From the NCBI RefSeq assembly GCF_000760215.1, contig NZ_JNAW01000002.1, positions 466,300-530,299 of the forward strand: DNA of 64,000 nucleotides. The letters are read 5' to 3'. Positions 1-64,000 of this stretch are shown here, piece by piece (position 1 is the first letter of the stretch; each line of letters begins with the position of its first letter). The notes beneath the pieces are model-generated. The model was not told the origin of the DNA, ran no database searches, and saw only the letters and a program-made list of their open reading frames with translations. The translations under genes and the position numbers were made by a program. The DNA is from Prochlorococcus sp. MIT 0603. Lineage in GTDB: Bacteria; Cyanobacteriota; Cyanobacteriia; PCC-6307; Cyanobiaceae.

Positions 1-1026
1 TGCTAATATAAGAGATTCTACAAGAAACTGTAAAAGTATATCCATATCTCTAGCACCAATTGCTTTTCTTAAACCAATTTCTTCTGTTCTTTCACTTACA
101 GAAACAAGCATTATATTCATAATCCCAATACCACCTACCAGCAATGAAATTCCTCCTATAGCCGCCAACATTAATGTTAAGCCTCCTGTTATTGTAGATA
201 CTATTGTTAGGGCATCTTTTTGAGACCTTACAGCAAAGTCATCGTCTTTTAATATGCTATGTCTTTGCCTAAGAAGATTACTTATTTGAAATTTTGCTGC
301 ATTAATGTCCTTTGAACTTTTAGCCTGAATACTTATAAAGCTTAAACTAATCCCATATGTTGGATCTTTGCCTGTTATCTTGTTGACCATAGTCGTTAAA
401 GGTATATATATATTTTTATCCTGATTGCTCCCAAAGACAGCTCCTTTAGGTTCCATTATTCCTATAACATCAAATGATTGATCCTTAATTCTTATTTTTT
501 GACCTAAGGGACTTTTGGTATTAAATAAATCGTTCTTTAACTCTGAACCTATAATTGCTACATTCCTTACACTGCCTTGGTCTTTTTCTGTTATAAACCT
601 TCCATTTGCAATATCAAAACTTCTTACTTTGAGGAAATCTGATGTGACTCCAAGCACAGTAGAACTAAAACTTTTTGATTGATATTGTACTATTTCACTT
701 GATGATATTTGAGGTGCAACCCTTTTAATAGAAGGTACTTGTTCTTTTATAGCAATAGCATCATTTAGGGTTAAATTTCTTGGAAATGCAACACCTCTTC
801 TTCTTGTATTGTTATTACCTGGAACTACAAATAAAACATTAGCACCAAGGTTGCTTAACTGATTAGAAGCAAGCTTTTGAGCACCTTTACCTACACCTAA
901 TAATGTTATCACTGAAGCATTACCTATTACTATTCCTAGCATCGTTAAAGAACTTCTTAGCTTATTAGATTTTAATGTCTTAACAGACATTAAAAATATT
1001 TCTTTTAAAGATACTTTCCCGGACAT
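1..1026 (-). CDS. ABC transporter permease, MacB/FtsX type (3' end cut by window)
   Basis: Membrane subunit of a MacB-like ABC exporter; known relatives move lipids, lipoproteins or peptides, and the substrate here cannot be told. The 342 visible codons run from the ATG at 1026 off the left edge, so only the C-terminal membrane block is missing. Visible: an N-terminal membrane segment at about residues 25-45 with TMLGIVIG, a large extracytoplasmic MacB-core domain (about 60-270), and the conserved loop [17 protein letters not shown] near 300-320 that marks this family. It begins 8 nt after the pyk stop on the same strand and probably shares its transcript. The ATPase partner is not in the window. 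The family call is firm, the function is not. Confidence 0.85.
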
Positions 1027-1034
1027 TGATACTT

Positions 1035-2798
1035 CTAATTTATTGAATTGTTTGGTATGCCTTTATATATTATCCCTTGATCTAGATCCAATGTTATGAT
1101 TTCGCCGTTATGAAATTTATTGCAAGCATCATTTACGCTACTTATTATTGCTATTGACTTGTCGTTCTCATCAGAAAACTTTATTGATTCTTGACCTTCA
1201 AAAATAATACCTGAGATATTTACTTGTGAAGTTGGGTTATATTTAACATCCTTAGAAATTACAAGTATCTCTTGAGATTTGATCTCGGATAAATCCTTAA
1301 GTTTTCTTATTAATCTTAATTTGCCACTTACCCTACCTGATCCTGATGAATGACCGTTTGCTACTACATCAGTAACAATTCCAACTTTGATCAAATCTGT
1401 TGAGCCACTTATGCCTGTTAATGTTCCAGCGGTTTCTACTACTAAATCGCCAGGATTCAATATGCCTAGCTCTGTTGCTAGCTTCATTGCATTACTAAAA
1501 GTTTGAGTTGTACTTTTTTGTATTTCCTCAATTAGTAAAGCCGAGACTCCCCATACTAATTGGAGTCGTCTGGCAACACTAACTTCACTTGTAATCGCAA
1601 TAATAGGCGTCGCTGGACGAAATTTACTTACATTGTGAGCCGTTGCTCCACTTTTGGTTAGTGGAAGGATTGCTGCAGCATTAAGCTGCCTTGCAATAGT
1701 ACTTACTGCTGCGCTTATAGCATTTGGGATAGTACTTGGCAGATGACTTTCAAGGGCTCTTTGGGGATAATCTCTCTCGATTCTTCTGGCAATTGTTGCC
1801 ATTGTTCTGACAGCTTCTATTGGATAATCACCAACAGCCGTTTCATTCGAGAGCATTACTGCATCTGTTCCATCAAGTATTGCATTGGCAACATCACTTA
1901 CTTCTGCTCTTGTTGGCCTTGGACATGAGGCCATTGAATCAAGCATTTGCGTTGCTGTAATTATTGGTATGCCAAGGCTGTTAGATTTTTTTATTAGTTC
2001 CTTTTGCAGAAGAGGCACCTCTTCTGCATCCATCTCTACGCCAAGATCTCCTCTTGCGACCATCACACCATCACAAAGCCTAAGTATTGAATCAATTTGA
2101 TCAATTGCTTCGAACTTTTCTATTTTTGCTACTACTGGTGTTGTGAATCCATGATTCCTTATTAACTCTTTTATTTCTTGAATGTCAGATGGATTTCTAA
2201 CAAAGCTTAGAGCAACCCAATCGACGCCATTTGCAAGACCAAATGATAGGTCTACCTTATCTTTTTCTGTTAATGCATTAATAGATAGTTGAACATCAGG
2301 AAAATTTACCCCTTTATTGTTCGAGAGAATGCCGCCTACAACAACAGAACATATTAGTGATTTTTCTTCAGAATCAACTTTATCAACGACCATTTCAACT
2401 CTTCCATCATCTAGTAGAATCCTTTTTCTCTCTCCCACTTCACTTATAAGATTCTTATAAGTGACAGTTGCTATTTCTTGATTGCAATCGATATCTTCTG
2501 AAGTTAATACAAACTTAGCGCCCTTCTTTAAAGTGATTGGCCCTCCTTTAAACCTCCCTAGCCTGATCTTTGGTCCCTGTAAATCTTGCAAGATGCCAAT
2601 ATTGACATTTAAATCATTTGCGACAGATCTTATTGTTCGTATTCGTTGAGCATGCTCTTCATGATCACCATGAGAAAAATTTAATCTAAAGGTTGTAGCT
2701 CCTGCTTTAATAAGCTGAGAGATCATTTCTGAACTTTCTGTTGCAGGACCAATAGTGGCAACAATTTTTGTCCTTCTTTTTAAGTCTATTGTTGTCAT
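1035..2798 (-). CDS. pyk: Pyruvate kinase
   Basis: Converts phosphoenolpyruvate and ADP to pyruvate and ATP in lower glycolysis. The 587-residue product starts with the typical [12 protein letters not shown] block, carries the active-site loop [10 protein letters not shown] with the metal ligands, and the following [10 protein letters not shown] motif. The catalytic core ends near residue 475; about 110 further residues resemble the C-terminal extension of the long bacterial form (Bacillus-type enzymes have the same length). The ATG at 2798 lies 78 nt from the divergent MazG-like gene, so the two probably share a promoter region. The downstream MacB-like permease follows after 8 nt. Confidence 0.97.
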
Positions 2799-2876
2799 TA
2801 GAATTACCTTCCTCTTTCAGGGAAATGCTTTTTTGGGTTCACTTTGATTACCTCTGAGTCTTTCTTCTTTCTTATC

Positions 2877-3206
2877 ATGGACCTTAATGAGTACCAAGAC
2901 AAATCCAGGGAAACAGCTCGTTATCCTAATCCTGGAAATAATCCTGTTTATCCAACATTAGGATTGGCAGGAGAGGCTGGCGAAGTGGCAGATAAAGTAA
3001 AAAAAGTTTTGAGAGATAAAGACGGAAAATTTGGAATAGAGGAAATAGAAGCAATAAAACTAGAATTAGGAGATGTCCTTTGGTATGTAGCACAGTTGTC
3101 AACTGAATTAGGCTTTGATCTTAACAATGTCGCTCAAACCAATCTAACAAAATTAAAAAGCAGGTTAATAAGAGATAAAATTTCAGGTAGTGGTGATATT
3201 AGATAA
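2877..3206 (+). CDS. MazG-like nucleotide pyrophosphohydrolase
   Basis: Small all-alpha NTP pyrophosphohydrolase-like protein of 109 residues, the single-domain MazG type thought to remove aberrant or excess nucleotides. The helix pair with GLAGEAGEVADKVKK and the later LELGDVLWYVAQL supplies the acidic residues (ExxE and ExxD) that bind magnesium in this family. I chose the ATG at 2877 (MDLNEYQ); an in-frame ATG at 2844 would add eleven hydrophobic residues not expected for the family. It is divergent from pyk and convergent with yggT 20 nt away. Substrate specificity cannot be read from the sequence. Confidence 0.85.
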   Translation: MDLNEYQDKSRETARYPNPGNNPVYPTLGLAGEAGEVADKVKKVLRDKDGKFGIEEIEAIKLELGDVLWYVAQLSTELGFDLNNVAQTNLTKLKSRLIRDKISGSGDIR

Positions 3207-3226
3207 AGACTAATGTTGATATATGA

Positions 3227-3532
3227 TTAACCTATATTACTTATTAAGCTGCTATTTAGAAAAGCAAATCTTAAATTAGTTAAGAGTGATTCAGTAACGT
3301 TTAGAACAATAAACGCTAGTATTGGTGATATATCAAGCCCTCCTATTGCTGGTATTATGCCTCTAAATAAATTCAAGTATGGATCTGTAATAGCGCTTAT
3401 ATTGCTTAGTACTGGGTTGCTCCAGTCTAGATTAGGGAACCATGTAAGTAGTACTCTTAAAATTAGAATGTATGAGTATATTAATATGGTTTGACTGAGT
3501 ACAGCGAAGATATTCGAGATAACAGTTTGCAT
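3227..3532 (-). CDS. YggT family membrane protein
   Basis: Short protein (101 residues) with two hydrophobic segments (about residues 5-30 and 62-85) and the family pattern LRVLLTWFPNLDWSNPVLSNISAITDPYLN around residues 26-55. In plants the YggT homologue CCB3 takes part in attaching haem c(i) to cytochrome b6; bacterial homologues are linked to membrane or division processes. A cyanobacterial role in cytochrome b6f assembly is therefore possible but inferred; a second CCB-type gene sits at about 58.3 kb. It ends 20 nt from the convergent MazG-like gene and lies 20 nt downstream of scpB, so the two may be cotranscribed. Confidence 0.85.
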   Translation of the reverse strand: MQTVISNIFAVLSQTILIYSYILILRVLLTWFPNLDWSNPVLSNISAITDPYLNLFRGIIPAIGGLDISPILAFIVLNVTESLLTNLRFAFLNSSLISNIG

Positions 3533-3552
3533 TTTTAATTTAAAAGCTTATT

Positions 3553-4035
3553 TTAAGCTGCTTTTTTGTTTTCTGGTACTTTTATATCAGGAATTACTGT
3601 AAATGTCTGATGGAACTTTTCAGAAAGGGTTAACCAGAAGGACCTTCCTTCACGTTGTCTTTTTCGTTCTACAAAATTCATAGCAACAAGTTCTTTTATG
3701 TGCTCATATGCTCCAGATCCTCTTAGCTCAACAAGGTCAGATTGTAAGATTCTCTTTTTCAGAGCAATTGTTGCAAGGGTTCTAAGGGAAGCGCCTGAAA
3801 TATCTACTGGAAGAAGATTTTGTACAAGTTCCCCAAGACCTTGTCTTAATTGAAGACCATATTTATTATCCTTTTCCTTTATCTCTAATGCAGTATCTCT
3901 TTGAGAGTACTCAGCCATTAGTGCAAACAAAGCCTGTTCGATAGATTCTTTTGGCTCATTTAATATTTCTGAAATCTCTGTAATAGTTAGAGGCTTCCCT
4001 TTAAGATAAAGAGTAGCCTCAATTGTTGCAGGCAA
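3553..4035 (-). CDS. scpB: Segregation and condensation protein B
   Basis: Winged-helix partner of ScpA in the SMC condensin complex that organises and segregates the chromosome. The 160-residue product begins with the conserved IEATLYLKGKPLTITEISEIL helix-turn-helix region and continues with the second winged-helix domain, including SGASLRTLATIALKKRI and LRGSGAYEHIKELV. No ATG fits the family start; I use the TTG at 4035, which gives the usual N-terminus. The reading frame stays open upstream toward the ilvA end but without a start codon. It is 80 nt downstream of ilvA on the same strand. scpA is not in this window. Confidence 0.9.
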   Translation of the reverse strand: MPATIEATLYLKGKPLTITEISEILNEPKESIEQALFALMAEYSQRDTALEIKEKDNKYGLQLRQGLGELVQNLLPVDISGASLRTLATIALKKRILQSDLVELRGSGAYEHIKELVAMNFVERKRQREGRSFWLTLSEKFHQTFTVIPDIKVPENKKAA

Positions 4036-4115
4036 TGAGATATCTAGTGTTGAGGCAATATCTTTGGTAGAGGCAAGGTTGGTGATAGCTAGCTTAGTAA
4101 CTCTTGTCCTACAAC

Positions 4116-5696
4116 TTAACCTGAATTTTCAATGTTTGCACCTAGAAAAAGTTTGTAGGCAGGATTTGTCGTTTCTTGCCAGTTTTTGTAACCAATGTCT
4201 TTTAGAAACTTCTCCCAATTGTGAAAATCATTTTTCTGAACTAATACACCTACAATTATCCTGCCAATATCAGCACCATGATTCCTATAGTGAAAGATGC
4301 TAATACTCCAATTAGGCCTCATAGCTTCAAGGAATCTCATTAAGGCTCCAGGCCGTTCTGGAAATTCAAATCTATAAAGAAGCTCTTTGTAAGAGTTGGT
4401 CGAGATATTATTTGTTTCTGGCAGTCTTCCTCCTACCATATATCTTAAATGCATTTTTGAGAATTCATCATCAGTTAAATCTATACATTTAAATCCCGAA
4501 TTTCTGATTTTATCTATAAATAATAAACGATCATTTTTATTCTCAACCTCAACTCCTATGAAAATATCGGCCGAATCTTTATTAGACATGCGATAACTAA
4601 ATTCAGTAAGATTTCTATTGCCTATTACCTTGCAAAGAAACTTTAAACTCCCGGCTTTTTCTGGGATTTCTACTGCAATCATCGCTTCTTTTTCTTCTCC
4701 AATAACTGATCTTTCTGCAACAAATCTGAGCCTTTCGAAATTCATATTTGCACCACATGTTACGGCGATTAAATTTTCATTATGGATATTATTTTTGCAG
4801 ATATCTAGCTTTAATCCTGCAATCGCTAATGCTCCAGCAGGTTCAAGAATCGATCTTGTATCTTCATAAAAGTCTTTCATTGCAGCACATATTTCATCTG
4901 TCTTAACCGTGATCATTCGGTCGACATATTTACTAGCTAAATCAAAGGTTATTTCTCCAACTTGTTTTACTGCAACACCATCAGCAAAAAGACCTATTTC
5001 ATTTAGTTGAATTCTTTTCTTGGCTTTTAATGATTGTGTCATTGCACAAGCATCCTCAGGCTCAACACCAATTATTTTGACCTGTGGCCAAAGATTTTTT
5101 ATATAAGTTGCTATTCCTCCTATTAGACCTCCACCACCTACTGCAATATAAATAGCAAATGGAGGACTCTCTATTTGTCTAACGATCTCAACCCCAATTG
5201 TTCCTTGCCCAGCAATTACTTCTGCATCATCAAAAGGATGAATAAATACAAGTTTTTGTTCTTTGCTTAGTCTTATTGCTTCTTGATAGGCCTCATCATA
5301 TGTATCACCATGAAGGATCACTTCAGCATTAAAGGATCGAACGGAGGCGATTTTTACCGGTGGAGTTGTTATTGGCATCACTATCACAGCTCTGCAATTT
5401 AAATAGGATGCACTTAGAGCTACTCCTTGGGCATGATTTCCAGCACTGGATGCAATTACGCCTGTATCACGTTCTTTTTTTGTAAGACGAGACATTCTGT
5501 TGTATGCACCTCGTAACTTAAAGGAAAAGACTGGTTGCAAATCTTCTCTCTTAAACCAAATACTGTTTTCAAACCTTTTACTTAGCTTTTTCGCTTTGTC
5601 TAGGGGGGTTTCTATGGCTACGTCATAAACGTTAGCTGTAAGGATTTTTTGTAGAATGTCCTCCATAGTTATCGATTCTTGCAGTTTTTGTGACAA
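4116..5696 (-). CDS. ilvA: Threonine ammonia-lyase, biosynthetic
   Basis: PLP enzyme that deaminates threonine to 2-oxobutyrate, the committed step to isoleucine. The catalytic domain spans about residues 15-330, with the PLP-lysine motif FSFKLRGAY and the phosphate-binding loop VGGGGLIGG. Two ACT-like regulatory domains follow (about 335-420 and 425-515), the arrangement found in the isoleucine-inhibited biosynthetic form, so allosteric feedback by isoleucine and valine is expected. Full length at 526 residues. The ATG at 5696 or the in-frame ATG ten codons later (MEDILQ) could be the start. Divergent from dxs across 88 nt. Confidence 0.96.
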   Translation of the reverse strand: MSQKLQESITMEDILQKILTANVYDVAIETPLDKAKKLSKRFENSIWFKREDLQPVFSFKLRGAYNRMSRLTKKERDTGVIASSAGNHAQGVALSASYLNCRAVIVMPITTPPVKIASVRSFNAEVILHGDTYDEAYQEAIRLSKEQKLVFIHPFDDAEVIAGQGTIGVEIVRQIESPPFAIYIAVGGGGLIGGIATYIKNLWPQVKIIGVEPEDACAMTQSLKAKKRIQLNEIGLFADGVAVKQVGEITFDLASKYVDRMITVKTDEICAAMKDFYEDTRSILEPAGALAIAGLKLDICKNNIHNENLIAVTCGANMNFERLRFVAERSVIGEEKEAMIAVEIPEKAGSLKFLCKVIGNRNLTEFSYRMSNKDSADIFIGVEVENKNDRLLFIDKIRNSGFKCIDLTDDEFSKMHLRYMVGGRLPETNNISTNSYKELLYRFEFPERPGALMRFLEAMRPNWSISIFHYRNHGADIGRIIVGVLVQKNDFHNWEKFLKDIGYKNWQETTNPAYKLFLGANIENSG

Positions 5697-5784
5697 AAGT
5701 TTTGTAATTCCATTTTCGATTAGGTAATAATTTCTTCGAAATGGAGAGAAACACCGTAGATTGTTATAAATAACTCTTACGGTT

Positions 5785-7716
5785 ATGCGTCTGAGCGAAG
5801 TTAGCCATCCTAACCAATTACATGGTTTGACAACAGCTCAACTTGAAGACATTGCTTGCCAAATTAGGGAAAGGCATCTTCAGGTTGTTTCAACAAGTGG
5901 TGGACATTTAGGCCCAGGGCTTGGTGTTGTTGAATTAACTCTTGCTCTCTATCAGACATTAGATCTTGATGTCGACAAGGTTTGTTGGGATGTAGGTCAT
6001 CAGGCATATCCTCATAAATTAATTACAGGACGTTATTCAGATTTTGATTCATTAAGGCAACAAAATGGCGTGGCCGGTTATTTAAAACAGACAGAGAGTT
6101 CCTTTGACCATTTTGGAGCAGGGCATGCAAGCACTTCAATTTCAGCAGCTCTTGGAATGGCATTAGCAAGAGATCGACAAGGTAAGGACTTTAAATGTGT
6201 TGCAGTTATTGGAGATGGTGCTCTTACTGGAGGAATGGCTTTAGAGGCAATTAATCATGCTGGACATTTGCCCAATACGCCCTTTTTAGTAGTGCTTAAT
6301 GATAATGACATGTCTATTTCTCCCCCAGTAGGGGCTCTATCTACGCATTTAAATCGTATGAGACATAGTGCTCCTATTCAGTTTATTTCAGATAGCGTTA
6401 AAGAAGGAGTACAAAACATCCCATTCTTAGGTAAGGAGATACCCCAAGAGATTAAGTCATTAACTGGAAGTGTAAAAAGGCTTGCTGTACCAAAAGTTGG
6501 GGCTGTTTTTGAAGAATTAGGTTTTACCTATATGGGCCCTATTGATGGTCATGATATTTCTCAAATGACCAGAACATTTCAAGCAGCTCATAGAATTGGT
6601 GGACCAGTTCTAGTACATGTCGCCACTACTAAAGGGAAAGGCTATCCATATGCAGAAGCAGATCAAGTTGGTTATCACGCACAATCTGCATTTGATTTAA
6701 CTACAGGTAAATCCATCCCATCGAAGACCCCCAAGCCGCCTAGTTATAGCAAGGTGTTTGGTCAGACATTAGTCAAAATCTGTGAGCAAAACAGTAATGT
6801 TATGGGTATCACTGCAGCTATGGCTACAGGCACAGGTTTGGATCTCCTTCAAAAAGCTATACCTGAACAATATGTTGATGTTGGCATTGCTGAGCAGCAT
6901 GCAGTTACACTTGCGGCAGGTATGGCTTGTGAAGGATTAAAGCCAGTATGTGCTATTTATAGTACTTTTCTACAACGAGCATTCGATCAATTAATCCATG
7001 ATGTAGGGATACAAAATTTACCTGTGACCTTTGTCCTTGATAGGGCTGGGATAGTAGGGGCTGATGGCCCTACGCATCAAGGTCAATATGACATAAGTTA
7101 TTTCAGGTCTATACCTAATTTCACCGTTATGGCCCCAAAGGATGAAGCAGAACTGCAGAGAATGCTAGTAACTTGTCTAGACCACGATGGCCCAACTGCT
7201 TTACGGATCCCTAGAGGTCCTGGAGAGGGTGTGACTCTTATGGAGGAAGGATGGGATCCTTTGAAAATAGGTAGAGGTGAAATCCTTGAAGAAGGCGATG
7301 ATTTATTAATACTTGCTTATGGAGCAATGGTTGCTCCTGCAGTCAAAACGTCATTGATTTTAAAAAATGCTGGTGTTTCATCGACTGTTATAAATGCCAG
7401 GTTTTTAAGACCTTTAGATCAAGCCTTAATTCACCCATTAGCTAGAAGAATAGGAAAGGTTGTAACAATGGAAGAAGGTACTTTGCTTGGTGGTTTTGGT
7501 TCCGCCATTGTTGAATCATTTGCAGACCAAGATTTACATGTATCTACATTGAGGATTGGCATCCCGGATAAGCTTGTTCATCATGCGAGCCCTCAACAAA
7601 GTAAGGAAGACTTAGGATTAACTCCAGATCAGATGAGTAAAACTATTAGAAAACGTTTTGGTTGGGATAATTCAGATTCGCTATTTATTAGTAATTCAAG
7701 CTCTAAATCAATATAA
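5785..7716 (+). CDS. dxs: 1-deoxy-D-xylulose-5-phosphate synthase
   Basis: Thiamine-diphosphate enzyme joining pyruvate and glyceraldehyde 3-phosphate, the entry step of the MEP isoprenoid pathway that feeds carotenoids, phytol and quinones. At 643 residues it is full length. The ThDP/Mg site GDGALTGG is at about residues 143-150, GGHLGPGLG near 39-47 and the [11 protein letters not shown] block near 68-78; the pyrimidine domain has [14 protein letters not shown] around 370, and the C-terminal transketolase domain is complete. The ATG at 5785 gives the canonical N-terminus. A 19-bp perfect hairpin begins 8 nt after the stop codon. Confidence 0.97.
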
Positions 7717-7723
7717 ATAAATC

Positions 7724-7765
7724 CTATTAATATAACTAATTACTCATAATTAGTTATATTAATAG
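7724..7765. terminator. 19-bp perfect hairpin between dxs and psaK, probable bidirectional terminator
   Basis: Arms 7724-7742 (CTATTAATATAACTAATTA) and 7747-7765 are exact reverse complements separated by the 4-nt loop CTCA. It starts 8 nt after the dxs stop and lies between dxs and the convergent psaK. The stem is almost all A and T and no strong U run follows, so intrinsic termination is plausible rather than certain; such a stem may equally protect the 3' end of the mRNA. Confidence 0.6.
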
Positions 7766-7776
7766 AAATAGATATC

Positions 7777-7801
7777 TTAGTATAAGTACTTTATATACTA
7801 A
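7777..7801. terminator. Second hairpin before psaK 3' end
   Basis: TTAGTATA (7777-7784) and TATACTAA (7794-7801) form an 8-bp stem with a 9-nt loop. It sits just downstream of the larger dxs hairpin and about 80 nt past the psaK stop on the minus strand. It could add to termination from either side; the stem is weak and short, so support is modest. Confidence 0.3.
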
Positions 7802-7881
7802 CTAAATCTACTAAGTTATTTGCTCAATAACTACGGCTAAAATATTTTTTTATTTTATTGAATAATCCTAATACTCTTTGA

Positions 7882-8142
7882 TTAAAGAACACCTCTTGCT
7901 GCTAAACCTAAAATTGAACCAATTCCAAGAATGTGACCTAAGCAATTAGCTGCAACAACAGATGCATGACTCATTCCGCCAAAGAATTTAGAGTTGGGTA
8001 TTTCAAACCCTTCGTTTGGCTTTGCAATGTTAGCTCTAGCTATGGCATAAGCAAGAACATTGCACAAAATCATTACTACAGCACACTTGGGTGACCAATG
8101 AAATGTAACTGGAGCAGCAGAAGCCAATAGCGTTGTAATCAT
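7882..8142 (-). CDS. psaK: Photosystem I subunit PsaK
   Basis: Small peripheral subunit of photosystem I that sits at the edge of the complex and binds a few chlorophylls. The 86-residue product has two membrane spans: an N-terminal one (ASAAPVTFHWSPKCAVVMILCNVLAYAI) and a C-terminal one rich in small residues (GGMSHASVVAANCLGHILGIG), the pattern typical of PsaK. I start at the ATG at 8142, which gives the usual length; the frame stays open upstream into the neighbouring gene, and an AAGGAG lies about 35 nt upstream of this ATG, too far to decide the start. It is the last gene of a minus-strand run with two DUF genes and peroxiredoxin Q. Confidence 0.88.
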   Translation of the reverse strand: MITTLLASAAPVTFHWSPKCAVVMILCNVLAYAIARANIAKPNEGFEIPNSKFFGGMSHASVVAANCLGHILGIGSILGLAARGVL

Positions 8143-8218
8143 TAACACATTAGATGCGACTTTATTATTCTCCTTGATAAAGCACATTTGACCACAATAA
8201 TTGCTCACCTCGTAAAAG

Positions 8219-8539
8219 TTATTCACTTGTTTTCTTAAGCAATCCAAGGAAACCGAAAACTACTAAGGCGTCACTAACTGCTAAAAATGCTTCTGCTGAC
8301 CCATGTAAAGGATCTATATCAGTTAGCTCTAGGCCATATTTCACTTGTGCAAATATTGAAAAAGCTATTGTCACGCCAACAAAAATTAGAGTAAATCTAA
8401 ATCCCAATAAAGCAATTTTTGGAATAGAGCTAGCTTTTTGGGCCCAATATAGAAAAATCAGGTAAGGGAAGAGCGATATAACAAATAATGGTCCTGGGTC
8501 TAGTGTCCCTAGGAGTAAGAAAAAATCCTTCATTGTCAT
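8219..8539 (-). CDS. DUF3593 family membrane protein
   Basis: Protein of 106 residues with three hydrophobic segments, beginning MTMKDFFLLLGTLDPGPLFVISL. It resembles the DUF3593 family, known from cyanobacteria and plant plastids and of unknown function. The start at 8539 overlaps the stop of the upstream DUF2499 gene as ATGA (8536-8539), so the two are translationally coupled. Longer in-frame starts (8596) would intrude into the upstream gene and lack family similarity. psaK follows 76 nt downstream, suggesting a thylakoid role, which is inference from context only. Confidence 0.8.
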   Translation of the reverse strand: MTMKDFFLLLGTLDPGPLFVISLFPYLIFLYWAQKASSIPKIALLGFRFTLIFVGVTIAFSIFAQVKYGLELTDIDPLHGSAEAFLAVSDALVVFGFLGLLKKTSE

Positions 8540-8844
8540 TCTATAGCTTCCCTTTCTATTGAAACGATTTTCCAGGCGGCTATTGCTAAGCAACAATTAC
8601 CTATAAAAGTAAGAAGAGCTTGTATGTATACCAGTCCATATAAAGTTGTTGAATTATCATATACATGCCATGTTATTGCTGCCATGGCACTTGCCAGATT
8701 AGGAAGCATTGCAAAAGCTAACCAAATAAGATTCCTATAAATCTTTTCTCGTGCGGAAATTTGAGCAATTAAAATTATAGCCAATATCCATTCTATAAGA
8801 GTAAGGATATGTATAAACCATGTAGGGGTTGAAAGAGAATGCAC
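8536..8844 (-). CDS. DUF2499 family membrane protein
   Basis: Protein of 102 residues with three predicted membrane segments (about residues 10-28, 35-58 and 70-92). The start MHSLSTPTWFIHILTLIEWILA and the central tryptophan- and histidine-containing AAITWHVYDN resemble DUF2499, a family of unknown function shared by cyanobacteria and plants. It overlaps the DUF3593 gene by 4 nt and follows the peroxiredoxin Q gene after only 3 nt, so a single operon prxQ-DUF2499-DUF3593-psaK is likely. The tight coupling suggests that the two DUF proteins form one membrane complex. Confidence 0.8.
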   Translation of the reverse strand: MHSLSTPTWFIHILTLIEWILAIILIAQISAREKIYRNLIWLAFAMLPNLASAMAAITWHVYDNSTTLYGLVYIQALLTFIGNCCLAIAAWKIVSIEREAIE

Positions 8845-8847
8845 TGA

Positions 8848-9399
8848 TTAAATTTCTCTTTGCTTTAGTAGTTCATTCAATACTTCTTTTGGATGTTTGC
8901 TTGCATTTACATTTTGCCAACTATATTTGATTATTCCATTTGGATCTATTAAAAAAGTATTTCTTTTAGAATAAGAATCTTGCCATGAGGAATATTTCTT
9001 ACTTACTATGCCATCTGTGTCTGATAGTAGCGTTAGATGAAGATTCTGATCATCACAGAAGCTTATGTGACTTTCCATTGAATTGTTACTGATCCCTACT
9101 ATCAAGGCATTCTGGTTGTCAAATTTATTACTTAATTCCTCAAATTTTTTGGCTTCTATAGTACAACCTGGAGTTGAATCTTGTGGGTAGAAGTATAATA
9201 CTATCCATTTGCCTTTAAAATCTGTTAATGACCAATTGAATTTACCCTTATCTATATTATTGTAGCCTTGTAAATTAAAAACTGGTGCTACCTTATTTAT
9301 ATTTAGAATATCTTGGGTAGAAGCCAACATAGCTTGAGGGGTAAGTACTAGTATTATGGCTATTATTGTTACTATAAATCTTTGCAATATATATATCAT
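8848..9399 (-). CDS. bcp: Peroxiredoxin Q / BCP-type, exported
   Basis: Thiol peroxidase that reduces hydroperoxides. Residues 1-26 form a signal sequence (hydrophobic core followed by MLAS), so the enzyme probably acts in the thylakoid lumen or periplasm. The peroxidatic site is PGCT with Cys79 in FYPQDSTPGCT. In classical peroxiredoxin Q a resolving cysteine lies five residues later; here that position is alanine (IEAKKF), and the only other mature cysteine is Cys115 in SFCDDQ, so the resolving cysteine is either there or supplied by a partner. It heads a tight cluster with DUF2499, DUF3593 and psaK. Confidence 0.88.
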   Translation of the reverse strand: MIYILQRFIVTIIAIILVLTPQAMLASTQDILNINKVAPVFNLQGYNNIDKGKFNWSLTDFKGKWIVLYFYPQDSTPGCTIEAKKFEELSNKFDNQNALIVGISNNSMESHISFCDDQNLHLTLLSDTDGIVSKKYSSWQDSYSKRNTFLIDPNGIIKYSWQNVNASKHPKEVLNELLKQREI

Positions 9400-9439
9400 T
9401 CTTAAATAAGCTTTAAATTAATAAATAGATATTTACTAA

Positions 9440-9676
9440 TTATAGCTTATTTAAATCTATTCCTTGCGACTTAGCATAAGAATCTAAGCCTTTCTTTTGG
9501 ATAGATTTTAAAGTGCGAGTGGATATACGAAGATTTAACCATTTTTTGCCCTCTTCCCACCAGAGGCGTCGTTTCTGAAGATTTGCCTGTTGTAATTTTT
9601 TGGTACGTATGTGGGAGTGGCTAACGGCCATGCCATTATTAGCTTTTGTTCCAGATAGTTCGCAGACTCTAGACAT
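9440..9676 (-). CDS. rpmB: 50S ribosomal protein L28
   Basis: Large-subunit ribosomal protein near the E site and L1 stalk. The 78-residue sequence begins [27 protein letters not shown] and has the [24 protein letters not shown] core expected of cyanobacterial L28. The N-terminal cysteine of the zinc-binding form is partly present (one Cys), consistent with a non-zinc variant. It lies between htpG (56 nt upstream) and the peroxiredoxin gene (40 nt downstream), all on the minus strand. Confidence 0.96.
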
Positions 9677-9732
9677 TGCTGGGTTTTATAAATCTAAAGT
9701 GGATTATCTTAATAATATCAAACTGTGTTTCT

Positions 9733-11643
9733 CTAAACTATTTTTGAGATTAATTTCCCCATAAGATCAGCACTCCTTTTTTGAAAGCCTGACATCTTGC
9801 TTGGATCTAACCCACCTATGCTTAAACAGGCCATCTCATAAAGATGAATCGAGATTTCTTTTATAAGGTTTTGATTTTGAGAGTTTCCATCAGTCCCAAT
9901 AATGATTGAACTTGCTTTAAGCTTTTCTAAGCCTTTGATCATGGGATGGCATTTGTTAATTAAAAGAACATGACTGTCAGGCAGCCCAGGTAGCTTTTGT
10001 TCCATTAGTGCGCCCATATCAGTTATCCGTCTAAGTTGCTCTGGTAAAAGAATCATTGCTGGAACATCACTATTGGTTTTTAATTCTTTAATCTGAACTG
10101 TAACTTTTGTATTTTCTAAAGATTTTTCTATCATTTCTTTTAGAGCTTCTGTTTTGTTTTCTCCTTCCAAATTAGTTATCTCAGGATTTTTGTCTTTTTC
10201 TTGGTCTTCTATTTCTGAATCAACTCTCTGAAATAACACTTTTTCTTTTTTAGACTCTATCCAGGGTATAAATTGAGAATCTATAACAGTGTCAGCTAAT
10301 AACACTTCAAAACCTTGCGATTTCCATAAAGCTAGAGGATTGGCTTGTGCTATTTCATCCGTGCAATATAGTATTTTGATGTCTTCAGAATTTTCTTCTT
10401 TACTTACTCTTTCTATGTAATCTTTTATAGAAGTATAGTATTTATTATCATTTGATATTATAGAATCATCCTCAGAAAAACTATTTTCTCTAGTTGTTCT
10501 GTAGATAATTAAGTCGTCTACTTGCTCGCCAAATTTCTCATCCTCCATCGCTCCAATCTTAATAAATGGTGCAATTGAATCCCATGCATTTGCATAAAAT
10601 TTTGCTTCATCTTCCTTAAGATTTTTTAGCTTTGAGGCGATTTTCTTTGAAATAAAATTACCTATAGATCTTACTTTCCTGTTTGACTGTAAAGCACTTC
10701 TGCTTACGTTTAGAGGTATGTCAGTTGAATCTAATACTCCTCTTAGGGGTAATAGATACCTTGGAACAACTTCTTTAATTGAATCACTAACAAATACTTG
10801 ATTGCTATACAATTTAATTTCACCAGTTTCCCAATCGGCTCTGCCACTTATTTTTGGAAAATATAATATACCTTGCAGATTATAAGGATAATCTGTATTT
10901 AAATGAACCCAAAAAAGAGGGTCACCTTGAAAGGGATATAAATAATTATAGAAATCAATATAATCTTTATCTTCCATTTCATTTGAATTTTTTCGCCATG
11001 GGGCAACTCTCTTATTTATAGACTCGCCAGATAGGTATATATCTATAGGCATAAAATCACAGTATTTTCTGACTAAATTTTTTATTCTTTCTGGTTCTAT
11101 ATATTCCATTTCTTCTTCCATTAAATATAAAATTATATCTGTTCCAATATCTTCCCTTTCTGTTTTCTCTAGGCTAAACTTAGGAGAGCCATCACATTTC
11201 CACTTTACGGAAGTAGAATCTTTAACTGCCGATTTAGTAATAATCTCAACATTCTCAGCTACCATAAAACTCGAGTAAAAACCTAAACCAAAATGACCTA
11301 TTATGCCTTCTTCAGATTGTTCGTATTTTTTTAGGAATTCTTCTGCACTTGAAAATGCGACTTGATTAATATACTTCTTGACTTCATCAGAAGTCATACC
11401 AATTCCATTATCAGAAAATCTAATAGATTTCTGCTCTTTATCAATAGTTATATCTATTCTTCCTTCATCTGATGACTCACAGTCTCCAGCTAGAGAAGCC
11501 ATTCTTCTTTTACTTATTGCATCTACTGCATTGCTGATAAGTTCTCTTAGAAATATTTCATGATCTGAATAAACTGCTTTTTTTATAATAGGGAATATAT
11601 TTTCAGTATGTATCTGAATCTGTCCTTCTTCGATTACTGCCAT
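9733..11643 (-). CDS. htpG: Chaperone HtpG (Hsp90)
   Basis: Bacterial Hsp90, an ATP-dependent dimeric chaperone. The 636-residue protein has the GHKL ATPase domain (about 1-220) with LISNAVDAI, the ATP-lid motif DNGIGMT and GHFGLGFYSSFMVA, the middle domain with LPLRGVLDSTDIPLNVSRSALQ (catalytic arginine), and a C-terminal dimerisation domain. In cyanobacteria HtpG helps in heat, cold and oxidative stress and interacts with phycobilisome linkers and tetrapyrrole enzymes; Prochlorococcus lacks phycobilisomes, so only the general role applies. ATG start at 11643; upstream gap 80 nt to the ferredoxin stop. Confidence 0.97.
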   Translation of the reverse strand: MAVIEEGQIQIHTENIFPIIKKAVYSDHEIFLRELISNAVDAISKRRMASLAGDCESSDEGRIDITIDKEQKSIRFSDNGIGMTSDEVKKYINQVAFSSAEEFLKKYEQSEEGIIGHFGLGFYSSFMVAENVEIITKSAVKDSTSVKWKCDGSPKFSLEKTEREDIGTDIILYLMEEEMEYIEPERIKNLVRKYCDFMPIDIYLSGESINKRVAPWRKNSNEMEDKDYIDFYNYLYPFQGDPLFWVHLNTDYPYNLQGILYFPKISGRADWETGEIKLYSNQVFVSDSIKEVVPRYLLPLRGVLDSTDIPLNVSRSALQSNRKVRSIGNFISKKIASKLKNLKEDEAKFYANAWDSIAPFIKIGAMEDEKFGEQVDDLIIYRTTRENSFSEDDSIISNDNKYYTSIKDYIERVSKEENSEDIKILYCTDEIAQANPLALWKSQGFEVLLADTVIDSQFIPWIESKKEKVLFQRVDSEIEDQEKDKNPEITNLEGENKTEALKEMIEKSLENTKVTVQIKELKTNSDVPAMILLPEQLRRITDMGALMEQKLPGLPDSHVLLINKCHPMIKGLEKLKASSIIIGTDGNSQNQNLIKEISIHLYEMACLSIGGLDPSKMSGFQKRSADLMGKLISKIV

Positions 11644-11723
11644 GGTCTTAAAATTTAGATTGGTATTGCTTATTTCATTTTAATTAGCATATTAAACTTA
11701 GCTGGGGTATTCACCGAACAATT

Positions 11724-11951
11724 TTATTTATACGTTTTTTGCTCGTTAGCTCTTTCTTCAGGTATTACCGCACCTTGTATTGGACAAACTGCTAAGCAAA
11801 CCCCACAGTCAATGCATTTGGAGAATTCAATAAAATAAAAATTTGTACCTTTTTGATTCTTTCCATCCCTTTGCTTAATGCAATCCACAGGACATGCTTC
11901 AACACAAAGTGCTATACCTTCGCATAAATCACTTTTTATAGAATGCGGCAT
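11724..11951 (-). CDS. 2[4Fe-4S] ferredoxin
   Basis: Electron carrier of 75 residues. Two cysteine clusters are visible: CEGIALCVEACPVDC near residues 8-22 and CIDCGVCLAVCPIQG near 45-60. The second is a classic CxxCxxCxxxCP; the first has CxxxxxCxxxCP, a wider spacing than the canonical CxxC, as in cyanobacterial bacterial-type ferredoxins. I chose the ATG at 11951 because it sits 4 nt after the hisZ stop, whereas an ATG at 11972 would overlap hisZ. The partner enzyme is not evident from the neighbours. Confidence 0.85.
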   Translation of the reverse strand: MPHSIKSDLCEGIALCVEACPVDCIKQRDGKNQKGTNFYFIEFSKCIDCGVCLAVCPIQGAVIPEERANEQKTYK

Positions 11952-11955
11952 TTGA

Positions 11956-13131
11956 TTATGATATCCATTCAACTCTATCGAAGCTTCTTTTGATCGATAT
12001 TTCTTTTGCTAATGATTTAGTTTCACATGGATTTAGTTCAACCATGGCAATAACTCCTTTATCATGTAATTGAGATTGAAGTATAAGTGCATCTTGATAT
12101 AGTTTATTATCATTATATGCTATAAGAACCTTTTCCTGTCTATCTTTTATACTACTTATTTCTTCTTGCATCTCACGAATATTGTCTATTGAGAATGAAA
12201 AGCCAGCACCTGTTTCTTCTTTATTAGTTTCACTAAATATGTTTATTAATTCATCATATCTGCCTCCTCTTGCTATAATTTTTGGGCAATAATTATATTT
12301 GCAAGTTAGCTCAAAAATTAATCCTGTATATAAATCAAAATGAGATAAATAAGTTGGATCTAGTTGAATTTTAACGCCATGAGTAGAAGCAATTGGTTCT
12401 ATTATATTAAAAAGACGTTTAAGTTCATTAAATATATTGTTTCGTCCATATATTGATTCTAAACTATCCAAAACATTTTTAGGATTTCCTCGGATTTTAA
12501 GTACTTCTTTTAACTTTTGTTTTACATCGCTATCTGTTATATGATTTTCTATATTAATGAGATCAAAATTTGACAAGAAATTTTCAATATTTTTAGTGAC
12601 TTTACCATTTAAGTCTTTAAGAATTAAATTGAATAATGATTTATGCCCTATTAAAAGTATTGGATTGTCTAAATCTCGTATCTTTAATATGTTTAAAGCC
12701 TCTAGAAGCAAATAGAGAAGTTCAACTTCTGCATTAACACCTGATATGCCTATTAGTTCTACTCCACTTTGGAGTTGTTCTTCCACTAAATATTTACCAT
12801 CACAGTCTTCATTGCTTTTGAAAACTGTACCGGTCGCCCAAAGTCTTAGTGGACGTTGTTTGTTAGCAAGTCTGGTAGTAGCTGCTCTGGCTATAGAGGC
12901 TGTCATTTCTGGTCTTAAACCAAGTGGTTCATCTGCAACAATCTTGACAATCTCTTTGTCTGATATGGCCCCTCCAGCAATTAATGTTTCTAATCTTTCT
13001 ACATTTGGTGGGGACACTTCTTCGTATCCCCATTGTTTGTACAAATGGGATAATTTTGATGTTAATTCTTGATTCCTTTGAACCTGTTTAGGGTTAAGGT
13101 CTTTACTCCCAAAGGCAGCTTGTATTGGCAT
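11956..13131 (-). CDS. hisZ: ATP phosphoribosyltransferase regulatory subunit
   Basis: Histidyl-tRNA synthetase paralogue that binds and activates the short form of HisG in the first step of histidine synthesis. The 391-residue product keeps class II folds (motif 2-like RPEMTASIARAATTRL and LRLWATGTVFKSNED; motif 3-like GAGFSFSIDNI) but lacks the C-terminal anticodon domain of HisS and starts with HisZ-like MPIQAAFGSKDLNPKQ. It is followed after 4 nt by the ferredoxin gene and preceded by the inositol-monophosphatase-family gene 44 nt upstream. Confidence 0.92.
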   Translation of the reverse strand: MPIQAAFGSKDLNPKQVQRNQELTSKLSHLYKQWGYEEVSPPNVERLETLIAGGAISDKEIVKIVADEPLGLRPEMTASIARAATTRLANKQRPLRLWATGTVFKSNEDCDGKYLVEEQLQSGVELIGISGVNAEVELLYLLLEALNILKIRDLDNPILLIGHKSLFNLILKDLNGKVTKNIENFLSNFDLINIENHITDSDVKQKLKEVLKIRGNPKNVLDSLESIYGRNNIFNELKRLFNIIEPIASTHGVKIQLDPTYLSHFDLYTGLIFELTCKYNYCPKIIARGGRYDELINIFSETNKEETGAGFSFSIDNIREMQEEISSIKDRQEKVLIAYNDNKLYQDALILQSQLHDKGVIAMVELNPCETKSLAKEISIKRSFDRVEWIS

Positions 13132-13175
13132 TGCTAATTTGATTATGTAAGTGGTTGATGACTCATGTTTGTTGA

Positions 13176-14039
13176 TTATCCTCCAAAAGACTTTGCCTCC
13201 AGAGGTTTAACTTTACTTAGTTCAAATACAAGCTCTTGTTGAATATATGGGTTGCAGGCAAGAATCCTACCTGTTTTCAGATTGAATGTACTATTTTTAT
13301 AGTCACTAACAATTCCTCCTGCCAGTTCAACAATTGGTACTCCAGCGGCAATGTCCCATGGGGACAAGCCTCGTTCCCAATAGCCATCTAATCTTCCCGC
13401 AGCAATAAATGCTAGGTCCAGTGCTGCTGATCCACCTCTTCTAACACCATGGGATTTATTTGTTAACCAACAAAACTCTGCATAGTTATTATCTGGTGTA
13501 GTTTTTCTGTCGTAAGCAAAGCCAGTCACTAGTAGAGATTCGTTTAGTGTTTTGACTGATGAAACTGAAAGACTTTCATTATTACAAAAGGAACCAAGTC
13601 CTGGGCAAGCCCAGTAAGTCTCATTGAAAAATGGAATTCTAATAGACCCAAGTAAAGGCCTTCCTTTCCATGCTAGTCCTATAGAACATGCAAAGAATGG
13701 GTATCCATGTGCATAATTCGTTGTACCGTCTAATGGATCTATGTACCATATATAATCAGTATTAGGACCAGAAATCCCTGATTCTTCCGCAAATATGCCA
13801 ATTTCAGGTGTTTCACTATTTAGGAATGAAATCACTTCCTTTTCAGCTTCAATATCTGCATTCGTTACTAGATCACCTTGAACACTCTTGCTATTAATCG
13901 AATCAATTTTTCGATAATATTTCATTAATATCCCCCCGCCAATTTCACTAGCCTTACGCGATACTAGGGAGAGTCGGTCTAATTCTCTTTTTGTTAAGCA
14001 AGAATCACTTGCAACTTGTTCGCAAATACGTTTATTCAT
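13176..14039 (-). CDS. Inositol monophosphatase family protein
   Basis: Metal-dependent sugar-phosphate phosphatase of the IMPase fold. The signature DPLDGTTNYAHG (about residues 101-112), the upstream EE pair in FAEESG, and the C-terminal WDIAAGVPIVELAGG give all ligand residues of the two- or three-metal site. Length 287 residues, slightly longer than E. coli SuhB. The true substrate may be inositol phosphate, histidinol phosphate or another sugar phosphate; since hisZ is next downstream, a histidinol-phosphatase role deserves mention but is not shown. ATG start at 14039. Confidence 0.88.
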   Translation of the reverse strand: MNKRICEQVASDSCLTKRELDRLSLVSRKASEIGGGILMKYYRKIDSINSKSVQGDLVTNADIEAEKEVISFLNSETPEIGIFAEESGISGPNTDYIWYIDPLDGTTNYAHGYPFFACSIGLAWKGRPLLGSIRIPFFNETYWACPGLGSFCNNESLSVSSVKTLNESLLVTGFAYDRKTTPDNNYAEFCWLTNKSHGVRRGGSAALDLAFIAAGRLDGYWERGLSPWDIAAGVPIVELAGGIVSDYKNSTFNLKTGRILACNPYIQQELVFELSKVKPLEAKSFGG

Positions 14040-14132
14040 TAGGTAATACCTGTTAATTAGTTTGTATTCAAATATTTAATATTATTGATCTCTTAGTTCC
14101 TGCTAGATTTATTAAGTTCATAAAGAACATCA

Positions 14133-14219
14133 GGAGAGGTGGCCGAGCGGTCGAAGGCGCAGCACTGGAAATGCTGTATAGGGGCAACTCTATCGAGGGT
14201 TCGAATCCCTCCCTCTCCG
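14133..14219 (+). tRNA. tRNA-Ser (GGA)
   Basis: An 87-nt class II tRNA. Acceptor arms GGAGAGG and CCTCTCC pair fully with discriminator G, the anticodon stem CAGCA/TGCTG holds GGA at 14167-14169, a long variable arm is formed around TATAGGGGCAACTCTATC, and GTTCGAATC gives the T loop. CCA is not encoded. It sits alone on the plus strand between two minus-strand genes. Confidence 0.97.
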
Positions 14220-14278
14220 TATTAAAACATGAGAATAATCTTGTCATATTTTTCTAATAGATATTATTTAATTGCATA

Positions 14279-15070
14279 TCAACCAAACTTACCTTCGATA
14301 TAGTCCTTAGTTTCTTTTCGATCTGGATTGTTAAATAATTTTTTAGTGTTACTAAATTCTACTAAGTACCCAGTTTTCCCTCCACTTCCTGACTCTGCAT
14401 TATAAAAGGCTGTCATGTCACTAACTCTAAGGGCTTGTTGCATATTATGAGTAACTATAATAATGGTAAATGATTTCTTTAATTCATGCATTGTTTCTTC
14501 AATTTTTAAAGTCGATATAGGGTCTAGTGCTGAGCATGGTTCATCCATAAGTATTACATCAGGTTCAATTGCTATTGTTCTTGCTATGCATAGTCTTTGT
14601 TGCTGTCCTCCTGAGAGACTATACCCACTATCTTTTAATTTATCTTTGCATTCATCCCAAACTGCTGCCTTCTTAAGTGACTTTTCAATCAATTCATCCA
14701 TATCTCCTTTGTATCCATTGACTCTGGCTCCAAAAGCTATATTTTCATAGATGCTTTTTGGGAAAGGATTTGGCTGTTGAAATACCATGCCTATTCGTCT
14801 TCTCACTTCTATTGGATCAATATTAGGGTTGTATAAATCTTGCCCCTCGTACAAAACCCTACCTTTAAGAGAGCAATTCGGTATGAGGTCATTCATTCTA
14901 TTAAGTGACCTAAGAATGGTTGATTTGCCACAACCAGAAGGGCCTATTAGGGCAGTAACTTTACCAGAAGGTATTTTCAAATATACATTTCTGACAGCAA
15001 CTTTTTCAGCATAACTAATGCTTACATTTTCAAGCTCAATTTTTGTTTTAGTTTTATTCTCTGATGACAT
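14279..15070 (-). CDS. pstB: Phosphate ABC transporter ATP-binding protein
   Basis: ATPase of the high-affinity phosphate importer. Walker [10 protein letters not shown], the Q-loop [18 protein letters not shown], signature [16 protein letters not shown] and Walker B VILMDEP with the D-loop SALDP are all intact. At 263 residues it is full length and the sequence matches PstB rather than other ABC ATPases (LNRMNDLIP). It follows pstA after 4 nt, completing pstC-pstA-pstB. No pstS or phoU gene is in the window. Confidence 0.97.
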
Positions 15071-15074
15071 ATCT

Positions 15075-15998
15075 TTACAATTTGTATGTAGTTCTTGATA
15101 TCATTTTAGCGATTATATTTATAAATAGTATCATTATGAGCAAGACACATGAAGCGGCCCAAGCAAGTTGGTTTTGCGCTGCATAAGGTTCTAAGGCAAA
15201 ATTATAAATAAGTACTGATAAAGATGAAATCTCAAAGAAAATATCATTAATACTAGATATATGATAATAGGAAAATAATGCTGTAAATATAAGTGGAGCA
15301 GTTTCTCCTGATGCTCTTGCTATACTAAGAAGTATTCCTGTTAGAATATTCTTTCTAGCAGCAGGTAATGTTATCTCTAATATAGTAGTTTTTTTCGATG
15401 CTCCTATACCTAAAGCACCTCTTCTAAGGTCGTCAGGGACTAATTTTAATCCTTCATCGGTAGTTTTTATAATAATAGGGAGCATAAGTATAGATAAAGC
15501 CATAGCACCTGCAAGGGCACTGAATGTACTCCCAAATAATACTTTTGTGACAACAATTATTGCATAAATGAATACACCAGCAATTATTGATGGAACACCT
15601 GCTAAAACATTAGTTCCAAATCTAATAAACCTTGAAAATACATTTAAATTGTTAGAGTATTCTGCTAAATAGATACCAGTTCCAACACCAATCGGAATAG
15701 AAAATAAACACGCAATTGAAGTAACTATTACTGTGCCAACTATTGCATTGCCTATACCTCCTGCAGAAGAGAAATCACCTCCTGGGGGTTGGGGTTCTAG
15801 AAATAGAATATCTAGACTTATTGCTGAGGATCCCTTGACCAGGACATATAATAAAACAAGAACTAATGGGACTAATGATATTAACGTAAAAATAATTGAG
15901 CAATATGTAAGAAGCTTGTTAGTAATACTTCTATAACTATATGCTCTGTATCTCAATGATTGTGTTTTAACAAATGTTTTATTGTTAATTTCTTTCAT
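15075..15998 (-). CDS. pstA: Phosphate ABC transporter permease PstA
   Basis: Second membrane subunit of the phosphate importer, 307 residues with about six membrane spans. The coupling-helix EAA loop reads [31 protein letters not shown], and [16 protein letters not shown] follows as in other PstA proteins. It lies 6 nt after pstC and 4 nt before pstB. An N-terminal stretch of about 30 residues before the first span is basic and likely cytoplasmic. Confidence 0.95.
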
Positions 15999-16004
15999 TC
16001 TTGA

Positions 16005-16955
16005 TTAATATTTGAGGCTTAATTTTCTAACAAGCCATTGTGCAAAGATATTAATTATTAGAGTCATTAGCATTAAAATAAATGCTGCATACATTAGAGA
16101 TGAGACTTGGCTGCCATCAGCTTCTCCAAATTGATTAGCTAGCAAGGCTGAAATGGTATATCCAGGAGCAAATATCGACCAACTAAAGTTATTAGAATTT
16201 CCTATTATCATTGTCACAGCCATGGTCTCTCCCATTGCTCTTCCCAATGCAAGTAACACTCCACCAGCTATTCCGGATATCGAGGCAGGTAGTATTACAT
16301 TGAATAATGAACTCCATCTTGATGCACCAATACCATAAGCTGCTTCTCTTAATTTTTTAGGTACTTGTTCTAGGGAATCCCTTGATATAGAAGTAATAAT
16401 TGGCAGTATCATAACAACAAGAATTATTATTGCAGGTGCTATTGAAGGACCAACTGCTTCTGAACTGAAGAATGGTATCCATCCAAATTGATTGTGTATA
16501 TAATTAAATACTGGTCGAAGAAAGGGCTCCATAATAAACACAGCCCATAGACCTAATATCACCGAAGGAATTGCTGCTAATAGTTCTATCATTAGTCCAA
16601 TAACTTCAGAAAATTGCTTTGGTAAAATATTCTCTGTAAGTAGTATTGCTGTTCCTACTCCTAATGGTATTGCAGCTAAGAGAGCAATAATTGAAGTAAT
16701 CAGAGTACCGTATATAGCTGTAAAAGCTCCATATTTACTATTTACTGGATCCCACTCTGATGTGATAAGAAAGTTAAATCCATATCTGTCTATTGACTCT
16801 CTGGATTCAAGATAAACAACAACAAATATTGATATTAGAAGAAGGGCTAATATTATAGCCATAGACAACGAAAAGTTTTTAAAACTTGAGTCTATCCACT
16901 TTTCCAAGGAAGAACGGAATCTTAATGAGAATTGTTCTTTTTTCGCTTGGTTCAC
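16005..16955 (-). CDS. pstC: Phosphate ABC transporter permease PstC
   Basis: First membrane subunit of the phosphate importer, 316 residues. The coupling loop LREAAYGIGASRWSSLFNVILPASISG and GRAMGETMAVTMIIGNSNN are characteristic. The first span lies near residues 28-50, followed by a periplasmic region with SEWDPVNSKYGAFTAIYGTL. It is first in the pst operon; 149 nt separate it from divergent dnaK, and a terminator-like hairpin lies in that gap. I see no convincing tandem Pho-box repeats. Confidence 0.95.
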   Translation of the reverse strand: MNQAKKEQFSLRFRSSLEKWIDSSFKNFSLSMAIILALLLISIFVVVYLESRESIDRYGFNFLITSEWDPVNSKYGAFTAIYGTLITSIIALLAAIPLGVGTAILLTENILPKQFSEVIGLMIELLAAIPSVILGLWAVFIMEPFLRPVFNYIHNQFGWIPFFSSEAVGPSIAPAIIILVVMILPIITSISRDSLEQVPKKLREAAYGIGASRWSSLFNVILPASISGIAGGVLLALGRAMGETMAVTMIIGNSNNFSWSIFAPGYTISALLANQFGEADGSQVSSLMYAAFILMLMTLIINIFAQWLVRKLSLKY

Positions 16956-17045
16956 CAGCTTTTTATATCCACTATAAAATTAAGTCATGCATGCCTCTCT
17001 GGTCGAAATGTTTTTAAATGAAATTGCTTTAGGTTTTGCATTACT

Positions 17046-17073
17046 AAAAAAAGCCTTGGTTGATTAACCCAAG
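17046..17073 (-). terminator. Terminator-like hairpin upstream of pstC, minus orientation
   Basis: Read on the minus strand, CTTGGGTT and AACCAAG form a stem of about 7 bp with one bulge and a short loop (17055-17073), followed at once by GCTTTTTTT (17054-17046). This is a standard intrinsic terminator shape. It points toward pstC and lies about 90 nt before its ATG, with only dnaK antisense upstream. It could end an antisense or short leader transcript, or act as an attenuator of the pst operon. Confidence 0.5.
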
Positions 17074-17104
17074 ACCGTTAAATTAATTATAGATAAAAGT
17101 TTTT

Positions 17105-19099
17105 ATGGGGAGGATTGTTGGCATTGATCTTGGAACTACTAACTCCGTTATCGGAGTTTTAGAAGCTGGGCGACCATTTGTAATTGCCAATGCAGAAGGT
17201 TCTCGAACCACACCCTCTGTGATTGGCTATACCAAAGAATCAGAATTAGTAGTAGGCCAACAAGCACGAAGGCAACTTGTTCTTAACCCAAGGAACACTT
17301 TTTCAAATCTTAAGAGGTTTATTGGAAGATCATGGGATGAACTTGAAGAGAATACTCTTAATGTTCCCTATACTGTCAGAGCAAATGAGCAAGCATCTGT
17401 AAGGGTTGTATGTCCTGTTACAGAAAGGGAATATGCGCCAGAGGAATTAATGGGAAGCATCATAAGAAAATTGATTGATGATGCTGAGAAATATCTTGAG
17501 GAAACAATAGATTCTGCTGTAATTACTGTCCCTGCTTATTTTGACGACTCTCAACGGCAAGCAACTAGAGATGCAGCTCTGTTAGCTGGAGTGAAAGTAG
17601 AACGTATATTAAATGAACCTACAGCAGCTGCTTTAGCATACGGATTTGACAAAAGCTCTTCTTCTAGGGTTTTGGTGTTTGATCTTGGTGGAGGGACATT
17701 TGATATATCCTTGCTTAGGATCTCTAACGGAGTATTCGATGTAAAGGCAACATCAGGTGATACTCAGCTTGGGGGGAACGATTTTGATCAAAAGATAGTT
17801 GATTGGTTGGCAGATGATTTTCAAAAACAAAATAATATTGATTTAAGAAGGGATCGACAATCATTACAGCGTCTTTGTGAGGCAGCGGAAAAAGCTAAAC
17901 AAGAATTATCAGGACTAAATTCCACGCCTATTTCTTTACCATTTATAGCAACAGGTTCTAATGGCCCACTACATATAGAAACCACCTTGGAAAGGACTAT
18001 ATTTGAGAACCTTTGTAGGGATTTAATTGATCGATTGCTAAAACCTGTTCAGATTGCTCTTAATGATTCTGGTTGGACTGCAGAGGATATTAATGATGTT
18101 GTTTTGGTTGGTGGTAGCACCAGGATGCCAATGGTTCAGCAGCTTGTTAAAACAATAGTTCCTATTAACCCATCTCAATCTGTTAATCCAGATGAAGTAG
18201 TTGCTATAGGTGCAGCCGTTCAAGGTGGAATCCTTACAGGAGAACTTCGTGATCTTTTACTTAATGATGTAACACCATTGTCATTAGGCCTTGAGACGGT
18301 AGGAGGTCTTATGAAAGTCTTAATTCCTAGAAATACGCCAATACCAGTAAGGCAATCGGATGTTTTTAGCACTTCGGAATCGAATCAATCCTCTGTTGAA
18401 ATAAATGTCTGGCAAGGAGAGCGTCAATTAGCTGTAGATAATAAATCTTTGGGTAAATTTCGCTTATCCGGAATTCCACCTGCACCAAGAGGTGTTCCTC
18501 AAGTTCAGGTTGCTTTCGATATAGATGCAAATGGATTGCTACAAGTTAGTGCAACCGATAGAACAACAGGAAGAAAACAAACTGTAAGTATTAATGGTGG
18601 CTCAAATTTAAATGAAGATGAAGTCAATACCTTAATCCAGGAGGCAAAAGAAAAAGCAGATATTGACCGAAGAAAACGCGCTTCTATTGATCAAAAAAAC
18701 AATGCTTTAACAATGATTGCTCAAGCTGAGCGAAGATTAAGAGATGCTGCTCTTGAACTAGGTCCTTATGGAGCTGAAAGGCAGCAAAGAGCTGTAGAGA
18801 TAGCTCTTAGAGATGTTCAAGATTGTCTTGACAATAGTGAATTGGCTGAATTAGATATGGCCACTTCTTCTTTACAAGAAGCTTTGTTTGGGTTGAATCG
18901 TCGCATATCATCAGAAAAACGTACTGATAGCAACCCAATTCAGGGGATTAAAAATACATTTGGTTCGCTTAAAGATGAATTATTTTCCGATGATTATTGG
19001 GATGATGATCCTTGGGATTATCCACCTAATAATAGACAAAGGAATAATGATTACCCTCGTCGAGACATAGATAATTGGGATAATGACTTCTACAACTAA
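17105..19099 (+). CDS. dnaK: Chaperone DnaK (Hsp70), DnaK3-like
   Basis: Hsp70 of 664 residues. The nucleotide-binding domain is complete (GIDLGTTNSVIGVLEAG at the start, VFDLGGGTFDISLL, VVLVGGSTRMPMVQQ), followed by the substrate-binding domain (about 390-510) and helical lid. The C-terminus is not the usual Hsp70 EEVD-like tail but a stretch of about 35 residues dense in D, W, Y, N and P. Because a zinc-finger-less DnaJ follows with a 17-nt overlap and the tail is atypical, it most resembles the third, thylakoid-linked cyanobacterial paralogue; the paralogue call is inferred. ATG at 17105, with no GrpE nearby. Confidence 0.93.
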   Translation: MGRIVGIDLGTTNSVIGVLEAGRPFVIANAEGSRTTPSVIGYTKESELVVGQQARRQLVLNPRNTFSNLKRFIGRSWDELEENTLNVPYTVRANEQASVRVVCPVTEREYAPEELMGSIIRKLIDDAEKYLEETIDSAVITVPAYFDDSQRQATRDAALLAGVKVERILNEPTAAALAYGFDKSSSSRVLVFDLGGGTFDISLLRISNGVFDVKATSGDTQLGGNDFDQKIVDWLADDFQKQNNIDLRRDRQSLQRLCEAAEKAKQELSGLNSTPISLPFIATGSNGPLHIETTLERTIFENLCRDLIDRLLKPVQIALNDSGWTAEDINDVVLVGGSTRMPMVQQLVKTIVPINPSQSVNPDEVVAIGAAVQGGILTGELRDLLLNDVTPLSLGLETVGGLMKVLIPRNTPIPVRQSDVFSTSESNQSSVEINVWQGERQLAVDNKSLGKFRLSGIPPAPRGVPQVQVAFDIDANGLLQVSATDRTTGRKQTVSINGGSNLNEDEVNTLIQEAKEKADIDRRKRASIDQKNNALTMIAQAERRLRDAALELGPYGAERQQRAVEIALRDVQDCLDNSELAELDMATSSLQEALFGLNRRISSEKRTDSNPIQGIKNTFGSLKDELFSDDYWDDDPWDYPPNNRQRNNDYPRRDIDNWDNDFYN

Positions 19100-20021
19100 G
19101 CCAGATTATTGGTCGATTTTAGGGCTTAAGCCTGGCAGTGATATTAATGAAATCAAAAGAGCATTTAGGTCAGAAGCAAGGAGATGGCATCCAGATCTAA
19201 ATATTAATGATTCCAATGCAGAGGAACGTTTTAAATTAGTAAAAGATGCTTATGAAGTTCTTAGTGATCCAGACAAAAGATTACTTTGGGAAAATGAGTA
19301 CACAATGGATCCCAGTCAGTTATTTTCAACTGGCTTTCCTTCTTATGAGGAATTTATAGATGTTGTTTTAGGTGTACGAATCCAATCGGATGAGATGCTC
19401 AACCATCATCAAAATGATGCAATTGATCTTGAAATACCTTTTAAGGAGGAATTTGATGACGATTCATATTTTGAAGATTATGAAAAACCTGCTACTTCTA
19501 AACCTCAGCCACCTCCAATAAGACAACTCGAAGATTTAGAAACAGCTATAGAATTAACCCCTGATCAAGCTCTATATGGAACCACTGTTGAAGTCGAGCT
19601 ATCAACTGGCACGATAGTTGAATTTTCTACGCCACCTTTTGCAGGGGATGGATGGCGACTTCGTTTGCCAGGTGTTGTTTTGGGGGGTAAGGATCACTTT
19701 ATTCAGATAAGAGTTGAAACTGAGGATGGTTTGCGAATAGATGGACTAAGAGTTATGTATCGACTGGAGTTATTCCCTCAAGATGCCTTGTTTGGTTGTG
19801 GTGTAGAAATACCAACGCTTGAAGGCCCTGTTGTTTTACAAGTACCACCAAAGTCATCATCTGGTCGACTCTTAAGATTGAGGAATCGTGGACTTCAATT
19901 TGAAGAATTAACGGGAGACCAAATAGTAGAAATTGTTATTGTTTTGCCAGAAGATATCACTGATTCCGAATTAGCGTTATACAAAAGGTTGCAAGAATTA
20001 TCTCTTGATGAAATTAATTAA
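19083..20021 (+). CDS. dnaJ: DnaJ-type co-chaperone without zinc finger
   Basis: J-domain protein of 312 residues that stimulates the ATPase of its DnaK partner. The J domain occupies about residues 8-72 with RWHPDLN (HPD intact); an acidic, proline-containing linker follows (about 100-150), then two DnaJ C-terminal beta domains (about 155-305). The Gly/Phe stretch and the CxxCxGxG zinc repeats are missing, as in CbpA or DnaJ3-like proteins. The ATG at 19083 lies inside the last codons of dnaK (17-nt overlap), pointing to coupled synthesis of a dedicated DnaK-DnaJ pair. Confidence 0.92.
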   Translation: MTSTTKPDYWSILGLKPGSDINEIKRAFRSEARRWHPDLNINDSNAEERFKLVKDAYEVLSDPDKRLLWENEYTMDPSQLFSTGFPSYEEFIDVVLGVRIQSDEMLNHHQNDAIDLEIPFKEEFDDDSYFEDYEKPATSKPQPPPIRQLEDLETAIELTPDQALYGTTVEVELSTGTIVEFSTPPFAGDGWRLRLPGVVLGGKDHFIQIRVETEDGLRIDGLRVMYRLELFPQDALFGCGVEIPTLEGPVVLQVPPKSSSGRLLRLRNRGLQFEELTGDQIVEIVIVLPEDITDSELALYKRLQELSLDEIN

Positions 20022-20059
20022 GAATGATTTATTATGTATTCATATCTCTCTGATCAAAA

Positions 20060-20461
20060 ATGCTTGTCCATGTTTTACTTTATAACGTAGGTAAAGAACA
20101 TGAGGGTATTCATTCTATTGATATTAAAGGTAAAACTATAGTTTTAATGTTTGAAGATATAGACGATGCGGAAAGATATCGTGGCCTTTTAGAAGCACAA
20201 GATTTTCCAAACCCTTCAATAGAATTAATAGAGCAGAAAGAAATTGATATTTTTTGTGATGATGCGGGTTATGAGTCTCGTCTTATACAGAAAGGGTTTG
20301 TACCTATTACTGAAGAAGACAGATTATTTATTTCACCACCTCAGAAAAACTTAGGATTAGAGCCTCCTTCTTCTAATCCAACTCAAACTGATTTATCTCA
20401 AAACAACTTAATTCAAGAAGACTTGGATACTATAAAAGAAAATCTCGAGAAATTAATCTGA
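20060..20461 (+). CDS. DUF3110 family protein
   Basis: Soluble protein of 133 residues starting MLVHVLLYNVGKEHEGIHSI, with the pattern GKTIVLMFEDIDDAERYRGLLEAQDFPNPSIE typical of DUF3110, a cyanobacterial/plastid family without assigned function. The last 35 residues are a low-complexity tail rich in N, Q, P and L. It is 38 nt after dnaJ and 1 nt before murQ, so it probably sits in the same transcript. Function unknown. Confidence 0.8.
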   Translation: MLVHVLLYNVGKEHEGIHSIDIKGKTIVLMFEDIDDAERYRGLLEAQDFPNPSIELIEQKEIDIFCDDAGYESRLIQKGFVPITEEDRLFISPPQKNLGLEPPSSNPTQTDLSQNNLIQEDLDTIKENLEKLI

Positions 20462-20462
20462 A

Positions 20463-21413
20463 ATGTCTTTATTTGATCAGTACAGTATCGACAATATAAA
20501 TAGGGAAAATCTTTTAACTGAAGAAAATAATAAGCGCAGTAAAGATATAGATGTATTAGATACTCATAGCCTGGTAAGTATATTCATAGAAGAGGATAAG
20601 AAGCCTCAGCAGGCTGTAAGTAATGCTAAGAATGAAATAGCAAATGCTATTGAAGAAATTTCAAAAAGATTAAAAAATAATGGCAGATTGTTTTATATTG
20701 GAGCTGGCACTTCTGGTCGATTGGCAGTACTTGATGCTGCAGAATGCCCCCCAACATTCTGCACTTCACCTGAATTAGTTCAGGCTTTAATTGCAGGTGG
20801 ACCTTCAGCTTTAATCAAAAGTGCTGAAGGCATTGAAGACAGTATTACAGAATCTATTTTAGATTTAAAAAAAAGGAACTTCTCTTCCAAGGATACTTTA
20901 ATTGGTATTACTGCAGGAGGTACAACCCCATATGTATTATCTGCATTAAAATATTCCAAAGAAATAAATGCTTTTAATCTTGTAATTACTTGCGTACCAG
21001 CAGAACAGGCTGTATTCAATAGTGACATTGTAATTAGGTTGCTAACTGGCCCTGAAATAATCCCTGGCTCCACACGTTTGAAAGCTGCTACAGCAACTAA
21101 AATGACCTTAAATATCATTTCCACTGGCATTATGATTAGGTTAGGAAAGATTTTCAAAAATAAAATGGTTGATTTATCAATTACTAATTCGAAATTATTA
21201 GATCGATCTATTAGAATTCTAAAAGATTTATTGAATATTGATAGAGCAGAAGCATTCGGCTTGTTGAAATCCTCTAATGGATCAGTTAAAATTTCATGTA
21301 TCATGAAATTAACAGGCTTAAGTTGTAAAAAAGCAAATTTAATTTTAGATCAGCACCAATCAAATCTACATAGTTGTTTATCAGCTCTTGGTGTAGATAT
21401 GTCTCAGTTTTAG
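20463..21413 (+). CDS. murQ: N-acetylmuramic acid 6-phosphate etherase
   Basis: Cleaves the lactyl ether of MurNAc 6-phosphate to give GlcNAc 6-phosphate, for recovery of peptidoglycan sugars. The SIS sugar-isomerase domain contains GRLFYIGAGTSGRLAVLDAAECPPTF and the second signature GPEIIPGSTRLKAATATK, both diagnostic of MurQ. Full length at 316 residues. It begins one base after the DUF3110 stop. No phosphotransferase or AnmK gene is present here, so the source of the phosphorylated sugar is unknown. Confidence 0.93.
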   Translation: MSLFDQYSIDNINRENLLTEENNKRSKDIDVLDTHSLVSIFIEEDKKPQQAVSNAKNEIANAIEEISKRLKNNGRLFYIGAGTSGRLAVLDAAECPPTFCTSPELVQALIAGGPSALIKSAEGIEDSITESILDLKKRNFSSKDTLIGITAGGTTPYVLSALKYSKEINAFNLVITCVPAEQAVFNSDIVIRLLTGPEIIPGSTRLKAATATKMTLNIISTGIMIRLGKIFKNKMVDLSITNSKLLDRSIRILKDLLNIDRAEAFGLLKSSNGSVKISCIMKLTGLSCKKANLILDQHQSNLHSCLSALGVDMSQF

Positions 21414-21497
21414 TTCGTTTGCATTTCGAATTATTCTGACAGTTAAACCTGCTTATTGCTTTATAATGATTATAAATCATTTTCTATTTAATTTACA

Positions 21498-21935
21498 ATG
21501 AAAGCCATAATGGATACTGATGTAGGGTCTATTTCTTTAGAATTATTTGAAACACATGCTCCCAGCACAGTTGCAAATTTTGCAAAGCTATCTAAAGAAG
21601 GCTTTTATGACGGTCTTTCTTTTCATCGTGTTATACAAGGATTCATGGCACAGGGTGGCTGTCCGAATTCTCGAGAGGGTTCTTCTGGCATGCCTGGAAC
21701 TGGTGGTCCAGGATATAACATTGATTGTGAAATTAATGAAAAAAAGCATATACCAGGAGCTCTTTCTATGGCTCATGCCGGCAAGAATACTGGTGGAAGC
21801 CAATTCTTTATAGTTCACAATTCCCAACCTCATCTTGATGGAGTACACACAGTTTTTGGACAAACTAAAGATATGGATGTTGTACTTAAATTAGAAAACG
21901 GATCGCTAATTAAAAAAGTAACTATTATTGATTAG
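21498..21935 (+). CDS. Peptidyl-prolyl cis-trans isomerase, cyclophilin type
   Basis: Cytoplasmic cyclophilin of 145 residues without a signal sequence; it speeds proline isomerisation during folding. The catalytic arginine and neighbours are present in [13 protein letters not shown], with [28 protein letters not shown] giving the rest of the active site. It follows murQ after 84 nt and ends 10 nt before the convergent ribBA stop. Confidence 0.94.
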
Positions 21936-21945
21936 CCATATTTAA

Positions 21946-23592
21946 TTACTTCCATATTAATAAATACGGTAATTTTTTATTATGATTCTTTTTGATTTGG
22001 TCGGTTATATTACTTGATAGTAAATTAATATCTAAATAATCAGTTTCTAAATCTTGTGATGGGTGAATCGCTTGCTCTTTGCTACTAGATACAAATAAGC
22101 CAATTTTTGTTGTACCTTCCCAATTAACCATAGTTTCAAGAATACTTATTATTTTATCTATTTTGATTTCTTTTTTTATTCGCCATACAAATTGAGGCCT
22201 TTCTAATAGGGCTAATAATCTTGATGAATTTTCTGGTAGCAGTTCTAAATTATTTTCAGTTGCTTTTTGTTCAGCTTGAATTCTGAAAATTGAAAGCATC
22301 TGAGCAGAGGAGGCACCATCCCAAAAGACCACATAGTATTTACCCTCTTCATTTTTATATTGGTCACCTATTAAATGGCCTAGTTTTTTCTGCTTAATAG
22401 CCAAATATTCAGCATTATGGTCACCAGGTGAGATTACTAGTGGCTCTCTACTTTCTACTTTTATCCCATATCCTCCTAATCCCGCAATTTTTCGAGGATT
22501 GTTAGTTAATAATCTTAGTCGATGTATTCCTAGATCTGTGAGAATTTGTGCTCCAACACCATAATTTCGTAAATCAGCTGGGAAACCTAATTTTTCATTA
22601 GCTTCTACTGTATCTAATCCCCCATCCTGAAGGCTATAAGCTCTTAGTTTATTTATTAGTCCTATTCCTCTACCTTCTTGCCTTAGATAAACTACTATCC
22701 CTTCTCCTTCTTCTGAGATTTTTGATAATGCAGCTTCTAATTGAGGACGACAATCACATCTTAATGATCCAAAGGCATCTCCTGTTAAGCATTCTGAGTG
22801 CATCCTTACTAGTACAGGCTCTTTTAATTTTCCAATCTTGCCTTTTACTAAAGCCACATGTTCCGTACCATCTAATTCATTGACATAGCCGATAGCTTCA
22901 AATTTTCCAAATATGCTGGGCAATCTTGTCGAGGCCTTTCTATATACAAAACGTTCATTTTCTAATCTAAACTTAATTAGATCGGCGATGCTAATAATTT
23001 TGAGACCCCAAGTTTTTGCATAGTTTCTTAATTCTGGTAAACGGGCCATTGAACCATCGGCATTTTGAATTTCACAAATAACTCCAGCTGCTGATAAACC
23101 CGAGAGTAATGAAAGGTCTACAGCTGCCTCAGTATGACCAGCTCTTTTTAGAACACCCCCTTTATTAGCTCTTAATGGAAAAACATGTCCTGGTCTTCTT
23201 AAATGACTTGGTTTTGCTTTTGGGTTTAATGCTACTTGAATCGTTCTAGCTCTATCTTCAGCTGAGATGCCCGTTGAGACACCATATTCAGGGCCTGCAT
23301 CGATACTTATAGTAAAGGCTGTTTGATTTGAATCTGTATTCCTGTCCACCATTAAAGGAAGATCTAATTGATCTAATTTCTCACCATCCATAGCTAGACA
23401 TATCAAACCTCTAGCCTCAGTTGCCATGAAGTTTATTTGTTGAGGTGTGGCGAATTGAGCTGCACAAATTAAATCACCCTCGTTTTCTCTGCTTTCGTCA
23501 TCAACAACTACAACGCATTCACCATTCCTTATAGCAGCTAATGCATCTGCTATTTGATCAAAAGCTATATTTAGTGTGTTCTTAGATTTCAA
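21946..23592 (-). CDS. ribBA: Bifunctional DHBP synthase / GTP cyclohydrolase II
   Basis: Catalyses two starting reactions of riboflavin synthesis. Residues about 10-205 form the RibB domain (DDESRENEGD, RPGHVFPLRA, GHTEAAVDL); about 215-400 form the RibA domain with the zinc cysteines in SECLTGDAFGSLRCDC and the catalytic RQEGRGIGL. A C-terminal extension of about 150 residues (WDGASSAQMLSIFRIQ and onward) has no motif I recognise; such extensions occur in cyanobacterial RibBA. Both active sites look intact. Convergent with the cyclophilin gene, divergent from argC. Confidence 0.96.
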   Translation of the reverse strand: MKSKNTLNIAFDQIADALAAIRNGECVVVVDDESRENEGDLICAAQFATPQQINFMATEARGLICLAMDGEKLDQLDLPLMVDRNTDSNQTAFTISIDAGPEYGVSTGISAEDRARTIQVALNPKAKPSHLRRPGHVFPLRANKGGVLKRAGHTEAAVDLSLLSGLSAAGVICEIQNADGSMARLPELRNYAKTWGLKIISIADLIKFRLENERFVYRKASTRLPSIFGKFEAIGYVNELDGTEHVALVKGKIGKLKEPVLVRMHSECLTGDAFGSLRCDCRPQLEAALSKISEEGEGIVVYLRQEGRGIGLINKLRAYSLQDGGLDTVEANEKLGFPADLRNYGVGAQILTDLGIHRLRLLTNNPRKIAGLGGYGIKVESREPLVISPGDHNAEYLAIKQKKLGHLIGDQYKNEEGKYYVVFWDGASSAQMLSIFRIQAEQKATENNLELLPENSSRLLALLERPQFVWRIKKEIKIDKIISILETMVNWEGTTKIGLFVSSSKEQAIHPSQDLETDYLDINLLSSNITDQIKKNHNKKLPYLLIWK

Positions 23593-23688
23593 GTTCTACC
23601 TCTTAATTATTTGATGAATAAGGAGTTATTGCTGTACTTGAACTCTGGGATAAGTTCATAATGCTTTTTTAAGCCTATATTATTCTAT

Positions 23689-24768
23689 ATGGAACCTATA
23701 AATAATAATCCAAAACGTGTTGCGATCATAGGTGCATCTGGTTACGGTGGCCTGCAGGCAATTAGATTACTAAAAGATCACCCTTTTTTTGAAATATCCT
23801 TTTTAGGTGGGGATAAAACTGTTAATACAAAATGGAATGACTTATGTCCTTTCCTAAAGCTGCCAAATGATCCAGTTATTCAGTCTGTAAACCCAGATCT
23901 AATATCAGAATCAGCTGACTTTGTTTTGTTGAGTCTCCCAAATGGATTCTCTTCTCAGATAACACCAGAATTGATAAATAGAAAAATTAAAGTTGTCGAT
24001 CTATCTGCTGACTATAGATATAGGTCCTTGGAACAATGGAAAGATGTTTATTCAAAAGAGGCAAGTAATTTTATCAGGTCTGATGAGGAACTTTGTAAAA
24101 AGGCTATTTATGGAATACCAGAATGGAATTTTAATGAAATATCTAAATCAGACTTGATTGCTTCACCGGGTTGCTTCCCAACATCCAGTTTATTAGCTTT
24201 GTTACCATTTTTAAAGCAAGGACTTATAGATGAAGAAGGAATTATTATCGATTCTAAAACAGGAACTTCGGGAGGTGGGCGGAATCCAAAAGAACATTTA
24301 TTACTCTCAGAATGTTCTGAATCAATATCCCCTTACGGAGTTATAGGCCATAGGCATACATCAGAAATAGAGCAGGAATTAAGTAGTATTTCATCAACGA
24401 ATATTCAGTTACAATTTACTCCTCACCTTGTTCCAATGGTAAGAGGTATACTTTCAACAGTTTATGCTCGATTGCGAGATCCTTGCTTAACTGCTAATGA
24501 TTGTAAGACTGTATTAGAAGCTATATATCGTGATAAATCAACAATAGAAATATTACCTGTAGGAATTTATCCTAGTACTAAATGGGTTAGATTTACAAAT
24601 AAAGCCTTATTAAGTGTTCAAGTAGATAATCGTAATGGGAGATTAGTCTTAATGAGTGCTATAGATAATTTAATAAAGGGTCAGGCTGGTCAAGCAATTC
24701 AATGCCTTAATCTGATGGCAGGAATAAATATTAATGAAGGATTGCCTTTAGATACTTTTTATCCTTAA
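23689..24768 (+). CDS. argC: N-acetyl-gamma-glutamyl-phosphate reductase
   Basis: NADPH enzyme making N-acetylglutamate semialdehyde in arginine synthesis. The 359-residue protein has the Rossmann start VAIIGASGYGGLQAIRLL, the catalytic cysteine in ASPGCFPTSSLLALLP, and GTSGGGRNPKEHLL and GHRHTSEIEQEL downstream. All expected residues are present. It ends one base before the convergent purN stop. Confidence 0.96.
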   Translation: MEPINNNPKRVAIIGASGYGGLQAIRLLKDHPFFEISFLGGDKTVNTKWNDLCPFLKLPNDPVIQSVNPDLISESADFVLLSLPNGFSSQITPELINRKIKVVDLSADYRYRSLEQWKDVYSKEASNFIRSDEELCKKAIYGIPEWNFNEISKSDLIASPGCFPTSSLLALLPFLKQGLIDEEGIIIDSKTGTSGGGRNPKEHLLLSECSESISPYGVIGHRHTSEIEQELSSISSTNIQLQFTPHLVPMVRGILSTVYARLRDPCLTANDCKTVLEAIYRDKSTIEILPVGIYPSTKWVRFTNKALLSVQVDNRNGRLVLMSAIDNLIKGQAGQAIQCLNLMAGININEGLPLDTFYP

Positions 24769-25416
24769 TTATTCAATCTTTCTCCATTTACTTGCTGCTA
24801 TTGCAATACCTATACTTATGATTTTATGTTCTTGCTCTTGTATCTTAAAATGTAGAGTATCTTCGTCATCTAATTCATTTATTGGTATTGCTGCTTGAAC
24901 TAATATCTCACCAGAATCAACATCTTTATTTACAATATGTACACTACACCCTGTAATTTTACTAGAACTAGATAATGCTTGATTTACAGCTTTATTTCCC
25001 TTGAAACTTGGCAACAAAGAAGGGTGTAAGTTGACAACCTTGCCATTGAACTTATCTATAAGTATTGAAGTGACAATTCTCATCCATCCAACCATTATGA
25101 CACCTTCAACATTAAATCTTTCTAGTATATTAATAATTGCAAAGTCTAAATCCTCTCTATTGTTATAATCTTTATGATTAAGTATAAAATAAGGAATACA
25201 ATTATTTTTCGCTTTTTCTATTGAACCACAATTAGGATCATTGACAATTAGGCATTTTATTTCAGCATCTAATTTATCATTATTAATGTCTTTTATTATT
25301 GCCTCAAAATTACTTCCTTTTCCTGAAGCTAGAATGGCTAGAGTTAATTTAGGTTTAAACTTTGGCAATGTTGTTAAATTTGGATTTATGATTGCATTGG
25401 GATTTGTTCTATTCAT
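24769..25416 (-). CDS. purN: Phosphoribosylglycinamide formyltransferase
   Basis: Transfers the formyl group of 10-formyltetrahydrofolate to GAR in purine synthesis. The loop LAILASGKGSNFEAI binds the phosphate, and VNLHPSLLPSFKGNKAV carries the catalytic H and S residues, with SGEILVQAAIPI after them. The first 25 residues are a poorly conserved leader before the fold begins, so a later start is possible but no good codon stands out. 215 residues in all. Divergent from pgi across 183 nt. Confidence 0.94.
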   Translation of the reverse strand: MNRTNPNAIINPNLTTLPKFKPKLTLAILASGKGSNFEAIIKDINNDKLDAEIKCLIVNDPNCGSIEKAKNNCIPYFILNHKDYNNREDLDFAIINILERFNVEGVIMVGWMRIVTSILIDKFNGKVVNLHPSLLPSFKGNKAVNQALSSSSKITGCSVHIVNKDVDSGEILVQAAIPINELDDEDTLHFKIQEQEHKIISIGIAIAASKWRKIE

Positions 25417-25599
25417 AATTTAAAAAATTGTTTGTTGTTTTTATATTCTATTTAGATGTTGGTATTTATTATATATTAGGTTGGTGATTCATGAACATTT
25501 AATTGGTTTCGTAGATAAATTATCGATTTTAATTGCATGATGATACATAATAAGAAAAATTTTTGTAGATCGTTGGATCAATAATCTGATCTCCTTGAT

Positions 25600-27201
25600 A
25601 TGAAATTCCAAGACTTTGACAATGCTAATCCTTTGAGTCAATGGAGCCGTTTTTGTGATCTCCTCTTTTTTGATCAACAGATTGGGATATGGATTGATAT
25701 AAGCAGGATGAATCTATCATCAAATGAACTTGCAGAAATGGAGGATTCATTCTTAAAAGCCTTTTCTCATATGCGGGAACTTGAGAATGGGGCAATTTCA
25801 AACCAAGATGAAAACAGACAGGTTGGTCATTATTGGCTTAGGGACCCTTCTATAGCTCCAAATAATTTAATTGGAGAATCCATCCAAAAGGAAATCAGAG
25901 ATATTAACGATTTTGGAGAAAAAATTCTTAATGGAGAAATTATCAATGAACATGGTCAGAAATTTACAGATGTTTTTTGGATAGGTATTGGAGGAAGTGG
26001 ATTAGGCCCTTTATTGATAGTCAATTCCTTGCAAGAAAAAGGAAAAGGTTTAAATTTCACTTTTCTGGATAATGTCGACCCTAATGGTATTTACCAAAAA
26101 TTAGACTTATTGAAGGATTCTCTTTCTTCTACTTTGTTTGTTGTCGTTAGTAAATCTGGTGGAACCCCTGAGCCTCAGATTGGGATGGATCAAGCAAGAA
26201 AATATTTAACGGATAAGGGCTATGAATGGTCAAGTAGGGCTATAGCAATAACTATGAATCAAAGCGCCCTTTACAAAAAAGCAAAAGACGAATCATGGCT
26301 TAAAATTTTTGATTTGCCAGATTGGGTTGGTGGAAGGACAAGCATTGCTGGCGCAGTAGGTCTTCTACCTATAGCTTTAATTGGTAACGACATTAATCAT
26401 TTTCTTAATGGTTGTAGTCATATGGATAAGATTACAAGGAGAGAGAAAATTGTAGATAACCCAGCAGCTTTGTTGGCTTCTGTTTGGTTTTCTTCAGGAC
26501 AAGGAAAAGGATTAAGGGATATGGTTGTATTGCCTTATCAAGATCGACTAGAGGTGTTTAGTAAGTATCTACAACAATTAGTAATGGAATCATTAGGCAA
26601 AGAAATAAATAGAAAAGGTCAAAAGGTAAATCAAGGTTTGGCAGTCTATGGCAACAAGGGCTCTACAGATCAACATGCTTATGTTCAACAATTAAGAGAT
26701 GGAATTGATAATTTCTTTGTTACCTTTATAGAAATTCTAGAAGATAGTAAAAACGTACCCAAAATTAATAAGAAATCTCCAGGTGATTATCTTTCTGGAT
26801 TTTTACAAGGGACTCGGTTAGCACTATCTGAGAATAACAGACAAAGCATAACTATCACATTAAATAAGTTTGACTCATATTCGCTTGGAGCACTAATTGC
26901 TTTGTTTGAAAGAAGTGTTGGTTTATATGCAGAGCTTATCGATATTAATGCATACCATCAACCTGGAGTTGAGGCTGGAAAGAAAGCAGCTTCTAATATA
27001 CTTAAACTTCAATCTGATATCGAATTAGTATTATTAGACCAGGAAAGTTATAGTATTGAACAAATTATGAAGAAAATTCCTGACTCTTCTGCAGAGTCTA
27101 TATTTATAATATTAAGACACTTGGCAGCAAACAATTCTGTATATAAAGTAAACGGAGATTGGTCAGAACCTAGGTCCTTATTAATTAAAAAGCATAACTA
27201 G
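25600..27201 (+). CDS. pgi: Glucose-6-phosphate isomerase
   Basis: Interconverts glucose 6-phosphate and fructose 6-phosphate. The SIS domains show [28 protein letters not shown], and the C-terminal lysine region [14 protein letters not shown]. The 533-residue length fits the cyanobacterial enzyme. It overlaps the convergent leuS by 4 nt at 27198-27201. Confidence 0.96.
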
Positions 27202-29780
27202 ATAACTATATTTATTAATTTACCTTTTACTACTATAATTCTTTTAGGAGTATTATCTTTTATCCATTTCTTACCAACGTCACTTTTGACTGCTTTCTCT
27301 TTTAAAATATCATCATCATCATTTGTATTAGCAGAAACAAACCCTCTCACTTTGCCATTTATTTGAATTATAAGGTTATAACTATCTTCAATTAATGCTG
27401 ATTCATCATGAGTTGGCCATGAGCTTTCATGAATACTTCCTTCGCAATTCAATTTTGCCCATAGCTCTTCGGATAAATGAGGGGCAAATGGTGCTAATAA
27501 AATAGATAATGTAGTTAATGATTGGTTAAGTATTAAATGATTTACTTTATCTTTATTTTCGTAGATGGAATTACAAAGAATCATTAACTCTGATATTGCA
27601 GTATTGAATTGTGAATTTAAATCTAGATCTATGGTTACTTCCTTAATAGTTTTATTTATAATTTTCCTTAATTTTCTATCGGAATCATTTAGCTTATCTA
27701 CTTTTAACGATGGATCTATATATTTTAATTTAAAATCAGAAATATCTTCTATCTCTGCAAAGAGCCTCCAAATTCTATTTATAAATCGATATTGTCCTTC
27801 TACATCTGATTCATCCCATTCAAGATCTTTTTCTGGTGGAGCCTTGAAAAGAATAAACATTCTCGCTGTATCCGCTCCATATTTATCTATTACATCTGAT
27901 GGATCTACACCATTGTATTTGGATTTTGACATTTTTTCATATATAACATCTAATTTTTCACCAGTATTTGGATCTGTAGGATTTTTATGATCCTTTACTA
28001 GATTAGAAGCTATATATTTTTGAGTAGATGGATTTTTAAATGTAATACCCTGAACCATACCTTGTGTTAAGAGATTCTTAAATGGTTCTTTGATATTAAA
28101 CCCTTGACTTATTTTTAGTGCTTTTAATATAAATCTTGAATATAATAAATGTAGAATAGCATGCTCAATTCCACCAACATATTGATCAACAGGTAGCCAT
28201 TTGTCAATTTTCTTTCGATCGAACGGTCTTGAAGTATTTTTAGAATCTACATATCTTAAAAAATACCAAGATGAACACATAAATGTATCCATAGTGTCAG
28301 TCTCTAATTTTGCTTGCCCATTACATCTGGGGCAAATGGTTTTCTGATTAGAATTATTATGATTCAACTTAAGAGGTAAATCGTCTTTTGGTAAAGGGAC
28401 AATACCGCATTTATCACAATGAATTATAGGTATAGGACAACCCCAGTAACGCTGCCGTGAAATCAACCAGTCTCTTAGCTTATAGCTAACTTTTTTATAT
28501 GCCCATCCTTCATCTATTCCTTGTTGTGTAATTTTTTCTTTCGCTTTTGTTGAGATTAAATTATTAAATGGACCAGAATTTATAAGTATCCCATTACCTG
28601 TATATGCTCTGGTTTCATTATCATCTGTTTCTTTCTCACTTTTAACAACATAAGTAATTGGTAGAGAATACTTAGTGGCAAAATCATAATCGCGTTGATC
28701 ATGACCTGGCACCCCCATTACAGCACCTGTTGCATATGTTTCAAGTACATAGTCTGCAACCCATACTGGAATTAACTCACCATTAATTGGATTAATAGCT
28801 TTACATCCTATATCTACTCCCCTTTTATCCTTTCCTGTAGATGTTCGTTCTTGATCACTTAACTTTGATATTATATTTCTAAAGTCATTCAGTTCTGACC
28901 TATTTTTTTTGCAAACAATTGAATTAACTAATGGATGTTCTGGAGCAAGTACTAGATAATTTGCTCCATAAATAGTGTCTGGGCGAGTAGTAAATATTTT
29001 TACAGTATATTTTTTAGAGTTAGTTAATATTTTAAAGTCTATCTCTGTTCCAGAAGATTTCCCTATCCAATTTTCTTGCATAGCTTTAACATTTTGAGGC
29101 CAGCCATTTAGCTTTTGCAGGTCTACTATTAACTCCTCAGCGAAATCTGTAATTTTAAGAAACCATTGTTTTAACTTTCTTTTTTCTACAATTGCTCCAG
29201 ATCTCCATGATCTACCATTTGAATCAACCTGTTCATTAGCAAGAACAGTTTTGTCTATAGGATCCCAATTTACAGTTGCTGATTTTTGATAAGCGAGGCC
29301 ATTCTCTAGTAACTGTAAGAATATATATTGTGTCCATTTAAAATAGTCTTCATGGCAAGTTTTTAATTCCCTTTCCCAATCAATTGAAAGTCCCAATCGC
29401 TTGAGTTGTTTCTTCATTTGCTCGATATTTTTGTATGTCCATATATCAGCAGGAATTCCTCTGTCTATCGCTGCATTCTCAGCAGGTAAGCCGAATGCAT
29501 CCCAGCCCATTGGGTGCAAGACAGCTTCTCCTTTCATTCTATGAAGTCTTGCTATTACATCAGTAATTACATAATTTCGGACATGCCCCATATGTAATGT
29601 TCCAGATGGATAGGGAAACATTGAGAGTGCGTAAAACTTTTTTTGGTTTGGTTTGGGGTCTTGTGTCTTGTATAGACTTGACTCTTCCCAAACTTTTTGC
29701 CAATACTGTTCTGATATGTTTGGCCTATAAGCTTTTGGTGTGCTTTCTATAGATTGATTGTGTGCTGGCTTAGATGTCAC
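27198..29780 (-). CDS. leuS: Leucyl-tRNA synthetase
   Basis: Charges tRNA-Leu. The 860-residue class I enzyme has the HIGH-type motif [11 protein letters not shown], a CP1 editing domain with [13 protein letters not shown] (about 340-355), a zinc-like loop [16 protein letters not shown]...CPRCNG, and KMSKSKYNG. The anticodon-binding and C-terminal domains are complete. Start ATG at 29780, 122 nt from divergent dapF. Confidence 0.97.
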
Positions 29781-29902
29781 TTATTTTTAGTTTGAAGATA
29801 ATACTGTTATGTTGATAATAATCTTAAAACAAAAACTATACTATTATTATAAGTGTCATACACTATTCTTCTAATAATTCCTAATCTGATTATTTTCTTA
29901 AT

Positions 29903-30760
29903 ATGAAAATAGTGAATTTTTTCAAATATGAAGGTTTAGGTAATGATTTCATCATAATTGATGCTTTAGAAAATTCAACAAATCTAAAACTATTTTCCAA
30001 TGATCAGAACTTGGTTAGAAGAATTTGTGATAGACGCTTTGGAATTGGAGCAGATGGATTAATTCTTTTATTGCCACCAGATAGAAACGGTATAGCCAAG
30101 ATGGAAATATTTAATTCAGATGGATCAATAGCTGAGATGTGTGGGAATGGTATTAGATGTCTAGTTAACTTTATTCATTCACATACAGAAATTAAAATAG
30201 AACAGAATATCATTATAGAAACTAGAGCTGGTGACATTATATCTAGCCTTAAAATAGATAATATGGTTTCAGTAAATATGGGGATTCCTTTCTTTGAACC
30301 TTCTAGAATACCGACTACAATAAAATCAACCAAAGGTAGTGTACCTCATCAAACAATATCAATAGAAAGCAAAGATATTGATATATATGCAGTTGGAATG
30401 GGTAATCCTCATATGGTTATATTTTTTGATACTTTAGATAATTTACCTTTTAAGAGATTAGGTACTTTATTAGAAAATCATCCAAATTTCCCTCAGAAGA
30501 CTAATGTTCACTTTGCTCAAGTTATTAATCCTACAAAAATTAAAATGAAAACTTGGGAGAGGGGCTGTGGAGCTACCCTGGCATGCGGAACAGGAGCATG
30601 TGGAACTCTTGCTGTTTCTTCTAAATTAGGCTTATCAGAATCAAAAGCTGAGTTAATGCTGCCAGGTGGAAGCCTTTTTATTAATTGGCCTGATAGCACT
30701 AAATCTATCTATATGACAGGGCCAGCATTACAAGTATATGAAGGCAAAATAACTTTATAA
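29903..30760 (+). CDS. dapF: Diaminopimelate epimerase
   Basis: Epimerises LL- to meso-diaminopimelate for peptidoglycan and lysine. Both catalytic cysteines are visible, in MCGNGIRCLV and CGATLACGTGACGTL, giving the two-base mechanism of the family. 285 residues, full length. The cysteine desulfurase-like gene starts 15 nt downstream. Confidence 0.96.
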   Translation: MKIVNFFKYEGLGNDFIIIDALENSTNLKLFSNDQNLVRRICDRRFGIGADGLILLLPPDRNGIAKMEIFNSDGSIAEMCGNGIRCLVNFIHSHTEIKIEQNIIIETRAGDIISSLKIDNMVSVNMGIPFFEPSRIPTTIKSTKGSVPHQTISIESKDIDIYAVGMGNPHMVIFFDTLDNLPFKRLGTLLENHPNFPQKTNVHFAQVINPTKIKMKTWERGCGATLACGTGACGTLAVSSKLGLSESKAELMLPGGSLFINWPDSTKSIYMTGPALQVYEGKITL

Positions 30761-30775
30761 AGGCTATTTTTATTT

Positions 30776-31966
30776 ATGTTTTATTCAGACAATTTAATTT
30801 ATTTAGATGCCTCTGCAACTACACCACCTCATCCTGATGTAATACAAGAAATTTATAATGTTCAGAAAGAACTTTGGGGTAATCCATCTAGCTTGCATTC
30901 TGTTGGTATTAAAGCTTTGGATTTATTAGAGAGGAGTCGTCTTTCAATAGCAAAAAAGTTTAATGTTAAATCTGACCAAGTTATTTTCACCTCAGGAGCA
31001 ACTGAATCAATTCATTTAGCATTAAAAGGCATTGCACCTAATATTAATCCAGGAAGAATTGTTATAAGTTCTGTTGAGCACCCATCAGTAATAGCAGCAG
31101 CAGAATCTCTATCAAAGTATGGATGGATAATTGACTATTGGCCTGTAGATTCCTTTGGGTCAATTGATTTAAGTCTAACTGACAAATTTCTTTCTGCTCC
31201 TACTAAGATGATTTCCCTTATATGGGGTCAGAATGAAGTTGGAACATTGATGCCAATACCTTTAATTGCAAAAGAATGCAAAAAACGAAAGATTTATTTT
31301 CATACAGATGCAACACAAATTATTTCTCAAGGCACCTTTGATTTTAAGAGTCTTGGTGTAAATTCTTTTTCAGCTTCTGCTCATAAGTTTAGAGGACCTA
31401 AAGGTATTGGTTTTCTTATTATAGATAATGAATATTTAGAACAATTAATCCCTATTCAAGGTGGAGGCTTACAGGAAAATGGATATAGATCAGGAACTCC
31501 ATCAGTAGCATTGGCTCATGGTATGGCAATTGCTTTAGAATTAGTTAACGTTCAATCAACAATTTCCAATAATAAGTTGATATTTAATGATACTAATACA
31601 ACTCTGCTTACGAAGAAGCTCTATGAAAGTTTATTAAAAATTGAGCACTTAGACTTTATTGGTGACAAATTAAATAGACTTCCTAATCATATTTCATTTA
31701 TAGTTAAGAGTAAAACAAATCAGCCAATATCAGCTAGAAGACTAGTTAGAGAACTATCAGAAAAAGGTATTTTTGTCAGCTCAGGTAGTGCTTGCTCTTC
31801 AAATTCTATCCCTAAGAATAATGTTTTAAAATCTATGGGAATAGATCCAAAATTATATGGATCAAGCATTAGGATCTCACTAGGTAATTGGATAGAAAAT
31901 CTTGATACAAATTCCTTAAGGCTTACAATTTCATCTACAATCGAGCACATATCTAACCAATCTTAA
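30776..31966 (+). CDS. Cysteine desulfurase, NifS/IscS-like aminotransferase class V
   Basis: PLP enzyme that takes sulfur from cysteine for iron-sulfur clusters or thiolation. The PLP lysine is in SASAHKFRGPKGIG, the His in HTDATQ precedes it, and the persulfide-carrying cysteine sits in SSGSACSSNS, so the active site is complete. 396 residues. Group I (NifS/IscS) rather than SufS type because the loop near the catalytic Cys is long. It starts 15 nt after dapF and ends 2 nt before the DUF1995 gene. Confidence 0.88.
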   Translation: MFYSDNLIYLDASATTPPHPDVIQEIYNVQKELWGNPSSLHSVGIKALDLLERSRLSIAKKFNVKSDQVIFTSGATESIHLALKGIAPNINPGRIVISSVEHPSVIAAAESLSKYGWIIDYWPVDSFGSIDLSLTDKFLSAPTKMISLIWGQNEVGTLMPIPLIAKECKKRKIYFHTDATQIISQGTFDFKSLGVNSFSASAHKFRGPKGIGFLIIDNEYLEQLIPIQGGGLQENGYRSGTPSVALAHGMAIALELVNVQSTISNNKLIFNDTNTTLLTKKLYESLLKIEHLDFIGDKLNRLPNHISFIVKSKTNQPISARRLVRELSEKGIFVSSGSACSSNSIPKNNVLKSMGIDPKLYGSSIRISLGNWIENLDTNSLRLTISSTIEHISNQS

Positions 31967-31968
31967 AT

Positions 31969-32613
31969 ATGAGTAAATACAAGGATAATTTGTTATTACC
32001 TAGGGATCTTAACCAATGCGAGTCTGCTTTGAGCGAATCAATTAAAGCTTCTATAAGATCTAATAAATATTCTAGGATTTCGGTAAATCTAAGCTTTCAA
32101 GGATTACGATTGACACCATTAGTAGTAAGATTATATTATAATTTACTTAAGGAAGACATTAACATCATTTTAGCCTTCTCTGATATAGGAAGTTCTGCAT
32201 TGGCTAAAAGAGATTATCCGGAATTGATAAATTCTATATTTACATTTAAAGAGTTATTGCTTCCTATCAATACTAATATGACAAATAAAATTATTATAGC
32301 AGTATCACCACAACCGTTTGAATATGAGCAATTTGAATCGTTATGTACTGATACTAAGTTGACTATTATAATGCTAAATGGACGCTTGGAGGAGACAGCA
32401 ATTGGCGTAGGATATGTTGGCCGAGAAAGAAGGATTGGATTTATTAGATCATGGCATATAGCATTTTGGATAGAACCATTTAGACTTGGGGCTATTTACA
32501 AACAATATAATAGCGAATGGAATGTCTTTAAATATACTAAACTAGGCTATATCTTTTGTGAATCCTTTTCACAAAAGCCAGATAATGATTTGATTACCAA
32601 CTGTTTGACTTAA
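31969..32613 (+). CDS. DUF1995 family protein
   Basis: Soluble 214-residue protein resembling DUF1995, a cyanobacterial and plant family that includes Arabidopsis LPA3, a factor for photosystem II accumulation. Visible features are LQGLRLTPLVVRLYYNLL and the C-terminal region IGFIRSWHIAFWIEPFRLGAIYKQYNSEW, rich in aromatic residues. The gene follows the desulfurase after 2 nt and precedes dacB after 9 nt. Role in photosystem biogenesis is only suggested by the family. Confidence 0.7.
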   Translation: MSKYKDNLLLPRDLNQCESALSESIKASIRSNKYSRISVNLSFQGLRLTPLVVRLYYNLLKEDINIILAFSDIGSSALAKRDYPELINSIFTFKELLLPINTNMTNKIIIAVSPQPFEYEQFESLCTDTKLTIIMLNGRLEETAIGVGYVGRERRIGFIRSWHIAFWIEPFRLGAIYKQYNSEWNVFKYTKLGYIFCESFSQKPDNDLITNCLT

Positions 32614-32622
32614 CTGAGTAAT

Positions 32623-33894
32623 ATGATTATCAAAGGAAAATATAAATTACTTATAAGTGCTATTTTTGCTTTAATTTTCTCAAGCTACTTACTACCTAAC
32701 CTACGTCCAGCTTTTCATAAACTTAGTACTTCTTATGGTTTTATTAGAAATAGACTTGTAAAAAAAGAATTTAAGATGAATATATGCCTCAATCTAACTA
32801 ATAAAATTACTAAGATTATTGATTTAAATTACTTAACTACAAGCATTACCATATTAGATCCAGACGACTCTATAATTGTTGATATCAATGGCAATGAATT
32901 ACGTATACCTGCTTCTAATCAAAAGATTTTTACCACAGCATTCTCATTAGCAAAACTTGGACCAAGGCACTCATTAACTACAACTTTATACAAGAATAGA
33001 GATGGGTTTTATGAACTAATAGGAAGTGGAGACCCAGATTTAAACTTAAATGATATAACTACCATCACATCTAAAATTTCTGAAAATCCATTCTTTTCAC
33101 ATACAAGGCCTTATTTGGTTATTTATGAGGAACCAGAAAAATCATGGTGGCCAGAAAGTTGGTCTTTAACAGATAGGCAGGAAGATTATGGAGCTCCTAT
33201 CTCACGTTTAGCTATATCAAGCAATGCAACTGATTATGCCATAAATGATCCTTTGACAAAATTTGTTAGTTCTACAAATAGTTTACTTGTAGATAACAAT
33301 ATTTTTATTGATATAATTACTAAGGATTATATTAAATTTAATAATAATAATAATAATAATAGAAAAATTCTATACACAAAAAATTCCGCACCACTTTATA
33401 TGTTGCTAAATTTGGCTAATTCAGAGAGCCATAATTTCACAAGCGAGGTTTTACTTAGGAATACATCTAATTCATGGTATCCTTCAATATCATCCGATAG
33501 ATTATATAATTGGTTAATTAATATTGGAGTTGATAAAGACCATGTAAATATCTTTGATGGTAGTGGTCTATCTCGTCGAAACAGAGCAACAACTAGATCA
33601 ATAACTTATGTTCTTTCTTATATGCAGAAACATAAATATAGTAATTACTTTATTTCATCTATGTCTCTACTTGGTTATAGAGGTACCCTTAAGGATTATT
33701 ATAAAACATCACTTATAAATTCCAAGTTCCTAGGAAAGTCAGGAACTCTAAATGGAGTCAGGTCTTTATCTGGTTACCTTTATACACCTAATGGTATACG
33801 AATAGTTAGCATAATTCAGAATGATCAAAATTATAATGAGTCACTTTTTTCTGATATTCTTTCTGAGGTTTATAAGGAGCAAAATTGTTTATAG
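32623..33894 (+). CDS. dacB: D-alanyl-D-alanine carboxypeptidase/endopeptidase, PBP4 type (S13)
   Basis: Periplasmic serine peptidase that trims or cuts peptidoglycan cross-links. An N-terminal hydrophobic segment (residues 7-25) is a signal or anchor. The SxxK motif is [14 protein letters not shown], the SxN region [14 protein letters not shown], with [10 protein letters not shown] and [14 protein letters not shown], so the site looks active. At 423 residues it is on the short side for PBP4. A run of seven AAT (Asn) codons lies at 33340-33360 in the insert domain. Its end overlaps convergent coaD by 6 nt. Confidence 0.9.
33340..33360 (+). repeat. (AAT)7 trinucleotide repeat inside dacB
   Basis: Seven consecutive AAT codons code for Asn-7 in a variable loop of the carboxypeptidase. 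The run keeps the reading frame, so length changes by slippage would only alter the number of Asn residues. Confidence 0.85.
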
Positions 33895-34377
33895 GCTTTT
33901 TTTGTTTTTCACTATATTATATAAATCTTTTGCAATTATTTCTGGAACCATATGATCAACCCTTCCTCCAAATAAGGCTACTTCTTTAACAACAGAGCTA
34001 CTTAAAAAACTGTGATGTGCTTCAGTAGCAAGAAATATTGTTTCAATTGATCTATCTAAGGATCTATTAGTATGTGATATCTGTAATTCATATTCAAAAT
34101 CACTCATTGCTCTTAGGCCTCTAAGAATTAAATCAACATTATTTTTTCTAGCACAATCAACAGTTAATCCTTTGTAAGCAATTACTTCTATAGACTTGAG
34201 CTCTTTTGTTGCATGTTTAATGTGTTCTATGCGCCTATTAATAGTGAAAGTCGATTGTTTATTAGGATTCTCAAGAACAGCGATAATTACTTTGTCGCAA
34301 AGCTGGGATGCTCTATGGACAAGGTCAAGATGTCCAAATGTTAGAGGATCGAAACTACCAGGATAGAGAATTTGCAT
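33889..34377 (-). CDS. coaD: Phosphopantetheine adenylyltransferase
   Basis: Makes dephospho-CoA from 4'-phosphopantetheine and ATP. The nucleotidyltransferase motif is [16 protein letters not shown] (TxGH-like FGHLD), and [16 protein letters not shown] and [13 protein letters not shown] are typical CoaD blocks. Full length at 162 residues. Divergent from the flavin-reductase-like gene, convergent with dacB. Confidence 0.96.
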
Positions 34378-34443
34378 GAATTAAATCCTATGTTGATCTT
34401 ATTTTGATTAAGTGATTACATTTAAGAGAGCGAATCATTGTTT

Positions 34444-34926
34444 ATGCCACTCGATTTAGATGCAAAGAAGGTTCTCCTTAGAAAGATACCTCACGGACTC
34501 TTCATTTGTACTGTCCGTGAAGGGGACGAAATTAATGGTTTTACAGCTAGCTGGGTAACGCAAGGCTCCTTTACACCGCCTCTTGTCGTAATGGCAGTTC
34601 GATCTGAAGGCTCAAGTCATGGAATTATTAAAAGGACAAATAATTTCTGTCTTAATTTCCTTCGATCAGATCAAAAAGACCTTGCAGCTGTGTTTTTTAA
34701 ACCTCAGCAAGGCTTAGGGGGGCGGTTTGAGTCAACTTCCTATACGTTAGGGGAAGTAGGTCTACCTATACTTACTGATGCTATAGGAGGCGTGGAATGT
34801 AAGGTCATAGGTGCTATTGAACATGGTGACCATACAGTTTTTGCAGGAGAAGTAATATCTGCTGTACTGCACAAGGATTCAGACTCTCTAAATTTAGCTT
34901 CTACTGGATGGACCTACGGGGGGTGA
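34444..34926 (+). CDS. Flavin reductase-like domain protein
   Basis: FMN-binding split-barrel protein of 160 residues with [35 protein letters not shown], the usual flavin reductase-like start, and [17 protein letters not shown]. Family members reduce free flavin or act as FMN oxidoreductases; the partner here is unknown. I give the ATG at 34444; a TTG at 34438 lies 7 nt from a GAGAG and could be the real start (two residues longer). uvrC starts 7 nt downstream. Confidence 0.85.
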
Positions 34927-34933
34927 AAATACT

Positions 34934-36856
34934 TTGACATCTAAATTAGATAATTTATCACTTATAAATAATCAAGTAAGACTAAAAAGAATATTAGGAA
35001 GTATTCCTTCTTTGCCAGGATGCTATTTAATGAAGGATAATAATGACAGGTTTTTATATATTGGAAAGTCTAAGAATTTAAGAGCTAGGGTTAGATCATA
35101 TTTTAAAGATAATAACTCACTCTCAGCAAGAATTTCTTTAATGGTAAGGCAAGTCTATGACATCGAATTTATAGTTACTGATACAGAGACCGAATCTCTT
35201 ACTTTAGAATCTAATCTAATTAAGCAGAACCAGCCATATTTCAATATATTGTTAAAGGATGATAAAAAATATCCATACTTATGCATTACTTGGAGCGAAT
35301 TATATCCTAGGATATTTATCACTAGAAGAAGAAGAAATAGAAATATAAAAGACAAGTATTTTGGACCTTATGTAGATGTTAACAACTTGCGAAATATGTT
35401 ATATATAGTCAAGAAGATCTTACCAGTAAGACAGAGATTAAGACCTTTATATAAAGATAAAACTTGTCTCAACTATTCTATAGGCATATGCCCTGGAGTC
35501 TGTCAGGAATTGATAACTTCCGAGGACTATCGGAAAACAATTAAAAAAGTAGAAATGATTTTTCAAGGTAGAACTAAAGAGCTTAAAGATATACTTTTAG
35601 AGAAAATGTATAAACACTCTGAGTTGTTAGAATACGAGAAATCCCTATTTATTAAAAAACAGATAGAAGCTATAAACAAAATAACTGAGTCTCAGAAAAT
35701 GATTGATCCAGATTCATTAGTTAATAGGGATGTAATAGCACTATATGGCAATGATTCAATTAATTGCATTCAGTTATTTCAAATTAGATCAGGTAAGATT
35801 ATAGGGAGAATTGCATATACCTTAGATTCTCATAATTATACACCTGATGTTATTATAGAAAATGTAATAATAGAACATTATTCTCAGTTATCTTCAATAG
35901 AAGTACCTTCTGAGATTATTATAGAATATCAAGTTAAAGAACCCGAAGTTATAGAACAATGGTTAACTGAAATAAGAAAAAGACAAGTTAAATTATTTTG
36001 TCCTATTAGAAGCTCTAAGAAGAAATTAGTTGAATTAGTAAAAAAGAATGCACAGCTTGAGCTAAATAAAATATGCCAAGGCAAAGAGAAAACCATCTCT
36101 TCCTTAGAAAATTTGGCAGAATTATTGGATCTTCCTTTCCCTCCTAAAAGGATTGAGGGTTATGATATAAGTCATCTACAAGGAAGTAATGCTGTTGGAT
36201 CTCAAGTTGTTTTTATAGATGGAATACCAGCTAAACATCATTATAGAAAATATACCATTAAAGATACAGAAATAAAGATAGGTCATAGTGATGACTATAA
36301 AGCAATTTATGAAGTAATAACAAGACGTTTTAGAAAATGGTCCTTATACAAATCTCAAGGTATAGATATTAATTTACTTCGAGATAAGAAGTCATCTGTT
36401 TTTAATCCCTTGATTGCTCAGGATTTCCCTGATCTTATTATGATAGATGGAGGGAAAGGGCAGCTTAATTCAGCCTTAAAAGCTTTAAGAGAATTACAAT
36501 TAGATTCTGATATAAACATTTGTTCTTTAGCTAAAAAAAATGAAGAAGTTTTTCTACCAGGTATTAATCATTCTCTAGATTGTGATCAGGAAGATACTGG
36601 TTTATACTTGTTGAGAAGGCTAAGAGACGAAGCTCATAGGTTTGCACTGGCTTTTCACAGAAATAAAAGATCTAACGATTTAAAAAGGTCTGATCTAAGT
36701 GATATAGAAGGAATTGGTCCGAAAAGAATCAAAACTCTTTTATCTCATTTTAATTCAGTTCAGGCAATACGAATGGCTAGAAAAGAGCAGATAGCATTGG
36801 TACCAGGTGTAGGAAAAGAATTGGCATATAATATATGGAGATATTTCAATAAGTAA
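34934..36856 (+). CDS. uvrC: Excinuclease ABC subunit C
   Basis: Dual-incision nuclease of nucleotide excision repair. The N-terminal GIY-YIG domain reads [25 protein letters not shown], a UvrB-binding helix pair lies near 205-240, the C-terminal RNase H-like domain begins at [18 protein letters not shown] with [12 protein letters not shown], and a final helix-hairpin-helix pair ([16 protein letters not shown]) ends the protein. The 640-residue reading frame begins with TTG at 34934, supported by the G-rich GGGGGGTG about 7 nt upstream. Confidence 0.96.
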
Positions 36857-36973
36857 CTAAGTATATTTACAATAATTATTCAAATATATGCACAAAGACC
36901 ATGTCGTAAATATATAATATACTTATAAAGACAATTCTCTTTGCTTTGCTAAATTAAAGCATATTAATATTAT

Positions 36974-37534
36974 ATGAATTTACCACCAGAGGCATATTTA
37001 TGGTTTAAGTCACTCCACATCATAGGTGTGGTTGTCTGGTTTGCAGGACTCTTTTATCTTGTAAGGCTTTTTATTTATCATGTAGAAACTAATGAATATG
37101 ATAATAAGATAAAGGATGCCTTTGATAATCAATATTCTTTAATGGAAAGACGGTTGGCAAATATTATTACTACACCAGGTATGGTATTGACAATATCAAT
37201 GGCGATAGGTTTATTAGTATTACAGCCTTCATTCTTATATGAAAGGTGGTTGCAAATCAAGTTGATATTTGTCTCCTTTTTACTTATTTATCATATTTAT
37301 TGTTACAGAATTATGAATTCTTTATCTAATAATCAGTGTAAAATGACTGGAAGACAATTAAGAATATTAAATGAATTGCCTACTATATTTTTAGTTATCG
37401 TCGTTTTACTTGTAGTCTTTAAAAATAGCTTTCCCACCAATGCTGCAACTTGGTTTGTATTTAGCCTTGTCTTATTTATGGCTGTATCTATACAACTATA
37501 TGCCAGATACCGTAGATTAAGAAGCCAAGAATAA
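36974..37534 (+). CDS. hemJ: Protoporphyrinogen IX oxidase HemJ
   Basis: Membrane enzyme oxidising protoporphyrinogen IX to protoporphyrin IX before the haem/chlorophyll branch. The 186-residue protein has about four to five membrane spans; the first contains WFKSLHIIGVVVWFAGLFYLVRLFIYH with the conserved histidines, and ERRLANIITTPGMVL and NELPTIFLVIVVLLVVFK are family landmarks. HemJ replaces HemG/HemY in most cyanobacteria. 117 nt separate it from uvrC; the PHP gene follows after 9 nt. Confidence 0.92.
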   Translation: MNLPPEAYLWFKSLHIIGVVVWFAGLFYLVRLFIYHVETNEYDNKIKDAFDNQYSLMERRLANIITTPGMVLTISMAIGLLVLQPSFLYERWLQIKLIFVSFLLIYHIYCYRIMNSLSNNQCKMTGRQLRILNELPTIFLVIVVLLVVFKNSFPTNAATWFVFSLVLFMAVSIQLYARYRRLRSQE

Positions 37535-37543
37535 AACAAATTA

Positions 37544-38197
37544 ATGATAAAAGAAAATATTTTAATTAAAGATGTACTTTCTAAAGTAGATATAGATAGT
37601 TGCCCTGAAAAAATAAATCTACATACTCACACTTTATGTAGTGATGGTAGTCTTAACCCAATTGATTTATTAAAACAGGCTAATCAATTAGGCCTAGAAC
37701 ACTTAGCTATTACAGATCACCACACATTACATGCTCACCACATAATAAATACTTGGTTGCACGATGCTCATATCGAATCTATTTCGACAAGACTTTGGAC
37801 TGGAATAGAGATAAGTGCACTTCTGAATGGATGCCTAGTTCACATAATTGGATTGGATATTGATATTAATTCGAAATTTATTGAACCATATACTAAAGGA
37901 GAGGCAGTAACTGGTTCAGATCTTTTAGCCGTTAATGTTATTAAAGCCATCAAAAAATCAAATGGAATAAGCATTTTGGCTCATCCTGCTAGATATAGAA
38001 AAGATTATAAATTAATGATAGAGCAAGCTAATCTTTTAAATATAGATGCCATTGAGGTTTGGTATGATTATGATTTTCTACCAATATGGATGCCTTCAGT
38101 ACATATTTGTAAATTAATCAATAAGATTGTAGACTCCACAAGATTATTAAAGTCTTGTGGAACTGATAGTCATGGCTATTCCTTGTTGGGAAGATAA
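37544..38197 (+). CDS. PHP domain phosphoesterase
   Basis: Metal-dependent phosphoesterase of the PHP superfamily (217 residues). Motifs I-IV are visible: LHTHTLCSDGSLNP, ITDHHTLHAHH, ILAHPARY and CGTDSHG, so the metal site is complete. Single-domain relatives cleave 3',5'-nucleoside bisphosphates or short oligonucleotides; the substrate here is not known. It ends 14 nt before the convergent cobN. Confidence 0.88.
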   Translation: MIKENILIKDVLSKVDIDSCPEKINLHTHTLCSDGSLNPIDLLKQANQLGLEHLAITDHHTLHAHHIINTWLHDAHIESISTRLWTGIEISALLNGCLVHIIGLDIDINSKFIEPYTKGEAVTGSDLLAVNVIKAIKKSNGISILAHPARYRKDYKLMIEQANLLNIDAIEVWYDYDFLPIWMPSVHICKLINKIVDSTRLLKSCGTDSHGYSLLGR

Positions 38198-38211
38198 ACT
38201 ATTTAGTACTC

Positions 38212-41200
38212 TTATAAATAATTATTTTGTTCAATATCTTTCTCTGATTCTATAATAAGAGACTTTATTTTTTCAATCTCATGCTCCTTTGCAGCCCACA
38301 TATTTCTGTTATAAGCCTCAAGCAATCTTTCGGACATATCTCTTAGAACCCACGGATTTTCTCTTAGCAAGAAACCAGATGTCGATTTGTCACATAACCA
38401 AGTGCTCAACAGAGCTGAATAACACCAATCATCAACTGCTTCTGTGGTTGCATCATATGCAAATAAGTAATCCAGGCTAGCTGACATCTCAAAAGCTCCT
38501 TTATATCCATGTTCTTTCATTGCTTCTATCCATTTAGGGTTTAATAACCTACTTCTCATTACCTTGTCTATTTCTCTACTGAGTTTGTGAACTCTAGGCC
38601 TGCTAAATCTTGAATTGTCTCCAAAATATATTTTAGGTGCTGATCCTGAAAGTTCTTTGACTGCAGTGGATAGACCACCATGAAATTGATAATAATCATC
38701 TGAATCTAGTAAATCATGCTCTCTATTATCCTGACTGTGTAAGACAACCTGTACCGTTTTCAAAATATTCTCTAAGTTAGATCTCTCTTTTGCAGGCTCT
38801 TTGCTGTCTTTATAATGCCATTGACTGGCTTCTAAGTAACAATTAGCCAAGTCTTTTTTGTCTTCCCATGTCCCAAGATTTATTAGTTCTTGAAGTCCAG
38901 TGCCATAAGATTCAGGAGCTGAACCGAATACTCTGGAAAGAGATTCGCCTTTTTTCTTTAGCGAAGCATAAGGGTTTAATTCATCTTCCTCTTCTAGATT
39001 TGCAATAAGAGAGTATGCTTTGTTGACTAATTCGACCAGGTGGGGGAATGCATCTCTAAATAATCCTGATATTCTAAGTGTTACATCTACACGTGGTCTG
39101 CAAAGTATATTTGATGGAATAATTTCTAATCCAATTATTTTGTGAGTCGTATAATCCCATAAAGGCTTTACTCCTATTAGAGCTAATAATTGGCAGATAT
39201 CTTCCCCACCGTTCCTCATGGTAGATGTTGCCCATACAGACAACGCCAAACTTTTAAGATTTGTCCCATTGTCTAATAAATAGAGTTCTAATATTTGTTC
39301 TGCACTTCTTCTGCCTAAATCCCATGCTGCTTCTGTTGGCACACACCTTAAATCTATACTATAAAAATTCTTTCCAGTAGGCAATACCTCTATTTTGCCC
39401 CGAGTAGGTGAGCCAGATGCACCACTTGATATTCTTCTACCTTTAAATGATTGTAATAATGAATTCGTTTCTCTAGATGACGATTCTACTGTCCTAGGAA
39501 TAATTATTTTCCTTAATTTATTGATGGTATCATTCTTGTTTGGGATTCTTATAAAGTGTACTAAACTGTCTATTATCTTTATCTCACTTTCTTTATGTAA
39601 ATAATCCCTTAAATGATAGCTAACTATATATTGAGCTTGATTGTTTAGCCAGCTTATTAGATCACCTTTTATGTTAAATGATATATCTACTAAACCTTTC
39701 ATTATAGTTATATCATTTAGTGATAGTTCTTCCGATTCTGTATCTGACCATGGGTCAATATCTAAATCAAGATACTTTGCTAGTGATTGCGTCAAACCTT
39801 TATTATTTAATGTCGGAACTAGTGCAATAGATAGTATTAGCTCTTCTAGCTTTTCGATTGAAGGCAACTTACCAAAAATATGAAGCCCACATCTTATTTG
39901 TGTTTCTTTCAATTCACATAGGTAAGCATCAATTAAATTGTATGAGGAATCAATTTCAGTATTCCTATTCCTAAATTCCTCGTTGGTTATAAAATTAATT
40001 AGATTATTCTCAGATATTAATTTGTCTATTTTATTTTTAAGTATTGAAGACCTATGAGAGTCTAAAAGAAGAGATTCATTATATTCATCGAGTAAACTCT
40101 CAAGTTGTGATAACTCTTTCGTTAAACCTGCTCTCCCTAATGGTGGTGTTAAATGATCTATTATTACTGCATGAGTCCTTCTCTTTGCCTGAGATCCCTC
40201 ACCTGGATCATTTACTATAAAAGGGTATAAATATGGCAAAGGTGGAATGATAGTTTGCGGGAAGCAACTATTACTTAAGCCAACACTTTTCCCTGGCAAC
40301 CATTCTGCTGTACCATGTTTTCCCAGATGCATTATTACATTTGAATTGAATATTTTATGTATCCAAAAATATTGTGCCAGATATCTATGTGTTGGTGGGA
40401 GAGTTTGTGAATGTATATCTGATATATTATCTTCTGTATAACCTCTTGATGGTTGTATAAGAATAGCAATATTCCCTAATCTTATACCATGTATAGCAAA
40501 ACCTTCTTGTTCTATATCATAGGCATCTTTTGGCTTGCCCCAAAATGACTCTACTTTATTCCTAGCCTCTTTATTAATACTATTCCAATAAAAGTTATAT
40601 TGTTCTAAAGATAAATAATCTAAAGGAGGATTGTTTTTTGTTTCCTCAGAATTGGTCCTACCTTTAAGTATTAACTGCATTATTTCTTTACTGTATACTG
40701 GTATTCCAGTTTTACCAATATCATAACCACTATTGCTTAAATCTTTTAATATAGATAAAAGACTTGCTGGTGTATCCAGTCCAACTCCATTTGCTATCCG
40801 TCCATCCTTAATTGGATAGTTAGATAATATTATGCTAGCTTTTACATCCTCTGGTTTTAAATTCTGAAGTATTATCCATGATTCAACTAAATTAATAATC
40901 CATTTTATATTTGTTTTATCAGATTTAAATTTATATATTGATGTGCTAATGTTTTTGTCACTTTTATAGTGTGATTTAAAAGCAGCTATTTTAGTTGTTA
41001 TTCTGCCATCCAATTCTGGTAGAACTACTTGTAATGATAAGTCTATTGGGTCAAGTCCTCTTGTGGACTTTGTCCAAGATTCTTTTGACCTGTTTGATAA
41101 TAATAGCTGAAATACTGGTATTCCTAAAATATCCCATATGAGCCCATCTCCTTTATTTGACTCATTCTTTAATGAAGAAAATGAAGTTGTTGTTAGAATA

Positions 41201-41955
41201 CAACTTATGTTTTCTTTCTCAAATATCTTCTGAACCTTTAGTTGGATTGATTCGGTTTTAAGGCTTGAGACCCATAATGATCTTGGATTTAGCCCTTTTT
41301 TCTTTATCTCTTTTAGTATGTCATAAGCAAATTCAATATTTCCCGAATTTAATATTGACGTATAGAATATTACTCCAACTTTATATCCATTACAACTTTC
41401 CCAATTCCATTTTAGTGGATCATCTATTTTATTTACATAAATATTATTGATATCTACATTATCTCCATTTAGTAATATCTTTATTGTCTTTAGAAATATA
41501 CGCATATTATCTATACCACCGATTTTTAATAGTTTCCCGATTTTTGTTGTTAACTCAAAGGAAATATTGCTTATACTATTTAACTCTATTTCTTGCTCAG
41601 ATGTACCTGATAATATTATCAACTTTCTATTATGAGATTGTGCCCAAGTGGACAGTTGTTGAAAACCATATGACCAGTCAGACCTGCCTCCCAAAAACCT
41701 AACAATAATTATTTTTGTTCTTTTTGCTGTATTAGAAAGGTAGTGGTCTATCTGTGCATTATTCCTTAGTAAAGCAATGTTAAGTGCTCTAATCTCACTT
41801 GATAATTCATGCTCATTCTCTTTTTCCAGTACATAAGACAATGTAGATATATCTGACTGTGCAGAAGTTAAGAACAGAACAGGAGCTTCTGGCTGCTCAA
41901 TAAATGCTAAATTTTCATTAGGTTCTTCGCCTGGAAGATTTGCTACTCGATGCAT
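38212..41955 (-). CDS. cobN: Cobaltochelatase subunit CobN
   Basis: Large subunit of the aerobic-type cobalt chelatase that inserts cobalt into the corrin ring in vitamin B12 synthesis. The 1247-residue length and the central block [20 protein letters not shown] (about residues 545-565) with [28 protein letters not shown] identify the CobN/ChlH superfamily; the N-terminal region and overall sequence fit CobN rather than the magnesium chelatase ChlH. In cyanobacteria the small subunits are thought to be shared with ChlI/ChlD. It is divergent from ilvE, 75 nt apart; B12-dependent metH follows ilvE. Confidence 0.93.
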   Translation of the reverse strand: [1247 protein letters not shown]

Positions 41956-42030
41956 TGACCTATTATCTAACTTGATTTTCTATAAATGTGAGAACAAGTA
42001 AGAAAATGTTGATCTATAGCTACATCTCTT

Positions 42031-42948
42031 ATGCATGATTTCCTACCCTATGCTTGGTTTAAAGGAAAATGTGTCCCATTTAAAGACGCAAAATTATCTA
42101 TAGCCACTCATGCACTTCATTATGGTACTGGTGCCTTTGGAGGTATGAGAGCTGTGCCTGATCCAAACAATGAAAACTCGTTCTTACTATTCAGACTTGA
42201 TAAACATGCAAAAAGACTAAGTCAGAGCGCTAAATTGCTTTTGACTGATCTAAGCGAAAGTTTTATAAGCGAAAGCCTAATAACATGGATAAAGACCAAT
42301 AAACCATCTAAACCTATCTACATTAGACCATTCGTATATACCAGTGATCTTGGTATAGCACCCCGTTTGCATAATATTGAGACAGATTTTTTTATATATG
42401 GATTAGAATTAGGAGATTATTTATCACCTGAAGGTGTAACTTGTAGGATAAGCAGTTGGAAACGACAGGAGGATGCATCTCTACCCCTTAGAGGCAAAAT
42501 AAGTGGAGCATACATAACCAGCTCGCTAGCTAAAACCGAAGCGGTTAAATCGGGTTTCGATGAAGCATTATTATTAAATTCACAAGGCAAGGTTAGTGAG
42601 GCTAGTGGAATGAACTTGTTTATTGTTAGGGATGGTAATCTTATTACACCCGGGGTTGATCAAGACATTTTAGAAGGAATTACAAGATCAAGTGTTATAG
42701 AGATAGCTAGACATTTAAATATAAATTGTATTGAAAGGGCCGTAGATAAAACTGAACTTTTTATTGCAGATGAAGTATTCCTTACTGGAACAGCCGCAAA
42801 GATTACACCTATAAAACAGATAGAATCAACAATCTTAAATAACAAAAGGCCTCTAATGAATAAACTTAAGTCGTTTTTATTAGATATTACAGAGAACAAA
42901 TGTAGTGATTTCAAACATTGGATTACATCTGTTGATCTAAATTCTTAG
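42031..42948 (+). CDS. ilvE: Branched-chain amino acid aminotransferase
   Basis: PLP enzyme doing the last step of leucine, isoleucine and valine synthesis. The class IV fold shows HYGTGAFGGMRA near the start, the PLP lysine in RGKISGAYITSSLAKTEA (about 155), and SEASGMNLFIVRDG and LTGTAAKITPIKQI behind it. 305 residues. metH begins 34 nt after its stop on the same strand. Confidence 0.95.
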   Translation: MHDFLPYAWFKGKCVPFKDAKLSIATHALHYGTGAFGGMRAVPDPNNENSFLLFRLDKHAKRLSQSAKLLLTDLSESFISESLITWIKTNKPSKPIYIRPFVYTSDLGIAPRLHNIETDFFIYGLELGDYLSPEGVTCRISSWKRQEDASLPLRGKISGAYITSSLAKTEAVKSGFDEALLLNSQGKVSEASGMNLFIVRDGNLITPGVDQDILEGITRSSVIEIARHLNINCIERAVDKTELFIADEVFLTGTAAKITPIKQIESTILNNKRPLMNKLKSFLLDITENKCSDFKHWITSVDLNS

Positions 42949-42982
42949 CTTCATCATTTCGAATAGCATAAACTTTTTATTA

Positions 42983-45900
42983 ATGATTAGCTTTAAGGAT
43001 TATTTTTATTCTGAACAAAGGCCTATCCTAGTATTTGATGGAGGGATGGGTACAGCTCTTCAAGATTTAAATCTATCTGCTGAAGATTTTGGAGGTGTTA
43101 GTATAGAAGGTTGCAATGAGAATCTTGTTAGAACAAAATTCTCTGCTGTTGAATCTGTACATAGAAGCTATTTAGAAGCTGGATGTGATGTTATTGAAAC
43201 TAATACTTTCGGTGCTACATCAATCGTACTTGGAGAATATAATATTGATGATCTTACATATGAAATTAATATTAGGGCAGCTAATTTAGCGAGGTCTTTA
43301 GCTGATGAATATTCTCAGATATCAAAACCTAGATTTGTAGCAGGTTCTATTGGCCCAACAACTAAGTTGCCAACATTAGGACATGTCTCTTTTGATGAAT
43401 TAACTAATAGTTTTCAATTGCAATCAGAGGCACTGATCGAGGGAAATGTAGACTTAATAGTTATTGAAACATGCCAGGATATATTGCAAGTTAAATCAGC
43501 TCTTATAGCAATAAATAGGTCATTTAATAATCTCGGCAAACAGATACCAATTATGGTATCTGTAACTATGGAAACAACAGGTACAATGCTTCTCGGAACA
43601 GAAATATCAGCTGTGGTAAATATTTTAGAGCCTTTTCCTATTGATATCTTAGGTATTAATTGTGCAACTGGACCGCAAGAAATGAAGACTCATATAGAAT
43701 ACCTAAGTAGAAACTCTCCATTTGAAATAAGTTGTATTCCTAATGCAGGCTTGCCAGAGAATATTTCTGGTAAAGCACATTATAGATTAACTCCAATAGA
43801 ATTAAAGATCCAACTCCTTAATTTTGTTAATGATTTCGGTGTGAGAGTTATAGGTGGATGTTGTGGAACAACACCAGCACATATTAAGCAGTTGGTTAAT
43901 ATAACTGAAGAAATTAGAAAATTTACTCCTAATATTTGTCAAAAGAATGCAACTCAATCAGGAATATCTTCTTTATATGAAATGACAAATTATCATCAGG
44001 ATAATTCTTTTTTAATAGTTGGAGAAAGATTAAATGCTAGTGGTTCGAAAAAAGTCAGGGATTTATTAAATGAAGATAATTGGGATGGATTGATGTCAGT
44101 AGCCAAGTCCCAATTAAAAGAACAAGCTCATGTACTTGATGTCAACGTTGACTATGTAGGAAGAGATGGAATAAAAGACATGCAAGAAATAGTTTCAAGA
44201 TTGGTAACTAGTATTAATCTTCCTTTGATGCTTGACTCTACCGATTATATGAAGATGGAGAGTGGTCTTAAAAAAACCGGAGGAAAATGCATACTTAATT
44301 CTACTAATTATGAGGATGGTCAGGAAAGGTTTTTTAAAGTACTTAAATTATGTAAAACATATGGAGCTGCAGTAGTAATTGGTACAATTGATGAGTCAGG
44401 TATGGCTAGGGATTCATTAAAAAAGATTCAAATTGTAGAACGCTCTTATTCTGATTGCATTAATTATGGTATTAAAGAGAGTGATATATTTTATGATCCT
44501 TTAGTATTACCAATTTCAACAGGATTAGAAGAAGATAGGAAGAATGCAAAGGAAACAATCGCTTCCATAAAACTTATCACGAAGAAATTACCTAATGTAC
44601 ATATTATACTTGGAATCTCAAATATAAGTTTTGGCTTAAACCCATCAGCAAGAATCACATTAAACTCTGTATTTCTTAATGAGTGTATTAAGGCTGGTCT
44701 TGATTCTGCAATAATATCTCCCGCTAAGATTCTTCCTTTGCAAAAGATAAAGGAAGAACATCTAAGGATATGTTTAGATCTAATATATGACAATAGAGGA
44801 TTTAAAAATGATATATGTACATATGATCCATTAACTGAATTAACTAACGTATTTGCTAATATATCTACTAAGAGTCTAAAAGAACGTTCTGAGGAGTTAA
44901 GTAAACTTCCTGTTGAAGAACGACTTAAACAGCATATTATAGATGGCGAAAAAGTCAATTTAAAGGAGAATCTAGACTTAGCATTAAAAACATATAAGCC
45001 TCTTTTTATCATTAATACTTTTTTATTAGATGGTATGAAAGTTGTTGGCGATTTATTCGGTTCAGGTAAGATGCAATTACCATTTGTATTACAATCAGCC
45101 GAAACTATGAAATATGCAGTGTCTATTTTAGAGCCTTATATGGAGACTTCTGATTCAAATAATTCTTCTAAAGGTAAGTTTCTAATTGCAACTGTTAAAG
45201 GAGATGTTCATGATATTGGGAAAAATCTTGTAGATATTATTCTTACAAATAATGGCTATGATGTAATTAATCTTGGTATTAAACAAGACATATCAGAAAT
45301 AATAAAAGCATACAAGGCTCATAATCCAGATTGTATAGCAATGAGTGGTCTTTTAGTAAAGTCAACAGCTTTTATGCTTGAAAATCTAGATTATTTGAAT
45401 AAAGAAGGAGTAAATATACCAGTTATCCTAGGAGGTGCAGCTTTAACTCCAAAATTTGTAAACCAAGATTGTAATACTACTTATAAAGGTTATGTGATAT
45501 ATGGGAAAGATGCATTTACAGACTTACGTTTCATGGATAAATATATGGAAGCAAAACATAATCATAAATGGGATAATCTAAAAGGATTTTTAGATAGTAT
45601 TCCAGAAGGTATTAATATGCCAATAAAATCATCTCTTCCCAAGAATATTTCACAATCCAAAAAAAACACATCCAAAATAGAAATAAGCACCATCAGGTCA
45701 CCTTATGTAAATATAGAAAGTCCATCTGAACCTCCTTTTTATGGTACGAAGGTTGTTGATAGTAATAATATAGATTTTAATAAACTATTCTTTTATTTGG
45801 ACAAAAGAGCTTTGTTTTCTGGACAGTGGCAATTTAAAAGAACAAAAAATCAGAATCAAGATCAATATAATGAATTTTTACGTAATGATGCATCCAATAT

Positions 45901-46525
45901 ATTAGCGAAATGGAAGGATATAGTAATTGCTGAGGAATTAATAAGACCTTCTTTTGTTTACGGATATTTCCCATGTTCGCGTAATGGGAACAAATTAGAA
46001 GTGTATGATCCTAGCCTTAAATCTAAAATAGGTGTTTTTGAATTTCCCCGACAAAGAGGCTCCAGTAAATATTGTATATCGGATTACTTTCTAGATGCAG
46101 AAAATAATAATCCAATTGACTTTATACCAATGCAAGCTGTTACAATGGGACAAATTGCATCAGATTATTCAAAAGAATTATATGATAAAAATAAATATAC
46201 AGACTATTTGTACTTTCATGGATTAACTGTGCAGCTAGCAGAAGCATTAGCAGAATATTCACATTCAATAATTAGAATAGAATGTGGATATTCTAGTAAA
46301 GAGCCTGATAATATAAATGCAATATTAGCCCAAAAGTATCAAGGTTGTAGATATTCCTTTGGTTATCCAGCATGTCCTAATGTAAGTGATTCAAGTAAGC
46401 AGTTAAACTGGCTACATGCCAATCGAATAGGACTTTCTATTGACGAGTCAGATCAACTTGTGCCAGAACAATCTACAACAGCAATAATTGCATTACATTC
46501 TCAGGCCAAATATTTTAGTGCTTGA
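42983..46525 (+). CDS. metH: Cobalamin-dependent methionine synthase
   Basis: Transfers a methyl group from methyltetrahydrofolate to homocysteine through B12. Domains in order: homocysteine-binding (about 1-320, zinc cysteines in NCATG and GGCCGTTPAH), methyl-THF pterin domain (about 340-610, GERLNASGSKKVRDLL), cap and B12 domains (about 640-890, with DVHDIGKNLV holding the cobalt-ligand histidine and SGLLVKS), and the SAM-dependent reactivation domain (about 920-1180). At 1180 residues all four modules are present. With cobN next to ilvE and cobU at 59.4 kb the cell can make its own cofactor. Confidence 0.97.
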   Translation: MISFKDYFYSEQRPILVFDGGMGTALQDLNLSAEDFGGVSIEGCNENLVRTKFSAVESVHRSYLEAGCDVIETNTFGATSIVLGEYNIDDLTYEINIRAANLARSLADEYSQISKPRFVAGSIGPTTKLPTLGHVSFDELTNSFQLQSEALIEGNVDLIVIETCQDILQVKSALIAINRSFNNLGKQIPIMVSVTMETTGTMLLGTEISAVVNILEPFPIDILGINCATGPQEMKTHIEYLSRNSPFEISCIPNAGLPENISGKAHYRLTPIELKIQLLNFVNDFGVRVIGGCCGTTPAHIKQLVNITEEIRKFTPNICQKNATQSGISSLYEMTNYHQDNSFLIVGERLNASGSKKVRDLLNEDNWDGLMSVAKSQLKEQAHVLDVNVDYVGRDGIKDMQEIVSRLVTSINLPLMLDSTDYMKMESGLKKTGGKCILNSTNYEDGQERFFKVLKLCKTYGAAVVIGTIDESGMARDSLKKIQIVERSYSDCINYGIKESDIFYDPLVLPISTGLEEDRKNAKETIASIKLITKKLPNVHIILGISNISFGLNPSARITLNSVFLNECIKAGLDSAIISPAKILPLQKIKEEHLRICLDLIYDNRGFKNDICTYDPLTELTNVFANISTKSLKERSEELSKLPVEERLKQHIIDGEKVNLKENLDLALKTYKPLFIINTFLLDGMKVVGDLFGSGKMQLPFVLQSAETMKYAVSILEPYMETSDSNNSSKGKFLIATVKGDVHDIGKNLVDIILTNNGYDVINLGIKQDISEIIKAYKAHNPDCIAMSGLLVKSTAFMLENLDYLNKEGVNIPVILGGAALTPKFVNQDCNTTYKGYVIYGKDAFTDLRFMDKYMEAKHNHKWDNLKGFLDSIPEGINMPIKSSLPKNISQSKKNTSKIEISTIRSPYVNIESPSEPPFYGTKVVDSNNIDFNKLFFYLDKRALFSGQWQFKRTKNQNQDQYNEFLRNDASNILAKWKDIVIAEELIRPSFVYGYFPCSRNGNKLEVYDPSLKSKIGVFEFPRQRGSSKYCISDYFLDAENNNPIDFIPMQAVTMGQIASDYSKELYDKNKYTDYLYFHGLTVQLAEALAEYSHSIIRIECGYSSKEPDNINAILAQKYQGCRYSFGYPACPNVSDSSKQLNWLHANRIGLSIDESDQLVPEQSTTAIIALHSQAKYFSA

Positions 46526-46527
46526 TT

Positions 46528-46764
46528 TCAATTAGAAGTTTTAGATTCCAATTCCATTCTTTCAATTATTTCGTCTTGCAAGAAGTTCATCTCTACTGTG
46601 TCACTGAGGTCAAAACCTTCTCCAGCTGCATTTTGAATTAATTCCTGATAATAGGACTCTCCTTCACCATTAGCAAGAAATTCCATTGCAGATTTTTCTC
46701 CACTTTCTTGAAACGCTTGGCACAACATTTGAAATGCCGTGTCTTCAGAAAACTCCCAATCCAT
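46528..46764 (-). CDS. Small acidic protein of unknown function
   Basis: A 78-residue protein rich in Glu, Asp and Gln, with no membrane segment or cysteine pair. It starts MDWEFSEDTAFQMLCQAFQESGEKSA, and a second part (YYQELIQNAAGEGFDLSDTVEMNFLQDEIIERME) is helix-forming. I do not recognise the family with certainty; a faint resemblance of the helix plus GEGFDLS to the Nif11 leader domain is too weak to rely on. It is convergent with metH, 2 nt apart, which together with its clean ATG start supports it as a real gene. Confidence 0.65.
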   Translation of the reverse strand: MDWEFSEDTAFQMLCQAFQESGEKSAMEFLANGEGESYYQELIQNAAGEGFDLSDTVEMNFLQDEIIERMELESKTSN

Positions 46765-46800
46765 TTAGGGGATATTACTGATTAATTTTTAAGCCTTCAC

Positions 46801-46903
46801 CCCCCTATTGCGTCAAGTCATTTTACGGATAATTACTTATTAGAAGTCTATTCAAAGAAGTCAAATAGATTTCATTTCTTTGAAATACATTGATAATAGG
46901 GGG
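46801..46903. repeat. Nested inverted repeats, possible structured RNA
   Basis: Outer arms CCCCCTATT (46801-46809) and AATAGGGGG (46895-46903) are exact complements; inside them TTCAAAGAA (46851-46859) and TTCTTTGAA (46876-46884) form a second exact 9-bp stem with a 16-nt loop. Two nested perfect stems within about 100 nt suggest a folded RNA, on either strand. The right half overlaps the end of the candidate small reading frame at 46872-46970. Confidence 0.4.
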
Positions 46904-46970
46904 ATATGAGAAGCAATAATAGAAATCTATAATATTTATATGTAACATATTTAATATCAGTTGTCATCAT
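46872..46970 (-). CDS. Candidate small hydrophobic protein (32 residues)
   Basis: On the minus strand GGAGGTG, an exact match to the anti-Shine-Dalgarno region, stands directly before ATGATG at 46970. The frame encodes 32 residues with a Tyr/Lys-rich start (DIKYVTYKYYRF), a short leucine run LLLLLI and a basic end. It ends with TGA at 46872. The ribosome-binding match is far better than in most genes here, but its spacing to the first ATG is very tight (about 0-1 nt; 4 nt to the second). No homologue is recognised. It could be chance in an AT-rich gap. Confidence 0.3.
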   Translation of the reverse strand: MMTTDIKYVTYKYYRFLLLLLISPYYQCISKK

Positions 46971-47295
46971 CACCTCCAGTAAAATTGTCAAATATCTACT
47001 CTAAGGAGAGCAAATAGTTTACTTTTTACCTTTAATGCTTAAATTGGTAATACAGCTGTTTTGTTGCAATTAGGTTCTAAGATCAAGAATTCTATTGAAA
47101 TTTTCTATAACTTATGTTTTTCCTTATTTGTTAGAGTATCTAAAAGAAACAAAATTAGAATAAAATATGCCTTTCCCTTAAAATTTAACTGCAAGTATAT
47201 AGAATTTTAATAATTTATGTGATATTGAGATGTTTTAATTCTATAGTATCAACATACTAATAATAGTAATATAATTATTTGAGCTTTTAATTGTT

Positions 47296-48138
47296 ATGTA
47301 TTTACGTAAAGAGCTCTATTGGAAAAAGGCCTTATCAGTTTCGCAATTGGCTTTAACTAATTCGCATTTAAGGCCTATTACAACAGATCTTTCATATGTA
47401 GATATAGGTAATCAAATAAATTTTGAAGTAAGAAGTATATCAACAACAAATTTTAAGTTTAATAAAGTCTATGGTCCTACAATCAATCCTTTTCTACCGT
47501 GGGATAATAATTTAGAAATTGCAAATATAGGTTCAAAACATGTGTTGATTCTGAATAAGTATCCTGTTCAAGTCGGGCATATGCTATTGATTACTAATAC
47601 ATGGAGACCTCAGAATGGATGGTTAGATGAAAGTGATTGGAGAGCTTTTAATCATGTAGATAGAGACACTACGGGCTTATGGTTTTTTAATAGTTGTAGG
47701 GAGGCAGGTGCTAGTCAAGGACATAGACATATTCAGTTACTTAGACGTCATAACTCAGATAGGATATGTCCATTACAAGATTGGTATAGTAATTCATCTG
47801 GACTAGTACTATCTTCAAGCAAAAAAATTATTAATAATATATGGGTAGAGAACATAAGTGATATTGAAAACAACCCTTCTGAATTATATAAGCGCTATTT
47901 ATATCTATCTTCTAAGGCATCTCTAGGTTCACCCACGTGTAATTTAAAACCAAATTTTCCTTATAACCTATTAATAAGTTCTAATTGGATTGTTCTTATT
48001 AAAAGAAGTAAAGAGTACTCAAGAGGATTTAGTCTGAATGCATTAGCTTTTGCTGGCTATCTATTATCTAAAAATAAATTAGAAGATAATTGGTTACTCC
48101 AAAATAGCCCTATTAAGTTATTAGAGGATGTGATTTAA
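47296..48138 (+). CDS. ATP adenylyltransferase / Ap4A phosphorylase-like
   Basis: HIT-superfamily phosphorylase of 280 residues that probably cleaves diadenosine tetraphosphate to ATP and ADP. The catalytic HxHxQ motif is in GASQGHRHIQLLRR; KHVLILNKYPVQVGHMLLITNTWRPQNGWL upstream corresponds to the substrate-binding beta strands of the APA1/APA2 type. The C-terminal third matches the DUF4922-like extension of this group. The ATG at 47296 follows a 531-nt non-coding gap. A small minus-strand gene begins its end 22 nt downstream. Confidence 0.82.
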   Translation: MYLRKELYWKKALSVSQLALTNSHLRPITTDLSYVDIGNQINFEVRSISTTNFKFNKVYGPTINPFLPWDNNLEIANIGSKHVLILNKYPVQVGHMLLITNTWRPQNGWLDESDWRAFNHVDRDTTGLWFFNSCREAGASQGHRHIQLLRRHNSDRICPLQDWYSNSSGLVLSSSKKIINNIWVENISDIENNPSELYKRYLYLSSKASLGSPTCNLKPNFPYNLLISSNWIVLIKRSKEYSRGFSLNALAFAGYLLSKNKLEDNWLLQNSPIKLLEDVI

Positions 48139-48159
48139 TAACTTGAATAAGTATTAATT

Positions 48160-48342
48160 CTAAGCTAACTCTTGGTCCCTGTTAATTTGTTCTTCTAGTT
48201 TAGATATTGATGCATTTATCGCAACAATCCTTCTTTCTAAGGAATCTCTATACATTGATAGCAGTTCTAATTTTCTGTGATAAAAATTCTGCCTTCGCTT
48301 TTGAGCAGTACTGTTTGATGAACAGATGTCAGCTATAATCAT
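48160..48342 (-). CDS. Small coiled-coil protein of unknown function
   Basis: Sixty residues, strongly helical: after a 12-residue polar start, KRRQNFYHRKLELLSMYRDSLERRI and the heptad-rich remainder form one continuous coiled coil. I believe similar short proteins with RRQ-F/Y-KL-LL-YRD-LERR are shared by marine picocyanobacteria, but cannot verify this here. It sits between two plus-strand genes and is convergent with the Ap4A phosphorylase gene (21 nt apart). No cysteine, signal or membrane segment. Confidence 0.6.
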   Translation of the reverse strand: MIIADICSSNSTAQKRRQNFYHRKLELLSMYRDSLERRIVAINASISKLEEQINRDQELA

Positions 48343-48523
48343 AATTAAGATTTTCTTTTATTTTATACTTATGCTCAATCTATTGTGGATTTAGTCATGT
48401 ATTCATAATATTTTCCTTTAAAAGCTAGTTATTATGATTGCATTTAAATATAACTCTTTCAGTATGTAAAGGGAATCTAGTGAAGTAGTTTTAATCAAAT
48501 TACCGATTTAATCTTATTCAAGC

Positions 48524-49603
48524 TTGATACAGTCTGTGCCAAATACTACTAATGATGGTTCAAAGCGAATAACTATAGATCTACCTGTTGATTTGATAGA
48601 TCGTTTTGATGAATTAAAAAAAGAATGGGGTTTAAGAGCAAGGGGACCTGTTCTAGAGAGATTGCTTGAAACTATTTTTAGTGATGACAATACAGATAAG
48701 GATCTATACGAAGACCCAACAATCTCTACAGACACTAAGCAATTAGATATAATTGATTCAGTAAACGTGCCTTCAGATAAATATTTAGTTGATAAAGCTA
48801 TTGTACTTATAAATTCAGACAAGATAGAGAAAATTAATTCTGACTTACCTTCAATTAACGAGAGCAACCAATTTGACTCATTAACTAAAGGAATAGAAAG
48901 TAAAACATCTAAGTCTGTAGGAATAGACTTGCCTGGGTTTGTAAGAAATAAGGCAGAGAAACTGAAAAAAAGCCTAGGGAAAGGGCCAAAAGTCGACTTT
49001 AATTACGATCCAATTGTTCATAGTGTAGATAAGAAATGTCTTATAGAATGTTTAAAAGAAGCAAGGTCTCATTGGATATCACTATATGGAAATGAGCCTA
49101 AAAATGATGTTGTAGAGGCAGCAATGATTTGGTTGGCACGTGACATATGGCCTTACCTTGACGATTCTGATTCACTCCCTTTTACATGGTCAGCAGCGTC
49201 TCAGCTTATGCTTAAGCTATGTCACACATGGGATAAGGGTTCACCATCATTTGAAAGAATAATTGTAATCGCAGGCGTTTTAGAAGATCCTTTTGCAACT
49301 GATAGTCTTAAAAAGAGAATACCAACTCTTACCAGGAGATTTGTTAATAGTTTTAAAAGAAGAAGAAATGTAACCTCGTTTCAAACTCTTGAATCAACTA
49401 TGACTATCCATGGTGCACTTCGACTATTGAATTTGCCTATAACTGCAGGAGAATCAGTTTCTTTATCAACAGTAAGAGATGCATATAAGGCTATGGCTAT
49501 TGCTAACCATCCAGATTCTGGTGGCTCTACAGATAAGATGAGAAAAATAAATGAAGCATATCAATTACTAAAGGATTTATACAAGAAGAAGGAGTCTCAG
49601 TAG
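48524..49603 (+). CDS. Ribbon-helix-helix and J-domain fusion protein
   Basis: A 359-residue protein with two recognisable ends. Near residues 13-52, RITIDLPVDLIDRFDELKKEWGLRARGPVLERLLETIF resembles a ribbon-helix-helix DNA-binding domain (in this entry cut: strand RITIDLP, helices DLIDRFDELKKEWG and ARGPVLERLL). The C-terminal 60 residues form a J domain with the HPD motif in AIANHPDSGG. The middle (about 150-290) is a helical region I do not recognise, with WLARDIWPYL and KRRIPTL-like basic patches. No ATG fits: TTG at 48524 or GTG at 48536 must start it. A role in DNA-linked chaperone recruitment is inference. Confidence 0.75.
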   Translation: MIQSVPNTTNDGSKRITIDLPVDLIDRFDELKKEWGLRARGPVLERLLETIFSDDNTDKDLYEDPTISTDTKQLDIIDSVNVPSDKYLVDKAIVLINSDKIEKINSDLPSINESNQFDSLTKGIESKTSKSVGIDLPGFVRNKAEKLKKSLGKGPKVDFNYDPIVHSVDKKCLIECLKEARSHWISLYGNEPKNDVVEAAMIWLARDIWPYLDDSDSLPFTWSAASQLMLKLCHTWDKGSPSFERIIVIAGVLEDPFATDSLKKRIPTLTRRFVNSFKRRRNVTSFQTLESTMTIHGALRLLNLPITAGESVSLSTVRDAYKAMAIANHPDSGGSTDKMRKINEAYQLLKDLYKKKESQ

Positions 49604-49620
49604 TCTAGTATTGGATTCAA

Positions 49621-49645
49621 TAATAGTCCCAATATAGGACTATTA
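49621..49645 (+). terminator. Hairpin after RHH/J-domain gene
   Basis: TAATAGTCC (49621-49629) and GGACTATTA (49637-49645) form a perfect 9-bp stem with a 7-nt loop, 17 nt after the stop codon. No U run follows, so it may be a Rho-type or processed 3' end rather than a classical intrinsic terminator. Confidence 0.45.
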
Positions 49646-49690
49646 TGAGATCATTGTCGCATAGAGATAGTTCTAGTTTGTCTAATGCTA

Positions 49691-49740
49691 GACTCGTGCT
49701 AGGTCTATTCTTAAGTCTATTGTGAGATTAATGGTAACAA
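49691..49740. repeat. Diverged partial copy of the tandem element
   Basis: This stretch aligns with the right ends of the two tandem copies at 49967-50091 and 50120-50246: it shares ATGGTAACAA exactly with the second copy, and TCTATTCTTAAGTCTATTGTGAG matches only in part (TATTCT, AGTCT/GACTT, GTGAG/CTGAG). Homology is likely but weaker than between the two main copies. Confidence 0.4.
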
Positions 49741-49863
49741 ATAAAATTGCTCTTTAAATATGTAGAGCCAAGGTATTCATAGGTTAAGAATAATTTTAAT
49801 TGGAAAAGGCTATTAAGTTTAATAATCCTAGAAATACGTACTAGCTATGTCCAAGCAATACTG

Positions 49864-49933
49864 CCCCTTCGAAAACCATTGCAATTAAAGGGGTTAAGCG
49901 CTTGCGTAACTGCTTTAAAGACAGTTACGCAAG
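49864..49933. ncRNA. Two-stem element with perfect 12-bp hairpin, candidate small RNA
   Basis: Stem 1: CCCCTT (49864-49869) with AAGGGG (49888-49893), 18-nt loop. Stem 2: CTTGCGTAACTG (49901-49912) with CAGTTACGCAAG (49922-49933), loop CTTTAAAGA, a perfect 12-bp hairpin much richer in GC than the surroundings. The two stems lie 7 nt apart. No U run follows on either strand, so it is not a plain terminator. I cannot match it to a known RNA (not tmRNA, RNase P, SRP or 6S by sequence). Confidence 0.45.
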
Positions 49934-49966
49934 ATTTCGTTCCAACAAGGCTCCCTTTATCCGTTG

Positions 49967-50091
49967 TAGTTGCCTCCTTCACATGCTAATTGTGAAAATC
50001 TTCTCAGCAAAGCATTAAATTGATTATCATGAATCTCATGTAGGACTCTCATATAGACTCACACTAAGACTTATCTGAGAATAATTGTAAC
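49967..50091. repeat. Tandem element, copy A
   Basis: Starts with TAGTTGCCTCCTTCACATG and ends with CTGAGAATAATTGTAAC. The right 64 nt align without gaps to copy B with 50 matches. The left 35 nt also align with one gap. The period between the copies is 153 nt. A TGTTCTTTTT follows 9 nt after the end and is matched in copy B by TGTTCTTCTT. Confidence 0.75.
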
Positions 50092-50119
50092 TGCATGATG
50101 TGTTCTTTTTAGATTTAAT

Positions 50120-50246
50120 TAGTTGCTCCCTTCGCAAGCTAATCGGGTAAAATCTTTAGGAGACGAATAATGCATCTCTTGTCATGCATCTCACATGGGA
50201 CTGCTATATAGACTTATTCTAGGACTTAGCTGAGAATCATGGTAAC
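50120..50246. repeat. Tandem element, copy B
   Basis: Starts with TAGTTGCTCCCTTCGCAAG and ends with CTGAGAATCATGGTAAC. It is the partner of copy A. The similarity continues past the end (TGTTCTTCTTGAATTT against TGTTCTTTTTAGATTT after copy A) up to about 50270, just before the methyltransferase ATG at 50279. Confidence 0.75.
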
Positions 50247-50278
50247 AATCTTTGCCTGTTCTTCTTGAATTTATTTAT

Positions 50279-51652
50279 ATGATTAAAACATCGATAGAAA
50301 AATCAGATCTTCTAATCGTTAAGTGCGTTGATATTGATCAATCTGGTTATGGTGTTTGTACTTTCAATGCACAGGTTATTATTGTCCCTGGTTTAACTGT
50401 TGGAGATGAAGCTTTAGTTAGAAGCGAATATATATTAAGAGGGACATGGTACGGAAGTATAAAATCTATTAGAACATTATCTGCTCACAGAGTAAAACCT
50501 GCCTGTTATGTATTTGACCAATGTGGAGGATGCACTCTTCAGCACACACTATATACTCAGCAAAATTTATTAAAACAGAAGATATTGAATGATTCACTTA
50601 TGAGGATTGCTAACATTAAAGATTTTCCTATTACTTCACACCTGAATCCTACTAATTATTATAACTACAGGAACAAAGCAATTATTCCAACTGAAGTCCA
50701 ATCAGATGGATCATTTATAATTGGATATTATAAAAGAGGTTCTCATACTATTGTCGATATAAATTCCTGTCCTATATTGACAGATCAGATGAATGAGATT
50801 TATAAAATAATACAGAATTCTTTTGCTAATAATAAATTCCTATTTGTTCCCCAAAACAGTCCACTTAGATCTATAACACATATTTATATTAGACATTCTA
50901 TAAGAACTAACGAGATTTTAATTGCATTTATATCTAAAAGATCTATTTCTTATTACTTATCATCATTTGCCAATTATTTTAAACAACAAGAATATAATAT
51001 AGTTGGATTTGTTAATAATATACAGCCTCAAGATACAAATACTATATTAGGAACTAGATCCGAGATCATATATGGAAGGAATTATATAAACGAAAGGTTT
51101 TGTAACTTGTATTTTAAGATTGGTATAAGGTCTTTTTTTCAAATTAATATAATTGAAGCAGAGAAGGCAGTAAATCTCATTTTAGATCATGTTACCAAGA
51201 CATATAAGTGTAAACGTATAATAGATGCATATTCTGGGATCGGTACTATATCATTACCATTAGCCAAGACAGGATTAGATATTATAGGAGTTGAAATTAA
51301 TAGTGAAGCATATAAACTTTCATTAGAGAATATAATTGCCAATTCAATTAAAAATGTAAATTATATTCTTGGTGATGTAAGCAAATCCCTTTCTAATATT
51401 TTACAAAGTAGTGATTACTTGATAGTAGATCCACCAAGAAAAGGCCTTGATAAATCTATTATAGATTTAATTCTAAACAAACAACCTCAAAATATAGCCT
51501 ACTTGAGTTGTAATCCCTCAACTTTAGGTAGAGACCTTTCCTTATTATTAAAAGGAGATTTATACAAAATCAATAATATTTATTCTTTTGACTTCTTTCC
51601 TCAAACAATGCATTTAGAAAGTTTGGTTTTTCTTACAATATCATCTTCTTAA
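50279..51652 (+). CDS. rlmD: 23S rRNA (uracil-5-)-methyltransferase, RlmD/RumA family
   Basis: SAM-dependent methyltransferase making 5-methyluridine in rRNA. An N-terminal TRAM-like domain (about 1-60) is followed by the iron-sulfur cysteines in CYVFDQCGGCTLQH plus a later Cys in INSCPIL, then the Rossmann fold with IDAYSGIGTISLPLA, VDPPRKGLD and the catalytic LSCNPSTLGRDL. 457 residues from the ATG at 50279. A TTG at 50252 would add nine residues, but those bases belong to the repeat element, so ATG is preferred. The exact target uridine cannot be told. Its end overlaps convergent pheT by 12 nt. Confidence 0.88.
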   Translation: MIKTSIEKSDLLIVKCVDIDQSGYGVCTFNAQVIIVPGLTVGDEALVRSEYILRGTWYGSIKSIRTLSAHRVKPACYVFDQCGGCTLQHTLYTQQNLLKQKILNDSLMRIANIKDFPITSHLNPTNYYNYRNKAIIPTEVQSDGSFIIGYYKRGSHTIVDINSCPILTDQMNEIYKIIQNSFANNKFLFVPQNSPLRSITHIYIRHSIRTNEILIAFISKRSISYYLSSFANYFKQQEYNIVGFVNNIQPQDTNTILGTRSEIIYGRNYINERFCNLYFKIGIRSFFQINIIEAEKAVNLILDHVTKTYKCKRIIDAYSGIGTISLPLAKTGLDIIGVEINSEAYKLSLENIIANSIKNVNYILGDVSKSLSNILQSSDYLIVDPPRKGLDKSIIDLILNKQPQNIAYLSCNPSTLGRDLSLLLKGDLYKINNIYSFDFFPQTMHLESLVFLTISSS

Positions 51653-54136
51653 TTCTACTGACAACTCTTTTTCTAATCTTTTGATTATTTTTTCGTGAAT
51701 AGGCAGCATTTCCTCTTCTTTTAAAGTTTCTTTGTTCTTTCTATATGTAATTCTAAATGTTTGACTGATTTGATCTTGAGAAAGATTACTACCAGAGTAT
51801 TTGTCCAGTAATATAACATTTTCGACAATTGGCTTGCCTGTTTTCATTATTAGTTTGATAATCATAGCAGAGTTCACATTTAAATCAGTAATTAGAGCAA
51901 TATCTCTTTCCATAGCTGGAACTGTTGCATATTTTTTGAATTTAGGTATTAGTTTATTCCTCCTCGTACTTGCATTAAGTATTAATGTCAAATCTAGTTC
52001 AAAGAGATATAAAGCTTGCTCACAATCATATTTTGCTGCGATTTTTGGGTGGATTTGGCCAAATCTACCTAGGGTTTTACCTTCTAATATTAGATTAGAT
52101 GATTTGCCTGGATGAAATAATAAATCAGATTCCAACTGAATGTCTTCAATGTTAATTTTAAGTGATCTAAAGACAGACTCTATAAGCCCTCTTGCTTCGA
52201 AATAATCTAAGCTATCTCTTTTAGAGGTTGCTTGCCATTGGCCGATATGTCTATTACCTGTAATTGCACCGCCCAATATACTTTTTTCTTCTATTAATTT
52301 GTCGTTGTTAATATATATTTTACCTACTTCAAATAACCAACATCCATTGTTCCCAAAGTCAATATTCCTTTTGCAGATATTAATATGTTCCTCCCATAAG
52401 TTATTTCTCATATGACTAGTCTCTGACAGTAATGGGTTGTATATAGGAATTCTGTCCTTATTCACCTTATCTTGGGCGACTAGAGATGAAGTAACAACTT
52501 CCTGAAAACCAGCTGAGACAAAGCTCTCCTTAATTTGTCTGTCGATGTTTTGCTCAGCTGATAAGCCTCCTGGCCTTATTGGGTCAGGAAGGTTTGAATC
52601 AAATTTGTCATATCCTATAAGGCGGGCTATTTCCTCAATTAAATCTATCTCCCTAAGAAGATCATTAGTTCTATTTGGAGGCACTTTTACATCCCATCCA
52701 TCTTTATTCATAGTAGTAATGCAGCCTAGTAAAGTAAGGGATTCTTCAATCTCAGTCTCCAATAGCAGCCTTGTTTTAGAAGATATTTCATGTTGATTTA
52801 CGGACTGATCTTTACTACTATTTGAATTATCTATCTTCACCACACCAAGTATTTTATCTATTCTATCTTTCCTTAATAAGATTGATTTTGACGACTCTTT
52901 TAATACTCTATTAATCCATCTACCTTTCACATTACAATCAAACTTATCCTTAAATAATTGAATTGCTCTTGTAGCAGAATCTATTGTCATTTCTGAAGAA
53001 ACCCCTTTCTCAAATCGGCTACTAGATTCTGTTCTATTGCCAATCTCTCTAGCAGATGTCCTAACCATATTTTGAGGAAAAGAAGCCGCTTCAAGCCATA
53101 CCCTATTTGTTTTAGAATTTACTGCTGTGTTAGCACCACCTATTACTCCTGCTATAGCTATAGCTATGTCTCCACAAGTAATGACATTTATCTTTTCATT
53201 TAACTTGTATTCCTTATCGTCAATTCCAATGAATAATTCATCCTTAATAGCTTTTCTAATCCCAAAATCTGTTTGATTTACTTTTTTATTTAGAAGTTTG
53301 TCTAATAGATCAGCATCAAAGGCGTGGAGTGGCTGGCCTTGTTCAACCATTACATAGTTCGTGATATCGACTATTGCATTTATAGACCTTAAACCAATGT
53401 TTTTTAGAAGGTTTTGTAATTCCCAGCTAGAAGGAATGTTACCGTCAAGACCTGTTATTTCATGAAGTGAATAAATTAAAGTTTCAGTTTTGATATCTTT
53501 AGTTTTTAGATTAGGGCTAAATATTTTATATCCATTATTTTTTTCAATTAAAGGTAATGTCAATTTAGATTTTTTGATAGCTGATACTTCTCTAGCAATT
53601 CCAACCATAGACATCCCATCAGGCCTATTTGCAGTAATAGCAAGATCTAAGATTATGTCGTTATACCCAAAAATCTTAATAGGGCTTTCTCCTGGGTTAG
53701 GCAGTGTTCTTTTAAGCTCTTCTAATACAGCAATGCCTTCTGAACTTGAACTGATACCAAGTTCTTCATAAGAGCAGATCATCCCTTGGCTAAATTCCCC
53801 TCTTATTTCACTTTCCTTAATTTTCAAATCCACGGCCTTTAGATATGCTCCTTCTAGAGCAACTAATACATGCATATCTTTTTCGACATTAGAAGCCCCG
53901 CAAACGATTTGCAAATATTTTGTTTTGCCAACGTTAACAGAACAAATATTTAATTTATTTGCATTTGGATGTGGTTTAACCTCTGATATATATCCAATTA
54001 CAATGTTATTAAAAGCTGATGAAAGGTCAATAAGGTCATCAACCTCAAATCCTGCCATAGAAAGCGATTCACTGATATCATCGATGCCACTAGAGATCTC
54101 TACTAATTCTTTTAACCAGGAAAATGAAACCTTCAT
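51641..54136 (-). CDS. pheT: Phenylalanyl-tRNA synthetase beta subunit
   Basis: Beta chain of the alpha2beta2 synthetase that charges tRNA-Phe and edits misacylated tyrosine. The 831-residue protein has the N-terminal tRNA-binding (EMAP-like) domain with NKLNICSVNVGKTKYLQIVCGASNV, B3/B4 editing domain, B5 domain and the ferredoxin-fold C-terminus (KFKKYATVPAMERDIALI). Full length. Start ATG at 54136, divergent from the L33 remnant and rpsR. pheS is not in the window. Confidence 0.96.
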   Translation of the reverse strand: MKVSFSWLKELVEISSGIDDISESLSMAGFEVDDLIDLSSAFNNIVIGYISEVKPHPNANKLNICSVNVGKTKYLQIVCGASNVEKDMHVLVALEGAYLKAVDLKIKESEIRGEFSQGMICSYEELGISSSSEGIAVLEELKRTLPNPGESPIKIFGYNDIILDLAITANRPDGMSMVGIAREVSAIKKSKLTLPLIEKNNGYKIFSPNLKTKDIKTETLIYSLHEITGLDGNIPSSWELQNLLKNIGLRSINAIVDITNYVMVEQGQPLHAFDADLLDKLLNKKVNQTDFGIRKAIKDELFIGIDDKEYKLNEKINVITCGDIAIAIAGVIGGANTAVNSKTNRVWLEAASFPQNMVRTSAREIGNRTESSSRFEKGVSSEMTIDSATRAIQLFKDKFDCNVKGRWINRVLKESSKSILLRKDRIDKILGVVKIDNSNSSKDQSVNQHEISSKTRLLLETEIEESLTLLGCITTMNKDGWDVKVPPNRTNDLLREIDLIEEIARLIGYDKFDSNLPDPIRPGGLSAEQNIDRQIKESFVSAGFQEVVTSSLVAQDKVNKDRIPIYNPLLSETSHMRNNLWEEHINICKRNIDFGNNGCWLFEVGKIYINNDKLIEEKSILGGAITGNRHIGQWQATSKRDSLDYFEARGLIESVFRSLKINIEDIQLESDLLFHPGKSSNLILEGKTLGRFGQIHPKIAAKYDCEQALYLFELDLTLILNASTRRNKLIPKFKKYATVPAMERDIALITDLNVNSAMIIKLIMKTGKPIVENVILLDKYSGSNLSQDQISQTFRITYRKNKETLKEEEMLPIHEKIIKRLEKELSVELRR

Positions 54137-54252
54137 TTGTTTTTTAACTATTAGCTGATCCTACTTTTTCAGGGGAATGTTTTTTAAAGTTCTCGTGAGC
54201 TTGTAGGATAAGCATTCAACTATACGTATTGCTAAAGTAACTCTACGTCCTT

Positions 54253-54418
54253 ATGACAAAAACAAGGACGTCCGGATAAAATTACCCTCGGGTCCGATAA
54301 TTTCCGGAAAACTCCTTCCAAGCTATTTATCTGTCTTTAATTACACTACCAAAGCTTCTAAATCATGAAGGATACTCGCTTCAGCAATAAACCAACTCCT
54401 TTCATGGAGATTCAATAA
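54253..54418 (+). pseudogene. rpmG: Decayed 50S ribosomal protein L33 gene
   Basis: The place between pheT and rpsR is where marine picocyanobacteria carry rpmG. Translating in changing frames recovers L33 pieces in order: ATG then, one base off, KNKDVRI (54258-54278); in another frame ITLGSDNFRKTPSK (54281-54322) matching ITLECTECR with the zinc cysteines replaced by Ser and Phe; then VFNYTTK (54333-54353) for VSRYTTE; and [10 protein letters not shown]-stop (54386-54418) for the NKMT-HKEIK end. At least four frame changes and a shortened length (166 against about 195 nt) exclude a working product. L33 is dispensable in some bacteria; another copy may exist elsewhere. Confidence 0.72.
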
Positions 54419-54455
54419 AAATTATTTTTTTAACCAAGCACCAACTCAAATAACA

Positions 54456-54677
54456 ATGCCAAATTCCTTCTTTAAAAAAAAGCTCTCTCCTATCAAACCT
54501 GGCGAACCAATAGATTATAAGGATGTTGAAACCCTCAAAAAATTCATTACAGAGCGAGGGAAAATACTTCCCAGAAGGTTAACTGGCTTGACAGCTCAAC
54601 AACAAAGAGATCTAACTACAGCTGTAAAGAGAGCTAGGATTATAGCCCTTTTGCCATTTGTAAATCCCGAAGGTTAA
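54456..54677 (+). CDS. rpsR: 30S ribosomal protein S18
   Basis: Small-subunit ribosomal protein at the platform near the S6 site. The 73-residue sequence contains the diagnostic [50 protein letters not shown] spread over residues 18-68 (given here in part only by its landmarks [32 protein letters not shown]). It follows the L33 remnant by 37 nt, and no clear ribosome-binding sequence precedes its ATG. RNase II follows 63 nt later. Confidence 0.97.
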
Positions 54678-54740
54678 TATGCATAAGAAAAGGTATATGT
54701 AAAATGTAAAAAAGGGTCCATAGATATAAGATTTTAGAAG

Positions 54741-56039
54741 ATGATTACTAAAGATTTAAAAGATCCTTTATATTTATCTTTAATTTCTGATATAAAGAAA
54801 AAAAATAGAGATATCATCACATCAAAAAATAGTTTTTTAAATCTAACTAAACTTAAAACCTATTCTATTGATGATAAAAATACAATCGAAATTGATGATG
54901 CATTCTCAATTCAAAAAATAGAAAATAAAACATATTTATGGATACATATAGCAAGTCCATCAGTTCTTATACCAATCAATAATGAAATTTCAATAAGAGC
55001 ATCAAGACTAAGTTCAACAATATATGACCCTGAATCTATTTCTTATATGTTCCCCAAAGAATTAGTTATTGAGTGCTTAAGTCTAAGTAGAAAAAGAGAA
55101 TGTGTTGCCTTAAGTATGGCCTTAGAAATAAGCGATAATGGCAATATTGTAGGTTATAAAATATTTAATAGTATTGTAAGGCTTACTTATAATTTAACTT
55201 ATGAGGAGGCTGATGAAATTCTTGATTATCAACCTAAGGAAGAGTCAGATCTTATTGAAATATTTAATATATTAAATATTTATTCAATAATACGTAAATC
55301 TAATGGTTCCTTGTCATTGAATGAACCACAGGGTTTTTTCTATGAAGAAAATAATAATTTATACTTTAAAGTCAAGGAATTTTCTCCATCTCGAAAGTTA
55401 GTAAGCGAGTCAATGATTTTGTTTGGTTCATTAATAGCTAATTACTGTCGAAATAATTCGATTGATATCCCATATAGAAATCAACAAGCTCCAACAACTA
55501 AACTGCCAACCTCTCAAACAATTAATAGTCATAATCACCTACATATCTACAATTACATCGTAAAGTCTAAGTTATCTAAATCAACAATTGACATAAGACC
55601 TACTGGACATTTTAGTCTAGGCTTAAAGGAATATACACATGCAACCTCTCCTTTAAGAAGGTATATTGATTATATTACGCATTACCAAGTTATTTCACAT
55701 ATAAATAATGAGCCTCTAATACCGATTAATATTCTTATAGAAAAAATTAGTCAATATAATAAAAGGTCATTAAATAATTCATTAATTTCCAGAAATAATC
55801 AAAGGGAAATGATTTTGAGATATTTAGGTAAATATCTAAGTAAAAATAGAGAAGTAATCTTTCTAAGATGGCTTATTAAGAACAAAAATATTGCTCTAAT
55901 ATTTTACAAAGAGCTATATTTAGATATAGTCACCATACTTTATGGTGACATGGAATTTCAATTAGGAGATGAATTTAGTATTAATATTGATTCTATAGAC
56001 ATAGATAAAGATAATATTCATGCTCATTTAATTACCTAA
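54741..56039 (+). CDS. RNase II/R family exoribonuclease, compact form
   Basis: 3'-5' exoribonuclease of the RNB family (432 residues). The catalytic aspartates are in SIDDKNTIEIDDAFSIQ (about residues 45-60), the RNB end motif is EYTHATSPLRRYIDYITHYQVI, and GPxTSP-like residues are preserved, so the active site looks intact. N-terminal cold-shock domains are missing and the C-terminal S1-like part is very short, as is usual for the picocyanobacterial version. ATG at 54741. Confidence 0.9.
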   Translation: MITKDLKDPLYLSLISDIKKKNRDIITSKNSFLNLTKLKTYSIDDKNTIEIDDAFSIQKIENKTYLWIHIASPSVLIPINNEISIRASRLSSTIYDPESISYMFPKELVIECLSLSRKRECVALSMALEISDNGNIVGYKIFNSIVRLTYNLTYEEADEILDYQPKEESDLIEIFNILNIYSIIRKSNGSLSLNEPQGFFYEENNNLYFKVKEFSPSRKLVSESMILFGSLIANYCRNNSIDIPYRNQQAPTTKLPTSQTINSHNHLHIYNYIVKSKLSKSTIDIRPTGHFSLGLKEYTHATSPLRRYIDYITHYQVISHINNEPLIPINILIEKISQYNKRSLNNSLISRNNQREMILRYLGKYLSKNREVIFLRWLIKNKNIALIFYKELYLDIVTILYGDMEFQLGDEFSINIDSIDIDKDNIHAHLIT

Positions 56040-56119
56040 GTACATAGATTTTTACTTTAATACTTGTGTTTAATATAATATATAAGGTATATTAGAGATA
56101 ATTTCACAAATTATTTAAT

Positions 56120-57649
56120 TTGACTATAACTATTACCACTCCATTATATTATGTTAATGATAAGCCACATCTTGGAAGTACTTATACAACAATTGCAACT
56201 GATGTATTAGCTCGCTTCCACAGGCTAACAGGAGAGGAAGTTATATTTATCACTGGAGTGGATGAGCATGGTCAGAAAATTCAACGTACAGCTAAAGAAA
56301 ATAAGATTAGCCCTATAGATCATTGTAATAAAGTCTCTAAAAAGTATAAAGATTTATGGCGGCTATGGTCAATATCAAATAACCGCTTTGTAAGGACTAC
56401 ATCATTAAAACATATAGATCTGGTATACGAGTTTTTCTGTAGAGTTAAGGCAAATGGAGATATACGCCTTGGGCAACAAGAAGGTTGGTATTGTGTCGGC
56501 TGTGAAGAATATAAAGATATAGATTCAAACATAGATAATCCGACATGTCCTATTCATCAAAAAAATCTTGAGTGGAGGGACGAAGAGAATTTATTCTTTT
56601 GTCTTTCCAATTATCAGGAGGAAATAGAGGAGATAATTTCCAATCCTACTTTTATTCAGCCTCTATCTAGACAAAATGAGATAAAAAACTTTGTGGCTAA
56701 AGGCCTAAAGGATTTTTCAATCTCAAGAAAAAATGTTGATTGGGGAATACCAGTTCCAGGCTATAAAGGTCATACTTTCTATGTATGGTTTGATGCACTT
56801 TTAGGATATATTTCAGCACTATTTAATGACGATGAAAACATTGATCTAAATTTAGTGAATAATAAAGGTTGGCCAGCAGATCTTCATTTGATAGGTAAGG
56901 ATATTCTTAGATTTCATGCAATATACTGGCCAGCAATGCTAATGTCAGCAAAATTGAGTCTTCCTCGAAAAGTCTTTGGCCATGGTTTCTTAACAAGAGA
57001 AGGCCAAAAAATGGGTAAATCCCTAGGCAATGTCCTTGATCCAGAAGTATTGCTAAAAGACTATGGAGAGGATGCTATTAGATGGTATTTATTAAGCGAC
57101 TTTAAATTTGGTCAAGATGGTGATTATCAAGAAAAACGTTTTATAGATTTGGTTAATAATGACCTTGCTAACACAATTGGCAATTTATTAAATAGAACAA
57201 GTTCGATGGCCCGTAAATGGTTTGCAGAAGATAGCAACTCATTTACCGTTGAAATTAAACAAAATAAACTAAGAGATTTATCTGAGTTAACAATTAAGGA
57301 TGTTATCGGTAAATATCATAATCTGTATTTAAAAGAGGCTTGTCAATCGATAATTAATCTCGCTTCAGAAGCAAATTTATATTTAAATGATAATGAACCA
57401 TGGAAATTAATAAAAGATTCTAAAAACGAACAAATAGTTAGATATCATTTATATAATGTCCTCGAATCCTGTAGGATAGTAGCAATATTATTATTACCCA
57501 TAGTTCCCAATTTAAGTAGAAAAATGTTATTACAGTTATCTTATCCAGAGCCAAAAAGCAATTGGAATGAAGATCTCATTTGGGGCAAACTAAAATCAAT
57601 TACTCAACTTCCAGATCCTCAACCAATCATACCCAAAATAGAAAAATAA
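56120..57649 (+). CDS. metG: Methionyl-tRNA synthetase
   Basis: Class I enzyme that charges both initiator and elongator tRNA-Met. The HIGH-type motif is YYVNDKPHLGSTYTTIATDV, zinc ligands are in WYCVGCEEY and TCPIHQK, and KMGKSLGNVLDP replaces KMSKS as in many relatives. 509 residues; the C-terminal EMAP dimerisation domain is missing. The reading frame begins with TTG at 56120, since no ATG precedes the conserved TTPLYYVND. The lptC gene starts 3 nt after its stop. Confidence 0.95.
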   Translation: MTITITTPLYYVNDKPHLGSTYTTIATDVLARFHRLTGEEVIFITGVDEHGQKIQRTAKENKISPIDHCNKVSKKYKDLWRLWSISNNRFVRTTSLKHIDLVYEFFCRVKANGDIRLGQQEGWYCVGCEEYKDIDSNIDNPTCPIHQKNLEWRDEENLFFCLSNYQEEIEEIISNPTFIQPLSRQNEIKNFVAKGLKDFSISRKNVDWGIPVPGYKGHTFYVWFDALLGYISALFNDDENIDLNLVNNKGWPADLHLIGKDILRFHAIYWPAMLMSAKLSLPRKVFGHGFLTREGQKMGKSLGNVLDPEVLLKDYGEDAIRWYLLSDFKFGQDGDYQEKRFIDLVNNDLANTIGNLLNRTSSMARKWFAEDSNSFTVEIKQNKLRDLSELTIKDVIGKYHNLYLKEACQSIINLASEANLYLNDNEPWKLIKDSKNEQIVRYHLYNVLESCRIVAILLLPIVPNLSRKMLLQLSYPEPKSNWNEDLIWGKLKSITQLPDPQPIIPKIEK

Positions 57650-57652
57650 CTA

Positions 57653-58306
57653 ATGTATATGCAAGTTATCCAGAAAAGTAGATTATCAATCTTATTCTTG
57701 TTTTTTCTTATATCATCATGCTCTTCCAATAGCAATGTTGTAAAAGAAATATCTGTCAACTCTTTTAAATTTAAAGATATCAAGTTAGAGCAATTAGATA
57801 AGAACGGACTAAGACGATTTTTATTTGTAACTAAAAACGCAAGTTTAGATGAATCATCTAAAACTATATATGCGACAAATCCTCTTGTTACCTTCTATCA
57901 TAACAAGAAACCATCATATACTATTAGGGCAAAGGAGGCATCACTTATCAATAACGGTGAAACAGTTCTATTAGAGAATGACGTCTTAATGAGTAGTCTT
58001 AAGAAAAGTAACCTAATACTAAAGACTAATAAAGTACTATGGATAAAAGATAGTTCAACAGCAATTTTAGATGGTTTTGTAGAGTCTACAATAAATGGTT
58101 CTAGTTTTGTTTCTGATAGTGCTATTTACAAGCATAAAATTAACACAATAGAGTTCAATGGGGTTAAGAATTATTTTTATAGAGATGCTACATCTAGCTC
58201 TATAATATCTGTAGCTGCCGATCAGGCTATATGGTATGGCAACAAAAAAAAGCTAGAATTTAATTCATCTGGTAAGCAAGTAAAGACTAATATAAAATTA
58301 TATTAG
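57653..58306 (+). CDS. lptC: LptC-family LPS-export lipoprotein
   Basis: A 217-residue protein resembling LptC, the periplasmic bridge that hands lipopolysaccharide from the inner-membrane transporter to LptA. The N-terminus has a basic start, a hydrophobic core and a lipobox ending FLISSC (Cys about residue 23), so it is a lipoprotein. The rest is a repetitive beta structure typical of the family (ETVLLENDVLMSSLKKSNLILKTNKVLW). Either ATG at 57653 or the second at 57659 may be used. It overlaps the convergent CCB-type gene by 4 nt. Confidence 0.75.
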   Translation: MYMQVIQKSRLSILFLFFLISSCSSNSNVVKEISVNSFKFKDIKLEQLDKNGLRRFLFVTKNASLDESSKTIYATNPLVTFYHNKKPSYTIRAKEASLINNGETVLLENDVLMSSLKKSNLILKTNKVLWIKDSSTAILDGFVESTINGSSFVSDSAIYKHKINTIEFNGVKNYFYRDATSSSIISVAADQAIWYGNKKKLEFNSSGKQVKTNIKLY

Positions 58307-58929
58307 CCATTTATAATAATTGATTCTAATTTTTTAGTCCAGCCCTCTATCCAAATTTCATCTGACTTTGTAAAGCATCTCTCTGACCATCCACCTACAA
58401 TTATCCATCCATCGGTAGAAATTGGTACTACGATTAGAGATGGCAAGTTTTTGACTATAGATTCAAATTCATCTTTGTCTGGATAATACTTAGTATTTAC
58501 TAGTGAAATATATTTACCACTTTTAGAAGTTGATATACAGGTTTTACCAGGCTTGAATGAATTAACGCTAGTGGAAAATAAACCTCTTTTTAATACTATT
58601 TTATTCTCATAATAAATTATAATATTAGATGATGCTGTTGCTGTAAGTATCATTTTGGATCCCCATGCTAATTCATTCTTTAGAATTTCAGGTAGCTCAG
58701 CATTTATATAAAAAGCCTCTGTACCTTCTAAAACTGCTTTTTTAGGCTTGTTTATAGAAACTTGTTTTTGTAAATAACCTACCAATAGAATAGATACTGA
58801 TGAAAGAGCAGCTATTAATTCTGAACGTTGTATACTAGGGGATAATTCATCAATTGCAATTGCATTTACTAAGCATAAAATTATCATAGTAATTCCTATA
58901 GTAAATGTTAATGTTGATGTTGCATTCAT
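58303..58929 (-). CDS. Cofactor assembly of complex C subunit B-like (CCB2/CCB4)
   Basis: Membrane protein of 208 residues with two N-terminal spans (about 7-25 and 38-55) and a soluble C-terminal domain containing LPSLIVVPISTDGWIIVGGWSERCFTKSDEIWIEGWT. This pattern belongs to the cyanobacterial DUF2930 group related to plant CCB2/CCB4, which help attach haem c(i) to cytochrome b6 of the b6f complex. The assignment rests on pattern recognition without a search. The small exported 105-residue protein is divergent, 158 nt away. Confidence 0.75.
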   Translation of the reverse strand: MNATSTLTFTIGITMIILCLVNAIAIDELSPSIQRSELIAALSSVSILLVGYLQKQVSINKPKKAVLEGTEAFYINAELPEILKNELAWGSKMILTATASSNIIIYYENKIVLKRGLFSTSVNSFKPGKTCISTSKSGKYISLVNTKYYPDKDEFESIVKNLPSLIVVPISTDGWIIVGGWSERCFTKSDEIWIEGWTKKLESIIING

Positions 58930-59087
58930 ATTTAGCTATAAGCAATGTTAATTACCTATCATAAATAAGACATCCCTTGATTTACAACCACTTGATATCT
59001 AGCTGAAATTTCAAGGCATGTTCTTCATAAATATAGACAAAATACAGAGATAGTGCCATTATATTAAAAGTATATCTATTTTTAACA

Positions 59088-59405
59088 GTGATAAGATCAA
59101 ATCTACTAATTATTCTTTCAACTATATTTCTAATAATATGTGTAGCTTTTGCTACCCCTACATATGCATTGGATAATCAAACAATAAAAATGATTAGTCC
59201 CTTAAATCATAATTTGACTTTATTAGCTGATTTAAACTATGAAACAAAGGAAACTACCTCTTTATCAGATCCAATTACAGATCCTAACTTCAATGTTATG
59301 CGTAACAATGAACTAGGTAGATCATTAGCAATACCTTTGGTTTTAGGAGTTTTAATTATAGCGATAATTACACCATTAGTGACATGGTGGTATTTTTCAC
59401 GGTAA
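59088..59405 (+). CDS. Small exported membrane-anchored protein, unknown function
   Basis: Protein of 105 residues with an N-terminal signal (residues 1-28, LLIILSTIFLIICVAFATPTYALD), a polar middle of about 50 residues, and a C-terminal span (about 80-103, IPLVLGVLIIAIITPLVTWWYF) ending at a basic residue. So most of it lies in the lumen or periplasm with one or two anchors. The start is GTG at 59088; no ATG is available before the signal. I recognise no domain. cobU begins 33 nt downstream on the same strand. Confidence 0.65.
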   Translation: MIRSNLLIILSTIFLIICVAFATPTYALDNQTIKMISPLNHNLTLLADLNYETKETTSLSDPITDPNFNVMRNNELGRSLAIPLVLGVLIIAIITPLVTWWYFSR

Positions 59406-59438
59406 AATAGCTTTTTATACTATCAATCAATTAATAAT

Positions 59439-59984
59439 GTGAACATAAATTATACATCTGGATTAGTTATTGTAACTGGTCCTGTAAAGAGTGGAAAAAG
59501 TATATGGGCAGAAAAAATTATTGCTCATAATCACGGTAAAGTAACTTATATAGCAACTAGTTCTATATATAATAACGATGAAATATGGAAGAAAAGAATA
59601 CAGATACATAAGGAAAGACGACCTAAAGAATGGAATCTTGTAGAATCAGCTGATATATTTAAGATTCTTACAACTATCAATCAAGAGTCATCGGTCTTAA
59701 TTGATTCATTAGGAGGTATAATAACAAAGAGCCTAACATTAAATAATGAAGATTGGCATAATCATCGCAACTTAATTGTTAATGCCATCTCAACTTTTAA
59801 GGGACTTATTGTAATTGTATGTGAAGAGGTTGGTTGGGGAGTATCTCCAGCAACTCATAACGGTAATTTATTCAGAGACAGGCTTGGAGATCTAGTAGAC
59901 AGGTTAGATCAATTTTCATTAGATAGCTGGCTGGTTATTCATGGCAGAGCTATTAATATATATAAAAATAGTATAAGAATTTAA
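59439..59984 (+). CDS. cobU: Adenosylcobinamide kinase / guanylyltransferase
   Basis: Late cobalamin enzyme that phosphorylates adenosylcobinamide and attaches GMP. The P-loop is VTGPVKSGKSIWAEKI near the start, followed by the family blocks IATSSIYNNDEIWKKRIQIHKERRP, VLIDSLGG and VCEEVGWGVSPATHNGNLFRDRLG. 181 residues, complete. The start is GTG at 59439. With cobN at 38-42 kb and metH it belongs to B12 metabolism, though not in one operon. Confidence 0.92.
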   Translation: MNINYTSGLVIVTGPVKSGKSIWAEKIIAHNHGKVTYIATSSIYNNDEIWKKRIQIHKERRPKEWNLVESADIFKILTTINQESSVLIDSLGGIITKSLTLNNEDWHNHRNLIVNAISTFKGLIVIVCEEVGWGVSPATHNGNLFRDRLGDLVDRLDQFSLDSWLVIHGRAINIYKNSIRI

Positions 59985-59996
59985 TTTATCATTAAA

Positions 59997-60464
59997 ATGA
60001 ATAACTTTAGAGTTGGCTTATTTGAACCAAGAATACCTCAAAATACAGGAAATATTGGAAGAACTTGTTTAGCATTTAATTTAAAATTAGATCTAATTTA
60101 TCCATTAGGATTTGATTTAAATGATAAATATTTAAAACGCGCAGGCCTAGATTATTGGCAACATCTTGATGTAACAACACATATTAATTTTCAATCCTAT
60201 TCTAATTTTATTAAAGGATCTCGAATAATAGGTTTCAGCAAAAAAGGAGGTATAGATTTAAAAGAATTTCATTTTTCTAATAATGACTGTCTTCTATTTG
60301 GCCGTGAGGATTTAGGTTTACCTAACAATATTAGAGAGCAATGTGATTCTATTTGTTCTATTAATATGCCAGGCATATCAACTTTATCAAATACTAGTGG
60401 TGTTAGAAGTTTAAATCTTTCTGTAGCCTGTGGAATCGCTGTATACAGCGCTTATAATTCATAA
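59997..60464 (+). CDS. trmL: tRNA (cytidine/uridine-2'-O-)-methyltransferase TrmL
   Basis: SPOUT-class methyltransferase that modifies the wobble base 34 of leucine tRNAs in known relatives. The 155-residue protein shows FEPRIPQNTGNIGRTCLAF at the start and the trefoil-knot motifs LLFGREDLGLP, INMPGISTLSNTSGVRSLNLSVACGIAVY, so the SAM site is intact. ATG at 59997, 12 nt after cobU. A tRNA gene follows about 180 nt later. Confidence 0.92.
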   Translation: MNNFRVGLFEPRIPQNTGNIGRTCLAFNLKLDLIYPLGFDLNDKYLKRAGLDYWQHLDVTTHINFQSYSNFIKGSRIIGFSKKGGIDLKEFHFSNNDCLLFGREDLGLPNNIREQCDSICSINMPGISTLSNTSGVRSLNLSVACGIAVYSAYNS

Positions 60465-60596
60465 AGTAATGCTAATACCATTTATATAATTAGCTATAAT
60501 GTTCCTTTAAATCATTCATATAAATAAAGTTTTGCTCTTTTTATATTTAAGAATAAACATTATAGACTTTATCATAATAATATAATTTGTTTTTAC

Positions 60597-60625
60597 TTGG
60601 ATTAATTACCACCCTGCATTACAAT
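60597..60625 (+). promoter_or_regulatory. Probable sigma-70-type promoter for tRNA-Met
   Basis: TTGGAT (60597-60602) and TACAAT (60620-60625) are separated by 17 nt, the optimal spacing, and the latter ends 16 nt before the tRNA 5' end. The -10 box lies within the inverted repeat TGCATT/AATGCA (60615-60628). Confidence 0.45.
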
Positions 60626-60641
60626 GCAAGAGAAACATCCA

Positions 60642-60715
60642 GTCAGTGTAGCTCAGCTGGTTAGAGCACAGCATTCATAACGCTGAGGTCGAGAGTTCAA
60701 GTCTCTCCACTGACA
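60642..60715 (+). tRNA. tRNA-Met (CAT)
   Basis: A 74-nt tRNA with acceptor arms GTCAGTG/CACTGAC and discriminator A, D arm GTAGCTCAGCTGGTTAGAGC, anticodon CAT at 60676-60678, and T loop GTTCAAGTC. The G1-C72 pair argues against initiator tRNA (which has a mismatch there). It could be elongator Met or Ile read after lysidine modification of C34; the sequence does not settle this. Confidence 0.93.
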
Positions 60716-60725
60716 TATTTTTGTT

Positions 60726-60760
60726 TACTCACTATCCTTTGTTGTGAGTACATTGTTTTT
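60726..60760 (+). terminator. Possible terminator after tRNA-Met
   Basis: TACTCAC (60726-60732) and GTGAGTA (60744-60750) form a 7-bp stem with an 11-nt loop, followed by CATTGTTTTT. It starts 11 nt after the tRNA end, the right place for the tRNA transcript to stop. Confidence 0.5.
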
Positions 60761-60854
60761 CTAGCACCTTTATACAAAACTTAGAAGAACTGTTTTTTAC
60801 TAATTAACACAAAATATATTCTTATGTTATGTCATAAATTTAATAACTTGCTTT

Positions 60855-60992
60855 TCAGCCTTTAGCATTATCTTTATCCTGCCTTGGGAGTGGATGCTTA
60901 ATTAGTTCATTTTTTAGAAGTGAGAGAAGTTTATTATGTGATGTCGAGTTGAATTTCCTAAGTACTGACATGTTCCATTTACTTTGCTTCAT
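60855..60992 (-). CDS. Candidate small basic protein (45 residues)
   Basis: On the minus strand a frame starts at ATG 60992 (MKQSKWNMSVLRKF) and runs 45 codons to TGA at 60855; a GTG at 61016 would make 53 residues. The product is basic with an amphipathic helix LLSLLKNELIKHPLPR, and its composition (few rare or stop-like neighbours, balanced residues) looks protein-like rather than random for AT-rich DNA. No ribosome-binding sequence is clear and I recognise no family. Below the length at which frames are usually listed, so easily missed. Confidence 0.4.
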   Translation of the reverse strand: MKQSKWNMSVLRKFNSTSHNKLLSLLKNELIKHPLPRQDKDNAKG

Positions 60993-61122
60993 TGATTTGG
61001 ATGAATTAATATGCACTTGATACTTTTGATCTGCATTTGCTTCATTATCATGTTAAATTATTTGAGGTTTGTAAAGCAGATCAAGCCAAACTTTAAAATT
61101 ATTCCAATTATTTGAATCAATC

Positions 61123-61716
61123 ATGACAGACGGGTGTTTAAGAGTTGGTCAACCAGCACCAAATTTCACTGCTGAAGCAGTAATAGATCAAGAGTTTAAG
61201 CAAATCTCTCTTTCTGACTATAGAGGGAAATGGGTAGTCCTTTTCTTTTACCCACTTGACTTTACTTTTGTTTGCCCAACAGAGATAACTGCCTTTAGTG
61301 ATCAGTTTTCAGATTTTTCTTCCAAAAATACTGAAATTTTAGGTGTATCTGTTGATAGTAAGCATTGTCATCTTGCTTGGATACAAACACCACGAAATAG
61401 AGGCGGAATTGGAGATATTACCTATCCACTTGTTTCAGACCTCAAGCGAGAAATAGCCACTTCCTATAACGTCTTAAATGATGATGGAGAAGCCGATAGA
61501 GGATTGTTTCTGATTAATCCTGATGGTATTATCATGCATTGCACTATTAATAAAGCACCTGTTGGTAGAAATGTTGATGAAACACTAAGGATTTTACAGG
61601 GTTATCAATATGTAGCGTCAAACCCAGACAAGGTATGTCCTGCTAATTGGACGCCTGGTGATAAAACAATGTTAGAGGATCCAAAAGGTAGTAAAGAATA
61701 TTTTGCAAGTCTTTAA
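61123..61716 (+). CDS. 2-Cys peroxiredoxin
   Basis: Typical AhpC/Prx1-type peroxidase of 197 residues that reduces peroxides with thioredoxin. The peroxidatic cysteine is in [10 protein letters not shown] (about residue 52) and the resolving cysteine in DKVCPANW (about 174), with the catalytic Thr and Arg also present. No signal sequence, so cytoplasmic, unlike the peroxiredoxin Q at 8.8 kb. ATG at 61123. Convergent with the multi-spanning protein, 32 nt apart. Confidence 0.95.
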
Positions 61717-61748
61717 ACCATTAACTAAATTGATTGTATTCTTTTCTC

Positions 61749-62582
61749 TTATTGTACTGTCAGCGCAAGTATAAAAGATAGGAATACAGCCATCTGCTCA
61801 ATTAGGCTATAAGCATAATCCTTATGTTTATAGCTTAATTTTTTAGACCTAAAATCTGACAATGCTGTGCCTGATGTTACATATCCAAAAATACCACTTA
61901 ATAGAGTAACTAATAAGAAAATTATAAAAAAGAATATTGGTATAGTAATATCTGAATCGAAGTATTTACTATCATTCACATCTACAATAATGGCATCATT
62001 AGCATTTATTTTAGTTATAGAATTGGCTAGATTTATAAAGGCTATACAAGCATTTAAGAGATAGAAATAATACCCAGATTTCTTTATTAATGAAAATATA
62101 ATCAATGAAAAGAATATAATATTGTAAATATAGCTTTTGACTGTTGGTAAGAAACTATCTAGTAAAATAGTGAATATATTAGGCGATTCTTTGAAGGTAA
62201 ACGTAATTAATATATTGAATTGAATGTTAATTAAGATATATAGAGCTATAAATAGAATTAATATGATGATTAGGTATGTTTTTCTATTTAGATAATCACT
62301 ATTTTGGACAATCTTTTTCCTTCGCTGAATTCTATGTAGCCTTTCAAGTGACTTATACCACTTATGACCTAATAAGATTGGTATAGAAGCTATAATATAT
62401 ATAGAAATGTTATAGATATCCTTGTAATTATTACCATTATTCCATAGATGAGATGCTGAAATATTTGTTTGTTGTAAGAGCTTGCCTATAAAAGAAGAAA
62501 ATATAATAAGTAATATGGTAATTAAATATTTCTTTCTATTATATATTCGATTAGTTATTGGACCTAAAGTATCATGTTTCAT
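61749..62582 (-). CDS. Seven-span membrane protein of unknown function, coupled to FtsH-like gene
   Basis: A 277-residue membrane protein with about seven hydrophobic segments (19-36, 57-74, 102-128, 150-167, 172-190, 212-236, 257-276) and a basic cytoplasmic loop around 75-101 (WYKSLERLHRIQRRKK). No domain is recognised. Its ATG overlaps the stop of the FtsH-like gene as ATGA (62579-62582), so the two are translated together and probably act in one complex. The segment is very rich in Ile, reflecting AT-rich codons. A role as partner or substrate adaptor of the inactive FtsH is inference. Confidence 0.75.
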   Translation of the reverse strand: MKHDTLGPITNRIYNRKKYLITILLIIFSSFIGKLLQQTNISASHLWNNGNNYKDIYNISIYIIASIPILLGHKWYKSLERLHRIQRRKKIVQNSDYLNRKTYLIIILILFIALYILINIQFNILITFTFKESPNIFTILLDSFLPTVKSYIYNIIFFSLIIFSLIKKSGYYFYLLNACIAFINLANSITKINANDAIIVDVNDSKYFDSDITIPIFFFIIFLLVTLLSGIFGYVTSGTALSDFRSKKLSYKHKDYAYSLIEQMAVFLSFILALTVQ

Positions 62583-64000
62583 TTATATGTACTAGTCATT
62601 ATGCCATATTGTGAAATTAAATCTTCAAACTCTGATTTAGTTAAAACCTCTTTTTCAATTAGCTGATCTGCTAGCTTATCAATTATATTTAAATATGGTT
62701 TTAGTGTTCTCTTTGCTATTGCTAGTGAAGTTATCATGATTTGTTCGACTTGTTTATCTACTTCTTTATTCGTTTTATTCGCATAGATTGATTTAGAACG
62801 TAATAAAGCTTTGTCTAAGGTATATTGTGAATTACCTTTGCTAATTACTAAAGGCCCAAGATCTGAAAACCCATATCTAGTTACCATTTTACGTGTAATA
62901 TCTGTAGCAATTCGATAATTTGATTCTGAAATCTGGGTTATTTCAGAAGAGCCAAATATAAGCTCCTCTGTTGCCCTGCCTGCTAGGCTGACAATTATTT
63001 TTTTATTTAAATAATTTCGTGTTTGCAAACCAGTATCATATATTTCATCTGGAATAGTTAATAATGTCTTGCCACCTAAATTATTAGGTATCTTTAATAT
63101 TGTTATTTTGTCTAAGGTATCACAACCTTTAATTAGATATGTTATTAATGCTCTTCCTATTTCGTTGTATGCTGTGACCCTCTGAAATTTTAGGCTTGTT
63201 CTAGAAGGATTCTGTAATCCTAGTTTTATTCTATCTAAGGCTTTATCAAGGTCTTTATTACTTATACACTGCTTATTATCCCTTGCTGCAATTATTGCAG
63301 CTTCGTTCAGCAAATTAGATAGTTCAGCTCCTGTAAATCCTGGTGTTTTTATAGCCCATTCTTTAATTGAAAAATCTTTAGATAGTGGTTTTGACCTTGC
63401 ATGGATGGACAGAATTTGTTCTCTGCCAATTCTGTCTGGTAATAATACATCTATTCTTCTATCAAATCTTCCTGGTCTCATTAAAGCACTATCAAGGCAG
63501 TCCGGCCTATTTGTAGCTGCTATAACTATTACACCAGAATTATCGCTATATCCATCCATCTCGGTTAATAGTTGATTTAGTGTTTGTTCTCTCTCATCGT
63601 TACCTCCGCCAAAGCCAGAACCTCTTTCTCTTCCGATAGAATCAATCTCATCAATAAAAATGATGCTTGGAGCATTCTGAATAGCCTGACTAAATAAATT
63701 CCTTACTCTTGCAGCACCTATACCAACAAATAGTTCTACGAATTGAGATCCTGATGTAGAAACAAAAGGAACTCCTGCTTCTCCTGCTATAGCTTTTGCT
63801 AAAAGAGTTTTACCTGTACCTGGCGGTCCTGCTAATAGGAAACCCTTAGGTATTCGTGCTCCCAAATCTGTAAATTTCTCTGGTTGCTTCAGGAATGAAA
63901 CTATTTCACTTACTTCGGCTATCGCTTCAGGCATTCCTGCTAAGTCTTCAAAACGAGTATCTATTGATGAAGAGTCATTTGTGATTGACTTGCCACTAAT
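62579..64000 (-). CDS. FtsH-like AAA ATPase without protease site (5' end cut by window)
   Basis: Membrane-type AAA protein of the FtsH family; the N-terminal spans lie beyond the right edge and 473 codons are visible, from [14 protein letters not shown] to the stop. The ATPase is intact: Walker A GPPGTGKT, Walker B IIFIDEID, and the second region of homology [19 protein letters not shown] with arginine fingers. In the peptidase domain the zinc motif HEAGH is replaced by NEIGR (63152-63166) and the third ligand Asp by Tyr in SESNYR (62915-62917), so all three metal ligands are lost. It should act as an unfoldase or chaperone like chloroplast FtsHi, not as a protease. Confidence 0.88.

Follow-up and report, generated by a model that had tools for sequence, protein, structure and literature searches.

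A decayed zinc-ribbon rpmG between pheT and rpsR and an intact cysteine-depleted L33 gene elsewhere in Prochlorococcus sp. MIT 0603

In the genome of Prochlorococcus sp. MIT 0603, the resident gene for the zinc-ribbon form of ribosomal protein L33 (bL33, rpmG) has decayed to a relic between pheT and rpsR, and an intact rpmG of a cysteine-depleted form lies elsewhere in the genome. Relics at the same position in related genomes range from a gene with one frameshift to heavily scrambled sequence. Very probably, the cysteine-depleted form, which sits in a variable genomic region, displaced the resident gene.

The relic of the resident rpmG

The relic lies on the forward strand at 54253..54418 of the window (the whole stretch of 64,000 nt analysed here), from a start codon at 54253-54255 to a terminal TAA at 54416-54418. 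The 319-nt interval that holds it is bounded by two intact genes: pheT (51641..54136, reverse strand), the divergent neighbour that fixes the synteny and whose N-terminal part served to build the species tree, and rpsR (bS18; 54456..54677, forward strand), which is the downstream partner of rpmG in relatives. Compared with the intact 195-nt rpmG of the same-genus genome G006, which encodes the form with four zinc-ribbon cysteines (4-Cys), the relic has only 166 nt, and the 29 missing nucleotides correspond to four deletions of 1, 1, 2 and 25 nt, each of which alters the frame. All four zinc-cysteine codons, read by eye from the alignment, are changed as well (TGT to TCC, TGC to TTC, TGT to ACT and TGC to AGC). 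A preliminary description of this DNA had claimed a frameshifted rpmG remnant in its syntenic place, with at least four shifts and two zinc cysteines replaced, and had named a DNA alignment with the rpmG of a relative as a check. That alignment gave a match of 63.9% identity over 166 columns to the G006 gene (55.5% over 164 columns to the rpmG of the second form in genome G010), so that the remnant and the number of shifts held, and the replacement of cysteines proved to extend from two to all four.

In a frameshift-tolerant alignment, the relic scored 61 with the G006 4-Cys protein, a value reached by none of 548 tiles of 319 nt taken from both strands of the window (mean 26.1, sd 4.6, maximum 44). 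A second 4-Cys protein scored 57 on the relic and, over 60 dinucleotide shuffles, a mean of 25.8 with a maximum of 41. The list of open reading frames holds none of 30 aa or more within 54253-54418; a run of 53 codons without a stop extends across the relic, but none of ATG, GTG or TTG is present in it as a start. The locus is thus homologous to rpmG and sits at the pheT-rpmG-rpsR position, and it lacks both an intact reading frame and the four zinc cysteines: it is a genuine relic of the resident zinc-ribbon L33 gene.

Upstream of the relic, a -10-like promoter motif for rpmG and rpsR, TTGTAGGAT, was recognised by eye at 54201..54209 (forward strand); it is present in most of the aligned relatives, again by eye, and its retention in the window suggests that it probably still drives rpsR. 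The same motif, as GATCCTAC, lies at 54157..54164 on the reverse strand, where it would be promoter-like for pheT. An inverted repeat, GATCCTAC/GTAGGATC, was set aside, since two divergent promoters would account for its appearance. A search for Rfam families in 54000-54800 gave only one chance hit, which reached 18.9 bits where the gathering score is 70. The spacing between pheT and rpsR averages 342 nt (319-377) at 15 broken sites and 349 nt (342-355) at 13 sites with an intact 4-Cys gene, and it is nearly constant even at sites where no gene can be read; the interval in the window is the shortest of the 15. This constancy may mean that rpsR depends on the spacing, or else that large deletions seldom occur. 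The next gene of the conserved block, at 54741..56039 (forward strand), presumably encodes an RNase II/R-like protein; it is 39-44% identical to its same-genus counterparts, and the neighbouring rpsR is 93-99% identical.

The intact rpmG and the form that died

When the whole genome (G000; 1.75 Mb, 7 contigs, completeness 100, contamination 0.09) was searched with Pfam L33, one intact rpmG was found above the cut-off, on contig C4 at 8827-9021, with the product MAKKGTRIVVTIECTECR...KKFCPQLNKMTIHKEIK. Among named rpmG records, those nearest to it come from Prochlorococcus single-cell genomes, in a set from which the record of G000 itself may be missing. This copy belongs to a form that we label QL, in which there is a two-residue insertion and CPQL replaces the CPHC of the 4-Cys form. 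When the zinc positions were read in an alignment of 64 genes, all 18 intact 4-Cys genes were CCCC, and none of the 43 QL genes had the fourth cysteine. A further cysteine is missing in 14 of the 43; the G000 copy retains three, two high-light-type genes keep a single zinc-position cysteine, and WH7803 reads CCCD. With its incomplete zinc cysteine set, the C4 copy qualifies as a cysteine-depleted (C-) bL33. The supposed loss of L33 in this organism is contradicted by this gene, which is just what the preliminary description had proposed to look for, namely a second rpmG, especially one free of cysteines. What had been taken as loss by streamlining is better read as the displacement of a resident gene by a second form, and G000 should not be annotated as having no L33.

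The relic is not an old copy of the QL gene. Its score is 61 with the 4-Cys protein, against 26 with the QL protein of its own genome and 28 with that of G010, the latter two being no better than chance, and like the 4-Cys form it shows a 6-nt gap; a Synechococcus QL protein, which shares the KGVRI start, reaches 43, above most tiles. Since the relic is of the 4-Cys type and the intact copy is QL, the zinc-type gene died and QL took over, which differs from a simple relocation.

The best solved relatives of QL are 9i5t and 7jil, the latter of which we take to be from Flavobacterium, and their second knuckle has no cysteines in the alignments; the best match of the 4-Cys form is chloroplast L33. 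A source of QL in Bacteroidota was set aside, the likeness being provisionally taken as convergence. The rpmG gene tree was also discarded as a guide to the root or date of QL; as it is too short and weakly supported, we draw no origin of QL from it.

Broken sites, variable regions and zinc in related genomes

The arrangement in the window recurs in the wider family. Thirteen genomes (G000, G002, G024, G028, G037, G051, G052, G053, G054, G070, G099, G104 and G138) have QL elsewhere together with a readable pheT-rpsR locus; an intact rpmG at the native site was found in none of the 13, and a recognisable relic in 8. With the G006 protein, relic scores were 317 in G053 (one frameshift), 284 in G138, 161 in G104, 88 in G051, 80 in G002, 61 in the window and 48 in G054 (marginal). 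These seven exceed the tile maximum of 44, which was drawn from the window and is approximate for other genomes, and they run from one frameshift to heavily scrambled sequence; for each of the seven, the G006 4-Cys protein gives a higher score than the G000 QL protein. In G037, a relic with a stop was recognised by tblastn. The other sites did not rise above the tile maximum (G070 41, G024 40, G099 40, G052 34 and G028 24), and with scores of 24-41 it is their position that points to a former gene. Two additional broken sites occur in genomes where QL was not found, namely G040 (one stop; 77% complete) and G077 (score 69; 70% complete). Because many of the genomes are incomplete single-cell assemblies, single lesions such as those in G053 and G040 could be sequence errors.

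A search with a QL query found no second L33 beside the intact native 4-Cys gene in any of 13 sampled genomes, each giving a single match, and four of these genomes are at least 99% complete. Both forms are intact in five Synechococcus-like genomes (G017, G073, G180, G218 and G248), with the 4-Cys gene at pheT-rpsR and QL elsewhere, and a few further genomes show two or three L33 matches to the same query. The five two-form genomes indicate that co-existence is possible, which counts against strict exclusion, and they may resemble an ancestral two-gene state of the others.

The same-genus set comprises 14 genomes including that of the window, with an L33 match over the cut-off in 10 and a readable rpsR in 7. 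At the native site, QL is found in G001, G005, G010 and G012, and the 4-Cys gene in G006; in G003, QL adjoins pheT where a contig ends, and this genome was counted as native. The one-contig genome G002 mirrors the window, with a relic at pheT-rpsR and QL elsewhere, and the type of its relic is ambiguous (80 with the 4-Cys protein, 88 with the Synechococcus QL protein). The sister species G006 and G012 carry different forms at the same site. In 40-nt windows, their identity is mostly 72-93% on the upstream side (55% at the outer end), 62-80% in the gene, 55-67% in the 3′ spacer and 80-93% in rpsR; this profile looks like a gene replaced in place, with a less sharp 3′ edge.

Parsimony on a PheT tree with 60 rows, of which 15 are broken and 45 occupied, requires the site to switch between these two states at least 12 times, a count in which gain and loss are not distinguished and unreadable relics are scored as broken; the tree is a quick one, with support below 80% for 21 of 56 inner branches and one genome entered twice. 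The window is sister to G010 and G005 at 95/75 in one PheT tree and unresolved in the 60-row tree, and its branch since the split amounts to about 0.5 substitutions per site of the N-terminal part of PheT. G010 and G005 have QL in place; the break in the window is probably younger than this split. The remnant had been called recent enough to recognise; recognisable it is, and its recency is relative to a branch of this length.

QL genes away from pheT-rpsR lie in variable surroundings. A tRNA-Ser(CGA) gene is found 0.3-6.6 kb from QL in 11 of 28 such loci (6.2 kb in G000), and none was seen in the other 17 within the retrieved stretches, some of which are short. Neighbours of Prochlorococcus-like QL loci mostly differ, with a few gene families in common, and about 4.5 kb around rpmG are common to G180, G218 and G248 at 85-89%. 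Beyond the tRNA in G000 there is a solute-binding protein gene (Pfam), and a similar gene was seen by eye in G002. In G053, G033 and G138, which are coded as three genera, 874-950 nt around the QL rpmG are 95-96% identical, whereas the pheT-rpsR DNA of G053 and G138 is 68% identical over 953 nt; this difference points to recent transfer. The native pheT-rpsR locus of G033 was not found. Direct repeats of 34 nt, at most candidate attachment sites, flank rpmG in these three genomes, 713-723 nt apart.

No catalytic integrase domain was detected among ten proteins scanned in G000 and G002. In G002, the gene adjoining the island rpmG (L128:8741-9748) fuses Arm-DNA-bind, an integrase domain, to DUF218, and it is perhaps the scar of an integrase. 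Phage carriage of QL rpmG was considered and set aside: no relative was confirmed when viral contigs were scanned by pattern, and a search of 50,697 phage records at E 1e-5 was likewise empty. A repeat of about 80 nt lies near an island rpmG (L159:9547-9661), with copies in L131, L132, L133, L134, L136, L143, L161 and L194; it contains CTCCTCACACA and closes with a GC-rich, hairpin-like element that runs into T. In its motif it may resemble the small RNA Yfr1, and it gave no Rfam Yfr1 match at the gathering score. Single, partial copies occur in G064, G089, G016 and G051, and none in G000. As the repeat occurs elsewhere too, it was rejected as a marker of island rpmG. Copies of the small RNA Cyano-1 were found at L159:2072-2138, L205:459-525 and L206:1310-1376 and 4531-4597, one of them on the contig of the G053 island rpmG; in G138 and G033, others adjoin copies of the 80-nt repeat.

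Since QL cannot form a four-cysteine site, zinc saving is a reasonable driver, plausible though unproven. Zinc has not been purged from every ribosomal protein: of the L31 and L36 of G000 (L199:1498-1698 and L198:1501-1614), L31 has a single cysteine and is a non-zinc form, and L36, with three cysteines and a histidine, retains the zinc type. For what we take to be the Zur consensus, TGATAATNATTATCA, the 400 nt upstream of 45 rpmG genes contain no close match; the best have 3 mismatches (G002, G031 and G050), as raw counts without a chance control, and two of these lie at -43/-44 (G002 and G050).

Probable displacement of the zinc-type gene, rival explanations and known systems

We propose that the second rpmG, the QL gene in a variable region, most likely supplies bL33 to the ribosome. 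If QL L33 fits the same ribosomal place, a cell with both genes would most likely tolerate the loss of either, and a redundant resident 4-Cys copy would decay through small deletions and substitutions; the promoter motif common to rpmG and rpsR would be kept, because rpsR probably needs it. Redundancy, perhaps together with zinc saving, would drive the loss of the native gene, and QL may pass from cell to cell when islands are exchanged or recombine homologously. To go from redundancy to a zinc benefit, or to a tie with metal-poor water, is supposition. Against this reading, genomes with QL at the native site, of which nine were measured, need a further gene swap.

Other explanations have to be set against this displacement. 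If the resident gene had simply been copied to an island and its old copy had decayed, a single intact rpmG in the genome would be expected, as is found, and a TTGTAnnAT-like motif is, by eye, common to the island and native promoters; such relocation is nevertheless improbable, because the relic is 4-Cys and the intact copy QL, the two differing in the two-residue insertion and in the CPHC/CPQL knuckle, and because both types are intact in the five Synechococcus-like genomes. True loss of L33 as streamlining would agree with the many lesions in the relic, and L33 is dispensable in some bacteria; the intact gene on C4 makes it very improbable. We give practically no credence to an assembly or sequencing error that mimics a broken gene, for although the genome is a draft in 7 contigs, 64% identity, four indels and four changed cysteine codons far exceed read error, and the same arrangement occurs in the one-contig genome G002.

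That the relic is now retained as a leader of rpsR, with its spacing under selection, is compatible with displacement, and we regard it as unlikely, if less so than relocation. The mean spacing at the 15 broken sites is near that at the 13 intact 4-Cys sites (342 vs 349 nt) and the promoter motif is retained, but the relic sequences are mostly dissimilar to one another, the window interval is the shortest of 15, Rfam gave nothing beyond one chance hit, and the spacing could merely reflect the rarity of large deletions. Displacement of the resident zinc-type gene by QL remains the reading that we favour. A broader version of it, put forward tentatively and with slightly more doubt than belief, is that QL is a core gene that roams among marine picocyanobacteria, delivered again and again by islands, and that each arrival makes the resident zinc-type rpmG redundant, so that the latter dies or is overwritten in place; mobile islands would in this way have remodelled the ribosome about a dozen times or more, with zinc saving as a benefit.

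The broken sites show, in nature, successive stages in the death of a gene, the mildest with one frameshift and the most advanced unreadable, for a ribosomal protein replaced by an apparently mobile form. With this series, the reason why ribosomal proteins abandon zinc becomes testable in photosynthetic cells that are very abundant in a metal-poor ocean, and the case illustrates that the sole intact gene for a ribosomal protein can sit in a variable genomic region. By title or abstract, no report of L33 replacement in Prochlorococcus was found in a literature set of partial coverage with few subscription papers. On that partial literature, an L33 gene in variable islands and, in Prochlorococcus, a gradation of dead zinc-type genes appear to be new; the exchange of zinc and cysteine-depleted forms of ribosomal proteins is of a kind already known.

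Makarova and colleagues reportedly described, in 2001, zinc-ribbon ribosomal proteins that come in C+ and C- forms, L33 among them. Their account shares with the present case a zinc form and a cysteine-depleted form, duplication, horizontal transfer and the loss of one of the two; the present case differs in that a single marine family shows the replacement at many stages and in that the cysteine-poor gene is located in variable regions. Hackl et al. reportedly described tycheposons and tRNA-linked islands in Prochlorococcus, to which the 11 of 28 QL loci near tRNA-Ser(CGA) bear a partial likeness in their variable gene content; here, in contrast, the ten proteins scanned include no catalytic integrase domain, and one Arm-DNA-bind domain was found (G002). 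In PMC3087516, a ribosomal protein gene is likewise swapped between zinc and non-zinc forms, but that case concerns another protein and phylum-scale transfers, and the word Prochlorococcus is absent from its main text. According to the same source, M. tuberculosis and S. coelicolor have low-zinc C- paralogs of L33, so that there, too, a cysteine-poor L33 can replace the zinc form; those bacteria keep both genes and make the C- form at low zinc, whereas here the zinc gene is dead.
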